Source: a virus
Strand: one strand, 5' to 3'
IMG/VR virus record: IMGVR_UViG_3300010883_010427
Coordinates: 1-49,292 of that record
DNA: 49,292 nt
Shown: positions 1-49,292 of the stretch, piece after piece
How positions within the stretch are numbered: position 1 is the first letter of the stretch
Layout of the letters: every line of letters begins with the position of its first letter
The notes under the pieces: generated by a model
Seen by the model: only the letters and a program-made list of their open reading frames with translations
What the model was told of the DNA's origin: nothing
Databases searched by the model: none
Made by a program: the position numbers and the translations under genes

Positions 1-21
1 CTTTTAATAAAAGGTAAACTA

Positions 22-261
22 ATGAAGAAACTAAATATTGCCTACCGTATTGCGGTAGTAGTTATGATAGGATATTTAGGAATTGAAAATTACTCACTTA
101 AAAAAAGAGTAAGAGAGGCTCAAAAAAACGCTGTTATGGGATTGATGATGAATAATGATACGTCTATCAAAATAGAGATGTTTATGAACATGATGGCTTC
201 CGATTTTGAAAACGAAGTTGAAGCTGTTCTTAATAAAATTCTAAAAGAGAAAACGCAATAA
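22..261 (+). CDS. Small single-pass membrane protein, unknown function
   Basis: A 79-residue protein with a short basic N-terminus, one hydrophobic stretch at about residues 8-22, then a charged and probably helical tail. This suggests an N-terminal membrane anchor with the bulk on one side of the membrane. The start is preceded by AAAGG about 8 bases upstream. It is the first complete gene in the window and is followed by a short gap with a promoter-like site. I recognise no family; phage inner-membrane accessory proteins often look like this. Confidence 0.6.
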   Translation: MKKLNIAYRIAVVVMIGYLGIENYSLKKRVREAQKNAVMGLMMNNDTSIKIEMFMNMMASDFENEVEAVLNKILKEKTQ

Positions 262-278
262 ACATTCAATTATTCCAC

Positions 279-308
279 TTGGCTTAATTTTAGCGTACCT
301 GTTATAAT
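279..308 (+). promoter_or_regulatory. Sigma70-like promoter with extended -10
   Basis: A TTGGCT -35-like box (279-284) and TATAAT (303-308) are 18 bases apart, and TG at 300-301 makes an extended -10 (TGTTATAAT). It lies in the 53-base gap before the glycosyltransferase gene at 315. Transcription would begin close to that gene's ATG, so the message could be nearly leaderless unless a later start is used. The match is good but this is inference from sequence only. Confidence 0.5.
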
Positions 309-314
309 AAGGTA

Positions 315-1280
315 ATGCTCAACCCAAACGAAATTATAAATGTAAAATCTTGGATGTCTCTTGGAGATTCCAATTATGAAATAGACCACGACGATGATTC
401 TATACCTGAATCCGGCGTGGTCTATTGCAATATAGAGCATATACACAAGTTCTTTGAAAAGTGTCATGATACAAACAATAGATATATTGTTATCAGCGCC
501 TTTAGTGATTACGGCGTAGCTCTACAGGAAGAACACCCCGTACCTGCCGACATGATTAAGTGGCTTCCTTTTATAGAAGCTGAAATATCGGGCATTGGAT
601 ATTCTCCTCTTATCATTCCTCAAAGATGCGAAGTTGATAAGTGTAAAGTAACAGATCGCTATTCTGTTAAGTGCCACTCTAGCACCTACTCTACGTTCAA
701 TAGAATACCAAACAATGTTGTTAAATGGTTCTGCGTTAATTCTATGATCGAAGATGAAAGAATAATTAACATACCAATTGGTGTAGGAAAAGATGCACCA
801 AGCGAGATATCAGAGGTCTGTATCCCCCCATCAAACCCGCTCAAACATTCGACCGCAGACCGAGTGAATTGGGCGTATGTAAATTGGCAAGGGCATACTC
901 TTGAGAGGATTAAACTAAAGCAAGCTCTTTCTAAGTATGATCCACCTTGGGCAACTATCATTACAGAAGCTAAACCTTACAAAGAATACCTGTCAGATTT
1001 ATGTAATCACGCATTTGCTCTTTGTCCTGAAGGTAATGGAATAGATTGTTATAGAATTTTAGAATGTGTATATTCTGGATGCATTCCTGTTTTAAAGAAG
1101 AAAACTGCGTATAGTTATCTAGAAGACCTCCCTCATGTATTTATCGATGACTGGGGAGATATCACTTTTGATTTTTTAAAATCACAGTTGGACAAAGTAC
1201 AAGAATTAACGTATAATTTCGACAAGATTAAATTGTCGTACTGGAAGAGCTTAATAGAACAAACAAGGGAACTTTTATAA
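315..1280 (+). CDS. Exostosin-like glycosyltransferase
   Basis: A 321-residue protein with no signal peptide. Near residues 232-258 it has a stretch beginning FALCPEGNG, then CYRILECVYSGCIPVL. This is the sugar-nucleotide-binding part of exostosin/GT47-like GT-B transferases, where the pattern is a conserved Pro-Glu-Gly, an Arg-x-x-Glu and a Gly-x-x-Pro-Val. The N-terminal half is not recognisable. It is probably a cytoplasmic transferase in the glycan set that continues with the next gene, whose ATG overlaps its stop. The start codon has AAGG very close upstream. ATG at 354 is an alternative start. The gene at 44301 has a similar C-terminal pattern. Confidence 0.65.
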   Translation: MLNPNEIINVKSWMSLGDSNYEIDHDDDSIPESGVVYCNIEHIHKFFEKCHDTNNRYIVISAFSDYGVALQEEHPVPADMIKWLPFIEAEISGIGYSPLIIPQRCEVDKCKVTDRYSVKCHSSTYSTFNRIPNNVVKWFCVNSMIEDERIINIPIGVGKDAPSEISEVCIPPSNPLKHSTADRVNWAYVNWQGHTLERIKLKQALSKYDPPWATIITEAKPYKEYLSDLCNHAFALCPEGNGIDCYRILECVYSGCIPVLKKKTAYSYLEDLPHVFIDDWGDITFDFLKSQLDKVQELTYNFDKIKLSYWKSLIEQTRELL

Positions 1281-2422
1281 TGAGTTTTTTAGAAACTACC
1301 GTAAATATTAATTTGTCTGCACCAATTAATCAATTGGGGTATGGAGTAACAGGACTCAACCTCTCAAAGGTTTTGAGTGAGGCTGGTCATACAGTATCAC
1401 TGTTTACTATATCAAATATTGATGCTCCAGAAGCATATCACGAAATGTTAAAACCTTTAATTGCAAACTCAAGATGGCCTGATTTTCACGCCCCTTCAAT
1501 TAGACTCTGGCATCAACACGATATGTCTCAGTTTGTTGGTCGCGGCCCTAAGATAGGTTTTCCTATTTTTGAACTTGACAGATTGGTTGATTTAGAAAGA
1601 CATCACTTGGGGCATTGTGACTACTGGTTTGTTTGCAGTCAGTGGGCTAAAGACATTTTAGTAAAAGATCTTACAGAAACACTTGGTGAAGACGCAAATA
1701 TTGCGGATAGAACTTTTGTAATACCACTGGGGGTTGATAGGGAAATTTTCGGAGAAACTCTCACTCAAAGAGAAGAGACTGTTTTTCTTAATGTTGGCAA
1801 ATGGGAGGTTAGAAAAGGCCACGATATTTTGGTAAACGCCTTTAATGCTGCTTTTGAGGAAGATGATAACGTAGAGCTTTGGATGCTTTGCGACAACCCT
1901 TTTTACTCAGATGACCAAAATTTTGAATGGGAAAGGCTCTACAGATCATCTAAACTAGGCGATAAGATTAAAGTCATCCCAAGGCAAGGCGCGCAGTCAG
2001 ATGTGTATAATATAATGTCACAATCTGATTGTGGAGTTTTCCCCGCAAGGGCAGAAGGTTGGAATCTTGATCTATTAGAGATGATGTCTTGTGGGAAAAA
2101 CGTAATAGCAACAAATTATTCTGGGCATACGGAATTTTGCAACGAAGAAAATTGTTACTTAGTTGACCTACCCGAAAAAGAGGTCGCTGAAGATGGAAAA
2201 TGGTTCAGGGGACAGGGAGAGTGGGGAAAAATTGGAGAGAAGGAAGTAGAGGCAATCGCAGAACACATGAAAACTGTTCACGACCTCAAGAAAAAAGATA
2301 AACTTAACTTAAACCAAGCTGGAATTGACACCGCCAAGAAGTTTAGTTGGAACAACTCAGCTAAATGTATCTTAGACGCTATTAAGGCAATCCAAGAAAA
2401 AGATGATACACATACTAAATGA
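1280..2422 (+). CDS. GT4-family glycosyltransferase (GT-B fold)
   Basis: A 380-residue retaining GT-B transferase. The N-terminal domain contains a glycine-rich loop (NQLGYGVTGLNLS) and an interdomain segment VIPLGVDREIF. The C-terminal domain begins with GKWEVRKGHDIL and carries the GT4 E-x7-E motif in RAEGWNLDLLEMMSCG, which contacts the donor nucleotide sugar. Length and motif order are normal for a complete GT4 enzyme. It overlaps its upstream neighbour by one base and the phosphatase gene downstream by 20 bases, so translation is probably coupled. Donor and acceptor cannot be told from sequence. An internal GTGTATAATATA at 2003-2014 matches the intergenic promoter-like motif elsewhere in the window. 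Confidence 0.85.
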   Translation: MSFLETTVNINLSAPINQLGYGVTGLNLSKVLSEAGHTVSLFTISNIDAPEAYHEMLKPLIANSRWPDFHAPSIRLWHQHDMSQFVGRGPKIGFPIFELDRLVDLERHHLGHCDYWFVCSQWAKDILVKDLTETLGEDANIADRTFVIPLGVDREIFGETLTQREETVFLNVGKWEVRKGHDILVNAFNAAFEEDDNVELWMLCDNPFYSDDQNFEWERLYRSSKLGDKIKVIPRQGAQSDVYNIMSQSDCGVFPARAEGWNLDLLEMMSCGKNVIATNYSGHTEFCNEENCYLVDLPEKEVAEDGKWFRGQGEWGKIGEKEVEAIAEHMKTVHDLKKKDKLNLNQAGIDTAKKFSWNNSAKCILDAIKAIQEKDDTHTK

Positions 2423-3092
2423 CACAGGCGGCTCTGATCAAATAAATTCCATTAGGTATGAAGGGGAGTTGTCAGATAAGCAAAATGTTAAATTTAAGAG
2501 GTCAACACCTCTCATTAAAATTGACTATAGATCCATTATTCCAGAGCCTCCTGTTAACTCAAGCGATCTTACTAAAATAGATTTAGAACAAGTTCAGAGA
2601 CTTACTAGAAATTTATCTAGGGATGACATCAGGCTTGTTGAAATAGTTGATGAAGACCCTGAAGATCTTTTTAAGCCCTACGTAAAGAGAATGGGTCTTC
2701 TTTACCCACAAGACCTTATAGATATTTCTATTGACCATGTAGACACTGCGCTTTTGCAATTAAAGTATAAATTCAGGAGACCTAGGCCAATTCAGATAGC
2801 TGCTCATCTTGGGTATGTTATTTCTGTTATAAACACAGACACTCATCAAACTCCAGCCTACCCCTCTGGACATCAAGCTCAGGCGTCTATTGTGGCTGAA
2901 ATTTTGTCTAGCCTGCACCCAGAACATAAATCAAAGTTTTACGAATTTTCTCGACTAGCCGGAAAGGCTAGGGTTATGCAAGGCGTGCATTATCCCAGTG
3001 ACAACGAAGCTAGCGTGACACTAGTTAGGATTTTATGGGAGGATATGAAAAAGAACCTCGATGATAAATGGACTAATCTTATCAAAGAATAG
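2403..3092 (+). CDS. PAP2-superfamily (vanadium haloperoxidase-like) acid phosphatase
   Basis: A 229-residue protein carrying the complete three-part PAP2 signature in its C-terminal half. These are K-x6-RP (K followed by YKFRRP then RP), PSGH (in PAYPSGHQAQ), and R-x5-H-x3-D (RVMQGVHYPSD). In this family they form the phosphate pocket, with the last His as nucleophile and the PSGH His as general acid. I see no transmembrane segments, so it is likely a soluble phosphatase or haloperoxidase-like enzyme, not a membrane lipid phosphatase. The first 60 residues are unrecognised. It overlaps glycosyltransferase genes on both sides, suggesting a role on a sugar phosphate or a related intermediate. 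Confidence 0.8.
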   Translation: MIHILNDTGGSDQINSIRYEGELSDKQNVKFKRSTPLIKIDYRSIIPEPPVNSSDLTKIDLEQVQRLTRNLSRDDIRLVEIVDEDPEDLFKPYVKRMGLLYPQDLIDISIDHVDTALLQLKYKFRRPRPIQIAAHLGYVISVINTDTHQTPAYPSGHQAQASIVAEILSSLHPEHKSKFYEFSRLAGKARVMQGVHYPSDNEASVTLVRILWEDMKKNLDDKWTNLIKE

Positions 3093-3897
3093 ATCTTCTC
3101 AACTTAGATTGCTTTTGGAAAGCATTAATCTTAATGCGCCGTATTTGTTCAATGAAATAAAAATTATATACACATCTTCAAATGAAGACTTTGCGAAGGG
3201 GTATGAAAAACTTAAATCTGAGAGAATCCTAAGCAATCTCGTCTGGGAAAAAGAAGAGAATTTTGTTCAGGATTTTTTAAATGCTTTGAAAACCTGCGAA
3301 ACAGATTACATCTGTGGGATAGTAGATGATTGCATTTTTTATAAAAGACTTGCATCTAAACCACAGGCTATAATTGATGTCCTGACAGATGATGTTTTTT
3401 GTTTTTCTTTTCGTCTTGGGTTAAATACCACAACTCAATACTACATGAGACCACAAGAAAAGTTTGAGTTAAAAGCCTACGATCAAAGCGGCATGTTTGT
3501 TCGTTGGAATTGGAAAGAATGGGACTCGAAACTAAATTATGGCTATCCTATATCGCTGGATGGACATGTGTTTAGAACAAAAGAATTAAGCGATCTTTCA
3601 CATAAATTTAAGTTTGACTATTTAAGACAGTGGGAGGGAGTGATTGCCGGAAAGTGTAGAGAAGAAACAGATAGGCACAATATGGCATCGTATAAACAAA
3701 ATGTTTTGTTTAGTATACCTTCCAATTGTGTTCAAGACCCGCCCTTGGTGGCGGGACAGCTACACGAGTATTCGGAAGAAAAATTAAATAATCTTTACCT
3801 TAAGGGCGAAGTGATTGATTTAGAAATGATGGAGTATGCATTTCAAAACGTGACATGGGCGCATAACGAGTTCCCTTTAATGTTTAAACAGTTGTAA
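3061..3897 (+). CDS. GT-A-like glycosyltransferase-related protein
   Basis: A 278-residue protein beginning MINGLILSKNRSSQLRLLLE, the first beta-strand and helix typical of GT-A nucleotide-diphospho-sugar transferases. ICGIVDDCIF at about residue 85 is in the place of the metal-binding DxD-type motif. The gene at 14748 has the same layout (ISKDKPAQLHLLLES at the start, an acidic SDEN motif, FRLG/LRLG and a later NGHV/DGHV element), so the two are paralogues. The start lies inside the phosphatase gene, a 32-base overlap. Donor and acceptor are unknown, and the family name is inferred from fold-like motifs, not from close similarity. Confidence 0.6.
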   Translation: MINGLILSKNRSSQLRLLLESINLNAPYLFNEIKIIYTSSNEDFAKGYEKLKSERILSNLVWEKEENFVQDFLNALKTCETDYICGIVDDCIFYKRLASKPQAIIDVLTDDVFCFSFRLGLNTTTQYYMRPQEKFELKAYDQSGMFVRWNWKEWDSKLNYGYPISLDGHVFRTKELSDLSHKFKFDYLRQWEGVIAGKCREETDRHNMASYKQNVLFSIPSNCVQDPPLVAGQLHEYSEEKLNNLYLKGEVIDLEMMEYAFQNVTWAHNEFPLMFKQL

Positions 3898-3924
3898 CAT
3901 GGAAATTTTAACCCAGTATCAGGA

Positions 3925-4161
3925 ATGAAAAAGATGGAAAACTATACAGTAAAGAAAAAAGCAATTCAATATCTTTGGATTAAGGCAGAAATGGATATGT
4001 CAAAAGCTGAACTATCTCTTGACCTTCTGCTAAATAATGCCGTTGGTATTGGCGATCACTCAACTGGTGACTTTCATAAAAATTTAGATGAGGCACTTGA
4101 TATTCTTGTTGACGCAACAGATAGACTAGAGATTTTAAAAGAACGCTATCCTAGACGCTGA
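3925..4161 (+). CDS. Small helical protein, unknown function
   Basis: A 78-residue, charged, mostly helical-looking protein without membrane segments or cysteines. It runs MKKMENYTVKKK, then alternating acidic and hydrophobic residues. It follows the glycosyltransferase gene by 27 bases. The next gene starts 7 bases after its stop, so it belongs to the same transcription unit. I do not recognise it. An alternative start is the internal Met at residue 4. Confidence 0.5.
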   Translation: MKKMENYTVKKKAIQYLWIKAEMDMSKAELSLDLLLNNAVGIGDHSTGDFHKNLDEALDILVDATDRLEILKERYPRR

Positions 4162-4168
4162 GATTAAT

Positions 4169-4570
4169 ATGTTTGACTGGTTTAAAAAGAAAAAAGCAAA
4201 ACAAGAAGACGAAGAGTATGTCGCACATGCCACTTGGAAAATAACGGCAGATGGCGACATATGGCTAGATTTTGGATGGAATAATGACAAAAACCCAGAC
4301 GCATCTAAGATGTTCGCTGAGACTTTTGTGATGATTACCGGAGGTGAATTAATTCAAGAGTCTCTTGATTTTATTAGGGAAAAAATGAAGGAAAAAGATA
4401 GGGAGGATCAGTACGACGCGCTCATAAATTATATGGCTGTTTTACAGTATCAACGCGCCGAAAAACTATACCCCGAAATGTTCTCCAGTATAAAAGAAAA
4501 CTCCGAACCCGTTGTTAAACCCAGCGAGATTGTCACTAAGACTACGGAGTTCAATGGTACTGGTCTTTAA
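4169..4570 (+). CDS. Hypothetical protein with basic N-terminus
   Basis: A 133-residue protein starting MFDWFKKKKAKQED, an amphipathic and basic leader that could touch membrane or nucleic acid, followed by an alpha/beta-looking region (WKITADGDIWLDFGW). The last 30 residues are Ser/Thr/Pro-rich and probably disordered. No known domain is recognised. It lies in a run of small phage-type genes upstream of the ClpP-like protease. Confidence 0.55.
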   Translation: MFDWFKKKKAKQEDEEYVAHATWKITADGDIWLDFGWNNDKNPDASKMFAETFVMITGGELIQESLDFIREKMKEKDREDQYDALINYMAVLQYQRAEKLYPEMFSSIKENSEPVVKPSEIVTKTTEFNGTGL

Positions 4571-4586
4571 TAAAAGGCGGTGAGTG

Positions 4587-5195
4587 ATGTCCAGCAAGAA
4601 AAGAGTGATAGCTTGGGAAAAATGGGACGAAGACGTACTTGAGCAGGAATTAATAGAAGAAATATACCAAGAGGTATCAGAAGGTGAAGAAGAAAACTTA
4701 GTAGAGGATGCTTTACTTTTTATGGAGAAGATACCTAAGTTAATCACCACTCCTATGGGAATGTATCAACTCCATGACAAGATGAGTATATTAAATCAGT
4801 TTGATTGCTGGATGGGGTATACAAATTTTGACATCACAAAGGGTGTGCAGCTCGAAATAGAAAAAGCCGAGGGGGTCGAGCTTTTAACAATAGCCGGTAG
4901 GTATAGGTTTTTCCTTGGGGTTGGAAAACTTTTTCAGTTTCCCCAAGTAAGAAAAGACATAGAAGATAAACTGTGCGGTGTAAAATTTATTATCGACGAC
5001 GACATGCAGGAGACTGTTGATACTGTTAGGGGTGTCCTTGCTGAAGACAAATACTGGGCTATTTTTGTTCAGCCAACTGGAGAAATACTATACGCAAGCA
5101 CAAATGATGATGATGATGAAAGATATTTTGATACGCTAATGCTGTACGAAAAAAAGAAGAGTAAAGCAGGAGGAAGAATTTTTCAGAGTGAGTAA
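4587..5195 (+). CDS. Hypothetical acidic protein
   Basis: A protein of about 202 residues, strongly acidic at the N-terminus (WEKWDEDVLEQELIEE) and with a run of Asp near the C-terminus (TNDDDDERYFD). No signal peptide, membrane segment or known motif is visible. I prefer ATG at 4587 over the in-frame GTG at 4584, because AAGGCGG at 4574-4580 is better spaced for it. Its position directly before the ClpP-like protease gene suggests a shared transcript, but no function follows from that. Confidence 0.55.
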   Translation: MSSKKRVIAWEKWDEDVLEQELIEEIYQEVSEGEEENLVEDALLFMEKIPKLITTPMGMYQLHDKMSILNQFDCWMGYTNFDITKGVQLEIEKAEGVELLTIAGRYRFFLGVGKLFQFPQVRKDIEDKLCGVKFIIDDDMQETVDTVRGVLAEDKYWAIFVQPTGEILYASTNDDDDERYFDTLMLYEKKKSKAGGRIFQSE

Positions 5196-5218
5196 ACATT
5201 ATCGCTGTGGGGGGATTC

Positions 5219-5899
5219 GTGACAAACAAAAAAAGCACACTAGATAAATCTATTGTTTCTGAGGCTCATGAGTATGACGTAATTGTTGCAAAAAGAGAAA
5301 TATTTTTACATTCATATTACGATGGAGAAGAAGACGCGGGGGTTGAGTATAGGGTGGCTAATAGATTTCTAAAGAATCTAAAGATTCTAGAAAGCGTTAG
5401 TGATGAACCTATAATTATTCATCAGCACAGTATAGGTGGGGAGTGGGAGTGTGGAATGGTTATCTATGATAGTCTTGTTGCCACTCCCTGTCCTCTTGTT
5501 TTTATATGTCATGGTGTTGCAGCGTCGATGGGTAGTATTATCCCGCAGGCTGTTTATAAAAATGGACTACGCCTTACGATGCCTAACTGCTGCTGGTTGG
5601 TGCATGAAGGGTATGAAGAAACCTCTGGAACTGTTAAGCAGTTTAACTCTTACTATGAATTTTCTAAAAGCACCATGGTGCAGTTGTATGATATATATTG
5701 CGATAGATGCTTTAATAGTGGCACTTTCTTTAAGAAGATGACAAAAAAACAATGCAAGGCTTACCTAAAACGTAAACTAAAATCCAAAGAAGACTGGTGG
5801 TTTACAGCGGAAGAAGCTGTGTCTTACGGGTTTGCAGACGGTATCTTTGGAAGCGCAGCGTATAATACAATGGATAAGATTAAAAATCTTTTAGGATAA
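5219..5899 (+). CDS. ClpP-like (S14/SppA-type) serine protease
   Basis: About 226 residues with the ClpP/crotonase fold pattern. An IIIHQHSIGGEW strand-turn lies at the oxyanion position. The nucleophile elbow GVAASMGS and the catalytic-histidine strand WLVHEGYEE follow, and AEEAVSYGFADGIF is typical of the C-terminal ClpP helix-strand. In phages such enzymes often act as head-maturation proteases. No scaffold or capsid gene lies next to it here, so a regulatory or host-directed role is equally open. GTG at 5219 is chosen because GGGGGGA lies just upstream; GTG at 5207 is the alternative and adds four residues. The middle of the protein is rich in Lys and Cys, which is unusual for ClpP. Confidence 0.75.
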   Translation: MTNKKSTLDKSIVSEAHEYDVIVAKREIFLHSYYDGEEDAGVEYRVANRFLKNLKILESVSDEPIIIHQHSIGGEWECGMVIYDSLVATPCPLVFICHGVAASMGSIIPQAVYKNGLRLTMPNCCWLVHEGYEETSGTVKQFNSYYEFSKSTMVQLYDIYCDRCFNSGTFFKKMTKKQCKAYLKRKLKSKEDWWFTAEEAVSYGFADGIFGSAAYNTMDKIKNLLG

Positions 5900-5906
5900 T
5901 AGAACA

Positions 5907-6404
5907 ATGAAGGAAGTAGCAGAAGAGGAATTCAAGAAAGCTTTGAAAAATACAGACAATATGAAAATAATGAACAAGGTCTGTTCAAGGTATAGAGCTA
6001 CCATACCATACGACGAAATTGAAAGATGTAAAATGGTGGCTTTATGGCAAGCCTTAAAAGCTTTTGATCCAAACGGAGGAAGAAAGTTTACATCCTTTTT
6101 ATATAATAGAATTGACTGGGAATGTAAAAAGCAAATTTACGAAATAAACAAACACAGAAGAATAAAAACAGAAGCATGCCTTAGCTATATCGTTGTTGCT
6201 TCTAATGAAGACTTTATAAAGTGTCTAGAAGTTAAAGATTTATTAGAGAGAGTGGATAAAAAGTCCAGAAAAGTTCTTGAGCAGAGATTTTTCCAAAGGA
6301 TGACAATGAAGGAAATTGCAGAATCTAATGGCTACAGTAGGGAAACGGCGAGAAGAAATATAATACAATCCTTAGAAAAAATAAAGAAATGCTTATTGAA
6401 CTAG
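5907..6404 (+). CDS. Sigma-70-like RNA polymerase sigma factor
   Basis: A 165-residue protein with the two-domain layout of small sigma factors. Region 2 is at about residues 35-85 (MVALWQALKAFDPNGGRKFTS, then FLYNRIDWECKKQIYEINK). Region 4 is a C-terminal helix-turn-helix (MKEIAESNGYSRETARRN). Region 2 would bind the core polymerase and the -10 element, and region 4 the -35. It resembles phage late or middle sigma factors more than housekeeping sigma. The DeoC-like gene starts inside its 3-prime end, a 16-base overlap. It may direct host RNA polymerase to the GTGTATAATATA sites at 7023 and 17283. Confidence 0.75.
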   Translation: MKEVAEEEFKKALKNTDNMKIMNKVCSRYRATIPYDEIERCKMVALWQALKAFDPNGGRKFTSFLYNRIDWECKKQIYEINKHRRIKTEACLSYIVVASNEDFIKCLEVKDLLERVDKKSRKVLEQRFFQRMTMKEIAESNGYSRETARRNIIQSLEKIKKCLLN

Positions 6405-7021
6405 CTTGTTACAATCAAGACTCTACCTACAATGACATAATGAAGGCTATCTTTGTAGCGTCTGATAAAGATATTAGCTCTGTTGCCATCCCCTCTGGTT
6501 TCATGGGTCGCGTAAATGACTTTCTTAAAGATCAAAAATTCTCAGCGGCCATTGATTTTCCGTATGGCCTAAGCGGTACTCAGGTCAGGCTGCATGAAAT
6601 CATATTAGCCATTAGACAAGGGGCTTCTTTTATAGATCTTGTTATTAATAACGGCTATATTAAAGAAGGAAACTGGTCAAAGATACGAGAAGATTTAAAA
6701 GTCTGTCTATCTATTTGCAAAGAAAGGGACGTTGAGCTTCGGGCTTTGATAGAATATAGACTATTCCCGTTAAAAACTGTTCTTATGATGTGCGAGCTTC
6801 TTAAGATAAACGACGTGCATCATGTGGTTAATTCAACTGGTTTTATAGTTGATGACATATCCGATAACGCAATAGCATCTTACCAAATGCAGGAAAAGAC
6901 TGGTGTTCTTGTTACCTCTTGTGTAAGAGCGTTTACCGCACCTCAGATTAAAACATTTGAAGACGTAGATATACACGCTTTAAGATTAATGTCTACAAAA
7001 ATAGTGGAAGACCTTCTCTAA
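6389..7021 (+). CDS. DeoC-like aldolase-fold protein, probably not a canonical aldolase
   Basis: A 210-residue protein matching deoxyribose-phosphate aldolase along its length. It has IDFPYGLSGTQVRLHE, like the VGFPxG...KxxE segment, and GASFIDLVINNGYIKEG, like GAdEIDmVin, so the conserved Asp is kept. The Schiff-base lysine region, KTSTG in DeoC, reads VNSTG at about residues 146-150. The later Lys-containing KxxGGxR region reads TSCVRAF. Both key lysines therefore look absent. It may be a pseudo-enzyme, a ligand binder or an enzyme with changed chemistry. It is the last gene before a promoter-like motif. Confidence 0.7.
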   Translation: MLIELACYNQDSTYNDIMKAIFVASDKDISSVAIPSGFMGRVNDFLKDQKFSAAIDFPYGLSGTQVRLHEIILAIRQGASFIDLVINNGYIKEGNWSKIREDLKVCLSICKERDVELRALIEYRLFPLKTVLMMCELLKINDVHHVVNSTGFIVDDISDNAIASYQMQEKTGVLVTSCVRAFTAPQIKTFEDVDIHALRLMSTKIVEDLL

Positions 7022-7022
7022 T

Positions 7023-7034
7023 GGTGTATAATAT
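7023..7034 (+). promoter_or_regulatory. Phage promoter-like motif GTGTATAATATA
   Basis: The 12-base motif GTGTATAATATA lies 2 bases after the DeoC-like stop codon and 70 bases before the first virion-like gene. TATAAT at 7027-7032 is a perfect -10 box. No good -35 is present 16-18 bases upstream. The same 12-mer occurs at 17283-17294 in the gap before the ribonucleotide reductase gene. This suggests a -10-only promoter read by a phage sigma factor. A further copy at 2003-2014 lies inside a gene. Confidence 0.55.
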
Positions 7035-7087
7035 ATATGGATTGGATCTTTATATAGGAATTAAAGGAAACTGTGCAGAATAGTCAT

Positions 7088-7101
7088 ACGAAAGGTAAAT
7101 A
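7088..7101 (+). promoter_or_regulatory. Ribosome-binding leader, copy 1
   Basis: ACGAAAGGTAAATA lies just before the ATG at 7104. An identical 14-mer lies before the paralogous gene's ATG at 8241. AAAGG is the probable Shine-Dalgarno core. The duplicated leader implies that gene and leader were duplicated together and kept for matched expression. Confidence 0.6.
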
Positions 7102-7103
7102 TC

Positions 7104-8222
7104 ATGACTGTAAGCACACACAAACAATCAGCGGTGACTAGTTCAGCCGCGACTGCAACAATATCAGTTGCAGATGGCGATCTGGCTACGGCTGATCAGT
7201 TCACAGAAGGAAATTTTGTTGACATTACGTCGCATGATGGAACGAGAAGAATATACGTTCTTTGCAACGGTGCAGAGTCTGGCGCATCTGCCACTGGCGT
7301 AGTTTTGACAGCGGGTGATGACACTGGTGCTAACACCCTATCTGCTGAAACCGCTGCTCTAGGCACATGCGTTGCTTTTCAGAATAATTTAAGTTCACAT
7401 TCACAATCTCTTGTGTTAAATGAACTTAAAGCAGTCATTGCACATGCTAATGGACACAATGGCAAAATTACGGCAGGTGCTGACGTAGCTGTTTCTGATG
7501 GATCAAAGTCAATTATTTTCACCCAAGCAACCGCTGGCGAAAAAGGTGACACTAGCATTAATAGCAAGTTTGCTTCTTCTATTGTGACGGTTACAAACTT
7601 TACTGGTGGACACGCTGAAGGTGATAAAAAAGATAAGCACACCATTCTTAATGGTGGTAACATATCTTCCGCAAAAGGCAATTCTAAAAGTCTTATTGAC
7701 ATAGTCTCTGGTCGAAAAGTTTCTGGCTCTCAAGTTCTTGCTAGCACTGGTACTGCCAACACGGTTGGTGTCACGACAGCAGAATCTACTGGCAAGCTCG
7801 CCTACAATCCTAGCTCTCCAGAAATCACGCGATCATCTTCTGATACGGGTTTTGTGATTAGGGGTGGTGTTTCAACTAAGATTGCTAGTGTAGCCACTTC
7901 TACCATCGACTTCCACGCCCGTGGTTCTGACACTACTGCTCGCCATGATGGTGGTGCTGGTAGTATTCATGTTCCGAACGGCATACATAAGTATCGCCAA
8001 TCAGGTACGTGGGCAACTTCCATCTTCGATCTGTATGGTGGAAACCTATTGCAGAGTGATGGTACGATTAAGACTGGTATTACCAATCGTGGTTCTACTG
8101 TGTCTTTGGCTACTGACAACGCTGCTACTCCAACTAGGGCAATTCCGGGTGAAATGACACTGTTGTTCAACCACGTTACGTTCACTACTAATAATCTAGA
8201 TTACAGTGCCATCACTGGCTAA
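7104..8222 (+). CDS. Putative virion protein, tandem paralogue A
   Basis: A 372-residue protein very rich in Ser, Thr, Gly, Ala and Asp, without cysteine clusters or membrane segments, and with a composition like tail, fibre or capsid-decoration proteins. The C-terminal half shares an ordered motif series with the next gene: a YNP turn, ITRSxxDTGFxIRGG, TKIA, a TYRQ/KYRQ-SGxW element, DL-G, ILNRG/ITNRG, SxALATD and a terminal DYSAITG or NYSDITG. The N-terminal halves differ. Its leader has ACGAAAGGTAAATA, repeated before the paralogue. Its abundance is likely high, given a dedicated promoter-like site and a clean leader. Which virion part it forms is unknown. Confidence 0.65.
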   Translation: MTVSTHKQSAVTSSAATATISVADGDLATADQFTEGNFVDITSHDGTRRIYVLCNGAESGASATGVVLTAGDDTGANTLSAETAALGTCVAFQNNLSSHSQSLVLNELKAVIAHANGHNGKITAGADVAVSDGSKSIIFTQATAGEKGDTSINSKFASSIVTVTNFTGGHAEGDKKDKHTILNGGNISSAKGNSKSLIDIVSGRKVSGSQVLASTGTANTVGVTTAESTGKLAYNPSSPEITRSSSDTGFVIRGGVSTKIASVATSTIDFHARGSDTTARHDGGAGSIHVPNGIHKYRQSGTWATSIFDLYGGNLLQSDGTIKTGITNRGSTVSLATDNAATPTRAIPGEMTLLFNHVTFTTNNLDYSAITG

Positions 8223-8223
8223 C

Positions 8224-8237
8224 ACGAAAGGTAAATA
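8224..8237 (+). promoter_or_regulatory. Ribosome-binding leader, copy 2
   Basis: The second identical copy of ACGAAAGGTAAATA, in the 18-base gap between the two virion-like paralogues. The AAAGG core is well placed for ATG at 8241. No promoter or terminator is visible in this gap, so the two genes are probably on one transcript. Confidence 0.6.
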
Positions 8238-8240
8238 ATT

Positions 8241-9263
8241 ATGACTTTAAGTTCACATTTACGGCCACTTGATGATGGCACAACTACGATAGGTACTATC
8301 ACTTTTGCAGGAGCCTGCACTGTTGATGATACTATTACAATCACCGACGCTGCTGGCACTACTAGAGTGTTTACAGCAAAGGGGTCAACGACAGCAGGAA
8401 GTCTTCAGTTTATTAATACTGACGCCACTGCCGCTGCAACAGCCCTGAAGCTTTGCATTGACAACGCTGCTGGTTTTGGTACGAATTCTATTACTGTTGC
8501 TGACAGCGGGGCTGGTGTTTTGACACTTACGCTTCTTGTTGATGCAACGTATAGGTTTAAGAAGAAGTCTTCTATTCGGCTAATGACAGGCATTAATGCC
8601 AATGTCACTAGTGTGGATTTTGCTGGCGGTGCTGCGGCAGAAGATATTGATGGACACACGATTGCTGGTGGTGGAACTGCTGGTGGTTTTAACAGTAAGG
8701 CTAATATCAAGAACGTTATTGACTTGGTTAAAGGTATTAAATCTTCTGGATCAAAGCTTATTGTTAAGACTGGGACTGCTACAAAACCCGGTGTTTCCGT
8801 AGCTTCTAATTTGTCTGGCAATATTTTTGCTTATAATCCTAACGGACGATCAATTACTCGTTCGGCTACAGATACTGGCTTCTTAATCAGAGGCGGTACG
8901 GCAACCAAAATTGCTGGTGCAGCTTCTACTGGACACCTGATTTCAATTCCCGGTTCAGATACTGGGCAAAGAAACTCTGGCAACATTCATGAGAAGTCTA
9001 CATATCGTCAACATGGATTGTGGAGCGATACCATTCTCGACTTGTTCAATGGTAAAGTTTACGCCGCCGATGGTGCTGCAAAGACTACTATCTTGAACCG
9101 TGGTGATTCCGTAGCCTTGGCTACAGACGGTGCTGTTACTAGTAAAGAAACTGCTGGTGAATTTGTAATTCTATCAAACTTCGTAGACTACACCACTGAC
9201 TCCACTTCCGGTGGAACGGCGGCTGGTACGAACTTGAAGAATTACAGTGACATAACTGGTTAG
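8241..9263 (+). CDS. Putative virion protein, tandem paralogue B
   Basis: A 340-residue protein and paralogue of the preceding gene. The N-terminal part resembles repeat-rich tail or fibre domains: TITDAAGTTRVFTA and FINTDATAAATALK are close in style to phage structural repeats that handle beta-rich folds. The C-terminal part repeats the motif series YNP, ITRSATDTGFLIRGG, TKIAG, TYRQHGLWSDTILDLFNG, ILNRGDSVALATD and NYSDITG. The differing N-terminal domains and shared C-terminal domain suggest either different attachment points with a common exposed domain, or the reverse. No catalytic motif is visible. Confidence 0.65.
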   Translation: MTLSSHLRPLDDGTTTIGTITFAGACTVDDTITITDAAGTTRVFTAKGSTTAGSLQFINTDATAAATALKLCIDNAAGFGTNSITVADSGAGVLTLTLLVDATYRFKKKSSIRLMTGINANVTSVDFAGGAAAEDIDGHTIAGGGTAGGFNSKANIKNVIDLVKGIKSSGSKLIVKTGTATKPGVSVASNLSGNIFAYNPNGRSITRSATDTGFLIRGGTATKIAGAASTGHLISIPGSDTGQRNSGNIHEKSTYRQHGLWSDTILDLFNGKVYAADGAAKTTILNRGDSVALATDGAVTSKETAGEFVILSNFVDYTTDSTSGGTAAGTNLKNYSDITG

Positions 9264-9283
9264 TTTTTTATTAGAGGTATATC

Positions 9284-9592
9284 ATGAATACTGAAATGCC
9301 AGCACTTGTTGCTGTAATAGCCATAACGATGGGATTAATAAAGGTAATTGAAATGTTAATTTCTAAAACGTCGAGCAAAAACTCGACCTTGACGAGTGAA
9401 GAAAGCGGTTGGTTAAAAGGACTTCATGAAGTACACGAAAAGTGTGACGCCGATGGAACACCTTTGGTTTACGTGCCTCGTAGTTGGGCTGAAATTCAGC
9501 GTAACATGCAGCATGTAATGACAAAGATTGTTAATGACCAGCGGAGGATTGCTGATATCCTTGAGAGGATAGACAAAAAATTGGATAACTAA
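9284..9592 (+). CDS. Small membrane-anchored coiled-coil protein
   Basis: A 102-residue protein with one hydrophobic helix at about residues 5-26 (begins PALVAVIAITMGLIKVIEML). A polar linker follows, then a C-terminal helix (RRIADILERIDKKLDN) that could form a coiled coil. AGAGG precedes the ATG at the right distance. A strong terminator follows the gene. Topology and size resemble phage holin or spanin accessory proteins, but no family is recognised. Confidence 0.55.
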   Translation: MNTEMPALVAVIAITMGLIKVIEMLISKTSSKNSTLTSEESGWLKGLHEVHEKCDADGTPLVYVPRSWAEIQRNMQHVMTKIVNDQRRIADILERIDKKLDN

Positions 9593-9608
9593 TTTAGCAA
9601 CTGAACTT

Positions 9609-9640
9609 GGGGGGCGGGGGTTCCTCGCTCCCCCTTTTTT
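9609..9640 (+). terminator. Rho-independent terminator
   Basis: A GGGGGG run followed by CG (9609-9616) pairs with CGCTCCCCC (9626-9634, one bulged base), closing a short loop and followed by TTTTTT (9635-9640). This is a GC-rich stem in an AT-rich gap directly after the membrane protein gene, so it probably ends the transcript that includes the virion-like proteins. Confidence 0.8.
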
Positions 9641-9653
9641 ATGGAGAAATAAA

Positions 9654-9899
9654 ATGAAAGCTACACTTAAAAGTAAAACATCAATCATGGCAATTATTAC
9701 ATTGCTAATAGGACTTACGTTTGCCATTATCAAAAATGGTGGCTTAGATGGAATTATTATAAACGTTCCCGGTTCAGATCCTATTGAGGTAGAATTGCCC
9801 GAAGGTTGTGATTGTAATGAATGTATTTGCGAAGAAGATAAATGTGCTTGTGATGGCGATGGTTGCAGTTGTCCTAACTGCGTCAAGCCCACGGAGTGA
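9654..9899 (+). CDS. Membrane-tethered Cys-rich (metallothionein-like) small protein
   Basis: An 81-residue protein with an N-terminal hydrophobic anchor (about residues 11-27) and a short linker. Its acidic tail has nine cysteines at about positions 52, 54, 57, 59, 64, 66, 71, 73 and 76, spaced CxCxxCxC, CxC, CxCxxC. The spacing recalls metallothioneins and other metal-thiolate clusters. It could bind zinc or iron, or form disulfides if exported. ATGGAGAA leads into the gene just after the terminator. The following gene's likely start lies inside the Cys-rich region in another frame. Confidence 0.6.
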   Translation: MKATLKSKTSIMAIITLLIGLTFAIIKNGGLDGIIINVPGSDPIEVELPEGCDCNECICEEDKCACDGDGCSCPNCVKPTE

Positions 9900-10320
9900 C
9901 ACTGTATTATTAGATTCCTGCGACTACGTTGAAATTAATCATGTATATAACATCAATGAAGAGACTGGTGAATTTGTATTAAGGATGACTCAGTATATTT
10001 GGTGGGAATGGAAGGATAGAGTTTTACTTCCTGTGTTAAACCCGATCACTAAACAAAGAACGGGAAACTGGAAGCTGGGTTCCGATTTTGTTGTTAGAGA
10101 ATATCTTGTAACCTACAGCAGAAGCTCTACTCACGATGTTGATGTTCTACTATCAAAAAGGCATGGAAAGTGGACTTGTATTTTTTGGGACAAGGGCGAT
10201 AGGGCTGCGAGAGAAATAAAATGCAAATGGTTGACGACCACTCACACCTCGTATGACGTAGAAATAGAGAACAGGGCAATACTAAAACAAGACGAAAGAA
10301 ACCATTTTCAAAATAGGTAA
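9817..10320 (+). CDS. Hypothetical protein with possible overprinted signal peptide
   Basis: A protein of about 167 residues if it starts at ATG 9817; GTG 9808 is the alternative. The first 25 residues (MNVFAKKINVLVMAMVAVVL and on) look like a signal peptide or membrane anchor: a basic n-region, a hydrophobic core and small residues after it. This leader is encoded in a different frame over the Cys-rich tail of the previous gene, an overlap of 83 bases. The body (YVEINHVYN, MTQYIWWEWKDR) resembles conserved small proteins of unknown function. A GAAGG is 11 bases before ATG 9817. No later good start lies before the conserved-looking region. Confidence 0.55.
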   Translation: MNVFAKKINVLVMAMVAVVLTASSPRSDTVLLDSCDYVEINHVYNINEETGEFVLRMTQYIWWEWKDRVLLPVLNPITKQRTGNWKLGSDFVVREYLVTYSRSSTHDVDVLLSKRHGKWTCIFWDKGDRAAREIKCKWLTTTHTSYDVEIENRAILKQDERNHFQNR

Positions 10321-10322
10321 TA

Positions 10323-10937
10323 ATGAAAATATTATTTGATGTTGGAGCTAATTGGGGAACATCTTCTTTACGACAAATTGAAAAAAATGAAGATTGGATT
10401 TGTTTTGCATTTGAACCTACTCCTCGATTAATAGAACATATGATTAAAGAAAGTGCATCTTTTTCTGATCGTTATCATATAATTCCCTGTGCTGTTTCAG
10501 ATTTTGATGGAGAAGCCGATTTCCATATAGCAGGACAAGCAGATTGGGGCTGTAGTTCTTTATTGAACTTTAATTCTAATTTAGCAGAAATGTGGCCGGG
10601 AAGAAAAGATTTTAAAGTTACTGAGACAATAAAAGTAAAAGCAATTACACTAAAAACATTTATAGAGCAAATGACAGATACAGAAATAAAACAAATAGAT
10701 CATTATCATTGTGATGTACAAGGAAGTGATTTAAAAGCATTGCAGGGATTAGGAGAATACATTAATATTATTCAAGAAGGTGAGGTTGAAGCAGCAGTTA
10801 AAAAAGATATTTTGTATATAAATCAAAATACAGCAGAAGACACTGATGCTTACTTAAGGAAACATAATTTTTTAACATCATTTCATTCTAATGATAAGTT
10901 TAATAATGAAACCAATATAAGATTTAAAAAGAAATAA
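10323..10937 (+). CDS. FkbM-family SAM-dependent methyltransferase
   Basis: A 204-residue Rossmann-fold methyltransferase. The SAM motif I is FDVGANWG at residues 5-12, followed by FAFEPTPRL (the acidic motif II typical of FkbM) and DHYHCDVQGSDLKALQG, equivalent to the IDVEGxE strand of the family. FkbM enzymes usually O-methylate sugars or polyketides, so it may cap or decorate glycans made by the transferases in the window. Base composition looks more AT-rich than its neighbours and third positions are mostly A or T, which may indicate a separate acquisition. Confidence 0.8.
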   Translation: MKILFDVGANWGTSSLRQIEKNEDWICFAFEPTPRLIEHMIKESASFSDRYHIIPCAVSDFDGEADFHIAGQADWGCSSLLNFNSNLAEMWPGRKDFKVTETIKVKAITLKTFIEQMTDTEIKQIDHYHCDVQGSDLKALQGLGEYINIIQEGEVEAAVKKDILYINQNTAEDTDAYLRKHNFLTSFHSNDKFNNETNIRFKKK

Positions 10938-10943
10938 TATATA

Positions 10944-11324
10944 ATGAAATACCCAAAACTAAGATCAGAGTGGATTCCTGTAGAAAACCCTGCTGAAAAA
11001 GGAATTACACATCAAATTTTTAAATCTTATATAAATGGAGAGTTGGCTTTTGAAAAACATTATGATCTATTTCAAAACTCAGCAGAATTTTTTATTCCAG
11101 CTTGGGACGTTACAGGAAAACTTTTGGTGGAACCTTCAACAATAACAACAACAGTACAAGCCATTTCATATAATTTTCCATCTGACATTATTATGTCTGA
11201 ACCTATGCAGCTTTCTGGCATTGGTATTGACAACCCATCGAACCTAGAGGTGTTCGTTATGCCCTTTCCAGAAAATTTTCAAGATTATGAAGTTCCTGTG
11301 GTTCCAAATTCGGGAGTTATTTAA
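10944..11324 (+). CDS. Hypothetical protein, beta-rich
   Basis: A 126-residue protein with alternating polar and hydrophobic strands (GELAFEKHYDLF, TITTTVQAISYNF) and no cysteine, membrane segment or known motif. It could be a small jelly-roll or decoration-type domain, but that is speculation. It starts 6 bases after the methyltransferase stop, and the dipeptidase gene begins directly after its own stop. Confidence 0.5.
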   Translation: MKYPKLRSEWIPVENPAEKGITHQIFKSYINGELAFEKHYDLFQNSAEFFIPAWDVTGKLLVEPSTITTTVQAISYNFPSDIIMSEPMQLSGIGIDNPSNLEVFVMPFPENFQDYEVPVVPNSGVI

Positions 11325-12551
11325 ATGAGCTGGCAAAACACACATAAAAATGCGATTATTTTCGACTGGCATAATCACGCGACTTTGAAAAACTTTCTTT
11401 TTGAAAGAGGTTTAAACGGAAAAGACTCAAGGTTTTTAGCGGGGTTGTTTAAAAGAGGCTTCTGGCCTTTCAGTGAAAGAAACACTTTTCCTAAAATAGA
11501 AGAGGGAGGTATTGATGTTTTACTTTCTACGTCCTATGTTCCAGAAGCTGAATGGGCTGAAGATCAAGGTTTAATAGGATGGTTAAAATGGTTATTCCCC
11601 AGTGTTAGAAAACGCATCTTTGACCCTACCTACTTTGATACAACCAACACTATGATGGACTTAATGGAAAAAGAGGTAGAACAATACGGAGGAAGGTTTA
11701 AATTTGCCAAAAGCTCAGACGAGCTTGTAAAAGGCTTAGAGAGTAATGACATATGTCTTATTCATTCTATAGAGGGCGCTCATAGCCTTCATGGGGAATT
11801 AAGTGGAAAAAAAGTAGAAGACTCCACGGCTCTTCCTCAGTTAATAGAACACGAAATTCTAACAAACCTAGAGCATTTTTGGAACAGGGGTGTGGCTTAT
11901 ATAACTCTAGCTCATTTCTACAAAAACCACGTAGTTAGCCCAGTGTTTCCCTATCCAGAGTACGGAATTAAAAAAGATAACTGGAAGAGTCTTCTTTCGG
12001 GGTGGGACATGAACGAAGGATTGACACCAATTGGGAAAAACGTTGTGCAGTCTATGAAAGATATGGGTATGCTAATAGATATAGGTCACTGCACACCAAA
12101 GGCAAGACAAGAGGTTTACGACATAGTTGGAAATGATCTTTCCAGAGTATTCTCTAGTCACACCGGCGTTTTTGAAATCAATCCAGATCCGTATAACCTA
12201 GAAGACTGGGAACTAAAATGGATGGCAGTCCATAATGGTCTTGTTGGTATAATCTTTATGAACTATTGGATTGGTTCACATGACACAGGTCTTGGTTTAA
12301 AACATATTGAAAGAACAATGAATCATGTAAGAAATGTTGCTGGGGATGATATACTAGCAATAGGAACAGATTTTGATGGATTTACAGACCCTCCAGATGA
12401 AATAGTAGACATATCAGAACTTCCAAGGTTGACAAGATACCTCTCTTGTCTTAAAAATGGTATAGGTTTAGACAAGTATTCACCAGAAGTTATTAACAAT
12501 ATATTAGGCGGAAATTCTTTGCGCTTCATTTTAGAAGGCTGGAAAAAATAA
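11325..12551 (+). CDS. Peptidase M19-family (renal dipeptidase-like) metallohydrolase
   Basis: A 408-residue protein with the full M19 amidohydrolase motif order: HNH near residue 15, the bridging glutamate in SIEGAHS near 147, TLAHFY near 195, IDIGHC near 251, SSHTG near 277 and GTDFDG near 346. Family members are (beta/alpha)8 dizinc enzymes that cleave dipeptides or related amides. The first metal motif is HNH and not the usual HxD, so the beta-metal site may be altered. No signal peptide is visible. Such a gene is unusual for a phage. Neighbouring small membrane proteins suggest a link to the cell envelope, but the substrate is unknown. Confidence 0.82.
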   Translation: MSWQNTHKNAIIFDWHNHATLKNFLFERGLNGKDSRFLAGLFKRGFWPFSERNTFPKIEEGGIDVLLSTSYVPEAEWAEDQGLIGWLKWLFPSVRKRIFDPTYFDTTNTMMDLMEKEVEQYGGRFKFAKSSDELVKGLESNDICLIHSIEGAHSLHGELSGKKVEDSTALPQLIEHEILTNLEHFWNRGVAYITLAHFYKNHVVSPVFPYPEYGIKKDNWKSLLSGWDMNEGLTPIGKNVVQSMKDMGMLIDIGHCTPKARQEVYDIVGNDLSRVFSSHTGVFEINPDPYNLEDWELKWMAVHNGLVGIIFMNYWIGSHDTGLGLKHIERTMNHVRNVAGDDILAIGTDFDGFTDPPDEIVDISELPRLTRYLSCLKNGIGLDKYSPEVINNILGGNSLRFILEGWKK

Positions 12552-12566
12552 AAAGGAGTATCTTGC

Positions 12567-12905
12567 ATGTCAAGCGATAATAGGTTACAATCTATATTAG
12601 AAAAAAGAAGGGCTGCCGACAAAGCTTCTTCATCGACTGAAATTAAAACCTCTCTATCGAGAAGGTCTGCTAAGTCGAAAGTTAAGGAAGAAAAGAAAGA
12701 AGTAAAAGGAACAAAGAAAACAGACAAGAGAAGTTACAAGCTGGATAAAATCAAAGCAGTTACTGCTAAGGCTTATGGGGTTGCAGCTAAAAGAAAATGG
12801 CTGGTATTCTTGATAGGAATTGGACTAATTGCGTATTTGGTAATATCAAGTGGTGGTCTTGGTGGCCTTGGTGGCGTAGTAGAAAAAGTAAAGAGTTTCT
12901 TTTAA
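12567..12905 (+). CDS. Basic protein with C-terminal membrane segment
   Basis: A 112-residue protein. Residues 1-70 are highly charged and rich in Lys, Ser and Glu (KVKEEKKEVKGTKKTDKR), probably disordered. A hydrophobic helix at about 73-90 (WLVFLIGIGLIAYLVIS) is followed by a glycine-rich turn and a short amphipathic helix. AAGGAG precedes the ATG by 8 bases. It looks like a tail-anchored inner-membrane protein that could bind nucleic acid or acidic partners on the cytoplasmic side. No family is recognised. Confidence 0.55.
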   Translation: MSSDNRLQSILEKRRAADKASSSTEIKTSLSRRSAKSKVKEEKKEVKGTKKTDKRSYKLDKIKAVTAKAYGVAAKRKWLVFLIGIGLIAYLVISSGGLGGLGGVVEKVKSFF

Positions 12906-12927
12906 TTTTTTAGTATAGGAGTAAGTG

Positions 12928-13113
12928 ATGTTAGTAACAAAACTTAAGACGCTTGTTAATAGTCGTCGGTTTTGGGTCGGTGTAGCTGGAATGATTGTTA
13001 TTTGTGCTGACGCCTTTTTTGGTGAAGGTACAATAAATCCAGCAACAGTTCAAATGGTTACGCTGCTTGCTGGAGCGTGGATCGTTGGAGATAGCTTACG
13101 TGAGACCGTGTAG
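12928..13113 (+). CDS. Holin-like small membrane protein
   Basis: A 61-residue protein with a basic N-terminus (KLKTLVNSRRFW) and two hydrophobic segments at about residues 14-30 and 40-56 separated by a short turn. This is the size and topology of small two-helix holins and other phage membrane proteins. AGGAG at 12917-12921 is six bases from ATG 12928, favouring it over GTG 12925. A strong terminator follows. The assignment as a holin rests only on topology. Confidence 0.55.
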   Translation: MLVTKLKTLVNSRRFWVGVAGMIVICADAFFGEGTINPATVQMVTLLAGAWIVGDSLRETV

Positions 13114-13129
13114 GCTTTAATAACTTATT

Positions 13130-13189
13130 GACGACAGCCCACCTCCTTCTACCCATCTGACTTTGCACGGGTGGGTTGTCGTCCTTTTT
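13130..13189 (+). terminator. Rho-independent terminator with 14-bp stem
   Basis: GACGACAGCCCACC (13130-13143) pairs with GGTGGGTTGTCGTC (13170-13183) with one G-U pair, and CCTTTTTG follows. The loop is about 26 bases. It lies between the holin-like gene and the first thioredoxin gene, so it should end the 9.65-13.1 kb transcript. The unusually long perfect stem may also protect the 3-prime end. Confidence 0.85.
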
Positions 13190-13198
13190 GGATATATC

Positions 13199-13480
13199 AT
13201 GGACAAAGAACAGCACGTACTCATTTTCTCCGCACAGTGGTGTGGCCCTTGCAGGATGATGAAAGCCAATGTGTGGAATAAGAAGGATGTAAAAGATTCT
13301 CTAAAGAATTATGCCTCTCATAAATTCATAGACATTGACGACGATACAGGTCGGCAGTTTGCTCATACATATGGAGTTCACGCCGTTCCTACTATCCTCA
13401 TTGTTGACAAAAAGGGAAAACCAATTAAAGCAGCAGCAACTATGGACGCTCAACAAACAGTGGGGTTTTTAAATGGATAA
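13199..13480 (+). CDS. Thioredoxin-like protein with CGPC active site
   Basis: A 93-residue thioredoxin-fold protein. IFSAQWCGPCRMMKANVW carries the canonical CGPC redox motif, and the cis-proline element is HAVPTILIVD. The reading frame extends upstream to 13163, but that stretch is inside the terminator hairpin, so ATG 13199 is the natural start. It could reduce the phage class II ribonucleotide reductase, which regenerates through a C-terminal Cys pair. The next thioredoxin gene overlaps its end by 8 bases. Confidence 0.85.
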   Translation: MDKEQHVLIFSAQWCGPCRMMKANVWNKKDVKDSLKNYASHKFIDIDDDTGRQFAHTYGVHAVPTILIVDKKGKPIKAAATMDAQQTVGFLNG

Positions 13481-13772
13481 GTCAAGATATCAAGTGGTAG
13501 TTTTTGTAACTGAATGGTGTCCCTTTTGTAAACAAATGAAAGAGAACGTTTGGCCTGATGAAAGGGTTGCAAAGGCTGTAAGTTTGTATCATGGAAGCGA
13601 GCCAGCTTTCATTACTTGCAACAAACCTCAAAACAGACCTTTAGTAGATGAGTTTAGTATCGAAAGATATCCAACTGTTGTAATTATGGACGAAGATCAT
13701 AATATCAAAAGACAAGCTCACAACATGGAACCCCAAGAACTTGTTAGTTTTCTAGAAGAGTTTAATGGTTAA
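13473..13772 (+). CDS. Thioredoxin-like protein with CPFC active site
   Basis: A 99-residue thioredoxin-fold protein with TEWCPFCKQMKENVWPDE, a CPFC motif closer to glutaredoxin or DsbA-type centres, and the cis-proline element ERYPTVVIMD. Shared spacing (x-W-C-x-x-C-x-x-M-K-x-N-V-W) with the gene before it shows the two are tandem paralogues that have diverged at the redox centre. The pair may serve different partners, for example ribonucleotide reductase and another thiol protein. Confidence 0.82.
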   Translation: MDKSRYQVVVFVTEWCPFCKQMKENVWPDERVAKAVSLYHGSEPAFITCNKPQNRPLVDEFSIERYPTVVIMDEDHNIKRQAHNMEPQELVSFLEEFNG

Positions 13773-14751
13773 TAAAGATAGTAGCATACTTATTACTGGC
13801 GCTTCCGGTTTTCTTGGTAATTATGTTTCCGACTGGCTGACAGCGGCAGGGTATGAAAATATTCACACCGCCTCTGGAATTAGAGATGATTTAGATCTCA
13901 CCGACTCCGCTACCGCTGGGTGGCTACTTGATTGGTCAAAGCCAGAATGTATAATTCACCTAGCTTCTAAAAATTCTGGACTAGCAAACAATACTAAGTA
14001 TCCAGCAGGTATCATGTATGAAAATCTCAGCATGTCTTTAAACCTGTTTGAGGAAGCCAGACAGCACAACGTTAAGAAGTTTATCTTCGCCGGTGATATT
14101 TGTTCTTATCCAGACAATACACCATCTCCTTTTAGAGAGACAGATCTGTGGAGAGGATCTCCTCCCACGTCTAAACGTTTTTATGCGCAGTCTAAAAGAA
14201 TCTTGATGGAATTTAATACCGCGATGTCTTATCAGTACGAGGACTGGTGTGGTATAAATTTAATATTTAGTGACATTTATGGGATTGGTGATAAATGGAA
14301 TCCCCTATATGGAAAAATAATCCCAAGTGCTATTACCCATGTTTCAGCAGCAAAAGAAGAAGATAGAGACTTAGAAATCTTTGGGTCTACAAGAGTAGAA
14401 AGAGATTTTATTAATGTTGCAGACGCTGCCAATGCTATAGTTCTTTGTGTTGAAAAACAAAATAAACCAACTACATTCAACGTGAGTAATGGGAAGAGTG
14501 TAAAAATTAAGGATATGCATAACCTAATTGCCAAAGCTGTCGGTTACGAAAAAGAAATAATTTGGCATCCTTCCAAAGTAGAAAAGCCGATACAGAGAGC
14601 TTTGGACATAAGTAAGATCAAAAAGGATCTTGGCTGGAGTCCTGTTGTTGATTTTGAAGAAAGCCTAGTTGAATTAGTAAAGTGGCACGATGTCAATCTG
14701 GAGATAGGTTATGTGCCTCAAGACACTCTGGCCTTGAGTCATCCCTCATGA
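13765..14751 (+). CDS. NAD(P)-dependent sugar epimerase/dehydratase (SDR, GDP-fucose synthase-like)
   Basis: A 328-residue extended short-chain dehydrogenase. The NAD(P) motif is TGASGFLGNY near residue 11. IHLASKNSG is in the typical third-strand place, and the catalytic tyrosine-lysine pair is in RFYAQSKR (YxxxK). The stretch with DIYGIGDKW and the late FNVSNGKSVKIKDM suit GDP-L-fucose synthase or related 4-keto sugar epimerases. It would prepare a nucleotide sugar for the glycosyltransferases. It overlaps the thioredoxin gene by 8 bases and shares an ATGA junction with the next gene. Confidence 0.85.
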   Translation: MVNKDSSILITGASGFLGNYVSDWLTAAGYENIHTASGIRDDLDLTDSATAGWLLDWSKPECIIHLASKNSGLANNTKYPAGIMYENLSMSLNLFEEARQHNVKKFIFAGDICSYPDNTPSPFRETDLWRGSPPTSKRFYAQSKRILMEFNTAMSYQYEDWCGINLIFSDIYGIGDKWNPLYGKIIPSAITHVSAAKEEDRDLEIFGSTRVERDFINVADAANAIVLCVEKQNKPTTFNVSNGKSVKIKDMHNLIAKAVGYEKEIIWHPSKVEKPIQRALDISKIKKDLGWSPVVDFEESLVELVKWHDVNLEIGYVPQDTLALSHPS

Positions 14752-15632
14752 TTACAACTGTAATTATTTCAAAAGACAAGCCAGCACAGCTTCATCTACT
14801 TCTTGAAAGCTTATATAGAAATTCTGGAAACCTGTTTGACATACATGTCTTGTATGAATCGACAACAGACCCCTTTGATGAAGGCTATCTAAAAACAAAG
14901 CTTCATTTCTATAACAAAACAAAGTATGGGGTTGGGTTTCCAATAAGATGGTATCAAAGAAAACAAGATGATATATGTAAAGAAGTATTAACTGTAATCA
15001 GTAAGGCTCGACCTCTTGTTTGTTTAATGTCTGATGAAAACATCCTGTTTAAACACACCGCTCCGTACAAAAAAATAAAGCAACTTTTCGAGAAGTATAG
15101 CCTGTCTGCACTATCCTTGAGGTTGGGTAATAACACAGTATTACAAAACCCATACGATCAAGAAAATTACTTTGCAGACATACCATCTGACGGCAAGTTT
15201 GTAATGGATAAATTTCTAGTTTGGGACGCAACCCAAGTAAAGCCATTCACAAATTTCGCTATACCCTTTTCTTTTAATGGACATGTTTACGCCAAGGGTC
15301 TTATTCAAAAAGTTCTAGAAAGATCGGCCTCTAAAGATAGGGATACCTTTGAGTCAGATTTACAAAAAAGGCTATATGAAGGTCGCTTTGATGGCAAAGT
15401 CCCACCTCTAATGTCGTGCCTTGAATACAGCGCACTGCTAAGTAACAACACAACAAAAATATCAGATGACATTCATACTAATTTGGGTATATCAGATTTA
15501 GAAATAAACGAAAGATACATCAACGGAAAAATCATTGACTATAACTTCTTTGATTTCAAGCATGTGTCAAAACCATTTCAAGACTTCTTAATAAGATTTA
15601 AAGATGAAAGTAATTTGCACTACAGTCGTTAG
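14748..15632 (+). CDS. GT-A-like glycosyltransferase-related protein, paralogue of gene at 3061
   Basis: A 294-residue protein starting MITTVIISKDKPAQLHLLLE. The ATG overlaps the previous stop (ATGA), which makes it a better start than the upstream frame extension. It shares with the protein at 3061 the first strand and helix, an acidic motif (MSDENILF), an LSLRLGNNT/FSFRLGLNT element, an FNGHV/LDGHV element and a C-terminal WAHNEF/FKHVSK-type ending. Probably a nucleotide-sugar transferase; donor unknown. The two copies lie 11 kb apart, each next to other sugar genes. Confidence 0.6.
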   Translation: MITTVIISKDKPAQLHLLLESLYRNSGNLFDIHVLYESTTDPFDEGYLKTKLHFYNKTKYGVGFPIRWYQRKQDDICKEVLTVISKARPLVCLMSDENILFKHTAPYKKIKQLFEKYSLSALSLRLGNNTVLQNPYDQENYFADIPSDGKFVMDKFLVWDATQVKPFTNFAIPFSFNGHVYAKGLIQKVLERSASKDRDTFESDLQKRLYEGRFDGKVPPLMSCLEYSALLSNNTTKISDDIHTNLGISDLEINERYINGKIIDYNFFDFKHVSKPFQDFLIRFKDESNLHYSR

Positions 15633-16548
15633 GGCTGCAAAACAAGGTGATATACATGGTGGTTTGTATCTTATAGACACCGATTCTGAAAAGGTTTTGC
15701 ATCACGCTCCGTATGAAAAAGATTTTATTAACGATAATGAGAGAGGTGGGGAGCGAGGTCTTCGTGGCATTGCTGTTCTTGACGACCGCATTATCGTTGC
15801 TGACTCTGCTGGCTTTATTGAATTAGACAAGAATCTCGACATCAAGAGAACCTTTCAAGATTCTAATTACTTTAAGAGCATCCACGAAATTGTCTTTCAC
15901 GAAGGCTACATATGGGCCACGTCAACCGCTTATGATGCAGTGGTTAAGCTAGATCTTGATTTTAATATACAAGGTTTTTGGGAGATACTTGGGGAAAACG
16001 TAGATAACCATAAAAAGCTAACTGGCAAAAAGCAAATCACCCCAGAAACCAAAACCGAAAACGACAACTATCATATAAACTCTCTGTTTGTCGCAGGTGG
16101 AAATCTTAGGGTGTCTGGACTGCTGACGCCATTATACAATTTTGATGACATGACAGAAGTTTGTCCTGTCCCAACAGTTTCTATGATTGATGATAAACCG
16201 GGGGGTAATCAAAACAGTTTTGTTCACAATTTTTATGAATACGAAAACGTGTTCTTAGCCAACCTTACTAGTTATAACGCTATTGGGTTTTTTGATAAGG
16301 GTTTTGTTGGGTATGGTTGGTATAATAACGTTAGTATCCCTAGAGCAAAAAATGTAAGATATCAAGTAGACGAAGTTGCAAAAAACAACTGGAACAGAGG
16401 CCTTGCTAAGCTAGGTAACAAGCTTGTTATCGGGTCATCTCCCGCGAGAATATTAATATACGACATGCAGAGCAGGAAATTCGAGAAGGAGATTGTGTTG
16501 GAAAAGGATATAAGACACGCCATTCATGGACTGGAGATTTTAGAATGA
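15604..16548 (+). CDS. Beta-propeller-like protein, unknown role
   Basis: A 314-residue protein with repeated strand patterns typical of propellers: GLYLIDTDSEKV, GIAVLDDRIIVADSAG, GYIWATSTAYDAVVKLD, NRGLAKLGNKLVIGSSPARI and LIYDMQSRKFEKEI. This resembles NHL or six-bladed domains of the kind grouped with DUF4915 and TIGR03032-like proteins. No signal peptide is visible. Its position between a glycosyltransferase-like gene and nucleotide genes suggests ligand binding or a sugar-related enzyme role. It overlaps the preceding gene by 29 bases. No catalytic residues can be named. Confidence 0.55.
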   Translation: MKVICTTVVRAAKQGDIHGGLYLIDTDSEKVLHHAPYEKDFINDNERGGERGLRGIAVLDDRIIVADSAGFIELDKNLDIKRTFQDSNYFKSIHEIVFHEGYIWATSTAYDAVVKLDLDFNIQGFWEILGENVDNHKKLTGKKQITPETKTENDNYHINSLFVAGGNLRVSGLLTPLYNFDDMTEVCPVPTVSMIDDKPGGNQNSFVHNFYEYENVFLANLTSYNAIGFFDKGFVGYGWYNNVSIPRAKNVRYQVDEVAKNNWNRGLAKLGNKLVIGSSPARILIYDMQSRKFEKEIVLEKDIRHAIHGLEILE

Positions 16549-16733
16549 GATTTGACGAGAAGCTAGCCGTAAAAAAAAGAGCCGAAAAACTAAAGATTTC
16601 TGATAGCAAATGGGCATGGGTGTTGCCAGAAATTAAAAACTATCGTAAAATGATCGCGTATGCCCGTAACAACGAGGTTGTTTGGGTTCACCCCGACTAC
16701 AAAAATGGGAAAAACGATAAGAAAAAAAAGTAA
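16545..16733 (+). CDS. Small basic protein
   Basis: A 62-residue protein with many Lys, Arg and aromatic residues (KWAWVLPEIKNYRKM, EVVWVHPDYKNGK) and a polylysine end. The ATG overlaps the previous stop. It may bind nucleic acid; there are no known motifs. Its 3-prime end overlaps another very basic open frame at 16705 and lies just upstream of dCMP deaminase. Confidence 0.5.
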   Translation: MRFDEKLAVKKRAEKLKISDSKWAWVLPEIKNYRKMIAYARNNEVVWVHPDYKNGKNDKKKK

Positions 16734-16812
16734 GAGAGACAAGAAGCGTCTAAAACGTGAACGTAGGACAAAAGCAAGAAAGCGGGACTATGGAGAGACC
16801 AACGTGGGATGA
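16705..16812 (+). CDS. Possible 35-residue highly basic micro-protein
   Basis: A short open frame starting MGKTIRKKSKRDKKRLKRER and ending in DYGETNVG. More than half of its residues are Lys or Arg. It bridges the gap between the small basic gene at 16545 and dCMP deaminase, overlapping both in another frame, and fills the only space between them. No Shine-Dalgarno is obvious. Highly basic mini-proteins of this type occur in phages, but the AG-rich sequence would also give such a peptide by chance. Confidence 0.3.
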   Translation: MGKTIRKKSKRDKKRLKRERRTKARKRDYGETNVG

Positions 16813-17284
16813 ATATTTTTCTCAGTTTGCATTTTTAGCAGCGGCTCGTAGTCACGATTCAGAAACTAAAGTTGGCTGTGTGCTTGTTCACGAAAATAGA
16901 ATTATTAGTGTTGGATATAATGGATTCTGCTCTGGAGTTGTTGAGAGTTCTCTCCCAGTTACGAGACCGCAGAAATATCCCTATATGGTTCACGCCGAAG
17001 AAAACGCCATAAGCAACATGACTATTAAACCAAATGGTGAGATAACAGCTTATGTAACTCATATGCCATGTAGTGGATGTAGCAAACTCCTCTGGCAAAA
17101 CAATATCAGAACATGGAAAATACCAGAGGGGCAAAGAGTTAAAAGCCACTCTGAAGAAGATAGGATTATATACGACCACTTAATTGAGAACGGATTGATA
17201 ATTGATCGTATTACCCCAATAAAGTCTTACTTGAACAAACTGATAGAGTGCGAAAAAAAGGAAGAGCAAGGGTTGCTGTTCTAG
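16790..17284 (+). CDS. Deoxycytidylate (dCMP) deaminase
   Basis: A 164-residue zinc-dependent deaminase. The N-terminus MERPTWDEYFSQFA matches the family's RPSWDEYFM start, so ATG 16790 is preferred to GTG 16757. The zinc ligands and catalytic glutamate are in VHAEENAI (HAE) and MPCSGCSKLL (PCxxC). It converts dCMP to dUMP, the substrate for dTMP synthesis, and works with the dUTPase and dNMP kinase encoded downstream. No thymidylate synthase is in the window. The region between HAE and PCxxC is of ordinary length. The gene is followed by the promoter-like motif and structured RNA. Confidence 0.85.
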   Translation: MERPTWDEYFSQFAFLAAARSHDSETKVGCVLVHENRIISVGYNGFCSGVVESSLPVTRPQKYPYMVHAEENAISNMTIKPNGEITAYVTHMPCSGCSKLLWQNNIRTWKIPEGQRVKSHSEEDRIIYDHLIENGLIIDRITPIKSYLNKLIECEKKEEQGLLF

Positions 17285-17294
17285 TGTATAATAT
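17283..17294 (+). promoter_or_regulatory. Phage promoter-like motif GTGTATAATATA
   Basis: An exact second intergenic copy of the 12-mer seen at 7023, starting at the stop codon of the dCMP deaminase gene. TATAAT is at 17287-17292 with TG directly before it, and there is no convincing -35. It would start transcription near 17299, giving an RNA that begins with the structured region before the ribonucleotide reductase gene. Confidence 0.55.
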
Positions 17295-17298
17295 AACG

Positions 17299-17444
17299 CA
17301 CTGGGGTTTATCGGGCTTTATTAAAAAGGGCTAGAGCGACACGTCCTCAGAAAGCCATCGTTGCACCAAGTAAGTAGTTTAATCGTGTAAGTATTTCAAT
17401 CCTTAATAATAAATTACTTGGTATAAAAAGTGTCGCTCTTTTTT
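17299..17444 (+). ncRNA. Candidate structured RNA or attenuator upstream of ribonucleotide reductase
   Basis: A 181-base gene-free interval (17285-17465). AGAGCGACAC (17333-17342) pairs perfectly with GTGTCGCTCT (17430-17439), and TTTTTT ends at 17444. Nested inside, ACCAAGTAA (17365-17373) pairs with TTACTTGGT (17414-17422). GGCTTT (17314-17319) can pair with AAAGCC (17351-17356), crossing the outer stem and so offering a pseudoknot or an alternative fold. Outer stem plus U-tract has terminator form with a large folded insert. It could be a stand-alone small RNA or a regulated leader of the RNR gene. It does not resemble the B12 riboswitch consensus I know. Confidence 0.6.
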
Positions 17445-17465
17445 ACAACGCGCTAAAGGAATCAT

Positions 17466-19667
17466 ATGTCAGTCAGGGAGCTTCAGGATTACACGTTTGT
17501 AGCAAAATACGCCCGATGGATACCAGAAAAGAAAAGAAGAGAGACTTGGAACGAGGCGACTAATCGTGTAAAAGAAATGATGTTGAATAAATATTTCGAC
17601 ATCCCAGAAATTCACGAAGATATAGAATGGGCGTACGAAATGATGCGCACAAAGCGGGTTCTTGGTTCTCAGCGCGCTTTGCAGTTTGGCGGCAAACCAA
17701 TCTTTAAGCATAACGCTCGAATCTATAACTGTATTACTTCCTATATTGATCGGTTGGATTTCTTTCAGGAGTGCATGTATCTGTTACTGTGTGGTTGCGG
17801 CACTGGATTCTCTGTCCAAAAGCACCATATTAATAAACTTCCCCGCCTAGTCAAGCAAAAGAATGGATCAAAGAAGCACACCATTCCCGACAGTATTGAG
17901 GGATGGTCTAATGCCGTTGGTCTTCTTGTCTCTAGCTATTTTGAACAAGACGAATTGTTTCCTGAATATCAAGGCAAGAATGTAACTTTTGATTACTCAG
18001 AAATCAGACCTGCGGGGTCTTTTCTAAACTCCAGCGGTGGAAAAGCTCCCGGCCCAGAGCCGCTTAAGAACGCTCTGGTTAATATAAAAAAGATTCTAGA
18101 CAAAGCTCTTAGAAACCTAGAATTTTGTCAGGGTGAAGGAAGAAGACTAGAGCCAATCGAAGCTTATGATATTGTTATGTACAGCGCCGACGCTGTTATA
18201 TCTGGAGGGGTCAGGCGTAGTGCAACAATTTGCCTGTTTAGTCCTGACGATGAAAACATGGCGAAGGCCAAGACAGGCTCTTGGTTTGTAGAAAACCCAC
18301 AGCGTGGACGTTCTAATAATTCAGCAATCTTATTGAGAGATGAAACAACAAAGAAACAGTTTTCAGAATTAATGACCTCTGTTAAAGAGTTTGGAGAACC
18401 GGGATTTGTTTGGTCTGACTCTACGGAACTTATTGTTAATCCGTGTGTAGAAATTGGAATGTGGCCAGTTGATGAAAAAACAGGAAAAAGCGGCTGGCAG
18501 GCTTGTAACTTAAGTACTATCAATTGTGCGAAAATTAAAACAGAAGAAGACTTTCTAAACGCTTGCAAAGCAGCCTCAATTATTGGAACGTTGCAAGCTG
18601 GCTTTTCCAGCTTTCCCTACCTTGGAGAGGTTAGCGAGTCTATAGTTAAAAGGGAAGCTCTGCTTGGAGTATCCATGACTGGAATAATGGAGCGGTATGA
18701 AATATGCTTAAATCCAGATATACAAAAGAAGGGATCAAAGGTAGTTAAAAATGAAAATAAAAGAGTCGCTAAAATCATTGGAATCAATCAAGCTGCTAGG
18801 ACTACTTGCATCAAACCTGAAGGTACTAGCAGTTGCGTTCTTGGGACTAGTTCTGGTATTCATCCTCATCATGCCAAGCGTTATATTAGACGTGTTCAAG
18901 CTAATAAACTTGAGCCGATCTACAACTATTTTAAAGAAATAAATCCAAGAGCGTGTGAAGAATCCGTCTGGTCTAACAATGATAGTGATGACGTTGTTTC
19001 TTTTTGTGTAGAGGTTCCCGCTGGATCAAAAACAAAAAATCAAGTTGGAGCAATAGATCTTTTAAATCATGTAAAAAGCACGCAACAGAACTGGGTGATA
19101 CCCGGAACAAATAAGTCTTTATGCACCCAGCCTTGGCTTGTTCATAATGTTTCAAACACGATCAATGTAAAGCTTGACGAATGGGATGAAGTAGAAGACT
19201 TTATCTTTAAAAACAGAAAGTTCTTTTGCGGTGTTTCTTTATTGCCAATATCAGGAGATAAAGACTATCCACAAGCTCCATTTACGGCTGTTTATTTACC
19301 CACTGAACAGGTTCGTCACCACGGGGACGCTTCGTTGTTTGTCAGCGGTTTAATAGAAGTGGCACTTAACTTATGGGAAGACAATCTATGGTCTGCCTGC
19401 GACTCCCTTCTTGGCGTTGGGGCTAAGATTAAGGGTAATGGCAAAAAAGAATGGTCTGATAGATGTCTAAAGTTTGCTAACAAGTATTTTGAAGGAGACT
19501 TGAAGAAGCTTACCTACTGCATGAAAGATGTTTACAACTGGAAAGAGTGGGTTGACCTTAACAGAGAATACAGCCCTGTTGATTACACAGAGGTTACAGA
19601 GGAAGAAAACAACGTTAAGCCTGAACAGGAATGGGCTTGCGCTGGTGGAAAATGTGAAGTTCTTTAA
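17466..19667 (+). CDS. nrdJ: Class II (adenosylcobalamin-dependent) ribonucleoside-triphosphate reductase
   Basis: A 733-residue enzyme close in length to the monomeric Lactobacillus-type class II reductase. Features include the redox cysteine in ARIYNCITSY, the radical-site triad N-x-C-x-E (NPCVEIGMW), the second redox cysteine in ACNLSTINC, the substrate-binding PEGTSS loop and a C-terminal Cys pair (WACAGGKCEVL) that passes electrons from thioredoxin. It reduces ribonucleotides without an oxygen-dependent small subunit and needs adenosylcobalamin from the host. AAAGGA is well placed before the ATG. Two thioredoxins lie upstream and dUTPase follows. The leader may form the structured RNA described separately. 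Confidence 0.92.
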   Translation: MSVRELQDYTFVAKYARWIPEKKRRETWNEATNRVKEMMLNKYFDIPEIHEDIEWAYEMMRTKRVLGSQRALQFGGKPIFKHNARIYNCITSYIDRLDFFQECMYLLLCGCGTGFSVQKHHINKLPRLVKQKNGSKKHTIPDSIEGWSNAVGLLVSSYFEQDELFPEYQGKNVTFDYSEIRPAGSFLNSSGGKAPGPEPLKNALVNIKKILDKALRNLEFCQGEGRRLEPIEAYDIVMYSADAVISGGVRRSATICLFSPDDENMAKAKTGSWFVENPQRGRSNNSAILLRDETTKKQFSELMTSVKEFGEPGFVWSDSTELIVNPCVEIGMWPVDEKTGKSGWQACNLSTINCAKIKTEEDFLNACKAASIIGTLQAGFSSFPYLGEVSESIVKREALLGVSMTGIMERYEICLNPDIQKKGSKVVKNENKRVAKIIGINQAARTTCIKPEGTSSCVLGTSSGIHPHHAKRYIRRVQANKLEPIYNYFKEINPRACEESVWSNNDSDDVVSFCVEVPAGSKTKNQVGAIDLLNHVKSTQQNWVIPGTNKSLCTQPWLVHNVSNTINVKLDEWDEVEDFIFKNRKFFCGVSLLPISGDKDYPQAPFTAVYLPTEQVRHHGDASLFVSGLIEVALNLWEDNLWSACDSLLGVGAKIKGNGKKEWSDRCLKFANKYFEGDLKKLTYCMKDVYNWKEWVDLNREYSPVDYTEVTEEENNVKPEQEWACAGGKCEVL

Positions 19668-19680
19668 CTAGGGGTTTGGA

Positions 19681-20139
19681 ATGGCAGTGCATACGGGAAA
19701 AGCAAGTATGACCGGATATAAATATTTTGAAGTCAAAAAGCTTACAGAATCAGCAAACATTCCAACAAAAGGAAACGTTGGAGACGCTGGGTGGGATTTA
19801 TATTCTGATGAATCTGTAACAATACCGATTGGGGCAACGGTGTTGGTTTCCACAGGGATAGCTATCGCTATACCAAAAGGGTATTCTGGACTTATATGGG
19901 ATAGGTCATCAATGGGCGTTAAGGGGATACACAGACACGCTGGCGTTATTGATTCTGGATATAGAGGAATTGTAAAGGTTTGTTTACATAATACGACAAC
20001 TAAACCGTACTCTATTGAGAATGGTGATAGGGTTGCTCAAATTTTAATACAAGAAACCCCAATCGTTAGAATGCATGAAGTAGAAGAATTAAACTCTACT
20101 GAAAGAGGTTCTGGTGGTTTTGGCTCAACAGGTAAATAA
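19681..20139 (+). CDS. dut: Deoxyuridine triphosphatase (dUTPase)
   Basis: A trimeric-type dUTPase of about 152 residues with all five motifs: GDAGWDLYS, DRSSMGVKGI, GVIDSGYRGIVKV, NGDRVAQILIQ and a C-terminal RGSGGFGSTG. It hydrolyses dUTP to dUMP and pyrophosphate, preventing uracil in DNA and supplying dUMP. The ATG at 19681 follows AGGGGTTTGG. An internal Met at residue 10 is an alternative start nearer the usual N-terminus. Motif 2 reads RSSMG where many homologues have RSGLA. Confidence 0.93.
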   Translation: MAVHTGKASMTGYKYFEVKKLTESANIPTKGNVGDAGWDLYSDESVTIPIGATVLVSTGIAIAIPKGYSGLIWDRSSMGVKGIHRHAGVIDSGYRGIVKVCLHNTTTKPYSIENGDRVAQILIQETPIVRMHEVEELNSTERGSGGFGSTGK

Positions 20140-20142
20140 TAC

Positions 20143-20814
20143 ATGCCCAAAAAGAATAATCAAAAAGCACAAGGCAACAGAAGAAGAAAACAACTAACAG
20201 CTAAAACAAAAAATCAAGAATATTATATTGAACTAATGTCGCTCTGCGATGTTACTTTCTGTACTGGGCCAGCAGGAACAGGAAAAACAGCAGTTGCGGT
20301 TGGGGTGGCTTGTGATTACCTCCTTGATAAAAGAGTGGAAAAGATTGTAATAACTAGGCCGGTTATTGAGGCTGGTAGAGGTCTTGGGTTTTTGCCGGGA
20401 ACTCTTGATGAAAAAATACACCCATACCTCATTCCTGTATTAGAAGAGATGAAATATCGACTTGGTAGTGATAGAGTGCGTTCATACCGAAACGAGGGGT
20501 TAATAGAAATTTGCCCTTTAGAATATATGAGAGGGCGAAATTTTCATAATTCTTTTATGATATTAGATGAAGCTCAAAACGCGACCTTTGAACAATTAAA
20601 AATGTTTGTCACTAGGATAGGCTGGAATTCAAAGGCTGTAATAAACGGGGACTTAGATCAAACGGACTTGTTGGATAATTCCAGCGGTGGTTTAGAAGAG
20701 TTTGTTAACAGACTAGACAACGTTAAAGGAGTCGGTATTGCAGAGCTTACCAATGAAGATATTATAAGAAATAAAATAATATCGAAAATCATAGATGCTT
20801 TGTACGACGATTAA
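20143..20814 (+). CDS. phoH: PhoH-like P-loop ATPase
   Basis: A 223-residue protein with a basic start and a Walker A motif GPAGTGKTA near residue 44. It has the PhoH landmarks ITRPVIEAGRGLGFLPG, IDEKIHPYL-type DEKIHPYL and a Walker B FMILDEAQNAT, then NGDLDQTD. PhoH proteins are ATPases related to RecD-like helicase domains and are common in marine phages. Their role is unsettled, with RNA or phosphate-stress functions proposed. The gene begins 3 bases after dUTPase and is in the nucleotide and replication transcript. Confidence 0.92.
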   Translation: MPKKNNQKAQGNRRRKQLTAKTKNQEYYIELMSLCDVTFCTGPAGTGKTAVAVGVACDYLLDKRVEKIVITRPVIEAGRGLGFLPGTLDEKIHPYLIPVLEEMKYRLGSDRVRSYRNEGLIEICPLEYMRGRNFHNSFMILDEAQNATFEQLKMFVTRIGWNSKAVINGDLDQTDLLDNSSGGLEEFVNRLDNVKGVGIAELTNEDIIRNKIISKIIDALYDD

Positions 20815-20818
20815 ATAA

Positions 20819-21172
20819 ATGCCAACATACGACTATAGGTGTGACTCTTGCGATTGTGAAACTGAACTGGTTCATGGTTTCAATCAACCCACCCCCAAGT
20901 GCGAAACTTGTAACCATGATTTAGAAATCGTAATTAACCAAGCTCCAATGATGTTTGTTAAAGGTGACGTTAAAACATTAGGGCAGCTATCTGAGCAAAA
21001 CACCAAGAAGATGGGTCGTTATGAACTTGAAGACAAGAGGCATCATCAGCAAGAAGGTAAAGTTAAAAAAGAAAAGGACTGGTGGCAAAAATCTGGCGAT
21101 GCCACAAGTAAAGAAATAGGAAAAATGAACTCTAAGCAAAAAGCAGATTACATTAAGAAGGGGAAAAAATGA
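20819..21172 (+). CDS. FmdB-like zinc-ribbon protein
   Basis: A 117-residue protein. The N-terminus PTYDYRCDSCDCETE, then PKCETCNHDLE, is the FmdB/CxxC regulatory zinc-ribbon pattern, with two CxxC pairs about 20 residues apart. The rest is charged and Lys-rich (DKRHHQQEGKVKKEKDWW). FmdB-type proteins in bacteria are small putative regulators; in phages they are frequent and uncharacterised. The gene starts 4 bases after PhoH, and the next gene starts with an ATGA overlap. Confidence 0.7.
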   Translation: MPTYDYRCDSCDCETELVHGFNQPTPKCETCNHDLEIVINQAPMMFVKGDVKTLGQLSEQNTKKMGRYELEDKRHHQQEGKVKKEKDWWQKSGDATSKEIGKMNSKQKADYIKKGKK

Positions 21173-21660
21173 CCGACCATCCACAGGACAACACAAATAA
21201 GAAAAAAGAAAATGTCATTAAGTTTGACGATGTTAAAGATCACGTTATTGAGTGTGCTGATTGCAATAGACCTTTGTTAAACGTGGTCAAAATTAGAGAT
21301 TCCGAAAAAGAAAACCGTATTTACGTCAAATGCTATTCCAAAAAATGCGAAGGCTCTAGCTGGTTGCATGAAATACGGGGCGATCTTTTCTTTGCTCCAG
21401 CAAAAAAGGTTTACCAAATTGAAGATATGGACTATGATGACGTAAACAACTTGATGACAATCAAAATCAAAAAAGACACAATCGATTCAGCTACGGGTAT
21501 GCCTTATGGTTTTTATGATGACGCACCACCAATACCAGAGATAGGTGAAAAGCCATCTCAAGAGCTTATAGACTGGTGGAAAAACAAAACAAAGGGAATG
21601 GATATGTCCGAGAATGATATGAGGATTATGGTTTTAAACAAAAAGGGAAAACATGACTGA
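21169..21660 (+). CDS. Zinc-ribbon-containing hypothetical protein
   Basis: A 163-residue protein. IECADCNRPLL and VKCYSKKCEGSSWL provide four cysteines (CxxC and Cx4C, about 30 residues apart) that could bind one zinc. The second half is acidic, with DDAPPIPEIGEKPSQE and a final Lys-rich end. No catalytic motif is recognised. It is the second zinc-ribbon gene in a row, so it may be a nucleic-acid or protein-binding accessory of replication or transcription. Confidence 0.55.
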   Translation: MTDHPQDNTNKKKENVIKFDDVKDHVIECADCNRPLLNVVKIRDSEKENRIYVKCYSKKCEGSSWLHEIRGDLFFAPAKKVYQIEDMDYDDVNNLMTIKIKKDTIDSATGMPYGFYDDAPPIPEIGEKPSQELIDWWKNKTKGMDMSENDMRIMVLNKKGKHD

Positions 21661-21973
21661 AGACATTTCTGATTTTACAACCCCGCGAGACAATCAATAT
21701 TTGTTTTATAGCTCTAGTGGGCAAACCACAGAAGAGAAAACCAATAAAGACTGCGCTTACACTCTTACGTCAAACGGAAAAGAAACTTACTACGCAAAGT
21801 TCTTAAGAGGGGCGCTCTTTGATCCACAGGGCATAGATTCGGGTAAGATTAACTCGCTAAGTTCTGGTTATAAAAAGATTGAGAAAAAAACTTTTGATTT
21901 TTATATAGACTATCTAAAAACAAAAAAAAGAAACAGCCTCACTTGGGCTGAAAGGAGTAATATTAATGTCTAA
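21653..21973 (+). CDS. Hypothetical protein
   Basis: A 106-residue protein, mostly polar, with two halves: SSSGQTTEEKTNKDCAYTL, and YYAKFLRGALFDPQGIDS, then FDFYIDYLKTKKRNS. The FLRGALFDPQGIDSGK segment looks conserved in style but I do not recognise it. It overlaps both neighbours by 8 bases, which supports it as a real translated gene. Confidence 0.5.
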   Translation: MTEDISDFTTPRDNQYLFYSSSGQTTEEKTNKDCAYTLTSNGKETYYAKFLRGALFDPQGIDSGKINSLSSGYKKIEKKTFDFYIDYLKTKKRNSLTWAERSNINV

Positions 21974-22286
21974 GAAAAAAGGAAAACTTAGTAAGGTTGA
22001 ATTGTTTTACATAGATAACAATGCAGACAAGAGCGTTGCAGACCTTGCCAAAGATTTAAACAGGTCGGAAGCTTTAATCAAAAATCGCGCTCATTCTGGA
22101 CATATAGATAAAGTCCAAGATGATAAATCTAACATTGGTAGTCTAATGGGTCACAAAGAAGATCGTGGCGTAACGATAATGACGCCCGCAGCCTCTGAGG
22201 TTGCAGACGAAACCAGACCTTCTAGGATTGGCAAGTCAAACAGACATCAAGATGCCATTCACATAATTAATCCAGACAAGAAATAA
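21966..22286 (+). CDS. Small basic protein with possible helix-turn-helix
   Basis: A 106-residue protein. Residues 5-40 (KLSKVELFYIDNNADKSVAD, then LAKDLNRSEALIKNRAHSG) look like a helix-turn-helix of the kind seen in small phage transcription regulators: ADLAKDLNRSEALIKNR has a turn and a recognition-like helix. The tail is polar. It could regulate phage genes. It overlaps the previous gene and is followed one base later by the next. Confidence 0.5.
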   Translation: MSKKKGKLSKVELFYIDNNADKSVADLAKDLNRSEALIKNRAHSGHIDKVQDDKSNIGSLMGHKEDRGVTIMTPAASEVADETRPSRIGKSNRHQDAIHIINPDKK

Positions 22287-22287
22287 G

Positions 22288-22770
22288 ATGGACGTTCATT
22301 TATCTAAAGAGTATGATTCATATATTAATGTATATGCCGATAATAATCCTATTTGGATTGTAACTCTATCTAATGACGAAACCATATACCAAGACGACGG
22401 AAGGGCTGGCGCTCAACCCCAAAGTGCTTGGAGTAGATTAAAGATTTATTGTGAAAAAAACGATCTTTATATTAAAAACCTAAAGGTTAAAAATAGATCT
22501 CATCTAGAAGATGTTGGATCTAACTACGATGGCTATTTCTTTTGTAAGGGTGCTGGTGGGTTTTTGTTTGATGGGTACACCCTTCACACTTTTGTTATCG
22601 GTATTTTAGAAGGCGAGAGGCTAAGGGTAAAAACATGGCAACTCCCAGAACTTATTCCAGACAGTTTTCAAGATAGAGATCCTTACGAATCTCCGAACTG
22701 TATTATTGCTAAGAAGGGCATATTGAATGAACAAAAACTACAAACACAAAACGACGGGGCAGAATTGTAA
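22288..22770 (+). CDS. Hypothetical protein
   Basis: A 160-residue protein with a beta-rich pattern and many aromatic residues (YDSYINVYADNNPIWIVTLS, WSRLKIYCEKNDLYIKNLKV, GYFFCKGAGGFLFDGYTLH). It has no CxxC, P-loop or membrane segment. The C-terminal 40 residues overlap the next gene by 44 bases. I do not recognise the family. It lies between the HTH-like gene and RecA. Confidence 0.5.
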   Translation: MDVHLSKEYDSYINVYADNNPIWIVTLSNDETIYQDDGRAGAQPQSAWSRLKIYCEKNDLYIKNLKVKNRSHLEDVGSNYDGYFFCKGAGGFLFDGYTLHTFVIGILEGERLRVKTWQLPELIPDSFQDRDPYESPNCIIAKKGILNEQKLQTQNDGAEL

Positions 22771-23152
22771 CGCGGCTCAGTATATTGCCGAAATGGTTTG
22801 CTTAAGAAAAGCGGAAAAACAAAACGTTGGCAAACCGGCCTACGCCCTGTGGAACACAGAAATATGGAAAAAAGAATTCCAGAGTCAAGTAACCAAAGCC
22901 TACCAGCTTCTTAATAAATTTGATGAAAAAGCTATCATCAACGCTTTAACTTCCCGTAGCGGGAAAAGCATCTACTCTCTTCGAGTTACATTCTTGTCAG
23001 ACTTGATTAGCAAAGAGCAATCAAAATTAGATACAATAAACAGCAAAGAAGTAAAAGAAACAAAATTCAATGACAACACTTTGTTTCTGCCTAATCAGCC
23101 ATATGGCAAAAAAAGCAAAATATCAGATTTAAGGAAACTAGATAATGAGTGA
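22727..23152 (+). CDS. Hypothetical protein preceding RecA
   Basis: A 141-residue protein. The start KNYKHKTTGQNCNAAQYIAE and the middle KAYQLLNKFDEKAIINAL with LRVTFLSDLISKEQ suggest a helical domain, and the end is basic. It overlaps RecA by 8 bases, so it is translated together with it. It may be a recombination or replication accessory, inferred from context only. Confidence 0.5.
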   Translation: MNKNYKHKTTGQNCNAAQYIAEMVCLRKAEKQNVGKPAYALWNTEIWKKEFQSQVTKAYQLLNKFDEKAIINALTSRSGKSIYSLRVTFLSDLISKEQSKLDTINSKEVKETKFNDNTLFLPNQPYGKKSKISDLRKLDNE

Positions 23153-24212
23153 CGCTAGCTTAAAAACAATCACAAAGAAGTACGGCAATATTCTTGTTAA
23201 TGGAGCTGAGGTATTTCAAGACCTAAAAGACATGCAGTCTATTCCTGTAAGTCCTGCTTTAGACTACTCTCTTGGGGGAGGCTTTAGAGAAGGAACTTGG
23301 ATTCAAATGATTGGAGACCCCAAGAGTGGAAAGACTACATTAGCCTTGCAGTTTGCTGCGACCTGTCAGAAAAAAGAGTATGGGAGTCGTCCTATCTTCT
23401 ATGTTAATGTGGAGGGTAGATTAAGCACAAAAAACTTTGAAGGTGTTGAAGGATTGCAGGCAGATAAAATCACTGTTGTTCAATCTGAAAATGAAACACT
23501 AAGTGCTGAACAATACCTTGGGGCTGTGGAAAAATTAGTAAAAGCTTCTCCTAATTGTGTAGTTATTATTGATTCAATATCCAGTTTAATAGCACAGCGA
23601 GACTTAGATGAAGAAGTCCGAGGGGATTATAGACCCGGAGTTCCAAGAATCCTATCTAACTTTTGTAAGAAGATGAGTAGCGTAGTTCCTAAACAAAAGG
23701 CTATCATCATCATGATTACACACTTCATCGCTAACACTGGAGGGATGGGCAAAAAGAAAGTTGCTGATGGAGGCGTTAAAGTTCGCTATCAAGCAGACAC
23801 AATTCTTGAGATAGCTTGGATTCAACCGTGGAAAGAAAAGAACGAGGGGCGTCAAATTGGACAGGTTCTTCATTGGAAGATTGTAACTTCGGCGCTAGGG
23901 GGCTTTACTGGTGGGGAAGCTACAGGATGGCTTCGTTATGGAGTAGGAATTGATTTTAAACAAGAGTTGTTTGATCAGGCAAATGATTTTGATTTAATTT
24001 CTGCTGCTGGAGCTTGGTACACTTGTGATTTTCTTGTGAATAAACCAGCGTTGATAAAGAAGGCTCTCAAAGAAGCCGAAATAGATATAGAGGATGAAGA
24101 AAAAATTATTAAATTTGTCAAATTTCAAGGGCAACAAAAACTCAAAGATTTCTTGACTAGTAACGACCTTTGGTCAGCCCTACAGGATTCATTAAAGGAG
24201 ATGCTGTATTGA
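23145..24212 (+). CDS. recA: RecA/UvsX-like recombinase
   Basis: A 355-residue RecA-fold ATPase. Walker A is GDPKSGKTT near residue 57, Walker B is VVIIDSISS, and MITHFIANTGGMGKKKVADG covers the loop L2 region after the strand that reads out ATP. It catalyses strand exchange on ssDNA. An N-terminal domain and a C-terminal tail are both present and the size is normal. The next gene starts with TTG overlapping its stop, with AAAGGAG inside the recA 3-prime end. Confidence 0.88.
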   Translation: MSDASLKTITKKYGNILVNGAEVFQDLKDMQSIPVSPALDYSLGGGFREGTWIQMIGDPKSGKTTLALQFAATCQKKEYGSRPIFYVNVEGRLSTKNFEGVEGLQADKITVVQSENETLSAEQYLGAVEKLVKASPNCVVIIDSISSLIAQRDLDEEVRGDYRPGVPRILSNFCKKMSSVVPKQKAIIIMITHFIANTGGMGKKKVADGGVKVRYQADTILEIAWIQPWKEKNEGRQIGQVLHWKIVTSALGGFTGGEATGWLRYGVGIDFKQELFDQANDFDLISAAGAWYTCDFLVNKPALIKKALKEAEIDIEDEEKIIKFVKFQGQQKLKDFLTSNDLWSALQDSLKEMLY

Positions 24213-24640
24213 AAGCTGTTGGTTTTGATGGCCGAGAACGATCATGGAAACTGTCAAAATGTATAGTTTCCGGCGATCAAAAAAGGCCTCGAAGTAAATT
24301 GCACATTCTTGCAAGAAAACTCTTGCAGGAACAATTCCCTTATGATAGAATCCTTGAGGAAGTCCCACTTCCCGGTTCACACAAGCCATCAAGAAAATCC
24401 ACCTTGTTTGTTGATTTCTTGATACCGTCAAGTTCTTTGGCGGTTGAGGTTCATGGGCGGCAGCACTTTGAGTTTGTCGCTCATTTTCATAGTGACATGC
24501 GGGGTTTTAGAAAATCTAAAGCTAGAGACAGAGACAAGATTAATTGGCTTGAAACAAATTCTATTGACCTTATTACATTAATCTATTCGGAAACAGAAGA
24601 TGAGTGGAGAAAACGAATTATCAATCGAACAATTGGATAG
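24209..24640 (+). CDS. Vsr-like/PD-(D/E)XK endonuclease
   Basis: A protein of about 143 residues starting at TTG 24209, which overlaps the recA stop as TTGA and has AAAGGAG 7 bases upstream. The core is FVDFLIPSSSLAVEVHGRQH, then FEF: Asp, then Glu-x-His-Gly-x-Gln-His. This is the motif of Vsr and DUF559-type restriction-fold nucleases, and IDLITLIYSE follows as the last strand. Basic residues in the N-terminal region suit DNA binding. It could be a recombination or mismatch nuclease coupled to RecA, or a homing-type enzyme. It is longer than a minimal Vsr domain. Confidence 0.7.
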   Translation: MKAVGFDGRERSWKLSKCIVSGDQKRPRSKLHILARKLLQEQFPYDRILEEVPLPGSHKPSRKSTLFVDFLIPSSSLAVEVHGRQHFEFVAHFHSDMRGFRKSKARDRDKINWLETNSIDLITLIYSETEDEWRKRIINRTIG

Positions 24641-25091
24641 CTTTGTCCAAGATCTAGAAGGCTATATTTCTAGCGAGGGTGTCGTAACCGTAAAGCCCAA
24701 TCCAGAGATTGAAAAAACAATCAACCTTACCGGTTTTGAATTAAAATCTTTGACCGGAGAAGAGTGTTGCGAAAAAGCTTTTTGTCTACAGGGGTACTGC
24801 AATTTCTTACAGAAAATATACAACACCCATCTGGTTCGTGCAAAATGGTGTGAAGATTTTATTAATCACGCCGTATCCAAGCAAGCTGACAACTTTGACA
24901 AGTATACAAAATGGGAAGTTAAAGTAAGCTCAGTAATAAGAGGGGATGATTTTATTCAAAAAGTCTGGAGGGTTAAGAGGGTTGCGGAAGGTAGGGTTAC
25001 ATTACTTTCCGACTCCATAAGAGATATAAGAAGGCAGGCAGACACATTACTAGAACTAAGCAGGAAAAGAAGAAATGACTCCTATAGATAA
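24600..25091 (+). CDS. Hypothetical helical protein
   Basis: A 163-residue acidic-to-basic helical protein (YNTHLVRAKWCEDFINHAVS, SDSIRDIRRQADTLLELS, then a basic end RKRRND). No known domain is recognised. It overlaps the Vsr-like nuclease gene by 41 bases and the next gene by 17, an arrangement typical of this replication run. A coiled-coil or protein-bridging role is possible. Confidence 0.5.
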   Translation: MSGENELSIEQLDSFVQDLEGYISSEGVVTVKPNPEIEKTINLTGFELKSLTGEECCEKAFCLQGYCNFLQKIYNTHLVRAKWCEDFINHAVSKQADNFDKYTKWEVKVSSVIRGDDFIQKVWRVKRVAEGRVTLLSDSIRDIRRQADTLLELSRKRRNDSYR

Positions 25092-25485
25092 AATTAAAGA
25101 AGGAATTCTTAGCAATGATATGGAACAAATTACTCAAGGCTTTATGCTTCTCACGGGCGAAGAAGTTAGACCAGAAGCAAGAAAACCAAAAGAATCAAAC
25201 GCAGAAAAAACCGTGCAACCACCAGTGCAGGTGCGGTCGAAAGACTTAGATTTTTCGACAACGGAAGAGTCTAGCAAAAGTGAACCAATCAGGGCTAAAA
25301 AGAATCAATTTATTGATGATCGTACGGAATCTTTAGATATTGAAACACCTGATGTTGGTCGGACGACTAGAAGACCTCCGGTTAAAATGATTGAAGTTAC
25401 ATGTCATGCTTGCGGCGAAAAGGAAATGATAAACGCTCAGTATAAATCTGGCGAGTTTCGTCGCTGTGGTAAGTGTGTTGGCTAA
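25075..25485 (+). CDS. Linker protein with C-terminal zinc-ribbon
   Basis: A 136-residue protein. The first 30 residues look helical (ITQGFMLLTGEE). The middle is disordered and rich in Pro, Ser and Lys. The C-terminus has a four-cysteine ribbon (EVTCHACGEKEM, FRRCGKCVG), spaced CxxC then CxxC. It overlaps the helicase start by one base. It may bind DNA or a replisome partner and may be the loader or adapter for the helicase, which is inference from position. Confidence 0.5.
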   Translation: MTPIDKIKEGILSNDMEQITQGFMLLTGEEVRPEARKPKESNAEKTVQPPVQVRSKDLDFSTTEESSKSEPIRAKKNQFIDDRTESLDIETPDVGRTTRRPPVKMIEVTCHACGEKEMINAQYKSGEFRRCGKCVG

Positions 25486-26978
25486 TGGCAAATCAAATTG
25501 ACAATATAGCTTCTGAACGTGCTGTGATAGCCGGTTTAATAAAACACGGGTCAGAATCCTTTATTGATGTTGACGACATTATAGACGTTAACGCCTTCAC
25601 CCTAGAGGAAAATCAGATACTCTATGCTTGCCTCGTTAAGATATTTGAGAATAATAACGAAGTAGATTTTCCATCAATATTAAGTGCTGCCAAAGATATT
25701 GGTTTAGACACAGCTTTTGAAAACAGAATACCACCTGAGCGCATTAGGGCGTTAATAAATCTGGATATCGCTATTGGGAACGTGAGACATCACGCGGTTA
25801 AGCTTAAGAAGCTAGAGATAGGAAGAGAAGTTGAACGAACAGCTAAGCGTGTTATATCCGACATTGGAGACATCACCGGAGATGAGACCGTTGATCAGAT
25901 CATTAACATTGGAGAAAAACCATTCTTTGATTTGTCCTCTTCGTTAAATAACAAAATTGAAGATAAACCGGTGGTAATTAGTGAAGATATAGAAGAATAC
26001 ATAAACCATCTAATAGAAAACCCATCAGAAATGCTTGGTTTAAGCAGTGGTTTTCCTAGGTTTGACAAGTCAATCGGCGGCGGCTTTAGAAGAAAGTGTG
26101 TAGATCTTATTGCTGCCAGACCCAAGGTTGGCAAAAGCATGTTCGCTGACAACGTGGCTTTACATATTGCAAGTAATCTCAAAATACCAGTTCTTGTTCT
26201 TGATACAGAAATGGCCAAGGAAGATCACGTCAACCGTCTTTTGGCAAACTTAAGTGATATTGAAATTAATGAGATTTCTACTGGAGGTTTTTCTAAATCT
26301 AAAGGTAAAACAGAACGTGTTAAGCAGGCGGCGGAACAGCTTAAAAGCATACCGTATGAGTATATTACCATCGCGGGTAAATCATTTGAAGAGACCCTTT
26401 CAATCATGAGAAGGTGGATCGTTAAAAAGGTTGGCTTTGATGAGAACGGTAGAACCAATCCTTGTATGATAATATACGATTACCTCAAGCTAATGGGGTC
26501 AGAAGGTATTAGTTCGTCAATGCAAGAGTATCAGGTTCTTGGTTTTCAGATTACTGAATTACATAACTTTGCTGTTCAGTATGACGTACCTTGCCTTAGT
26601 TTTGTTCAGTTAAATAGAGATGGTATCACAAAAGAATCGACTGATGTTGTTAGTGGTTCTGATCGTCTAATTTGGCTTTGTAGTAGTTTTACTATCTTTA
26701 AATTAAAGTCGGACGAAGAAATAGCAGAAGACGGTGGTAAAAGTGGAAACAGAAAACTTGTCCCAATCGTTGCTAGACACGGGGGCGGTCTGCCTAATGA
26801 ATTTGATTATATAAACATGACTATGCTTGGTGAGTTTGGTAGAATCGATGAAGGCTTTACCAAGTCAGAGTACATACTAAGTGCAAAAAAGCAGAAGGAG
26901 GGATTTGATAACACTGTCAGCAATAATGAAGAGTCTTTTATTGTAGAAGAAGAAATCGATCCAGAAAAACCATATTGA
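25485..26978 (+). CDS. dnaB: DnaB-like replicative helicase
   Basis: A 497-residue DnaB-family helicase. An N-terminal helical domain (about residues 1-120) precedes a RecA-type motor: GLSSGFPRFDKSIGGGFRR, Walker A ARPKVGKSM near residue 210, LDTEMAKEDHVNRLLA (motif 1a), the MIIYDYLKLM Walker B near 326, and FVQLNRDG (motif 3). It unwinds DNA at the fork. ATG 25485 overlaps the previous stop (TAATG). An upstream in-frame GTG would only add four residues. The primase gene follows with a TTGA overlap. Confidence 0.9.
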   Translation: MANQIDNIASERAVIAGLIKHGSESFIDVDDIIDVNAFTLEENQILYACLVKIFENNNEVDFPSILSAAKDIGLDTAFENRIPPERIRALINLDIAIGNVRHHAVKLKKLEIGREVERTAKRVISDIGDITGDETVDQIINIGEKPFFDLSSSLNNKIEDKPVVISEDIEEYINHLIENPSEMLGLSSGFPRFDKSIGGGFRRKCVDLIAARPKVGKSMFADNVALHIASNLKIPVLVLDTEMAKEDHVNRLLANLSDIEINEISTGGFSKSKGKTERVKQAAEQLKSIPYEYITIAGKSFEETLSIMRRWIVKKVGFDENGRTNPCMIIYDYLKLMGSEGISSSMQEYQVLGFQITELHNFAVQYDVPCLSFVQLNRDGITKESTDVVSGSDRLIWLCSSFTIFKLKSDEEIAEDGGKSGNRKLVPIVARHGGGLPNEFDYINMTMLGEFGRIDEGFTKSEYILSAKKQKEGFDNTVSNNEESFIVEEEIDPEKPY

Positions 26979-28030
26979 AAAAACTATCAAACGAAGAACT
27001 GAAAAAACTATCCGACAAGATTGCCTTGTCTATAGTTCCAATATTTCAACAACTTGGTCTTGAAGTCAATGATTTTGACGACCATGTTTCCTGTGCGTGT
27101 CCTGTTCACGACGGGGACAACCCAAACGCCTTTACTATGAACACTGATCCAGAACACCCCTACTTTGGAGTATGGAAGTGCTGGACTCAATCCTGCGAAG
27201 AAGAACATGTTAACACACCTATCGGTCTTATAAGAGTCCTTCTTTCTAAAACAAAAGAAGATGACGTTTCTTTTGACGAAACAATTGAATACTGTATGAA
27301 TCTTGTTGAGACCAATTTTGAAGACCTTAACAAAGAGTCGTCTGGTGTTGTTTTTTCTAAAGCCATCTCCATGCTTGAGAGAGCAATGCAAAAAAGAGAG
27401 AAGAACAAAGCTAGTGGAGTAACAAGAAATCACGTCAGATCTTCTCTCCAAAGACCGGCTAAATACTATCTTGATAGAGGGTATTCTGAAAGCGTCTTGG
27501 ATGAATTTGATGTTGGAGTTTGTGTAGATCAAACAAAACCAATGAGAAACAGAGTCGTGGCTCCTGTGTATGATGATGATTTTAAACACATGGTTGGTTG
27601 TGTTGGTCGTATAATGCATGAGAATTACAATGGAAGAAAATGGATTAATTCCAAAGATTTTTATGCAGGGGCTTGGCTGTATGGGTATTGGCTTTCAAAG
27701 AATCACATCCGTAAAACAAGGGCGGTAGTTCTAGTTGAGGGACAGGGGGACGTATGGAGACTTTGGGAAGCTGGGGTAAAAAACGTTGTTGGTATATTTG
27801 GTTCCAGCCTAACTGACGCTCAGGTAAGAATACTTGAGACTTCCGGAGGCTTTGAGCTTATATTATTAACAGACAACGACGATGCTGGAAAAAAGGGTAG
27901 AAAATCCATACGAAAAAAATGCGAAAGAATTTTCAATATTGCCGAGATTAATATATCCGTAAAAGACATAGGCGAAATGAGCGCTGAAGAAATCAAAAAA
28001 GAAATTAAACCGAAAATAAAAGGAATATAG
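26975..28030 (+). CDS. dnaG: DnaG-like primase with zinc finger and TOPRIM
   Basis: A 351-residue primase beginning at TTG 26975, overlapping the helicase stop. The zinc-binding domain has CACPVHDGDNPNAF near 39 and WKCWTQSCEE. The TOPRIM domain has the glutamate in VLVEGQGDVWRLWE near 253 and the DxD in LLTDNDDAGKKG near 297. It makes RNA primers. At 351 residues it is shorter than bacterial DnaG and lacks a separate helicase-interaction domain, which is usual in phages. GRIMHENYNGRKWINSKDF is the primase-fold strand before TOPRIM. Confidence 0.87.
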   Translation: MKKLSNEELKKLSDKIALSIVPIFQQLGLEVNDFDDHVSCACPVHDGDNPNAFTMNTDPEHPYFGVWKCWTQSCEEEHVNTPIGLIRVLLSKTKEDDVSFDETIEYCMNLVETNFEDLNKESSGVVFSKAISMLERAMQKREKNKASGVTRNHVRSSLQRPAKYYLDRGYSESVLDEFDVGVCVDQTKPMRNRVVAPVYDDDFKHMVGCVGRIMHENYNGRKWINSKDFYAGAWLYGYWLSKNHIRKTRAVVLVEGQGDVWRLWEAGVKNVVGIFGSSLTDAQVRILETSGGFELILLTDNDDAGKKGRKSIRKKCERIFNIAEINISVKDIGEMSAEEIKKEIKPKIKGI

Positions 28031-28031
28031 A

Positions 28032-28805
28032 ATGACGAATATTTTAGGGTTTTCTGGAGTCAAACAAAGCGGAAAAACTACCTCTTGTAAGTTTTTGTAT
28101 GGCTATCAAATGAGACTGCACGATGTGGTTGAGAAGTTTCTCATGGATGAAGAAAGCAACCTTATAGTAAATGCAAGACAGATTGATGAAAACGGTAAAG
28201 AGATTGATGGTCTTGGTATTTTGGACATCGAAAGACGGGATGATGAATTCCTTGAATATGCAAATAGATCAATTTGGCCTTATGTCAAGTCTTTTAGCTT
28301 CGCAGACCCGCTCAAGATTATTGCAGTTCAATTGTTTGGATTAACTGAAAAACAATGCTACGGGACTGAAGAAAACAAGAACACCCACACTAATTTTATG
28401 TGGGAAAATTTACCGGACAAGTCTTCCTCGTCACAACACGAACGTGGCCCAATGACCGCTAGGGAATTCTTGCAGTATTTTGGAACTGATATTTGCAGAT
28501 ATATTAAGCCTGATATTTGGATTGAGAGTTGCATCGGTAGAATGCAGGAAAGCGGAACTGAGCTTGCGATTGTTCCAGACGTTCGCTTTCCAAACGAAGC
28601 GGACGCCATTAAGAAAGCTGGTGGTAGAGTTATTCGATTGACTAGATCTCCACATGAAGATGAACACGCAAGCGAAACAGCGATGAATGATTACGAGGGA
28701 TTTGATCATACAATAGATAATAAATCCTTAACAGTGGATGAAACTAACAGAACTCTAATGGAAATCCTGAGAGGTTGGCAATGGTTACAAACAAAAGGAT
28801 CGTAA
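28032..28805 (+). CDS. Deoxynucleoside monophosphate kinase (T4 gp1-like)
   Basis: A 257-residue P-loop kinase. The Walker A SGVKQSGKTT is at residues 8-17. SFSFADPLKIIAVQLFGL and AREFLQYFGTDICRYIKPDI are characteristic of T4-type dNMP kinases, as are VPDVRFPNEADAIKKAGG and the later RSPHEDEHASE. It converts dNMPs to dNDPs, finishing the pathway from dCMP deaminase and dUTPase. The next gene starts within its 3-prime end. Confidence 0.85.
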   Translation: MTNILGFSGVKQSGKTTSCKFLYGYQMRLHDVVEKFLMDEESNLIVNARQIDENGKEIDGLGILDIERRDDEFLEYANRSIWPYVKSFSFADPLKIIAVQLFGLTEKQCYGTEENKNTHTNFMWENLPDKSSSSQHERGPMTAREFLQYFGTDICRYIKPDIWIESCIGRMQESGTELAIVPDVRFPNEADAIKKAGGRVIRLTRSPHEDEHASETAMNDYEGFDHTIDNKSLTVDETNRTLMEILRGWQWLQTKGS

Positions 28806-29350
28806 GTATCCCTTGGGATGCTTCAATGGTAGAGCGCGCGCAGGTAAAAGCTAAAAAGCTAGGAAGTATAAATAATTCAATATTAAAAGGTGGCGGCAAC
28901 GCCGCAGGTTATCTAGGGGAAGAAGCTGTTGCTTCTTATATCGAAGCTGAGATTATTAGTTGCGATGAAGGTAACGACAAGTATGACTACGACATTTGGA
29001 AAAATGATCGAAAAATAGAAGTTAAAACAAAAAGAAGGACGGTTGCTCCAGCAAACTTTTTTGATGTCTCTGTTGCCAAGGCAAGTAGACATCAGGCACC
29101 GGACTTATATATTTTTGTAAGCATTGAGTTTGAAAACATGACGATGGAAAACAACAGACGTGCCTATCGTGGTATTAAAAACATTTGGATAGTCGGACAG
29201 GCAGAGCCTGAAGATTACTTTACAAGAGCAAAGATTTGGAACGCTGGAGATATTGACAAAACCAACGGCTTTAAAACTCATGTAGACATGTACAACCTTC
29301 CTATATCAGAAATAGAACCATTAAATGATAGTTTGTTACCATCGAAGTAG
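28781..29350 (+). CDS. Putative PD-(D/E)XK nuclease-like protein
   Basis: A protein of about 189 residues from ATG 28781, with AGAGG six bases upstream. GGGNAAGYLGEEAVASYIE (a conserved Glu) precedes YDYDIWKNDRKIEVKTKRR, an Asp then Glu-x-Lys pattern. Together these form a PD-(D/E)XK signature. The second half has beta strands (LYIFVSIEFEN, IWIVGQAEPEDY). It could cleave or resolve DNA, but no close family is recognised. It overlaps the Cas4-like nuclease by 26 bases. Confidence 0.6.
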   Translation: MVTNKRIVSIPWDASMVERAQVKAKKLGSINNSILKGGGNAAGYLGEEAVASYIEAEIISCDEGNDKYDYDIWKNDRKIEVKTKRRTVAPANFFDVSVAKASRHQAPDLYIFVSIEFENMTMENNRRAYRGIKNIWIVGQAEPEDYFTRAKIWNAGDIDKTNGFKTHVDMYNLPISEIEPLNDSLLPSK

Positions 29351-30338
29351 TAGTTTAGGAACCTTAGAGTTCTGCGAGCAAAAATACTTCTTACAATACA
29401 ACTTGTCGTATAAAGACAAGCAAAACAAAAAAGCCTTAATGGGAACAATAGTTCACAAGGTAATGCAAACTCTTGGGGATAAAAAAATCGCCATGGCAAA
29501 GGGTTTAGATTTTGTAGACGATGAGGAAACAGGGAAAAAGATATCTTTTGAAGATTGCGATAATATTGAACTTCTTAATGACATAGCCTTTGATTACTAC
29601 AGCTCGTCTTTTCCAGAAGTTGATATAACTCAAGCAGACAAAAGAAAATGTCTATCGTGGGCTGAAAAAGCGGTAGCCTATAATGACGGCGCTCTTGACC
29701 CCAGAAACCAAGACGTGGATGCAACAGAGTTGTTCTTTGACTTTGAAATCAAAAAGCCTTGGGCAAAATATTCCTATGAACTCGATGGAAAAACAATTGA
29801 AGGCTACTTAGCAATCAAAGGGACTGTTGACCTAATAGTAAAACACTCAGATGATTACTATGAAATCATAGATTACAAAACTGGCAAAAGAATAAACTGG
29901 GCAACTGGAGAAGAAAAGACCCACGAAAAGCTACAAGGCGATACTCAATTGCTTTTGTATTATTATGCCCTTAAGAATATGTATCCAGAGCGTGAATTTT
30001 CAATTAGCATATACTATATCAATGCTGGCGGGTTGTTCTCGATGGCTTTTGACGAAGAAGACTACGCAAAAGCAGAAGAGATACTGAAAAATAAGTTTGA
30101 GCAAATAAGAGACACCCAACGTCCCAAACTCCTTTCTAATCAAAACAAGCATTGGAAGTGTCAAAAGCTCTGCAAATTTAGCGAACCCCATGAAGACACC
30201 GGTAAAAGTTTATGCCAACACATACGAGATGAAATTGTAGAAAAAGGCGTGAACGCAGTTGTTGAAAAGTACGGAAATATTGAAAAAATAACCACCTACG
30301 GAGACGGCGGTGGTAGATTAGCGGATAAGAAAAAATGA
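29325..30338 (+). CDS. Cas4/RecB-like PD-(D/E)XK nuclease with cysteine cluster
   Basis: A 337-residue nuclease. GTIVHKVMQTL supplies the motif-I His near residue 40, GTVDLIVKHS the Asp near 165, and IIDYKTGKR the E/D-x-K near 181. LQGDTQLLLYYYAL is the Q-containing motif near 205. Cysteines at FCEQKYFLQY near the N-terminus and three in WKCQKLCKFSE and SLCQH near 278-300 could bind an Fe-S cluster as in Cas4 and AddB-like exonucleases. It probably resects DNA ends for RecA. It ends with a 4-base overlap into the polymerase gene. Confidence 0.85.
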   Translation: MIVCYHRSSSLGTLEFCEQKYFLQYNLSYKDKQNKKALMGTIVHKVMQTLGDKKIAMAKGLDFVDDEETGKKISFEDCDNIELLNDIAFDYYSSSFPEVDITQADKRKCLSWAEKAVAYNDGALDPRNQDVDATELFFDFEIKKPWAKYSYELDGKTIEGYLAIKGTVDLIVKHSDDYYEIIDYKTGKRINWATGEEKTHEKLQGDTQLLLYYYALKNMYPEREFSISIYYINAGGLFSMAFDEEDYAKAEEILKNKFEQIRDTQRPKLLSNQNKHWKCQKLCKFSEPHEDTGKSLCQHIRDEIVEKGVNAVVEKYGNIEKITTYGDGGGRLADKKK

Positions 30339-32248
30339 ATTGGACACCTTTACATCTTCACACGCACTATAGTTTACTGGATGGCCTCTCAAAGCCCTCA
30401 CAGGTTGCCTCACGCTGTTCCAAGCTGGGTTATACTTCCTGTGCGATTACTGACCACGGCACTATATCGGGCGCTGTGGCCTTTACAAAGGAGTGCCGCA
30501 AAAAAAACATTAAACCAATTCTGGGGTGCGAGTTCTACCTAAGCCCTGCCGATTGTACAATTAAATCTCAGGAAAATAGGAAGCTCAGTCATCTTTGTGT
30601 CTTGGCCAAAAACAGGCAGGGGTGGGATAGCTTGATACAGGCGGTTTCAAAAAGTAATGACGAAGACAACTTTTACTACAAACCTCGTCTTGATCTTGAT
30701 ACACTGGGTGGATTTGCAGGTGAAAACTTAATTGCTTTTAGTGGTCATCTAGGTAGTGATCTAGCAAACGCCATATTTGCAGATGTCAAAACGGCCTATA
30801 ACGCATCCACCGAAGAAGAGGCTAAAAGATATATTCATCCAGAGTGGGTTGAAAAAGTTCTTTCTTTGGCAAACAGGTATAGAGATATTTTTGGCAAGGA
30901 GAATTTCTTTATAGAAATACAGGCTATAGACCAAAAGAACTCTCCTGCTGCCAGTTTAGTTGTTCAGGGTTTAAGATATGTAGCAAAAAAATATGGATTC
31001 CAAACCGTAGCTACGGCAGACTCTCACTATCCAGAAAAACAAGACTCTGTCGATCAATTGCTACTTCTATGCTCTGCTATGAAAACTACACTGCGAGGCA
31101 TCAAGAAAAAACTGGAAGAAAACAAAGACGTAGCTTTTGGGGGTTTTATGAAATCAAATAATTTTCATATCCCCTCTCTTGAAGAAATTGAAGTTGTCAA
31201 TAATGCAAACGAAATTGCAACCAGTATGCAAATAGCAGACATGTGCGAAGACTATAACATTCTTGAAAAACCCATGCTTCCTGAGTTCAAGTGTCCCGAC
31301 AACGCTTCTGAAGAAGGACATATTCGTCAGCTATGTAGAGATGCGTGGGTAGACAAGCTAATGCCAAGTGGAAAAATAACAACACCTGAAGATAAAAGCA
31401 TATACACAGAAAGAATTAAAAAAGAGTTAGACGTTATTAGTAAGGCAAATCTCTCCGGCTATTTCTTGATTGTTAGAGATATAGTAAATAGCGTTCGTGA
31501 GAAAAATCACATACCGGGGCCGGGACGAGGTTCTGCTGCCGGATGTTTGGTTTCGTATCTTATTGGCATCACCCAAGTAGACCCAATTGAATATGGTTTA
31601 TTATTTGAGCGTTTTTATAATGCTGGTCGTAATACAAAAGATCATGTGTCACTTCCAGATGTGGACATTGATGTTCCAGCCTCAAAGCGAGACGAGACCA
31701 TAGATTATATTAGAAGTAAATATGGAAAAGACCGTGTTGGACAAATGGTAACTTTTGGAAGACTTCAGGGACGAAGCGCCTTAAAAGAAGTCCTACGTAT
31801 GAACGAAGCTTGTAGTTATGACGAAATGAATGTTATAACAAAAAGCCTACCCCACGAACATGAAGTTTCTGACCAGTTGGCAGAGATGGATGATCCATCA
31901 ATTATACGATGGACATTAATGAACCAGCCAGAAACCCTAAGAGATTATTGCCGAATAAACGATAGTGGAAAACTTGAAGGAGATTACGCTAAGCTTTTTA
32001 CACAGGCAATGAGAATAGAAGGAACTTTTAAATCGCAAGGAAAACACGCTGCTGGAGTTGTGATTTCGTCTCATAATCTCAACGATGTTTGTCCTATGGT
32101 TAGAGACAAAAAAGGGTCTGAAAAGATTGCCGGAATGGAAATGAACGATCTGGAAGCTATGGGGCATGTCAAATTTGACATACTTGGAATTTCTTTACTA
32201 GACAAGGTTATGGGAGTACGGGATCAATTGGAGAAGTCGAATGTTTGA
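30335..32248 (+). CDS. dnaE: DNA polymerase III alpha subunit, N-terminal part (PHP and palm)
   Basis: A 637-residue protein containing the first half of a C-family DNA polymerase. The PHP domain has HLHTHYSLLDG, ITDHGTISG and GCEFYLSP. The polymerase core has GPGRGSAAGCL near residue 394, the catalytic pair in LPDVDIDVP near 441-446, and GQMVTFGRLQGRSALKEVLR. The third catalytic Asp is in VKFDILGI near 614. The protein stops soon after, before the FQLES fingers motif. The remainder is encoded at 33123. No intein sequence is seen at the junction. Its start overlaps the nuclease gene by 4 bases. Confidence 0.9.
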   Translation: MNWTPLHLHTHYSLLDGLSKPSQVASRCSKLGYTSCAITDHGTISGAVAFTKECRKKNIKPILGCEFYLSPADCTIKSQENRKLSHLCVLAKNRQGWDSLIQAVSKSNDEDNFYYKPRLDLDTLGGFAGENLIAFSGHLGSDLANAIFADVKTAYNASTEEEAKRYIHPEWVEKVLSLANRYRDIFGKENFFIEIQAIDQKNSPAASLVVQGLRYVAKKYGFQTVATADSHYPEKQDSVDQLLLLCSAMKTTLRGIKKKLEENKDVAFGGFMKSNNFHIPSLEEIEVVNNANEIATSMQIADMCEDYNILEKPMLPEFKCPDNASEEGHIRQLCRDAWVDKLMPSGKITTPEDKSIYTERIKKELDVISKANLSGYFLIVRDIVNSVREKNHIPGPGRGSAAGCLVSYLIGITQVDPIEYGLLFERFYNAGRNTKDHVSLPDVDIDVPASKRDETIDYIRSKYGKDRVGQMVTFGRLQGRSALKEVLRMNEACSYDEMNVITKSLPHEHEVSDQLAEMDDPSIIRWTLMNQPETLRDYCRINDSGKLEGDYAKLFTQAMRIEGTFKSQGKHAAGVVISSHNLNDVCPMVRDKKGSEKIAGMEMNDLEAMGHVKFDILGISLLDKVMGVRDQLEKSNV

Positions 32249-32462
32249 CAAGCAAAGCTGGCGTGGAAAAATAAAAAATAAAATATCTAATGGCTTTTAC
32301 GAAGAGTATAAAGGTCTTTCTATTTGTAAGATAAATGATTTTTACCCACCTCTGAGTGGTAAGATAAAATATCAGGTTCATTCATACTTCTATAGCTATT
32401 TATTTGAAGATATTGAAGAAGCGCTGGATAAATTTTTTGAAATAAGAAGGAAAATCAAATGA
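32241..32462 (+). CDS. Small protein within the split polymerase locus
   Basis: A 73-residue protein, basic at the N-terminus (SWRGKIKNKIS) and aromatic in the middle (INDFYPPLSGKIKYQVH). It ends in a charged helix. It overlaps both the polymerase N-part gene (8 bases) and the exonuclease gene (4 bases), so it appears to be translated with them. No homing endonuclease or intein motif is visible. It could be an accessory subunit linking the two polymerase halves, which is speculation. Confidence 0.5.
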   Translation: MFDKQSWRGKIKNKISNGFYEEYKGLSICKINDFYPPLSGKIKYQVHSYFYSYLFEDIEEALDKFFEIRRKIK

Positions 32463-33145
32463 ATTATAGAGACATAATAGTTTTTGACTTTGAAACAGGA
32501 TCAAGAAATCCTTACAAAACCCAACCAGTTCAAATTGCGGCGGTGGCCATACATGGCCGAAAGCTAACAATACAACCAGAAGGGTATTTTGAAAGCTTGA
32601 TTCGTCCAGAACTAGACGACGAGAGGGCTATTGAGTTGGGGTTAGACCCGATTGAAGACGAAGCCTTGGCTGTGAACGGCAAAACGCGCAAAGAGCTTGC
32701 GAAGGCTCCACAACCAAAAGCCGTGTGGAAGAAGTTTACTAACTTTGTAGATAAATACAACTTTAAGAAAACTAATTTCTATGCGCCTCTGGCTGCTGGT
32801 TACAATATTATTGGTTTTGACTTACCTATTGTTGACCGCATGTGTGAGCAGTACGGCCCGAAACATAAAAAATCGGGAAGACAGGGGTTGTTCAACCCTA
32901 TCTATAAGTTAGATTTGATGCACACCGTGTGGATGTGGATGGAAAATAACGCAGACGTAAACTCCCTAAGCATGGATGCTATGCGAGATTTGCTTTCTAT
33001 GGATAAAGAAAACGCACACGACGCTTTGCAGGACGTTAAGGATACGGCTAATATTCTTATTGCTTTTATGAAACTGCACAGAAGAATTGCACCGAAGGTT
33101 AAATTTGAAAAGGCTTTTGCAGATGGAAACAACTTGCACATCTAA
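32459..33145 (+). CDS. DnaQ-like DEDDh 3'-5' exonuclease
   Basis: A 228-residue exonuclease. Exo I is VFDFETGSRN near residue 10 (Asp-x-Glu). Exo II is YNIIGFDLPIVDRMCE near 115, with the family's Asp. Exo III is AHDALQDVKDT near 182, with the catalytic His and Asp. It would proofread for the split polymerase, matching the epsilon-alpha partnership of bacteria. Its gene lies between the two polymerase pieces and its last 23 bases overlap the second piece. The insert between Exo I and Exo II is longer than in RNase T. Confidence 0.85.
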   Translation: MNYRDIIVFDFETGSRNPYKTQPVQIAAVAIHGRKLTIQPEGYFESLIRPELDDERAIELGLDPIEDEALAVNGKTRKELAKAPQPKAVWKKFTNFVDKYNFKKTNFYAPLAAGYNIIGFDLPIVDRMCEQYGPKHKKSGRQGLFNPIYKLDLMHTVWMWMENNADVNSLSMDAMRDLLSMDKENAHDALQDVKDTANILIAFMKLHRRIAPKVKFEKAFADGNNLHI

Positions 33146-34730
33146 ATCTTTTGATCCAATAAGTTTGGAATTCAATAACGAAAATGTTTGGGACTTAATA
33201 TGCGCAGGAAAAACCAAGGGTATCTTTCAATTAGAAAGTAATCTTGGCAAATCTTGGGCAAAACGTGTTAAGCCTAGAAATATAGAAGAGCTTGCCGCTT
33301 TGGTTTCAATTATCAGGCCGGGAACTCTAAAGGCTATCCAAGATGGAAAATCAATGACCCAAAGGTTTGTTGATCGAAAAAATCTTACAGAAGAAATAAC
33401 ATACCTTCACCCATCTCTTGAGCCAATCCTAAAAGGAACTCAAGGTGTTCTTGTTTACCAAGAGCAGTCCATGAAGATCGCTCAGCAGCTTGCAGGTTTT
33501 AACCTTCAGGAAGCTGACAATCTTCGTAAGGCTATCGGTAAAAAGAAAGCCAATCTTATGGCAGAGGTAAAAAAAGCTTTTCTGGAAGGCGCTATTAAAA
33601 AGAAGGTTGTTAGTAAAGAAGACGCGGAAGAAATCTTTAGCTGGATTGAAAAGTCTAGCAGGTATGCATTTAATAAATCTCACGCTGTCTCATACGCTAT
33701 CTGTGCGTACTGGAGTGCGTACGCAAAGACGTACCACCCTCTTGAATTTTATTGCAACTACTTAATATATTCATCTGGCAAGCCCGACCCGCAACAAGAA
33801 GTAAAAGAGTTGGTAAACGACGCCAAGAATAACGAAATCTATGTAAGCCCTCCTTCAATAAAAGCTATTAACACGCTTACTGATATTATTGATGGTCAAA
33901 TACACTTTGGTCTTCTTAGCGTCAAGTCTGTTGGTATGAAACAAATAGAAAAATTCAAAACTGTTATCTCTAGCGTAGAAACAGAGCTAGAAGAAAAACA
34001 CCTATCTGACTGGTCTTGGTATGAGTTCCTTACATTAGCTTCTCCACGAGTTAATTCAAGAATGCTCATAGCTCTAATATCAGTTGGTTTCTTTTCTCAT
34101 TTACCAGAATCAAGGCAGAAAATGCTTGATGAATTTGACACTTGGAACAGCCTGACAAAAAAAGAACAGGAGTGGGCATTTGTCAATCATTCTAAATACA
34201 AAGATGTTTTAAATTTACTAAAAGCGATGACCCCAACCAAAAAAGAGGGCGGGGCAACCTTCAATGTAAAAAGATCTTCCATGCTGAGGGATTTGGTTTA
34301 CCATCTTGAGACCCCCGCCTATTCATTAAAGGATGATCCAGAATGGGTTATTAGAAGCGAGGAAAACTATTTGGGGGTATCCTTAACTTATTCTAGGATT
34401 GAGGCGTGTGACACGCATTTAGCAAACACCACGATACGAGAATTCATCGAGGGAAAAAGAGGTGATATAAAAATGGCCGTGACAATATCAGAGGTGAAAA
34501 GATACACAACGAAGTCGGGTAAAATGAAGGGTTCAGAAATGGCTTTTCTGTGCGTTGAGGATAAGACTGGCACTTTGGACACTGTTACAATTTTTTCAGA
34601 AAAGTGGAAAGAGTACAAGGGCTTACTTTACGAGAGTAACAACGTAATCATTTGCGGCGGGAGTTCAAAAAGAAAAAGATATCAGGTAGATGATGGATTC
34701 ATCGTTGATCGGATTATAGAATTAGGTTGA
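33123..34730 (+). CDS. dnaE: DNA polymerase III alpha subunit, C-terminal part (fingers, HhH, OB)
   Basis: A protein of about 535 residues from ATG 33123, with AAGG 9 bases upstream. The longer TTG-started extension falls inside the exonuclease gene and adds nothing family-like. It starts in the segment that follows the third catalytic Asp in DnaE. GIFQLESNLGKSWA lies near residue 33, VYQEQSMKIAQQLAGF near 110, SRYAFNKSHAVSYAI near 177 and an OB-type domain near 450-535 (AVTISEVKRYTTKSG, LDTVTIFSEKW). With the first part (637 residues) the total is about the size of bacterial alpha. No intein halves are seen. Confidence 0.9.
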   Translation: METTCTSKSFDPISLEFNNENVWDLICAGKTKGIFQLESNLGKSWAKRVKPRNIEELAALVSIIRPGTLKAIQDGKSMTQRFVDRKNLTEEITYLHPSLEPILKGTQGVLVYQEQSMKIAQQLAGFNLQEADNLRKAIGKKKANLMAEVKKAFLEGAIKKKVVSKEDAEEIFSWIEKSSRYAFNKSHAVSYAICAYWSAYAKTYHPLEFYCNYLIYSSGKPDPQQEVKELVNDAKNNEIYVSPPSIKAINTLTDIIDGQIHFGLLSVKSVGMKQIEKFKTVISSVETELEEKHLSDWSWYEFLTLASPRVNSRMLIALISVGFFSHLPESRQKMLDEFDTWNSLTKKEQEWAFVNHSKYKDVLNLLKAMTPTKKEGGATFNVKRSSMLRDLVYHLETPAYSLKDDPEWVIRSEENYLGVSLTYSRIEACDTHLANTTIREFIEGKRGDIKMAVTISEVKRYTTKSGKMKGSEMAFLCVEDKTGTLDTVTIFSEKWKEYKGLLYESNNVIICGGSSKRKRYQVDDGFIVDRIIELG

Positions 34731-34755
34731 CATTACCCTAACAAATCTGTATTAT
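34727..34755 (+). promoter_or_regulatory. Sigma70 promoter upstream of ssb
   Basis: TTGACA (34727-34732), a 17-base spacer and TATTAT (34750-34755) give a near-consensus host-type promoter in the 67-base gap after the polymerase gene. It differs from the -10-only motifs at 7023 and 17283. The TTG is inside the final codons of the polymerase gene. It should give a host-sigma-driven transcript covering ssb, the second sigma-like factor and the long sugar gene run. Confidence 0.75.
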
Positions 34756-34797
34756 TACTTAGAGTAGTGTTTGTCACCATCGTATTGAGGAAAAGCA

Positions 34798-35148
34798 ATG
34801 AATTCAATTACCAACTACTGTCGTTTTATTGGTAGGTTAGCAGAAAATCCTAAAATAGCAAATCTTGAAAATACTCAACTTTGCACTTTTACCCTTTCTG
34901 TTACTGAATACAGGAAGGAAAGGGATGGAACTAAGAAAAAGAGTGTCAATTTTTTTGAATTTGAGGCTTGGGATTCTGGTGGCGCAGCTATAGAAAAACA
35001 CTGTGAAAAAGGAGACACTATTGATCTAGTCGCCTCCGCTAGAAATAACTCTTGGTTAGATAAAGATGGTAATAAAAAACTCTCCACAAAATTCAGAGTC
35101 AAAGAGTTCAAGCTCTTTAACTCCACAGAACAAAAGCAAGAAGCTTAA
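34798..35148 (+). CDS. ssb: Single-stranded DNA-binding protein
   Basis: A 116-residue OB-fold SSB. NYCRFIGRLAENPKIA opens the fold like NKVILIGRLG in bacterial SSB, with LCTFTLSVTEYRKER as the second strand pair and VNFFEFEAWDSGGAAIEKHC as the WG/AEF-type segment. KGDTIDLVASARNNSW matches the KGS strand. The acidic tail of bacterial SSB is missing; it ends EQKQEA. GAGGA is six bases before the ATG. It protects ssDNA during replication. The second sigma-like gene begins within its 3-prime end. Confidence 0.88.
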   Translation: MNSITNYCRFIGRLAENPKIANLENTQLCTFTLSVTEYRKERDGTKKKSVNFFEFEAWDSGGAAIEKHCEKGDTIDLVASARNNSWLDKDGNKKLSTKFRVKEFKLFNSTEQKQEA

Positions 35149-35644
35149 TCTTAACGTAGGTCAAACCCAGCAAGAGCTTGAAGAAAAGCTAGTCCAAGAT
35201 CACTATGGATTGGTTATTACTCAAGCTCTTTCTTTTTTGGGGGATTCTCATTTTGACGATTATGTACAGAATGGTCTTATAGGTCTTTTAAAAGCCGTGA
35301 GAAATCACGACCCTAAAAAATCAAAGTTTAGCACTTTTGCAACAGTGTGTATTAGAAATGAGATCATAAACCTAAAAAGAAAGCTAACTAAGAAAAGCGC
35401 AAGACACGTTGTGTTTAATAGTGCTTTTGTGGATGAAATTGTCAAGACTAACGGGTATAATAAAGAGTCCAATATAAAAGAGTTTTTGCCTGATTCACTT
35501 TCTGAAGAAGAGAAGTTTATAATAAAGCTAAAGTTGCAGAACTATACGAATAAAGAGATATCTGATTTTATTTCTTGCAGCAGGGATGCTTTATTAAATA
35601 AGATAAGAAATATCATTAGCATTATAAAAGAACACAACGAATGA
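35066..35644 (+). CDS. Sigma-70-like RNA polymerase sigma factor, second copy
   Basis: A 192-residue sigma-like protein. Region 2 is DDYVQNGLIGLLKAVRNHDP, then FSTFATVCIRNEI. Region 4 is LSEEEKFIIKLKLQNYTNKE, then ISDFISCSRDALLNKIRN. The only canonical start, ATG 35066, lies within ssb and produces an 83-base overlap. The first 35 residues are polar and probably disordered. It differs from the factor at 5907, so this phage may carry two promoter-specificity factors for separate stages. No anti-sigma gene was recognised. Confidence 0.72.
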   Translation: MVIKNSPQNSESKSSSSLTPQNKSKKLNLNVGQTQQELEEKLVQDHYGLVITQALSFLGDSHFDDYVQNGLIGLLKAVRNHDPKKSKFSTFATVCIRNEIINLKRKLTKKSARHVVFNSAFVDEIVKTNGYNKESNIKEFLPDSLSEEEKFIIKLKLQNYTNKEISDFISCSRDALLNKIRNIISIIKEHNE

Positions 35645-37272
35645 GAAAAAAGAGAATTCTATTTTGTGGTGAAGCTACCTACCTAAATACAGGTTATGCT
35701 ACTTACGGTAGAGAGGTTCTCAAGAGGCTGCACGCCACCGGTAAGTATGAACTGGGAGAGTTTGCTAGCTATGGAACTAATGAAGACTCAAGGGCTAATG
35801 GGATACCTTGGACGTTTTATCCGAATATGCCAAATGGCAAAGAAGATAAGGAAGAGTACGACTCAATTCCAACTAATCAATTTGGAGAGTGGAAATTTGA
35901 ATCTGTGCTTCTTGATTTCTTGCCAGATATAGTATTCGACATTCGTGATTTTTGGATGTTTGATTATCAAAACCGTTCTCCTTACAGACAGTACTTTCAT
36001 TGGGCGATTATGCCCACTGTTGACGCATCCCCTCAAAACGAACAATGGATAGAAACGTTCGCAAGTGCTGATGGAGTATTCAATTATTCTGACTGGGGCC
36101 ACGAAGTTCTTAAAAGTCAGTCGAATAACACTATCAAATGCTTAGGAGCCGCCCCACCCTCTGCGGATGCGATGTATAAGCCAGTTGAAGACAAAGAAGC
36201 TCATAAAGAGGCAATGGGCTTTGACAAGAATGTTAAATTTGTAGGTACTGTTATGCGAAATCAAAAACGCAAACTGTTTCCTGATTTATTTGAAACCTTT
36301 AGAAAATTCTTGGACACATCTCAAAGAAAAGACGTGCTTCTCTATTGTCACACAAGCTATCCAGATTTGGGTTGGGACATACCAAAGCTTCTGCTGAAGA
36401 ATAATCTTTCAAGCAAGGTTGTTTTTACTTATGTTTGCTCCGTATGTCAGCATACATTTCCCGCCTTTTTTTCTGACGCTAGGAGAAAATGTCAAAATTG
36501 CAATAGCTTTGCAGCCGGACTGTCTAGCGTGCAAAAAGGGGCGTCTTGTGAATATCTCGCTAGCGTAATGAACTTGTTTGATTTGTATATACAGTACGCA
36601 AGTAGTGAAGGGTTTGGTCTTCCACAAGTAGAAGCTGCCGCCTGTGGGGTTCCTGTTATGAGCGTTGATTATTCTGCCATGAGTAGCGTGGTTAGAAAAC
36701 TGGGGGGCTTTCCTGTTAAGGTTAAGGCTCTTTATAGCGAAGTAGAAACTGGCTGTGACAGAGCTGTTCCTGATAATGACCACGCAGCAAAAACAATACA
36801 AAAGTTTTTCGACATGGACAACACCGAGAGAGAAACGTTAGCAAAGAACTCCAATCTTAATTTTAAAAAATACTACCAGTGGGACAAAACAGCAAAAAAA
36901 TGGGAAGATCATTTTGACTCTGTTGAAATTAAACCAATCACAGAAACTTGGCAATCACCGCCGAGGATTCACCAGCCACTTACAAAAGTCCCATCCGATC
37001 TTTCCACGTCTGAATACGCTAGATGGTTAATAGTAAACGTCCTAGGAGAGCCAGAAAGACTGAATACCTTTTTTGAGTCTAGACTGATAAGAGATTTGAA
37101 TTATGGGATGTATATAAACGGAACAGGAGATTTGTATCTAAACGAAGATTCTTACAAGTTTATTAAGCCTGCGTTTGAAAAGTTTGAAAAAGAAGAAGCT
37201 TACAACATGATGGTAGGTTTGTGTCTTAGAAGAAATAAATGGGAACTAGCTAGGAGTCAGTCTATCCAATGA
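35641..37272 (+). CDS. GT4-type glycosyltransferase with embedded zinc ribbon
   Basis: A 543-residue GT-B transferase. The N-terminal domain has NTGYATYGREVLKRL as the acceptor loop. The C-terminal domain has VKFVGTVMRNQKRKLFPDLF and the E-x7-E motif SSEGFGLPQVEAAACGVPVM. Between them, near residues 265-287, there are two Cys pairs (YVCSVCQHTF, RRKCQNCNSF) forming a CxxC-x13-CxxC zinc ribbon inserted into the donor domain. A C-terminal 100-residue extension is unrecognised. The insert is unusual for GT4 and may bind a protein or nucleic acid partner. It overlaps the sigma gene by 4 bases. Confidence 0.82.
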   Translation: MRKKRILFCGEATYLNTGYATYGREVLKRLHATGKYELGEFASYGTNEDSRANGIPWTFYPNMPNGKEDKEEYDSIPTNQFGEWKFESVLLDFLPDIVFDIRDFWMFDYQNRSPYRQYFHWAIMPTVDASPQNEQWIETFASADGVFNYSDWGHEVLKSQSNNTIKCLGAAPPSADAMYKPVEDKEAHKEAMGFDKNVKFVGTVMRNQKRKLFPDLFETFRKFLDTSQRKDVLLYCHTSYPDLGWDIPKLLLKNNLSSKVVFTYVCSVCQHTFPAFFSDARRKCQNCNSFAAGLSSVQKGASCEYLASVMNLFDLYIQYASSEGFGLPQVEAAACGVPVMSVDYSAMSSVVRKLGGFPVKVKALYSEVETGCDRAVPDNDHAAKTIQKFFDMDNTERETLAKNSNLNFKKYYQWDKTAKKWEDHFDSVEIKPITETWQSPPRIHQPLTKVPSDLSTSEYARWLIVNVLGEPERLNTFFESRLIRDLNYGMYINGTGDLYLNEDSYKFIKPAFEKFEKEEAYNMMVGLCLRRNKWELARSQSIQ

Positions 37273-38378
37273 AGGTTTTATACATAGGGTGCTACAGAGA
37301 CGGAACTGGTTGGGCGCAAGCCGCTATAGATTATATTTTGTCTATTGATAGCGCTGGAATCCAAATTGTTCCTAGACCGATAAAACTAAACGGATCAATA
37401 GAGGGCGTTCCAAAAAGAATTGAGCAATTAGAAAGACAAGACGTCAGCGGTTGTGACATTTGCATACAGCATGTCCTTCCGCATTTAATGGATTATAACC
37501 CAAGGTTCAAGAAAAATATAGCGATCTACGCTACGGAAACTAGCAATTTTGTTGATTCTGGATGGTCAAGGCGAATCAATTTTTTAGACGAAGCGTGGGT
37601 GATTAACAATCAAATGGTTAAGTCTTCAAAAGAGAGTGGTGTAAACATACCAATACACGTTGTTCCACACGCAACGAACATGCAGAAGTTTCAGATGGGT
37701 TATGAAAAAATAGACTTTTTAAGCGACGATGATTTTAAGTTTTATTTCATCGGAGACTTGAACAAAAGAAAAAATCTTGTAGCGTTCTTAAAAGCTTTTC
37801 ATTCTGAGTTTGATAAATCTGAACCAGTATCAATAGTTATAAAGTCTAGTCAATACGGACTAGACTCAGAGGCTTGTGCTTTAAAAATTAGGGATATTTG
37901 CAATAAAGTCAAACTCAAACTCAAAAAGTATCGAAATCTAAAGGATTACAAGGAAGATTTAATTATCACAGACAGGCTTAGCGAAATGGACTTAATGCGG
38001 CTTCACCATAGCTGCGATTGTTTTGTTATGCCTAGCTATGGCGAAGCTTGGTGTATACCAGCCTTTGACGCTATGGGGTTTGGAAAAACTCCTATATGTA
38101 CAAATGTTGGAGGTATGGCTGATTTTATTGGCGATGCTGGTTGGTTAATAGAGGGTAATCAGGAACCTGTCTATGGAATGAATGAAACCTTTCAGGATAT
38201 ATTCACCTCAAACGAAAACTGGTGTTCAATTGACATTAATGAAATGAAGAAAGTTATGAGACATGTTTATGAAAGCCGAGACAAGTTGACCAAAATGAAA
38301 GAGAACGGCATTAAGCAAGTTAATAATTATTCTCATCAAAAAGTAGGAGCTATTATAAAGGGGTTGCTAAATGGTTAG
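37269..38378 (+). CDS. GT4-type glycosyltransferase
   Basis: A 369-residue GT-B enzyme. The N-terminal YRDGTGWAQAAIDYILS is an acceptor-domain loop. HVVPHATNMQKFQ leads into the C-terminal domain with FKFYFIGDLNKRKNLVAFLKAF. The donor site reads GEAWCIPAFDAMGFGKTPIC, where E-x7-D replaces the usual second Glu. It overlaps its neighbours on both sides by a few bases. Donor specificity is unknown; the altered E-x7-E could lower or change activity. Confidence 0.82.
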   Translation: MKVLYIGCYRDGTGWAQAAIDYILSIDSAGIQIVPRPIKLNGSIEGVPKRIEQLERQDVSGCDICIQHVLPHLMDYNPRFKKNIAIYATETSNFVDSGWSRRINFLDEAWVINNQMVKSSKESGVNIPIHVVPHATNMQKFQMGYEKIDFLSDDDFKFYFIGDLNKRKNLVAFLKAFHSEFDKSEPVSIVIKSSQYGLDSEACALKIRDICNKVKLKLKKYRNLKDYKEDLIITDRLSEMDLMRLHHSCDCFVMPSYGEAWCIPAFDAMGFGKTPICTNVGGMADFIGDAGWLIEGNQEPVYGMNETFQDIFTSNENWCSIDINEMKKVMRHVYESRDKLTKMKENGIKQVNNYSHQKVGAIIKGLLNG

Positions 38379-39387
38379 TCCGGTATCTTCAATAACAAGA
38401 GCGGCCACAAGAAGAATAAACGAGCCATTAAATGTTCTAACCTTTCCTACTCACGAAAGATATGAAAGCATGATGGCTAAATGTGGGCATAATTTTTATG
38501 CTTACAGGGCAGAAGGAATAAAAGACTGGAATACTAACTATGCTCCAGTTCCAGAAAACTATTTCTTGCTAGACCCAGAGCTTGGGGAAAATCAAATACC
38601 CGACCATGTTGACTTTGATGTCATTCTATCTCAAAATAAATTTGGCCAATATCAAATAGCAAAGAAGATGGCTGGACTTCTTCACCTCCCCATGATTAGT
38701 TTGGAACACACTCTACCAGTGCCTAACTGGGGGTCAGACATTCTAGAGCCTATTAGAAATATGAGGGGTCATTTAAACCTTTTTATATCAAGACACAGCA
38801 TTGAAGCTTGGGGTTGGGAAGAAGGTAAAGACACTCTTGTTATAACACATGGGGTTGATACAGAATTATTCAAGCCAGACAAATCTATAGAAAGAGAAGA
38901 TCACGCACTCTCTGTCGTCAATGATTGGATTAATAGAGATTGGTGTTGTGGTTTTAATATTTGGCAAAACGTAATAAAGGACTTACCCCATAGGGTGCTG
39001 GGAGACACACCCGGATTGTCAGAGCCAGCATCATCCACTCAAGATCTTGTTTCTGCCTATCAGTCCAGCAGAATATTTCTTAATACATCAACTATCTCGC
39101 CAATCCCCACAGTCTTGCTTGAAGCGATGTCTTGTGGGTGTGCTGTAGTTTCTACCGAAACTTGCATGATACCAGAAGTAATAGAGCATGGCGTAAATGG
39201 TTTTATGAGTAATGATGAAAATGAGTTAAAACAATATGTTGTTGATTTATTAAACGACGAAGATTTAGCTAAGCAAATGGGTGAGGCAGCAAGAGAAACT
39301 ATTGTAAAGCGTTTTTCTGTGGATAAGTTTGCTTCAAAATGGGACTTTATATTACACTCAGCTTCTAAAAAGGTGTTTCTAGGATGA
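38371..39387 (+). CDS. GT4-like glycosyltransferase
   Basis: A 338-residue GT-B protein with a shorter C-terminal domain. ITHGVDTELFKPD is the interdomain linker. SPIPTVLLEAMSCGCAVVST is the donor site, keeping the second Glu while the first position of the E-x7-E is Ser. MIPEVIEHGVNGFM and FSVDKFASKWD are family-typical. The N-terminal domain is partly atypical (HERYESMMAKCGHNF). Probably active, but residue changes mean the donor may differ. It overlaps the preceding gene by 8 bases and the next by 4. Confidence 0.78.
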   Translation: MVSPVSSITRAATRRINEPLNVLTFPTHERYESMMAKCGHNFYAYRAEGIKDWNTNYAPVPENYFLLDPELGENQIPDHVDFDVILSQNKFGQYQIAKKMAGLLHLPMISLEHTLPVPNWGSDILEPIRNMRGHLNLFISRHSIEAWGWEEGKDTLVITHGVDTELFKPDKSIEREDHALSVVNDWINRDWCCGFNIWQNVIKDLPHRVLGDTPGLSEPASSTQDLVSAYQSSRIFLNTSTISPIPTVLLEAMSCGCAVVSTETCMIPEVIEHGVNGFMSNDENELKQYVVDLLNDEDLAKQMGEAARETIVKRFSVDKFASKWDFILHSASKKVFLG

Positions 39388-39848
39388 AAGTAAGAATCAG
39401 TGTTGGTGAGTCAGAAAAATTAAGTGGCTATTTTAATATAGACCCTATTACAAAATTCGACGACGTGGGCGTTGACATTAGAGACATAAGCGAATATGTA
39501 GACGACGCCTCCTGTGAAAGTTTTGTGATTGATCATGTTTTGGGCTTCCTTGAAAAAGAAGAAGCAAAAAAGGTATTTAGACAATACATGAAAAAAATCA
39601 GACATGAGGGTACTATAACAGTATCCGAAATAGATGCTTATGAGATTGCAAGATCGTTTTATAAAAAAGATGTGGATATAGACTTTTTTAACAAAGCAAT
39701 TCATGGGAATTTTGAAAAGCCTTGGGATGTTAAACTAAGTAGCTTTACTATAGATGAACTAATTGATATTTTAAGAGAAGATAATTTTCAAATAACTAAA
39801 AAAAGGCTCAATGGAGCTAGGTTTACCGTGGAGGCAATAAGACCGTGA
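39384..39848 (+). CDS. Degenerate methyltransferase-like protein
   Basis: A 154-residue protein. LSGYFNIDPITKF, VGVDIRDISEYVDDAS, and IDHVLGFLEKEEAKKVFRQY follow the order of small SAM-dependent methyltransferases of glycan clusters (G-Y/W-x-N-I-D, Asp, HvLEHf, WyRvL). The glycine-rich motif I that binds SAM is missing at the N-terminus, and the usual HxLEH reads HVLGF. It may be an inactive or repurposed subunit. It starts with ATGA overlapping the GT4 stop. I am moderately sure of the family relation. Confidence 0.55.
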   Translation: MKVRISVGESEKLSGYFNIDPITKFDDVGVDIRDISEYVDDASCESFVIDHVLGFLEKEEAKKVFRQYMKKIRHEGTITVSEIDAYEIARSFYKKDVDIDFFNKAIHGNFEKPWDVKLSSFTIDELIDILREDNFQITKKRLNGARFTVEAIRP

Positions 39849-40684
39849 CAGATTCAGAAATTAACAACATAACAGACTTCTCTCCCGTTGAAGAGCAGGG
39901 GGCGCAGGTTTTAACTACAAATTGTCAAAAATGTGTTTTTGCCACGTATGAAGAAAAAACGCAAGTTGGTTGTGCCGCAGGGAGACTTGATGCCTACAGA
40001 AGCAAGAATATAAATATCATCGAGGCAGAAGACTTAGAAGAAAATGAATTTTATGTTATCGAAGCTTGGTGTGCTGGATACAGAGAGGAAGAGTGGTCAG
40101 TTATACACGAAGGTAAAGATTTGCTAAACGTGCTAAAAGAAGAGACAAAACCTCGCGTGGGATTCTTTGTGCTTGTAAACGAGGATTCCAACGATGGTTT
40201 AGAAAAAACTATCGACAGTATTGTTCAAGAGGGCGGTGATTATATTATCATTGTTAGAAATTTGCCATCAGAATATCTGAAATATGCAGACCTAATTGAA
40301 AAATCACAAGAAATAATGAAAAAACACGACGAAGAAATAGGCTTCAGGGTTATGCAGGTTCTTGACCCGCATGACGATCTTCATGCAATTGATGAAGCTT
40401 TTGCAAATTCTCAAAGTGGATACTATAGCGTAATCGAATGTGGTAAAACAGTTAAGTCTGGGATAATTGGGATACTCAACAAAAACATAAACGAAAAACT
40501 AGAGAAAATCGGGTATGTTAAAGGTTACGACGGCGTTAATGGTCTCACTGCCCTAAGCATGATTCATAAATACATGGCGGGAAATGTAAACGAGTCACTA
40601 GAAGAAAAAATAAAAAATGCAGAAAAACTAGACGGCACTACAACTGTAGTAAGGACATGGGAGCAATTAAATGACCCTGCCTAG
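39845..40684 (+). CDS. Cys-cluster protein with possible GT-A-like domain
   Basis: A 279-residue protein starting at GTG 39845 (GTGA overlap with the previous stop). The N-terminal 90 residues have cysteines in TNCQKCVFA, VGCAAGRLD and AWCAGYREEEW, a possible zinc or Fe-S site (CxxC, C, C). The rest (VGFFVLVNEDSNDGLEKTID onward, then YSVIECGKTVKSG) looks like a degenerate GT-A or nucleotide-sugar fold without a clear DxD. It overlaps the GT2 gene by 14 bases. Function is unknown. Confidence 0.5.
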   Translation: MTDSEINNITDFSPVEEQGAQVLTTNCQKCVFATYEEKTQVGCAAGRLDAYRSKNINIIEAEDLEENEFYVIEAWCAGYREEEWSVIHEGKDLLNVLKEETKPRVGFFVLVNEDSNDGLEKTIDSIVQEGGDYIIIVRNLPSEYLKYADLIEKSQEIMKKHDEEIGFRVMQVLDPHDDLHAIDEAFANSQSGYYSVIECGKTVKSGIIGILNKNINEKLEKIGYVKGYDGVNGLTALSMIHKYMAGNVNESLEEKIKNAEKLDGTTTVVRTWEQLNDPA

Positions 40685-41465
40685 AGTTACTATTTTAATA
40701 GCAAACTACAACGACGAAGAATATCTAGAGAAAGCAATAGAAAGTGCTGTTAATCAGGACTATCCCGGCTCATTGCAGATTTGTATCGTTGATGACGGAT
40801 CTACCGATGGGTCTTGGGATGTTATTACTCCTTATGTAAATAACCCAGCTAAAGATATTCACTCACGCTTTGATGTTACGTTTTCTAGAACTTCTGCTGG
40901 CAAGTTTGGAAACACTAAAGTAGTAGCAATAAAAAACGAAAACAGTGGCCCAAGCCAAGCTAGAAATGTTGGCATAGAATATACATTAAACGATACTGAT
41001 ATTTATGCTATTCTAGATTCTGATGACGAAATGTATGAAAATAAGGTGTCAGAATGCGTAAAGGTTTTTGAATCTGGTGGAGAAGCAATTGGTGTGGTTT
41101 ATGGTGATTACGACACCTTTCATGTCTCAACTAAAAAAATAATTAGAGAATACAAAGAGCCATACCACCGTAGAAGATTGGTTCAGGAATGTATTGTTCA
41201 TAGCGGATCTTTAATATCAGCAAAAGCCTTAAAGTCTGTACTGGAAGCAGAAACTGGCTATTACGATAAAACAATGAGAACCTGTGAAGACTACGACTTA
41301 TGGATGCGTATAAGTGAAAAATTTATTATAGCCCACGTTCCAAAATCTCTAACGCTTGTTAGGGTTACTGGAGACAATTCTTCTTTTGTTGTCAATCAAG
41401 AGGTTTGGCAAAAAAACTGGATAAAGGTTATGGAAAAAATGCAGCAAAGAATAAATGCCAAATAG
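40671..41465 (+). CDS. GT2-family glycosyltransferase
   Basis: A 264-residue GT-A transferase of family 2. VTILIANYNDEEYLEKAIES is the first strand and helix. IVDDGSTDGS binds the nucleotide, SGPSQARNVGIE follows, and AILDSDDEM is the DxD-type metal motif near residue 110. TCEDYDLWMRI is the ED base motif. All GT2 hallmarks are intact, so it is likely an active cytoplasmic transferase. It lies in the middle of the glycan run. Confidence 0.92.
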   Translation: MTLPRVTILIANYNDEEYLEKAIESAVNQDYPGSLQICIVDDGSTDGSWDVITPYVNNPAKDIHSRFDVTFSRTSAGKFGNTKVVAIKNENSGPSQARNVGIEYTLNDTDIYAILDSDDEMYENKVSECVKVFESGGEAIGVVYGDYDTFHVSTKKIIREYKEPYHRRRLVQECIVHSGSLISAKALKSVLEAETGYYDKTMRTCEDYDLWMRISEKFIIAHVPKSLTLVRVTGDNSSFVVNQEVWQKNWIKVMEKMQQRINAK

Positions 41466-42165
41466 GTTTACATCTCCAATTACAAAAGCGGGCGCGGGGG
41501 TTGATAAAAATACCCGCCTGAGTGTTGTCATACCCGCAGCAGGAATGGGTCATAGGATGAAATCTTATGGCCCCAAATGCTTGCTGCCAGCCAACAGTAG
41601 GGATACCATACTGGAAAAAATTGTTAATAACGTCAAAAGAGAATATCCATATTCCGACATTGTTGTGGTGACTGGATTCGAATCTGACAAAGTAATAAAA
41701 TCCCTTCCTTCTAATGTAAGAGTAGTAGAAAACAATGATTACGAAACAACAAACACTGTTGAAAGTCTAAGAGTAGGAATAAACGCTTGCGTTACAGATA
41801 ATGTTTTAATCGTTTATGGTGATTTGGTTTTTAATGTATACTCAATACGAAACATTACAAACGACGGATCTTGTGCTATAGTTGATTCAAAAAGTCAATT
41901 CAAAAACGAAGAGGTTGGAGTAACCGTGGTTGATGAAAAAATAACCAGATTTGCTTATGGCCTACCAAAAAAATGGTCACAAATTGCATTCTTTGAAAAT
42001 CAAGAATTTAAAATGCTAAAGAGTTTATGTTCAGACAGAAGAAAAAGCAAGCTATACCCCTTTGAGCTTTTTAATTTTATGATAGGTAAGGGGTGTACGA
42101 TAAAATCAATAGAACCTAAAGGAATGATAATAAAAGAAATAGACTCATTGAAGGATTTAAAATGA
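41455..42165 (+). CDS. Nucleotidyltransferase (sugar- or choline-phosphate type)
   Basis: A 236-residue NTP-transferase. SVVIPAAGMGHRMKSYGPKC followed by LLP is the G-x-G-x-R-M...K signature that binds NTP. NDYETTNTVESLRVG and IVYGDLVFN match the substrate and metal strands of small nucleotidyltransferases such as LicC-type cytidylyltransferases. It activates a sugar or alcohol phosphate for the transferases. The first 20 residues are extra. The next small gene overlaps its stop as ATGA. Confidence 0.85.
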   Translation: MPNRFTSPITKAGAGVDKNTRLSVVIPAAGMGHRMKSYGPKCLLPANSRDTILEKIVNNVKREYPYSDIVVVTGFESDKVIKSLPSNVRVVENNDYETTNTVESLRVGINACVTDNVLIVYGDLVFNVYSIRNITNDGSCAIVDSKSQFKNEEVGVTVVDEKITRFAYGLPKKWSQIAFFENQEFKMLKSLCSDRRKSKLYPFELFNFMIGKGCTIKSIEPKGMIIKEIDSLKDLK

Positions 42166-42320
42166 TGACTCGTGCAGGTTACTGGGCGTACATACATAAT
42201 AATTATAAATGGCACGCTTGGTATTACGTTGAGGGTGAAGTCAAAATTAAACTGGGGTCATTCGAACAACAAAAAGAAGCTCAAAAAGCGGTAGAACAAT
42301 ATGAAAATTCTAATAAGTAG
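42162..42320 (+). CDS. 52-residue small protein between sugar genes
   Basis: A short gene starting at ATG 42162, overlapping the NTase stop (ATGA) and ending at TAG 42318-42320, inside the next gene. The peptide begins MMTRAGYWAYIHNNYKWHAW, rich in Trp and Tyr, and ends KEAQKAVEQYENSNK. The aromatic pattern and tight overlap on both sides suggest a real small protein and not empty space: the 135 bases from 42166 to 42300 have no other use. Function unknown. Confidence 0.6.
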   Translation: MMTRAGYWAYIHNNYKWHAWYYVEGEVKIKLGSFEQQKEAQKAVEQYENSNK

Positions 42321-43347
42321 TGATGGCCCCCATGCTCATTATCACATAAGAATGTCTTGGGCTAGAGTCTTTCAGTACATGGGGCATAACGTTGAACTGT
42401 GGGACAAAGATAGTGTTTCAGCATACGACGTTTTTGATGAATACGAACCAGATCTTTTCATGGGGCAAACCTATAATCTAAATAGGTCTGTTTTTCAATG
42501 TATTAAAGAAAGACCGAATCTTAAAGTTGTAATGCGCGCCTCTGACTGGGGAGACATGCAAAAGGAAATAGATCTTGAAAAGTATCCTGTTTTAGTTGCT
42601 TCTGAAAAAGAAAAGAAACTTTTAGAGGATCTTAAAAAAGAAACAGGAAAGCCAGACTTCATCCATAATCACTACACCGATAAATGGATGAAGGTTACGC
42701 ACAATAAATGGCTCGATATTGGCCTTCGTCCTGTCTCCTTGATACACGCTGGTGATGTTTTTCAGTATGGCATAACAGACCCCTCACCTCTTCTTAAGTG
42801 TGATGTTGGTTTCATTGGTGGTTATTGGCCTTACAAAGCCCAGAATCTCGATAAGTACTTACTTAGATTGTGCCACCCCGTTGGTAAATACAAGGTTAAA
42901 ATTTTTGGTAGTTCTGACTGGCCTGTTGTGCAATACATGGGTAAGATTTCCCCACAAAACGCCCCGATTCTTTTTAGGTCGTCTGTGGTTTCCCCAAATA
43001 TCAGTGAGCCACATTCTCAAGATTTTGGATATGATATTATAGAGAGGCCATTCAAAGTTTTAATGAGTGGAGGTTTTTGTATATCAGATTATGTGAAATC
43101 TATGGCTGATGAAATTTTTACAAACGAAGAAGTCATATTTGCAAAGACTCCAAAAGAATTTGAGAAGCTTGTTGATTATTACGTAAGGTATCCAGAAGAA
43201 AGAGACAAACACATAGAAGCCGGATTTAAATGTGTTATGTCTAAACATACCTATTTTCACAGGGTTTCAAAAATATTTTCTGAGCTGGGTATGGAGGAAG
43301 AATCAGAAAAGTGTTTAGCAAAACTAAAAGAATACATCGGAGAGTAA
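42301..43347 (+). CDS. CgeB-like GT-B glycosyltransferase
   Basis: A 348-residue GT-B transferase. HAHYHIRMSWARVFQYMGH is the N-terminal acceptor-side loop. VGFIGGYWPYKAQNLDKYL starts the donor domain. IIERPFKVLMSGGFCISDYV matches the E-R-x-F-E-x-x-x-x-G-G pattern of CgeB/Glyco_trans_1_2 enzymes. ETGKPDFIHNHYTDKW is in the linker. It is probably an active sugar transferase. The final DEIFTNEEVIFAKTPKEFEK is typical of the family. It follows the micro-gene with a 20-base overlap. Confidence 0.78.
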   Translation: MKILISSDGPHAHYHIRMSWARVFQYMGHNVELWDKDSVSAYDVFDEYEPDLFMGQTYNLNRSVFQCIKERPNLKVVMRASDWGDMQKEIDLEKYPVLVASEKEKKLLEDLKKETGKPDFIHNHYTDKWMKVTHNKWLDIGLRPVSLIHAGDVFQYGITDPSPLLKCDVGFIGGYWPYKAQNLDKYLLRLCHPVGKYKVKIFGSSDWPVVQYMGKISPQNAPILFRSSVVSPNISEPHSQDFGYDIIERPFKVLMSGGFCISDYVKSMADEIFTNEEVIFAKTPKEFEKLVDYYVRYPEERDKHIEAGFKCVMSKHTYFHRVSKIFSELGMEEESEKCLAKLKEYIGE

Positions 43348-43348
43348 A

Positions 43349-44317
43349 ATGACGACATTAGTTACAGGGGCTAGTGGTTTTGTTGGAAGAAACCTAATTC
43401 AAAAGCTCTACGCTCAGAGAAATGTGTTTGGCGATATTATTTCTGTAACAAGGCAAAACTTCGTATCGCCCTTTGTGTCGAAAAGCTACGCTATTGATTT
43501 GGGATTTTCACAAACAGACAAGCCTAACTTCTATGACCTTAAAAGGGTAATGAAGAAACATAGGCCAAAAACCATATTCCATCTAGCCAGCAAGTCCACC
43601 GTTAAGATGGAGGGCGATGAAATATTTGAAATTTTACAGGACAACATCTTAAGCACACAAAAGGTTTGTGAATGGTCACCCAAAGGAGCCAAGGTTGTTT
43701 TAGCTTCTTCTGTAATTGTTTATGGAGACTGGATTTTTGAACAAGGGTCTTCTGACTTTCCCGGTAGGGAAGCAAGATCATGCACGGAAGAGGATCGAAC
43801 AGAACCAACTTCTATCTATGGAATGACCAAGCGAGCTTCCGAAGGAATACTTAGATACCACACCAGCACAGGAAGAATTAAAGGCGTGTCGGCTCGTATG
43901 TGTGCAACCGTTGGTCGTGGGCTTACCCACGGGGTTATTCATGATTTCATTAGAAAAATCTTAAATAATCCTACACTGCAAGCACTCGGAAGTTCTCCCG
44001 GTTCTGTCAAGCCTTATTGTCATATAGATGACTTGATTAGTGCTTTAGTTTTGCTTGGCCTCTCTAACAAAACAGGGGAGTACAACATCGTTCCAGATGA
44101 CCAAATAAGCATAGAAGAAGTAGCAAAAGCAGTTATGACAGGTCTTAATAATCACAAACGCATAGAATGGCTTGGCGATTCATCAAACTGGCAGGGTGAT
44201 AATAAAATGATATCCGTTTCCAACAAAAAAATAAAAGACTTGGGATGGAAGCCAAAGTACAACTCAAAGCAAACCATTATAGACATTGTGAGTAAGCTAA
44301 GTGAAAATTCTATTTAG
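43349..44317 (+). CDS. NAD(P)-dependent sugar epimerase/dehydratase
   Basis: A 322-residue extended SDR. TTLVTGASGFVGRNLIQ is the Rossmann glycine motif, TIFHLASKSTV the third strand, and VVLASSVIVYG the Ser region. The catalytic Tyr-Lys is in SIYGMTKRAS (YxxxK). YNIVPDDQISIEEVAKAV and IKDLGWKPKY are in the C-terminal substrate domain. It converts one nucleotide sugar to another (epimerisation or dehydration). It is distinct from the epimerase at 13765; both could feed one glycan. Start and stop abut the neighbours. Confidence 0.87.
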   Translation: MTTLVTGASGFVGRNLIQKLYAQRNVFGDIISVTRQNFVSPFVSKSYAIDLGFSQTDKPNFYDLKRVMKKHRPKTIFHLASKSTVKMEGDEIFEILQDNILSTQKVCEWSPKGAKVVLASSVIVYGDWIFEQGSSDFPGREARSCTEEDRTEPTSIYGMTKRASEGILRYHTSTGRIKGVSARMCATVGRGLTHGVIHDFIRKILNNPTLQALGSSPGSVKPYCHIDDLISALVLLGLSNKTGEYNIVPDDQISIEEVAKAVMTGLNNHKRIEWLGDSSNWQGDNKMISVSNKKIKDLGWKPKYNSKQTIIDIVSKLSENSI

Positions 44318-45317
44318 CCCCTTAATGCCTAAAGATTTAAAGCCATCTAGCGCTAATATGGTGTCAGACTATCAATCTGACATGCTATTCCACGGATTGG
44401 TTAAAAAACTGGGGAAAGATGTTCACACCGATCATGACCTTTGGTGGCATCATAAAGACAAAAAAGAAGAAACCCCCCACCTGTTTAATAAAATATGGGG
44501 CAGTGGTTTTACCATGTATGGACTTCTTAACGAAGAAGATTATGAATACAAAGAAGTGGAAAACTTAACTGAGTATGACGCTGTAGTTATGCCCATTCAC
44601 CACACCATGAACAAACAGGATGGATACCTCCTTAAGGTTATAGAGTTTCTAAGAAACAATGGATTTGAAAAACGGCAGATTATTGTTGTGGATGGGTGGG
44701 ATCAAGAACATCTGAATGAACACGTAGCCAGTTTGTGTACATACTACAAAAGAGAAATGAAAGATCACCATGAAGAATATGCTAAACCAATTTCATTTGC
44801 CATTCCTGAAGAAAAAATAAGAAGTTTAGATGACTCAAAAAGAGATGCCTTCTTTGCTCCCCTAATACCAGTCAATCAATCAATTGACCCCTCTTACATG
44901 TCTACGTACATATACAAGACGGAAGAAAGTTATTACGAGATGTATCAAACTGCATATTTCTCATACACTTCAAAAAAGGGAGGCTGGGATACCCTTCGTC
45001 ATTATGAAATAATAGCAAATGGTTCTGTTCCATTCTTTGTAGACATAGAGGATTGTCCGAAATTTACACTTTGGAATCTTCCCAAAGAGATGCTCATTAA
45101 AGCTAAGTATATCTTGGGGGGTGTACCAAACCTTACAGTTGGTCAGTGGGAAAACAAACCCCTTCCTCATTGTGGGGTTATAAACAAAAATGATCCGGGT
45201 AAATTTGTTAATTTTAATCTTGGCTTGTGGGAACATTTCAGAGATGAGTTTTATTCGTGGTTGCGTAGAGATGGAACAACCGAAGCCTTGGCAAACTATG
45301 TATTAGGAAACGTGTAA
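44301..45317 (+). CDS. Exostosin-like glycosyltransferase
   Basis: A 338-residue protein. QTAYFSYTSKKGGWDTLRHY followed by EIIANGSVPFFVD matches the donor-site pattern of exostosin/GT47-type and related GT-B enzymes (Arg-x-x-Glu and Gly-x-x-Pro), as does the gene at 315. The N-terminal half (MPIHHTMNKQDGYLL, IIVVDGWDQEHL) is not recognised. It overlaps the epimerase by 17 bases and the GT25 gene by one. Donor unknown. Confidence 0.6.
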   Translation: MKILFSPLMPKDLKPSSANMVSDYQSDMLFHGLVKKLGKDVHTDHDLWWHHKDKKEETPHLFNKIWGSGFTMYGLLNEEDYEYKEVENLTEYDAVVMPIHHTMNKQDGYLLKVIEFLRNNGFEKRQIIVVDGWDQEHLNEHVASLCTYYKREMKDHHEEYAKPISFAIPEEKIRSLDDSKRDAFFAPLIPVNQSIDPSYMSTYIYKTEESYYEMYQTAYFSYTSKKGGWDTLRHYEIIANGSVPFFVDIEDCPKFTLWNLPKEMLIKAKYILGGVPNLTVGQWENKPLPHCGVINKNDPGKFVNFNLGLWEHFRDEFYSWLRRDGTTEALANYVLGNV

Positions 45318-46030
45318 TGTTTGGAATAAAAAACGCTTACTGTCTATGTCTAGACAAAAGAGAAGAACATTGGCTTGATTTGAAATCACAATGTGAAGGC
45401 AAGGGGTTGAAATTTAATCGCTTCTTGGTTGGTAAAGGTGAAATATTTGATTCGGATAGTTACGATAGAATTGACTTAGACGAACCGCCAATTGACCGCT
45501 GGAGTTATGGTGGTCATTCATCAAACACAGTAGAAGAAACAAAGATAAAAAGATCGCATCACTGTAACGCCTTTTTGTCTCATCAGGCTATGGCCAAAAA
45601 AGCTTTGGAAGGTGAGGATGAAAAAGTTTTGTTTTTAGAAGACGACGCTTATTTTACCAACAGGTTTGATGATGTTGTTTCTCAACTAGAAGATACTATT
45701 TTAGAATTAAAATACGACATGCTTTATCTGGGCTGGTGGATGGGAGATGAGGGTGATGAATTTAATAACGAGGTAGAAAAAATCTGGAGTGAAGAAAAGA
45801 GTGCTGGCACTGGAGACGTAAGCAGGGTCGGTGGCTTACATGGTGTTATACTTAGTCGAGGGGTTTTAGATGCGATAACAAGACTAGACCCAATCGACCC
45901 CATTGATGCCCAATTCAATGCGTTTTTTCATAAGTATATAAAATCATATTTCATTGCTCCAAAGATTATACACGACAAGGGTATTTTTAGTGAGTGCGAG
46001 CAAAGCATTACAACAAGGCACAAATTATGA
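45317..46030 (+). CDS. GT25-family glycosyltransferase (LPS-type)
   Basis: A 237-residue protein. NAYCLCLDKREEHW starts like GT25 enzymes (inYVINLdRr). CNAFLSHQAMAKKAL is the GT25 CxxSH-type motif, and KVLFLEDDAYFTN is the acidic metal-binding element. GLHGVILSRGVLDAI follows. GT25 enzymes transfer galactose or related sugars to LPS or glycoproteins. It appears complete. The next gene's ATG overlaps its stop. Confidence 0.85.
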   Translation: MFGIKNAYCLCLDKREEHWLDLKSQCEGKGLKFNRFLVGKGEIFDSDSYDRIDLDEPPIDRWSYGGHSSNTVEETKIKRSHHCNAFLSHQAMAKKALEGEDEKVLFLEDDAYFTNRFDDVVSQLEDTILELKYDMLYLGWWMGDEGDEFNNEVEKIWSEEKSAGTGDVSRVGGLHGVILSRGVLDAITRLDPIDPIDAQFNAFFHKYIKSYFIAPKIIHDKGIFSECEQSITTRHKL

Positions 46031-46806
46031 GAGTGGCAGTTTGTTTATCGGGTCAGCTTAGGGATTATAAAGGTTGTTACGAATCCCTTTTTGATAATAT
46101 TATTTTGCCCACCAATGCCGATTTATATGTTCGTGCGTGGGATTGGTCTTCAAAGAAAAAGGTGGGATTGGCCAAGAAGAAATTCCAGCGGACAGGCGGC
46201 ATAGTGACTGCCGGACTTGAGTTCCCGCATATCGACGCAAACACTAAATACGCCCACCGACAAACGGTAGATGGAAACAAAGATGAATTTTTACAAATGT
46301 ATAAGCCACATAAGTATAAATTTGCATCTTGTGAGGATTTTTTAAGTGATAATGATTTCTCATCCCTATATGAGAAGAGGCTGTCCAAATGCGGACTGTA
46401 TCAAAAGAAGGCTCAAATAAACCGCATGATGTGTATGCTCTACTCCATTTCTAGATGTTTTAATATGTTAAATTTTAGCGAGTATGACATTATTTTTAGA
46501 TGTAGGACAGAGATTAACTACAAAGAAAAAATTAAAGAAAAATATTTGAACCAAGCCATGAAAGGGAATTTAATAATACCTCACGGCTTAGATTCTGGAG
46601 GGTGTCAAGACGCCTTTGCTTTTGGCCCACCAGATCAAATGTGGATTTACTCATCTTTGTATCATTATGTTAAAAAATACTCAGAAATAGATAGTATAAA
46701 AAGAGCATGGCCTGAAACCATGTTAAAACATCATTTGACTGTAAACAATGCTAGAATTAAAAGAGTAAAATTTCCCATGACATTAAGAGGCGTAAACTAT
46801 GATTAA
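46027..46806 (+). CDS. Putative glycan-biosynthesis protein, paralogue of gene at 48824
   Basis: A protein of about 259 residues starting at ATG 46027, overlapping the GT25 stop. RVAVCLSGQLRDYKGCYESL, DLYVRAWDWSSKKK, MYKPHKYKFASCEDF, and YDIIFRCRTEINYKEK form the pattern seen in WavE-like or other LPS-biosynthesis proteins. These are a first Rossmann-like strand, an acceptor loop, and an aspartate/arginine pair in RCRTE-like positions. The partial gene at the end of the window shares the start and layout. The longer upstream extension is not family-like. Confidence 0.6.
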   Translation: MRVAVCLSGQLRDYKGCYESLFDNIILPTNADLYVRAWDWSSKKKVGLAKKKFQRTGGIVTAGLEFPHIDANTKYAHRQTVDGNKDEFLQMYKPHKYKFASCEDFLSDNDFSSLYEKRLSKCGLYQKKAQINRMMCMLYSISRCFNMLNFSEYDIIFRCRTEINYKEKIKEKYLNQAMKGNLIIPHGLDSGGCQDAFAFGPPDQMWIYSSLYHYVKKYSEIDSIKRAWPETMLKHHLTVNNARIKRVKFPMTLRGVNYD

Positions 46807-48175
46807 GTTAATTATTTTTGATCTAGATGGAGTTTTGGTAGAAGCTAGAGACATACACTATATGGCTTTAAATGACGCTCTCCGTAAAATGGATGAGTCT
46901 TATACTATAAATGAAAAAGAACATCTGTCTAGCTATGATGGCCTACCGACATCCAAAAAATTAATGAAACTTTCTAAGGAAAAAGGACTTCCTCTTTCAT
47001 TCCATAAGCATGTCTGGAAAGAAAAACAAAAGTCTACGGAGTTAGTAATACCGAGAGTGGTTAAGGCAGAAGACCATAGAGTGATAGCTATGACTTTGAG
47101 GAGGTTGAAAGCAGATGGGTATAAAATATACTGTGCTTCAAACTCAATTAGATCTAGTGTCAAATTAATGCTACTAAAAGCTGGATATATGGAATACATT
47201 GATGAGTATTTTTCTAATGAAGACGTTAAGAACCCAAAGCCACATTCTGAAATTTATCTAAAATGCATGATTCATGCCGGAGTTAATCCTGAAGAATGTT
47301 TGATAGTTGAAGATTCTCATATAGGAAGAGAGGCTGCTGCAAAATCTGGCGCTTCGGTAATGGGTGTTAGAGGTTTACAAGATGTGGTATTAAATAAAAT
47401 AAAGGAAGAGGTAATAAGGGTGGAAGAAAAACAAACCCCTATTAAGCCAAAGTGGCAGGGTGGAAATATGAAAGTCTTAATTCCAATGGCAGGTGCTGGT
47501 TCTCGATTTGCAAAAGCTGGATATACTTTTCCCAAGCCTCTTATTGAGGTTAATGGAAAACCAATGATTCAAGCTATTGTTGAAAATTTAAACATTGAAG
47601 CTCAGCACATATTTATTGTTCAAAAAGAGCATTATGAAAAATATAGCTTACAATATCTTCTCAACTTGATTTCTCCAGACTGTGAAATTATTCAGGTCGA
47701 TGGCATAACCGAAGGGGCTGCCTGCACCACCCTTCTTGCTGAAAAGTTTATTAATAATGATGAACCCTTACTATTGGCAAACTCAGACCAAATTGTTAAC
47801 TGGAATAGCAATGAGTTTCTCTATTCTATGCAGGCTTCTGCGGTGGATGCCGGTATTCTAACATTTGAGTCTGTGCATCCTAAATGGAGCTTTGCCAAGT
47901 TAGGAGAGGATGGCTTTGTCTCTGAGGTAGCTGAAAAGAAACCAATTAGCAATAAGGCTACGGTTGGTATATATTATTGGGCCAAGGGAAGTGACTATGT
48001 TAAATATGCCCAACAAATGATAAGAAAAGATAAAAGAGTTAATAATGAGTTTTACGTTTGCCCCGTCTTCAATGAAGCCATAGAAGGTAAAAAGAAGATT
48101 AAAATATTCGATGTAGAAAAAATGTGGGGCATTGGAACACCAGAAGATTTGGAGGTATTTTTAAATGAGTCTTAG
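46799..48175 (+). CDS. Bifunctional HAD phosphatase and sugar nucleotidyltransferase fusion
   Basis: A 458-residue two-domain protein. Residues 1-200 are a HAD phosphatase: the nucleophile IIFDLDGVLVEA, the Ser motif IYCASNSIRSS, the Lys KNPKPHSEIY and the acidic IVEDSHIGREAA. Residues 224-458 are a nucleotidyltransferase beginning MKVLIPMAGAGSRFAKAGYT, then FPKPL. LANSDQIVNW is the metal strand, and KMWGIGTPEDLEVFL is the typical C-terminus. A GGTGG lies before the internal ATG at 47468, so a separate NTase could also be made. The fusion would couple dephosphorylation and activation of sugars. Confidence 0.85.
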   Translation: MIKLIIFDLDGVLVEARDIHYMALNDALRKMDESYTINEKEHLSSYDGLPTSKKLMKLSKEKGLPLSFHKHVWKEKQKSTELVIPRVVKAEDHRVIAMTLRRLKADGYKIYCASNSIRSSVKLMLLKAGYMEYIDEYFSNEDVKNPKPHSEIYLKCMIHAGVNPEECLIVEDSHIGREAAAKSGASVMGVRGLQDVVLNKIKEEVIRVEEKQTPIKPKWQGGNMKVLIPMAGAGSRFAKAGYTFPKPLIEVNGKPMIQAIVENLNIEAQHIFIVQKEHYEKYSLQYLLNLISPDCEIIQVDGITEGAACTTLLAEKFINNDEPLLLANSDQIVNWNSNEFLYSMQASAVDAGILTFESVHPKWSFAKLGEDGFVSEVAEKKPISNKATVGIYYWAKGSDYVKYAQQMIRKDKRVNNEFYVCPVFNEAIEGKKKIKIFDVEKMWGIGTPEDLEVFLNES

Positions 48176-48827
48176 AATTTTTATCGGGTGGGATAGCAGA
48201 GAAGAGCAGGCTTATGATGTTTGTGTCAAGTCTTTAGAAAAGTACACAAGTGAAAGTCTGGACATTAAGCCAATCAAGCGAGAGGATTTAATAGAGAAGA
48301 ATCTCTATTCTAGAGAGCAGCCAGAAGTTGGGTCTGTAGAGTTTACATACACAAGGTTTCTAGCGCCCTTCCTCTCTAGTTACGATGGATGGTCTTTGTT
48401 TATAGATTGTGACTTCTTGTTTACAAAAGATGTGGCGGAACTGTTTGCCCACGCTAATGATGACTATGCACTAATGTGTGTTAAGCATGATTACACTCCT
48501 AGAAATTCCATTAAGATGGATGGGGAGAAGCAAGTGTCATACCCTAGAAAGAACTGGTCTAGTTGTGTTCTGTGGAACTGCGCTCATCCATCTAACAAAG
48601 TTCTAACGCCAGAAATCGTTAGCACAGAAACTGGAGCTTATCTGCATAGGTTTCAGTTTCTAACTGATGACCTGATTGGTGAAATTCCCCTAGAGTGGAA
48701 TTGGCTTGAAGGTGAATACGACAAGCCAAAGACTCCACCAGCCGTTATCCATTTCACAAATGGCGGGCCTTGGTTTGAAAATTGGCAAGACGTAGACTAT
48801 GCAGATTTGTGGAGAAGTTATCTATGA
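48165..48827 (+). CDS. GT8-like glycosyltransferase
   Basis: A 220-residue GT-A-like protein. LRIFIGWDSREEQAYDVCVK is the first strand with the nucleotide-binding end. EFTYTRFLAPFL, then SLFIDCDFLFTKDV, is the R-F and DxD pair of GT8-like enzymes near residue 85. WSSCVLWNCAHPSN and AVIHFTNGGPWFENW are later family-like segments (the H-x-x-G-x-x-K/P-W position). It is likely metal-dependent. It overlaps the HAD-NTase gene and has an ATGA overlap with the last gene. Confidence 0.75.
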   Translation: MSLRIFIGWDSREEQAYDVCVKSLEKYTSESLDIKPIKREDLIEKNLYSREQPEVGSVEFTYTRFLAPFLSSYDGWSLFIDCDFLFTKDVAELFAHANDDYALMCVKHDYTPRNSIKMDGEKQVSYPRKNWSSCVLWNCAHPSNKVLTPEIVSTETGAYLHRFQFLTDDLIGEIPLEWNWLEGEYDKPKTPPAVIHFTNGGPWFENWQDVDYADLWRSYL

Positions 48828-49292
48828 GGGTGGCGGTTTGCGTATCAGGATCTTTGAGGCAGTTTAAAAGCTGTTATGAAAATTTAGTTGAGCATTTGTT
48901 TTCAGTGAATGGCTGTGAATATGATTTCTTTCTAAGTAGTTGGGATAGCAAAATCAGGCATCACAAGGTGGATTTTGAAGACGAAGGAACGTTTGAAGAA
49001 GCTATAAGTTTATACAAGCCTAAAAAATATAATTACGAAATATATAACAATGAAAAGAGGAAGGAGCTTGCCAATCTTTCTGGACTTATAGAACACCAAA
49101 GAAAGTATAGTGGAGGCAAATCTCTGAAAAGACAATTTAAACACAAAGTAACAGGTGGGTGGTATGCTCATAATTATATTGGACAGCTATATAATATATA
49201 TAAAGCCAACGAGTTAAAAAAAGACTATGAAAAAGAAAACAACTTTAAATACGACCTTTCTATTAGAATAAGATATGATGCTTGGGTAACTA
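48824..49292 (+). CDS. Partial glycan-biosynthesis protein, truncated by window end
   Basis: The frame is open from ATG 48824 to the end of the window (at least 156 residues). It starts MRVAVCVSGSLRQFKSCYEN and has FFLSSWDSKIRHHK, ISLYKPKKYNYEIYN and YDLSIRIRYDAWV. These are the same order of elements as the gene at 46027 (RVAVCLSGQLR, AWDW, YKPHKYKF, FRCRTE). It is therefore a paralogue. The stop is outside the window, so its size and function cannot be judged. Confidence 0.65.
   Translation, partial: MRVAVCVSGSLRQFKSCYENLVEHLFSVNGCEYDFFLSSWDSKIRHHKVDFEDEGTFEEAISLYKPKKYNYEIYNNEKRKELANLSGLIEHQRKYSGGKSLKRQFKHKVTGGWYAHNYIGQLYNIYKANELKKDYEKENNFKYDLSIRIRYDAWVT

What the first reader, a model, noticed from the sequence alone, without database searches (positions are those of the whole stretch)
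30335..34730. DNA polymerase III alpha split into two genes around an exonuclease
The N-part has PHP and all three catalytic aspartates (last in VKFDILGI). The C-part starts just after and has GIFQLES, the FNKSH region and an OB domain. Between them lie a 73-residue gene and a DnaQ-like exonuclease. The lengths sum to about 1170 residues, as in normal DnaE, so nothing is lost. The break is not at the cyanobacterial split-intein site (before FNKSH), and no intein halves are present. The halves must assemble without ligation, perhaps aided by the small protein or exonuclease.
Basis: partly seen in the sequence, partly recalled or inferred. Interest (0 to 1): 0.85.

Follow-up and report, generated by a model that had tools for sequence, protein, structure and literature searches.

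The report
Viral DNA polymerase III in two genes
A large group of uncultivated bacterial viruses makes its main DNA-copying enzyme as two separate proteins, cut cleanly between the catalytic "palm" and the "fingers" with other genes sitting in the gap; the cut is old and conserved, and the halves almost certainly fit together without being rejoined, a known trick for other viral enzymes but not described for a full-length enzyme of this type as the only replicase.

Summary
DnaE (Pol III alpha) is encoded as DnaE-N (30335-32248: PHP, palm, all three catalytic aspartates) and DnaE-C (33123-34730: fingers, HhH, OB fold), cut in the palm/fingers linker with nothing missing. A 73-aa gene and a DEDDh DnaQ exonuclease lie between; all overlap. 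It is no sequencing error: all 202 fetched family loci outside the window (143 distinct DnaE-C proteins, down to about 45% identity) are split at this point with the exonuclease between; none is fused. Twenty records of 67-161 kb hold exactly one palm and one fingers domain in separate frames, and no PolA or PolB. Both halves are under strong purifying selection and co-evolve. Inteins, introns and ribosomal bypass are not supported: tails at the cut are too short, while true split inteins elsewhere in the same genes of relatives are readily detected. The small protein and exonuclease are not required for the split: the small protein is undetected in about half the family, and deeper relatives (L139, L320) have other genes in the gap. 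Best reading: an old non-covalent two-subunit Pol III alpha. Precedents: split T4-type gp43, minimal split Pol III of jumbo phages, two-gene DnaE in Microbacterium phages. New variant of a known kind.

The parts
30335..32248 (+). DnaE-N: N-terminal half of DNA polymerase III alpha (PHP + palm/thumb)
   Evidence: Pfam PHP 2.8e-39, DNA_pol3_alpha 1.2e-68; PHROG 405 columns 42-617; aligns to Taq/E. coli alpha
31658..31666 (+). first two catalytic aspartates, D442 and D444 (PDVDID), invariant in 27 aligned sequences
   Evidence: alignment A2; aligned with PDIDTD of Taq alpha
32177..32179 (+). third catalytic aspartate D615 (VKFDILG), 22 residues before the stop
   Evidence: alignment A2; aligned with KMDFLG of Taq alpha; tail length 15-28 residues in 202 of 204 loci
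32241..32462 (+). 73-aa lineage-specific small protein S, overlaps the end of DnaE-N
   Evidence: purifying selection; alpha-beta4-alpha model, pLDDT 84.8, no PDB match; present in 109 of 206 loci
32459..33145 (+). DnaQ-type DEDDh 3'-5' exonuclease X, starts in ATGA overlap with S
   Evidence: Pfam RNase_T 6.7e-15, PHROG 192 1.1e-25; D10, E12, D121, H187, D192 invariant in 25 sequences
33123..34730 (+). DnaE-C: C-terminal half of DNA polymerase III alpha (fingers, HhH, OB), start overlaps the end of X by 23 bases
   Evidence: Pfam DNA_pol3_finger 1e-47; PHROG 405 columns 615-1079; model pLDDT 87.6, Foldseek E 9e-23 to Taq alpha
34467..34721 (+). OB-fold of DnaE-C (model residues 449-533, five strands)
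   Evidence: AlphaFold model and Foldseek matches to OB domains
29325..30338 (+). conserved upstream neighbour: PD-(D/E)XK (Cas4/Dna2-like) nuclease
   Evidence: Pfam PDDEXK_1 5.7e-23; upstream of N in nearly all loci from the two window-query scans that extend that far
34798..35148 (+). conserved downstream neighbour: SSB
   Evidence: Pfam SSB 2.6e-13; downstream of C in most loci of the two window-query scans

Best explanation
This is the replicative C-family DNA polymerase of a large, uncultivated phage lineage, encoded as two subunits cut in the linker between palm and fingers. SHOWN: both halves are complete, conserved, under purifying selection, always on the same strand and in the same order, and are the only recognisable polymerase parts in 20 large relatives. 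INFERRED: overlapping, probably translationally coupled genes make DnaE-N (PHP, palm, all catalytic aspartates) and DnaE-C (fingers, HhH, OB); these fold separately and dock non-covalently through the normal palm-fingers interface of Pol III alpha, giving an active alpha, proofread by the DEDDh exonuclease X encoded between them. The small protein S is a lineage-specific accessory, not the glue. ORIGIN (inferred, about 0.5): a gene, most likely a homing endonuclease, inserted in the linker of an intact dnaE; the protein tolerated the cut, the invader was lost, and the gap became a landing site for other genes (RNase HII, macrodomain-like, DnaQ, ThyX and others).
For: All 202 family loci fetched besides the window (143 distinct C proteins, 99 clusters at 95% identity) are split with X in the gap; none fused. 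Twenty records of 67-161 kb: exactly one palm and one finger domain, separate frames, no PolA, no PolB, with positive controls. The split clade gets SH-aLRT 100, 99 in a smaller set. Strong purifying selection: pN 0.09-0.22 against pS 0.60-0.93 for N, S, X and C. Halves co-evolve: partial distance correlation N-C 0.72 given X and PDDEXK, against 0.14-0.36 for the other four pairings computed. The cut lies in an inter-domain linker and C alone is modelled confidently. N tail 15-28 residues in 202 of 204 and C head at most 55 residues: no room for intein halves. Precedent: split gp43 subunits of Aeromonas phage 25 co-purify with polymerase activity, split NrdA of Aeh1 is active (PMC2988022).
Against: No biochemistry: assembly and activity are inferred. 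The relatives are virus fragments, so another polymerase outside the known families or beyond contig ends cannot be excluded. The heterodimer could not be modelled (single-chain tool). No clamp of the bacterial type (PF00712) was found in 23 records, and no clamp-binding motif was identified in C, so processivity is unexplained. Co-evolution of N and C is also expected for any linked replication genes, although less strongly here.
Confidence: 0.85

Rival explanations
1. The exonuclease X and/or small protein S is a required assembly factor that bridges the two halves, so the working enzyme is an obligate three- or four-part complex.
For: X lies in the gap in 202 of 202 family loci besides the window and keeps all catalytic residues; S is under purifying selection; gene overlap suggests coupled synthesis.
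Against: S is undetected in 94 of 206 loci. L139 and L320, split at the same site, have no X in the gap but DUF4326 plus a macrodomain-like gene, or RNase HII plus a Zn-ribbon. Distances of X correlate only weakly with N once C is accounted for (0.15) and modestly with C (0.36).
Confidence: 0.12
2. The halves are rejoined covalently by an unrecognised trans-splicing system at the palm/fingers junction.
For: Split inteins do occur elsewhere in the same genes of relatives (L045 at FNK/SHG, L306 at GPGRG/SAAG), so the lineage tolerates trans-splicing.
Against: At this junction no intein domain is called in the window proteins, while Hint/intein domains are detected in the in-family controls; tails are only 15-28 and at most 55 residues, too short for known intein halves; the tail sequences show no shared nucleophile or HN-Cys/Ser signature.
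Confidence: 0.04
3. An RNA-level event (intron splicing) or ribosomal bypass joins the two reading frames.
For: Gap flanked by two parts of one gene; otherwise none found.
Against: The 874-nt gap is wholly coding, with overlapping genes under purifying selection; no Rfam intron; gap length varies from about 0.7 kb to about 4.8 kb with different genes.
Confidence: 0.01
4. The break is an assembly error or a decaying pseudogene, with the host polymerase doing the work.
For: Low-coverage errors do mimic splits: L154 (bacterial dnaE, coverage 1.05) has a single in-frame stop near this site.
Against: Same cut in 143 distinct proteins, strong purifying selection on both halves, invariant catalytic residues.
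Confidence: 0.01

Closest known systems
Split Pol III alpha of group 2.2 jumbo phages (Iyer et al. 2021, PMC7824862)
   Same: Pol III alpha catalytic core encoded as two stand-alone proteins thought to reconstitute the enzyme without ligation.
   Different: Theirs is a minimal version without the other Pol III domains, encoded by distant genes and accompanied by a PolB. Here the enzyme is full-length with PHP and OB, the genes are adjacent, and no other polymerase is detected.
Split gp43 (PolB) of Aeromonas phages 25 and 44RR; split NrdA of Aeh1; T4 gp39/gp60 (reviewed in PMC2988022)
   Same: An essential phage enzyme made from two polypeptides without intein; split gp43 parts co-purify with activity and split NrdA is active.
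   Different: Different enzyme families; phage-specific, with a homing endonuclease or untranslated insert at the cut. Here the cut is clade-wide and no homing endonuclease is at the junction in the window.
Cyanobacterial split DnaE with Ssp/Npu split intein
   Same: DnaE encoded in two genes.
   Different: Cut lies near FNKSH inside the C half and is rejoined by intein trans-splicing; here the cut is at the palm/fingers linker and no intein is present.
Two-gene DnaE of Microbacterium cluster EF (PMC7302621), and of phages Hager, Beyoncage and MontyDev
   Same: DnaE in two phage genes, intein-free as annotated.
   Different: In Hager, Beyoncage and MontyDev the aligned break is near window residue 322, between PHP and palm, rather than palm/fingers. 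Whether Hager belongs to the cluster described in the paper was not checked.
Rossellomorea phage phiT1 gp20/gp19/gp18 (PV767480)
   Same: Cultivated phage with DnaE cut at the same palm/fingers junction with a 49-aa gene between.
   Different: No exonuclease in the gap; placed among unsplit DnaE of other phages rather than in this clade, though a single origin is not rejected (AU p 0.317). Annotated but, as far as I found, not discussed.

Membership tests
C-family DNA polymerase III alpha (DnaE) | PHP domain, palm with three catalytic aspartates | tested here: met
C-family DNA polymerase III alpha (DnaE) | fingers, HhH and OB domains | tested here: met
   fingers by Pfam, weak HHH_6, OB by model and Foldseek
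C-family DNA polymerase III alpha (DnaE) | single polypeptide chain | tested here: not met
   hence a split variant, not an ordinary DnaE
C-family DNA polymerase III alpha (DnaE) | sliding-clamp binding motif / clamp partner | tested here: inconclusive
   no PF00712 clamp in 23 records; no conserved motif identified in the C alignment by eye
Cyanobacterial-type split-intein DnaE | intein halves at the cut | tested here: not met
Cyanobacterial-type split-intein DnaE | cut adjacent to FNKSH | tested here: not met
   FNKSH is intact inside DnaE-C
Minimal split Pol III alpha of jumbo phages (Iyer 2021) | minimal core, distant genes, accompanied by PolB | tested here: not met
   PHP present, genes adjacent, no PF00136 in 20 records
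Genes-in-pieces created by homing endonuclease | one gene cut into two ORFs without intein | tested here: met
Genes-in-pieces created by homing endonuclease | homing endonuclease at the cut | tested here: not met
   none in the window; LAGLIDADG genes were seen only at a second cut of a few relatives (L052, L055, L286)
Genes-in-pieces created by homing endonuclease | separate polypeptides form an active enzyme | not testable with these tools
   needs co-purification and an extension assay
DnaQ (DEDDh) proofreading exonuclease | five catalytic residues D, E, D, H, D | tested here: met
   D10, E12, D121, H187, D192 invariant

The most novel reading that the evidence does not exclude
The cut has become functional: palm and fingers are distinct subunits whose docking is an assembly or control step of the replicase, with the exonuclease recruited at the cut to make a three-subunit core, and with new structures evolved on the cut ends, such as the CxC...C N-terminal extension of DnaE-C (76 of 206 loci, including the deepest member L320).
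Probability: 0.18. Interest if true: 0.78.

Novelty: new variant of a known kind. Interest (0 to 1): 0.6.

Why it matters
It shows that a full-length bacterial-type replicase can live as two non-covalent parts cut between palm and fingers, over a long span of evolution and as the only detectable polymerase of a large virus group. That gives natural, ready-made fragments to ask how the fingers dock on the palm, a separable Pol III alpha for biochemistry, and a well-sampled series of cuts (palm/fingers, at PDxDxD, PHP/palm, plus true split inteins) in one enzyme with which to study how genes become fragmented. It also warns annotation pipelines that the two halves are one enzyme.

Tried and rejected
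Sequencing error or pseudogene: rejected. Inteins at the junction: rejected. Group I/II intron: no Rfam match. S as universal glue: rejected, missing from about half of the loci. Function of S: AlphaFold model good (84.8) but no PDB match better than E 0.97; no Pfam or convincing PHROG family; no match in the phage collection. Apparent split in bacterial dnaE L154: a single stop in a coverage-1.05 contig, treated as error. One scan with the L139 C half found no further relatives. AU test on 64 rows did not finish; a 25-row, simpler-model version did and does not exclude a common origin with phiT1. A first classification of new loci mis-set the DnaE-N frame and was redone. A number of contigs were fetched twice, hence the count by distinct proteins. 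Literature searches found no paper on this arrangement in the open-access library.

Full report
WHAT IS THERE. DnaE-N (30335-32248) carries PHP and palm with the three catalytic aspartates (D442, D444, D615). DnaE-C (start most likely ATG 33123, end 34730) carries fingers, a weak HhH match and, by structure prediction, an OB fold. PHROG 405, a phage DNA polymerase family, is covered over columns 42-617 by N and 615-1079 by C, so no segment is missing at the break. Against solved Pol III alpha the cut falls between Taq 626 and 645 (E. coli 565 and 585), the linker from the last palm element to the fingers. Genes overlap all along: N/S by 8 bases, S/X by ATGA, X/C by 23 bases.

IT IS REAL AND OLD. 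Scans of viral contigs returned 135 loci for the two halves and more for a deeper relative. All 202 family loci besides the window in which N, X and C can be read are split with the exonuclease X between; none is fused (an earlier count was 0 fused of 122). Because some contigs were fetched twice, the fair count is 143 distinct DnaE-C proteins, 99 clusters at 95% and 26 at 60% identity. In contrast 75 of 80 GTDB loci classified are unsplit; the five split ones are two in-family contigs (L137, L138), the outlier L139, and two apparent frame breaks in bacterial genes. A tree of joined halves puts the split family in one clade (SH-aLRT 100; 99 in a reduced set), with L320 and then L139 branching first. 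The cultivated Rossellomorea phage phiT1 (PV767480) is cut at the same place (gp20/gp19/gp18) but groups with unsplit DnaE of other phages; the AU test does not reject a single origin (p 0.317), so an independent second cut is likely but not proven.

IT IS THE WORKING POLYMERASE. In 20 records of 67-161 kb there is exactly one palm and one finger domain, in separate frames, and no family A or B polymerase; control genomes rang as expected. Catalytic residues are invariant. pN is 0.09-0.22 against pS 0.60-0.93 for all four genes (several dS values are saturated). Distances of N and C stay tightly correlated after removing those of X and the PDDEXK neighbour (0.72, against 0.14-0.36 for the other four pairings computed). 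These records are fragments, so a polymerase outside known families cannot be excluded.

HOW IT WORKS. Joining at protein level by intein is not supported: residues beyond the third catalytic aspartate number 15-28 in 202 of 204 loci, and DnaE-C starts at most 55 residues before FQLE, while true split inteins elsewhere in the same genes of relatives (L045 at FNK/SHG with a free-standing NUMOD3/DUF559 endonuclease; L306 at GPGRG/SAAG) are picked up by Pfam. An intron or ribosomal bypass would have to skip from about 0.7 kb to 4.8 kb of variable coding sequence and no intron is seen by Rfam. The best-supported model is non-covalent docking of two folded subunits through the normal palm-fingers interface; precedents are split gp43, whose parts co-purify with polymerase activity, and split NrdA, which is active (PMC2988022). 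C alone is predicted with confidence (pLDDT 87.6). The heterodimer itself could not be modelled here.

ROLE OF THE GENES IN THE GAP. X is a DEDDh exonuclease with all residues invariant, the natural proofreader; the PHP of many relatives has lost ligands or about 110 residues, so PHP proofreading is not general. S is a selected but lineage-specific protein (109 of 206 loci) with an alpha-beta4-alpha model and no PDB match. In L139 the gap holds a DUF4326 protein and a macrodomain-like protein (the latter named from its sequence only; Pfam calls nothing); in L320 RNase HII and a Zn-ribbon; in others also TylF-type methyltransferase, ThyX, NUC1 nuclease or sugar genes. The gap is thus a landing site, and neither S nor X explains why the halves hold together.

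ORIGIN. Further cuts inside this family (L052, L055, L286) lie at the catalytic SLPDID motif and carry LAGLIDADG endonuclease genes with no intein signature in the flanking pieces, and phage G has a homing endonuclease in its dnaE, while Bacillus phage Jayan is cut there and its close relative PS1 is intact. A homing-endonuclease insertion later lost is therefore the likely origin of the palm/fingers cut, but no direct trace remains (inference).

NOVELTY. [quoted passage not shown] A full-length, palm/fingers-split Pol III alpha as the only detectable replicase of a broad virus clade was not found in the literature searched. I file it as a new variant of a known kind.

Noticed in passing
L045:11515-14340: DnaE-C of this relative is cut a second time at FNK|SHG by a split intein, with a free-standing NUMOD3/DUF559 endonuclease gene between the halves; three residues from the cyanobacterial DnaE intein site.
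   Followed up: partly
L306:1787-4126: Split intein in DnaE-N at GPGRG|SAAG; the next gene begins with the C-intein ending in VHN-S.
   Followed up: partly
L035:11624-13975 and L047:10500-12866: Intein in DnaE-C at RPG|CLKA in two distant relatives; in L035 Pfam calls an intein splicing domain with an HNH endonuclease.
   Followed up: partly
L052:7895-10746, L055:7277-10406, L286:1026-4101: DnaE-N cut again at the catalytic SLPDID motif by a LAGLIDADG endonuclease gene; piece 1 gains a ~15-aa tail, piece 2 a ~90-aa new N-terminal region, no intein signature. DnaE would then be in three pieces.
   Followed up: partly
N-terminus of DnaE-C in L079-L084, L137, L138, most of L244-L315, L320: CxC...C extension (such as CGCKF...LDC..TWDLI) at the new N-terminus created by the cut, possible metal site, 76 of 206 loci; absent in the window clade.
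   Followed up: partly
L090-L135, DnaE-N residues ~116-230 (window numbering): About 110 residues of the PHP domain are deleted in most members of a whole subclade.
   Followed up: no
L139 (SHMW01000005, 104 kb, in a Lokiarchaeota MAG bin): Deep relative with the same split, a macrodomain-like and a DUF4326 gene in the gap; whether the contig is a virus of that archaeon or mis-binned is open.
   Followed up: no
L221 (phage phiT1), L219 (Jayan), L234-L237 (Hager, Beyoncage, MontyDev, phage G): Phage DnaE genes are cut at three recurrent places: PHP/palm, PDxDxD motif, palm/fingers.
   Followed up: partly
23 records including 194,787-bp G021: No bacterial-type sliding clamp (PF00712) in any record, so processivity factor unknown.
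   Followed up: no
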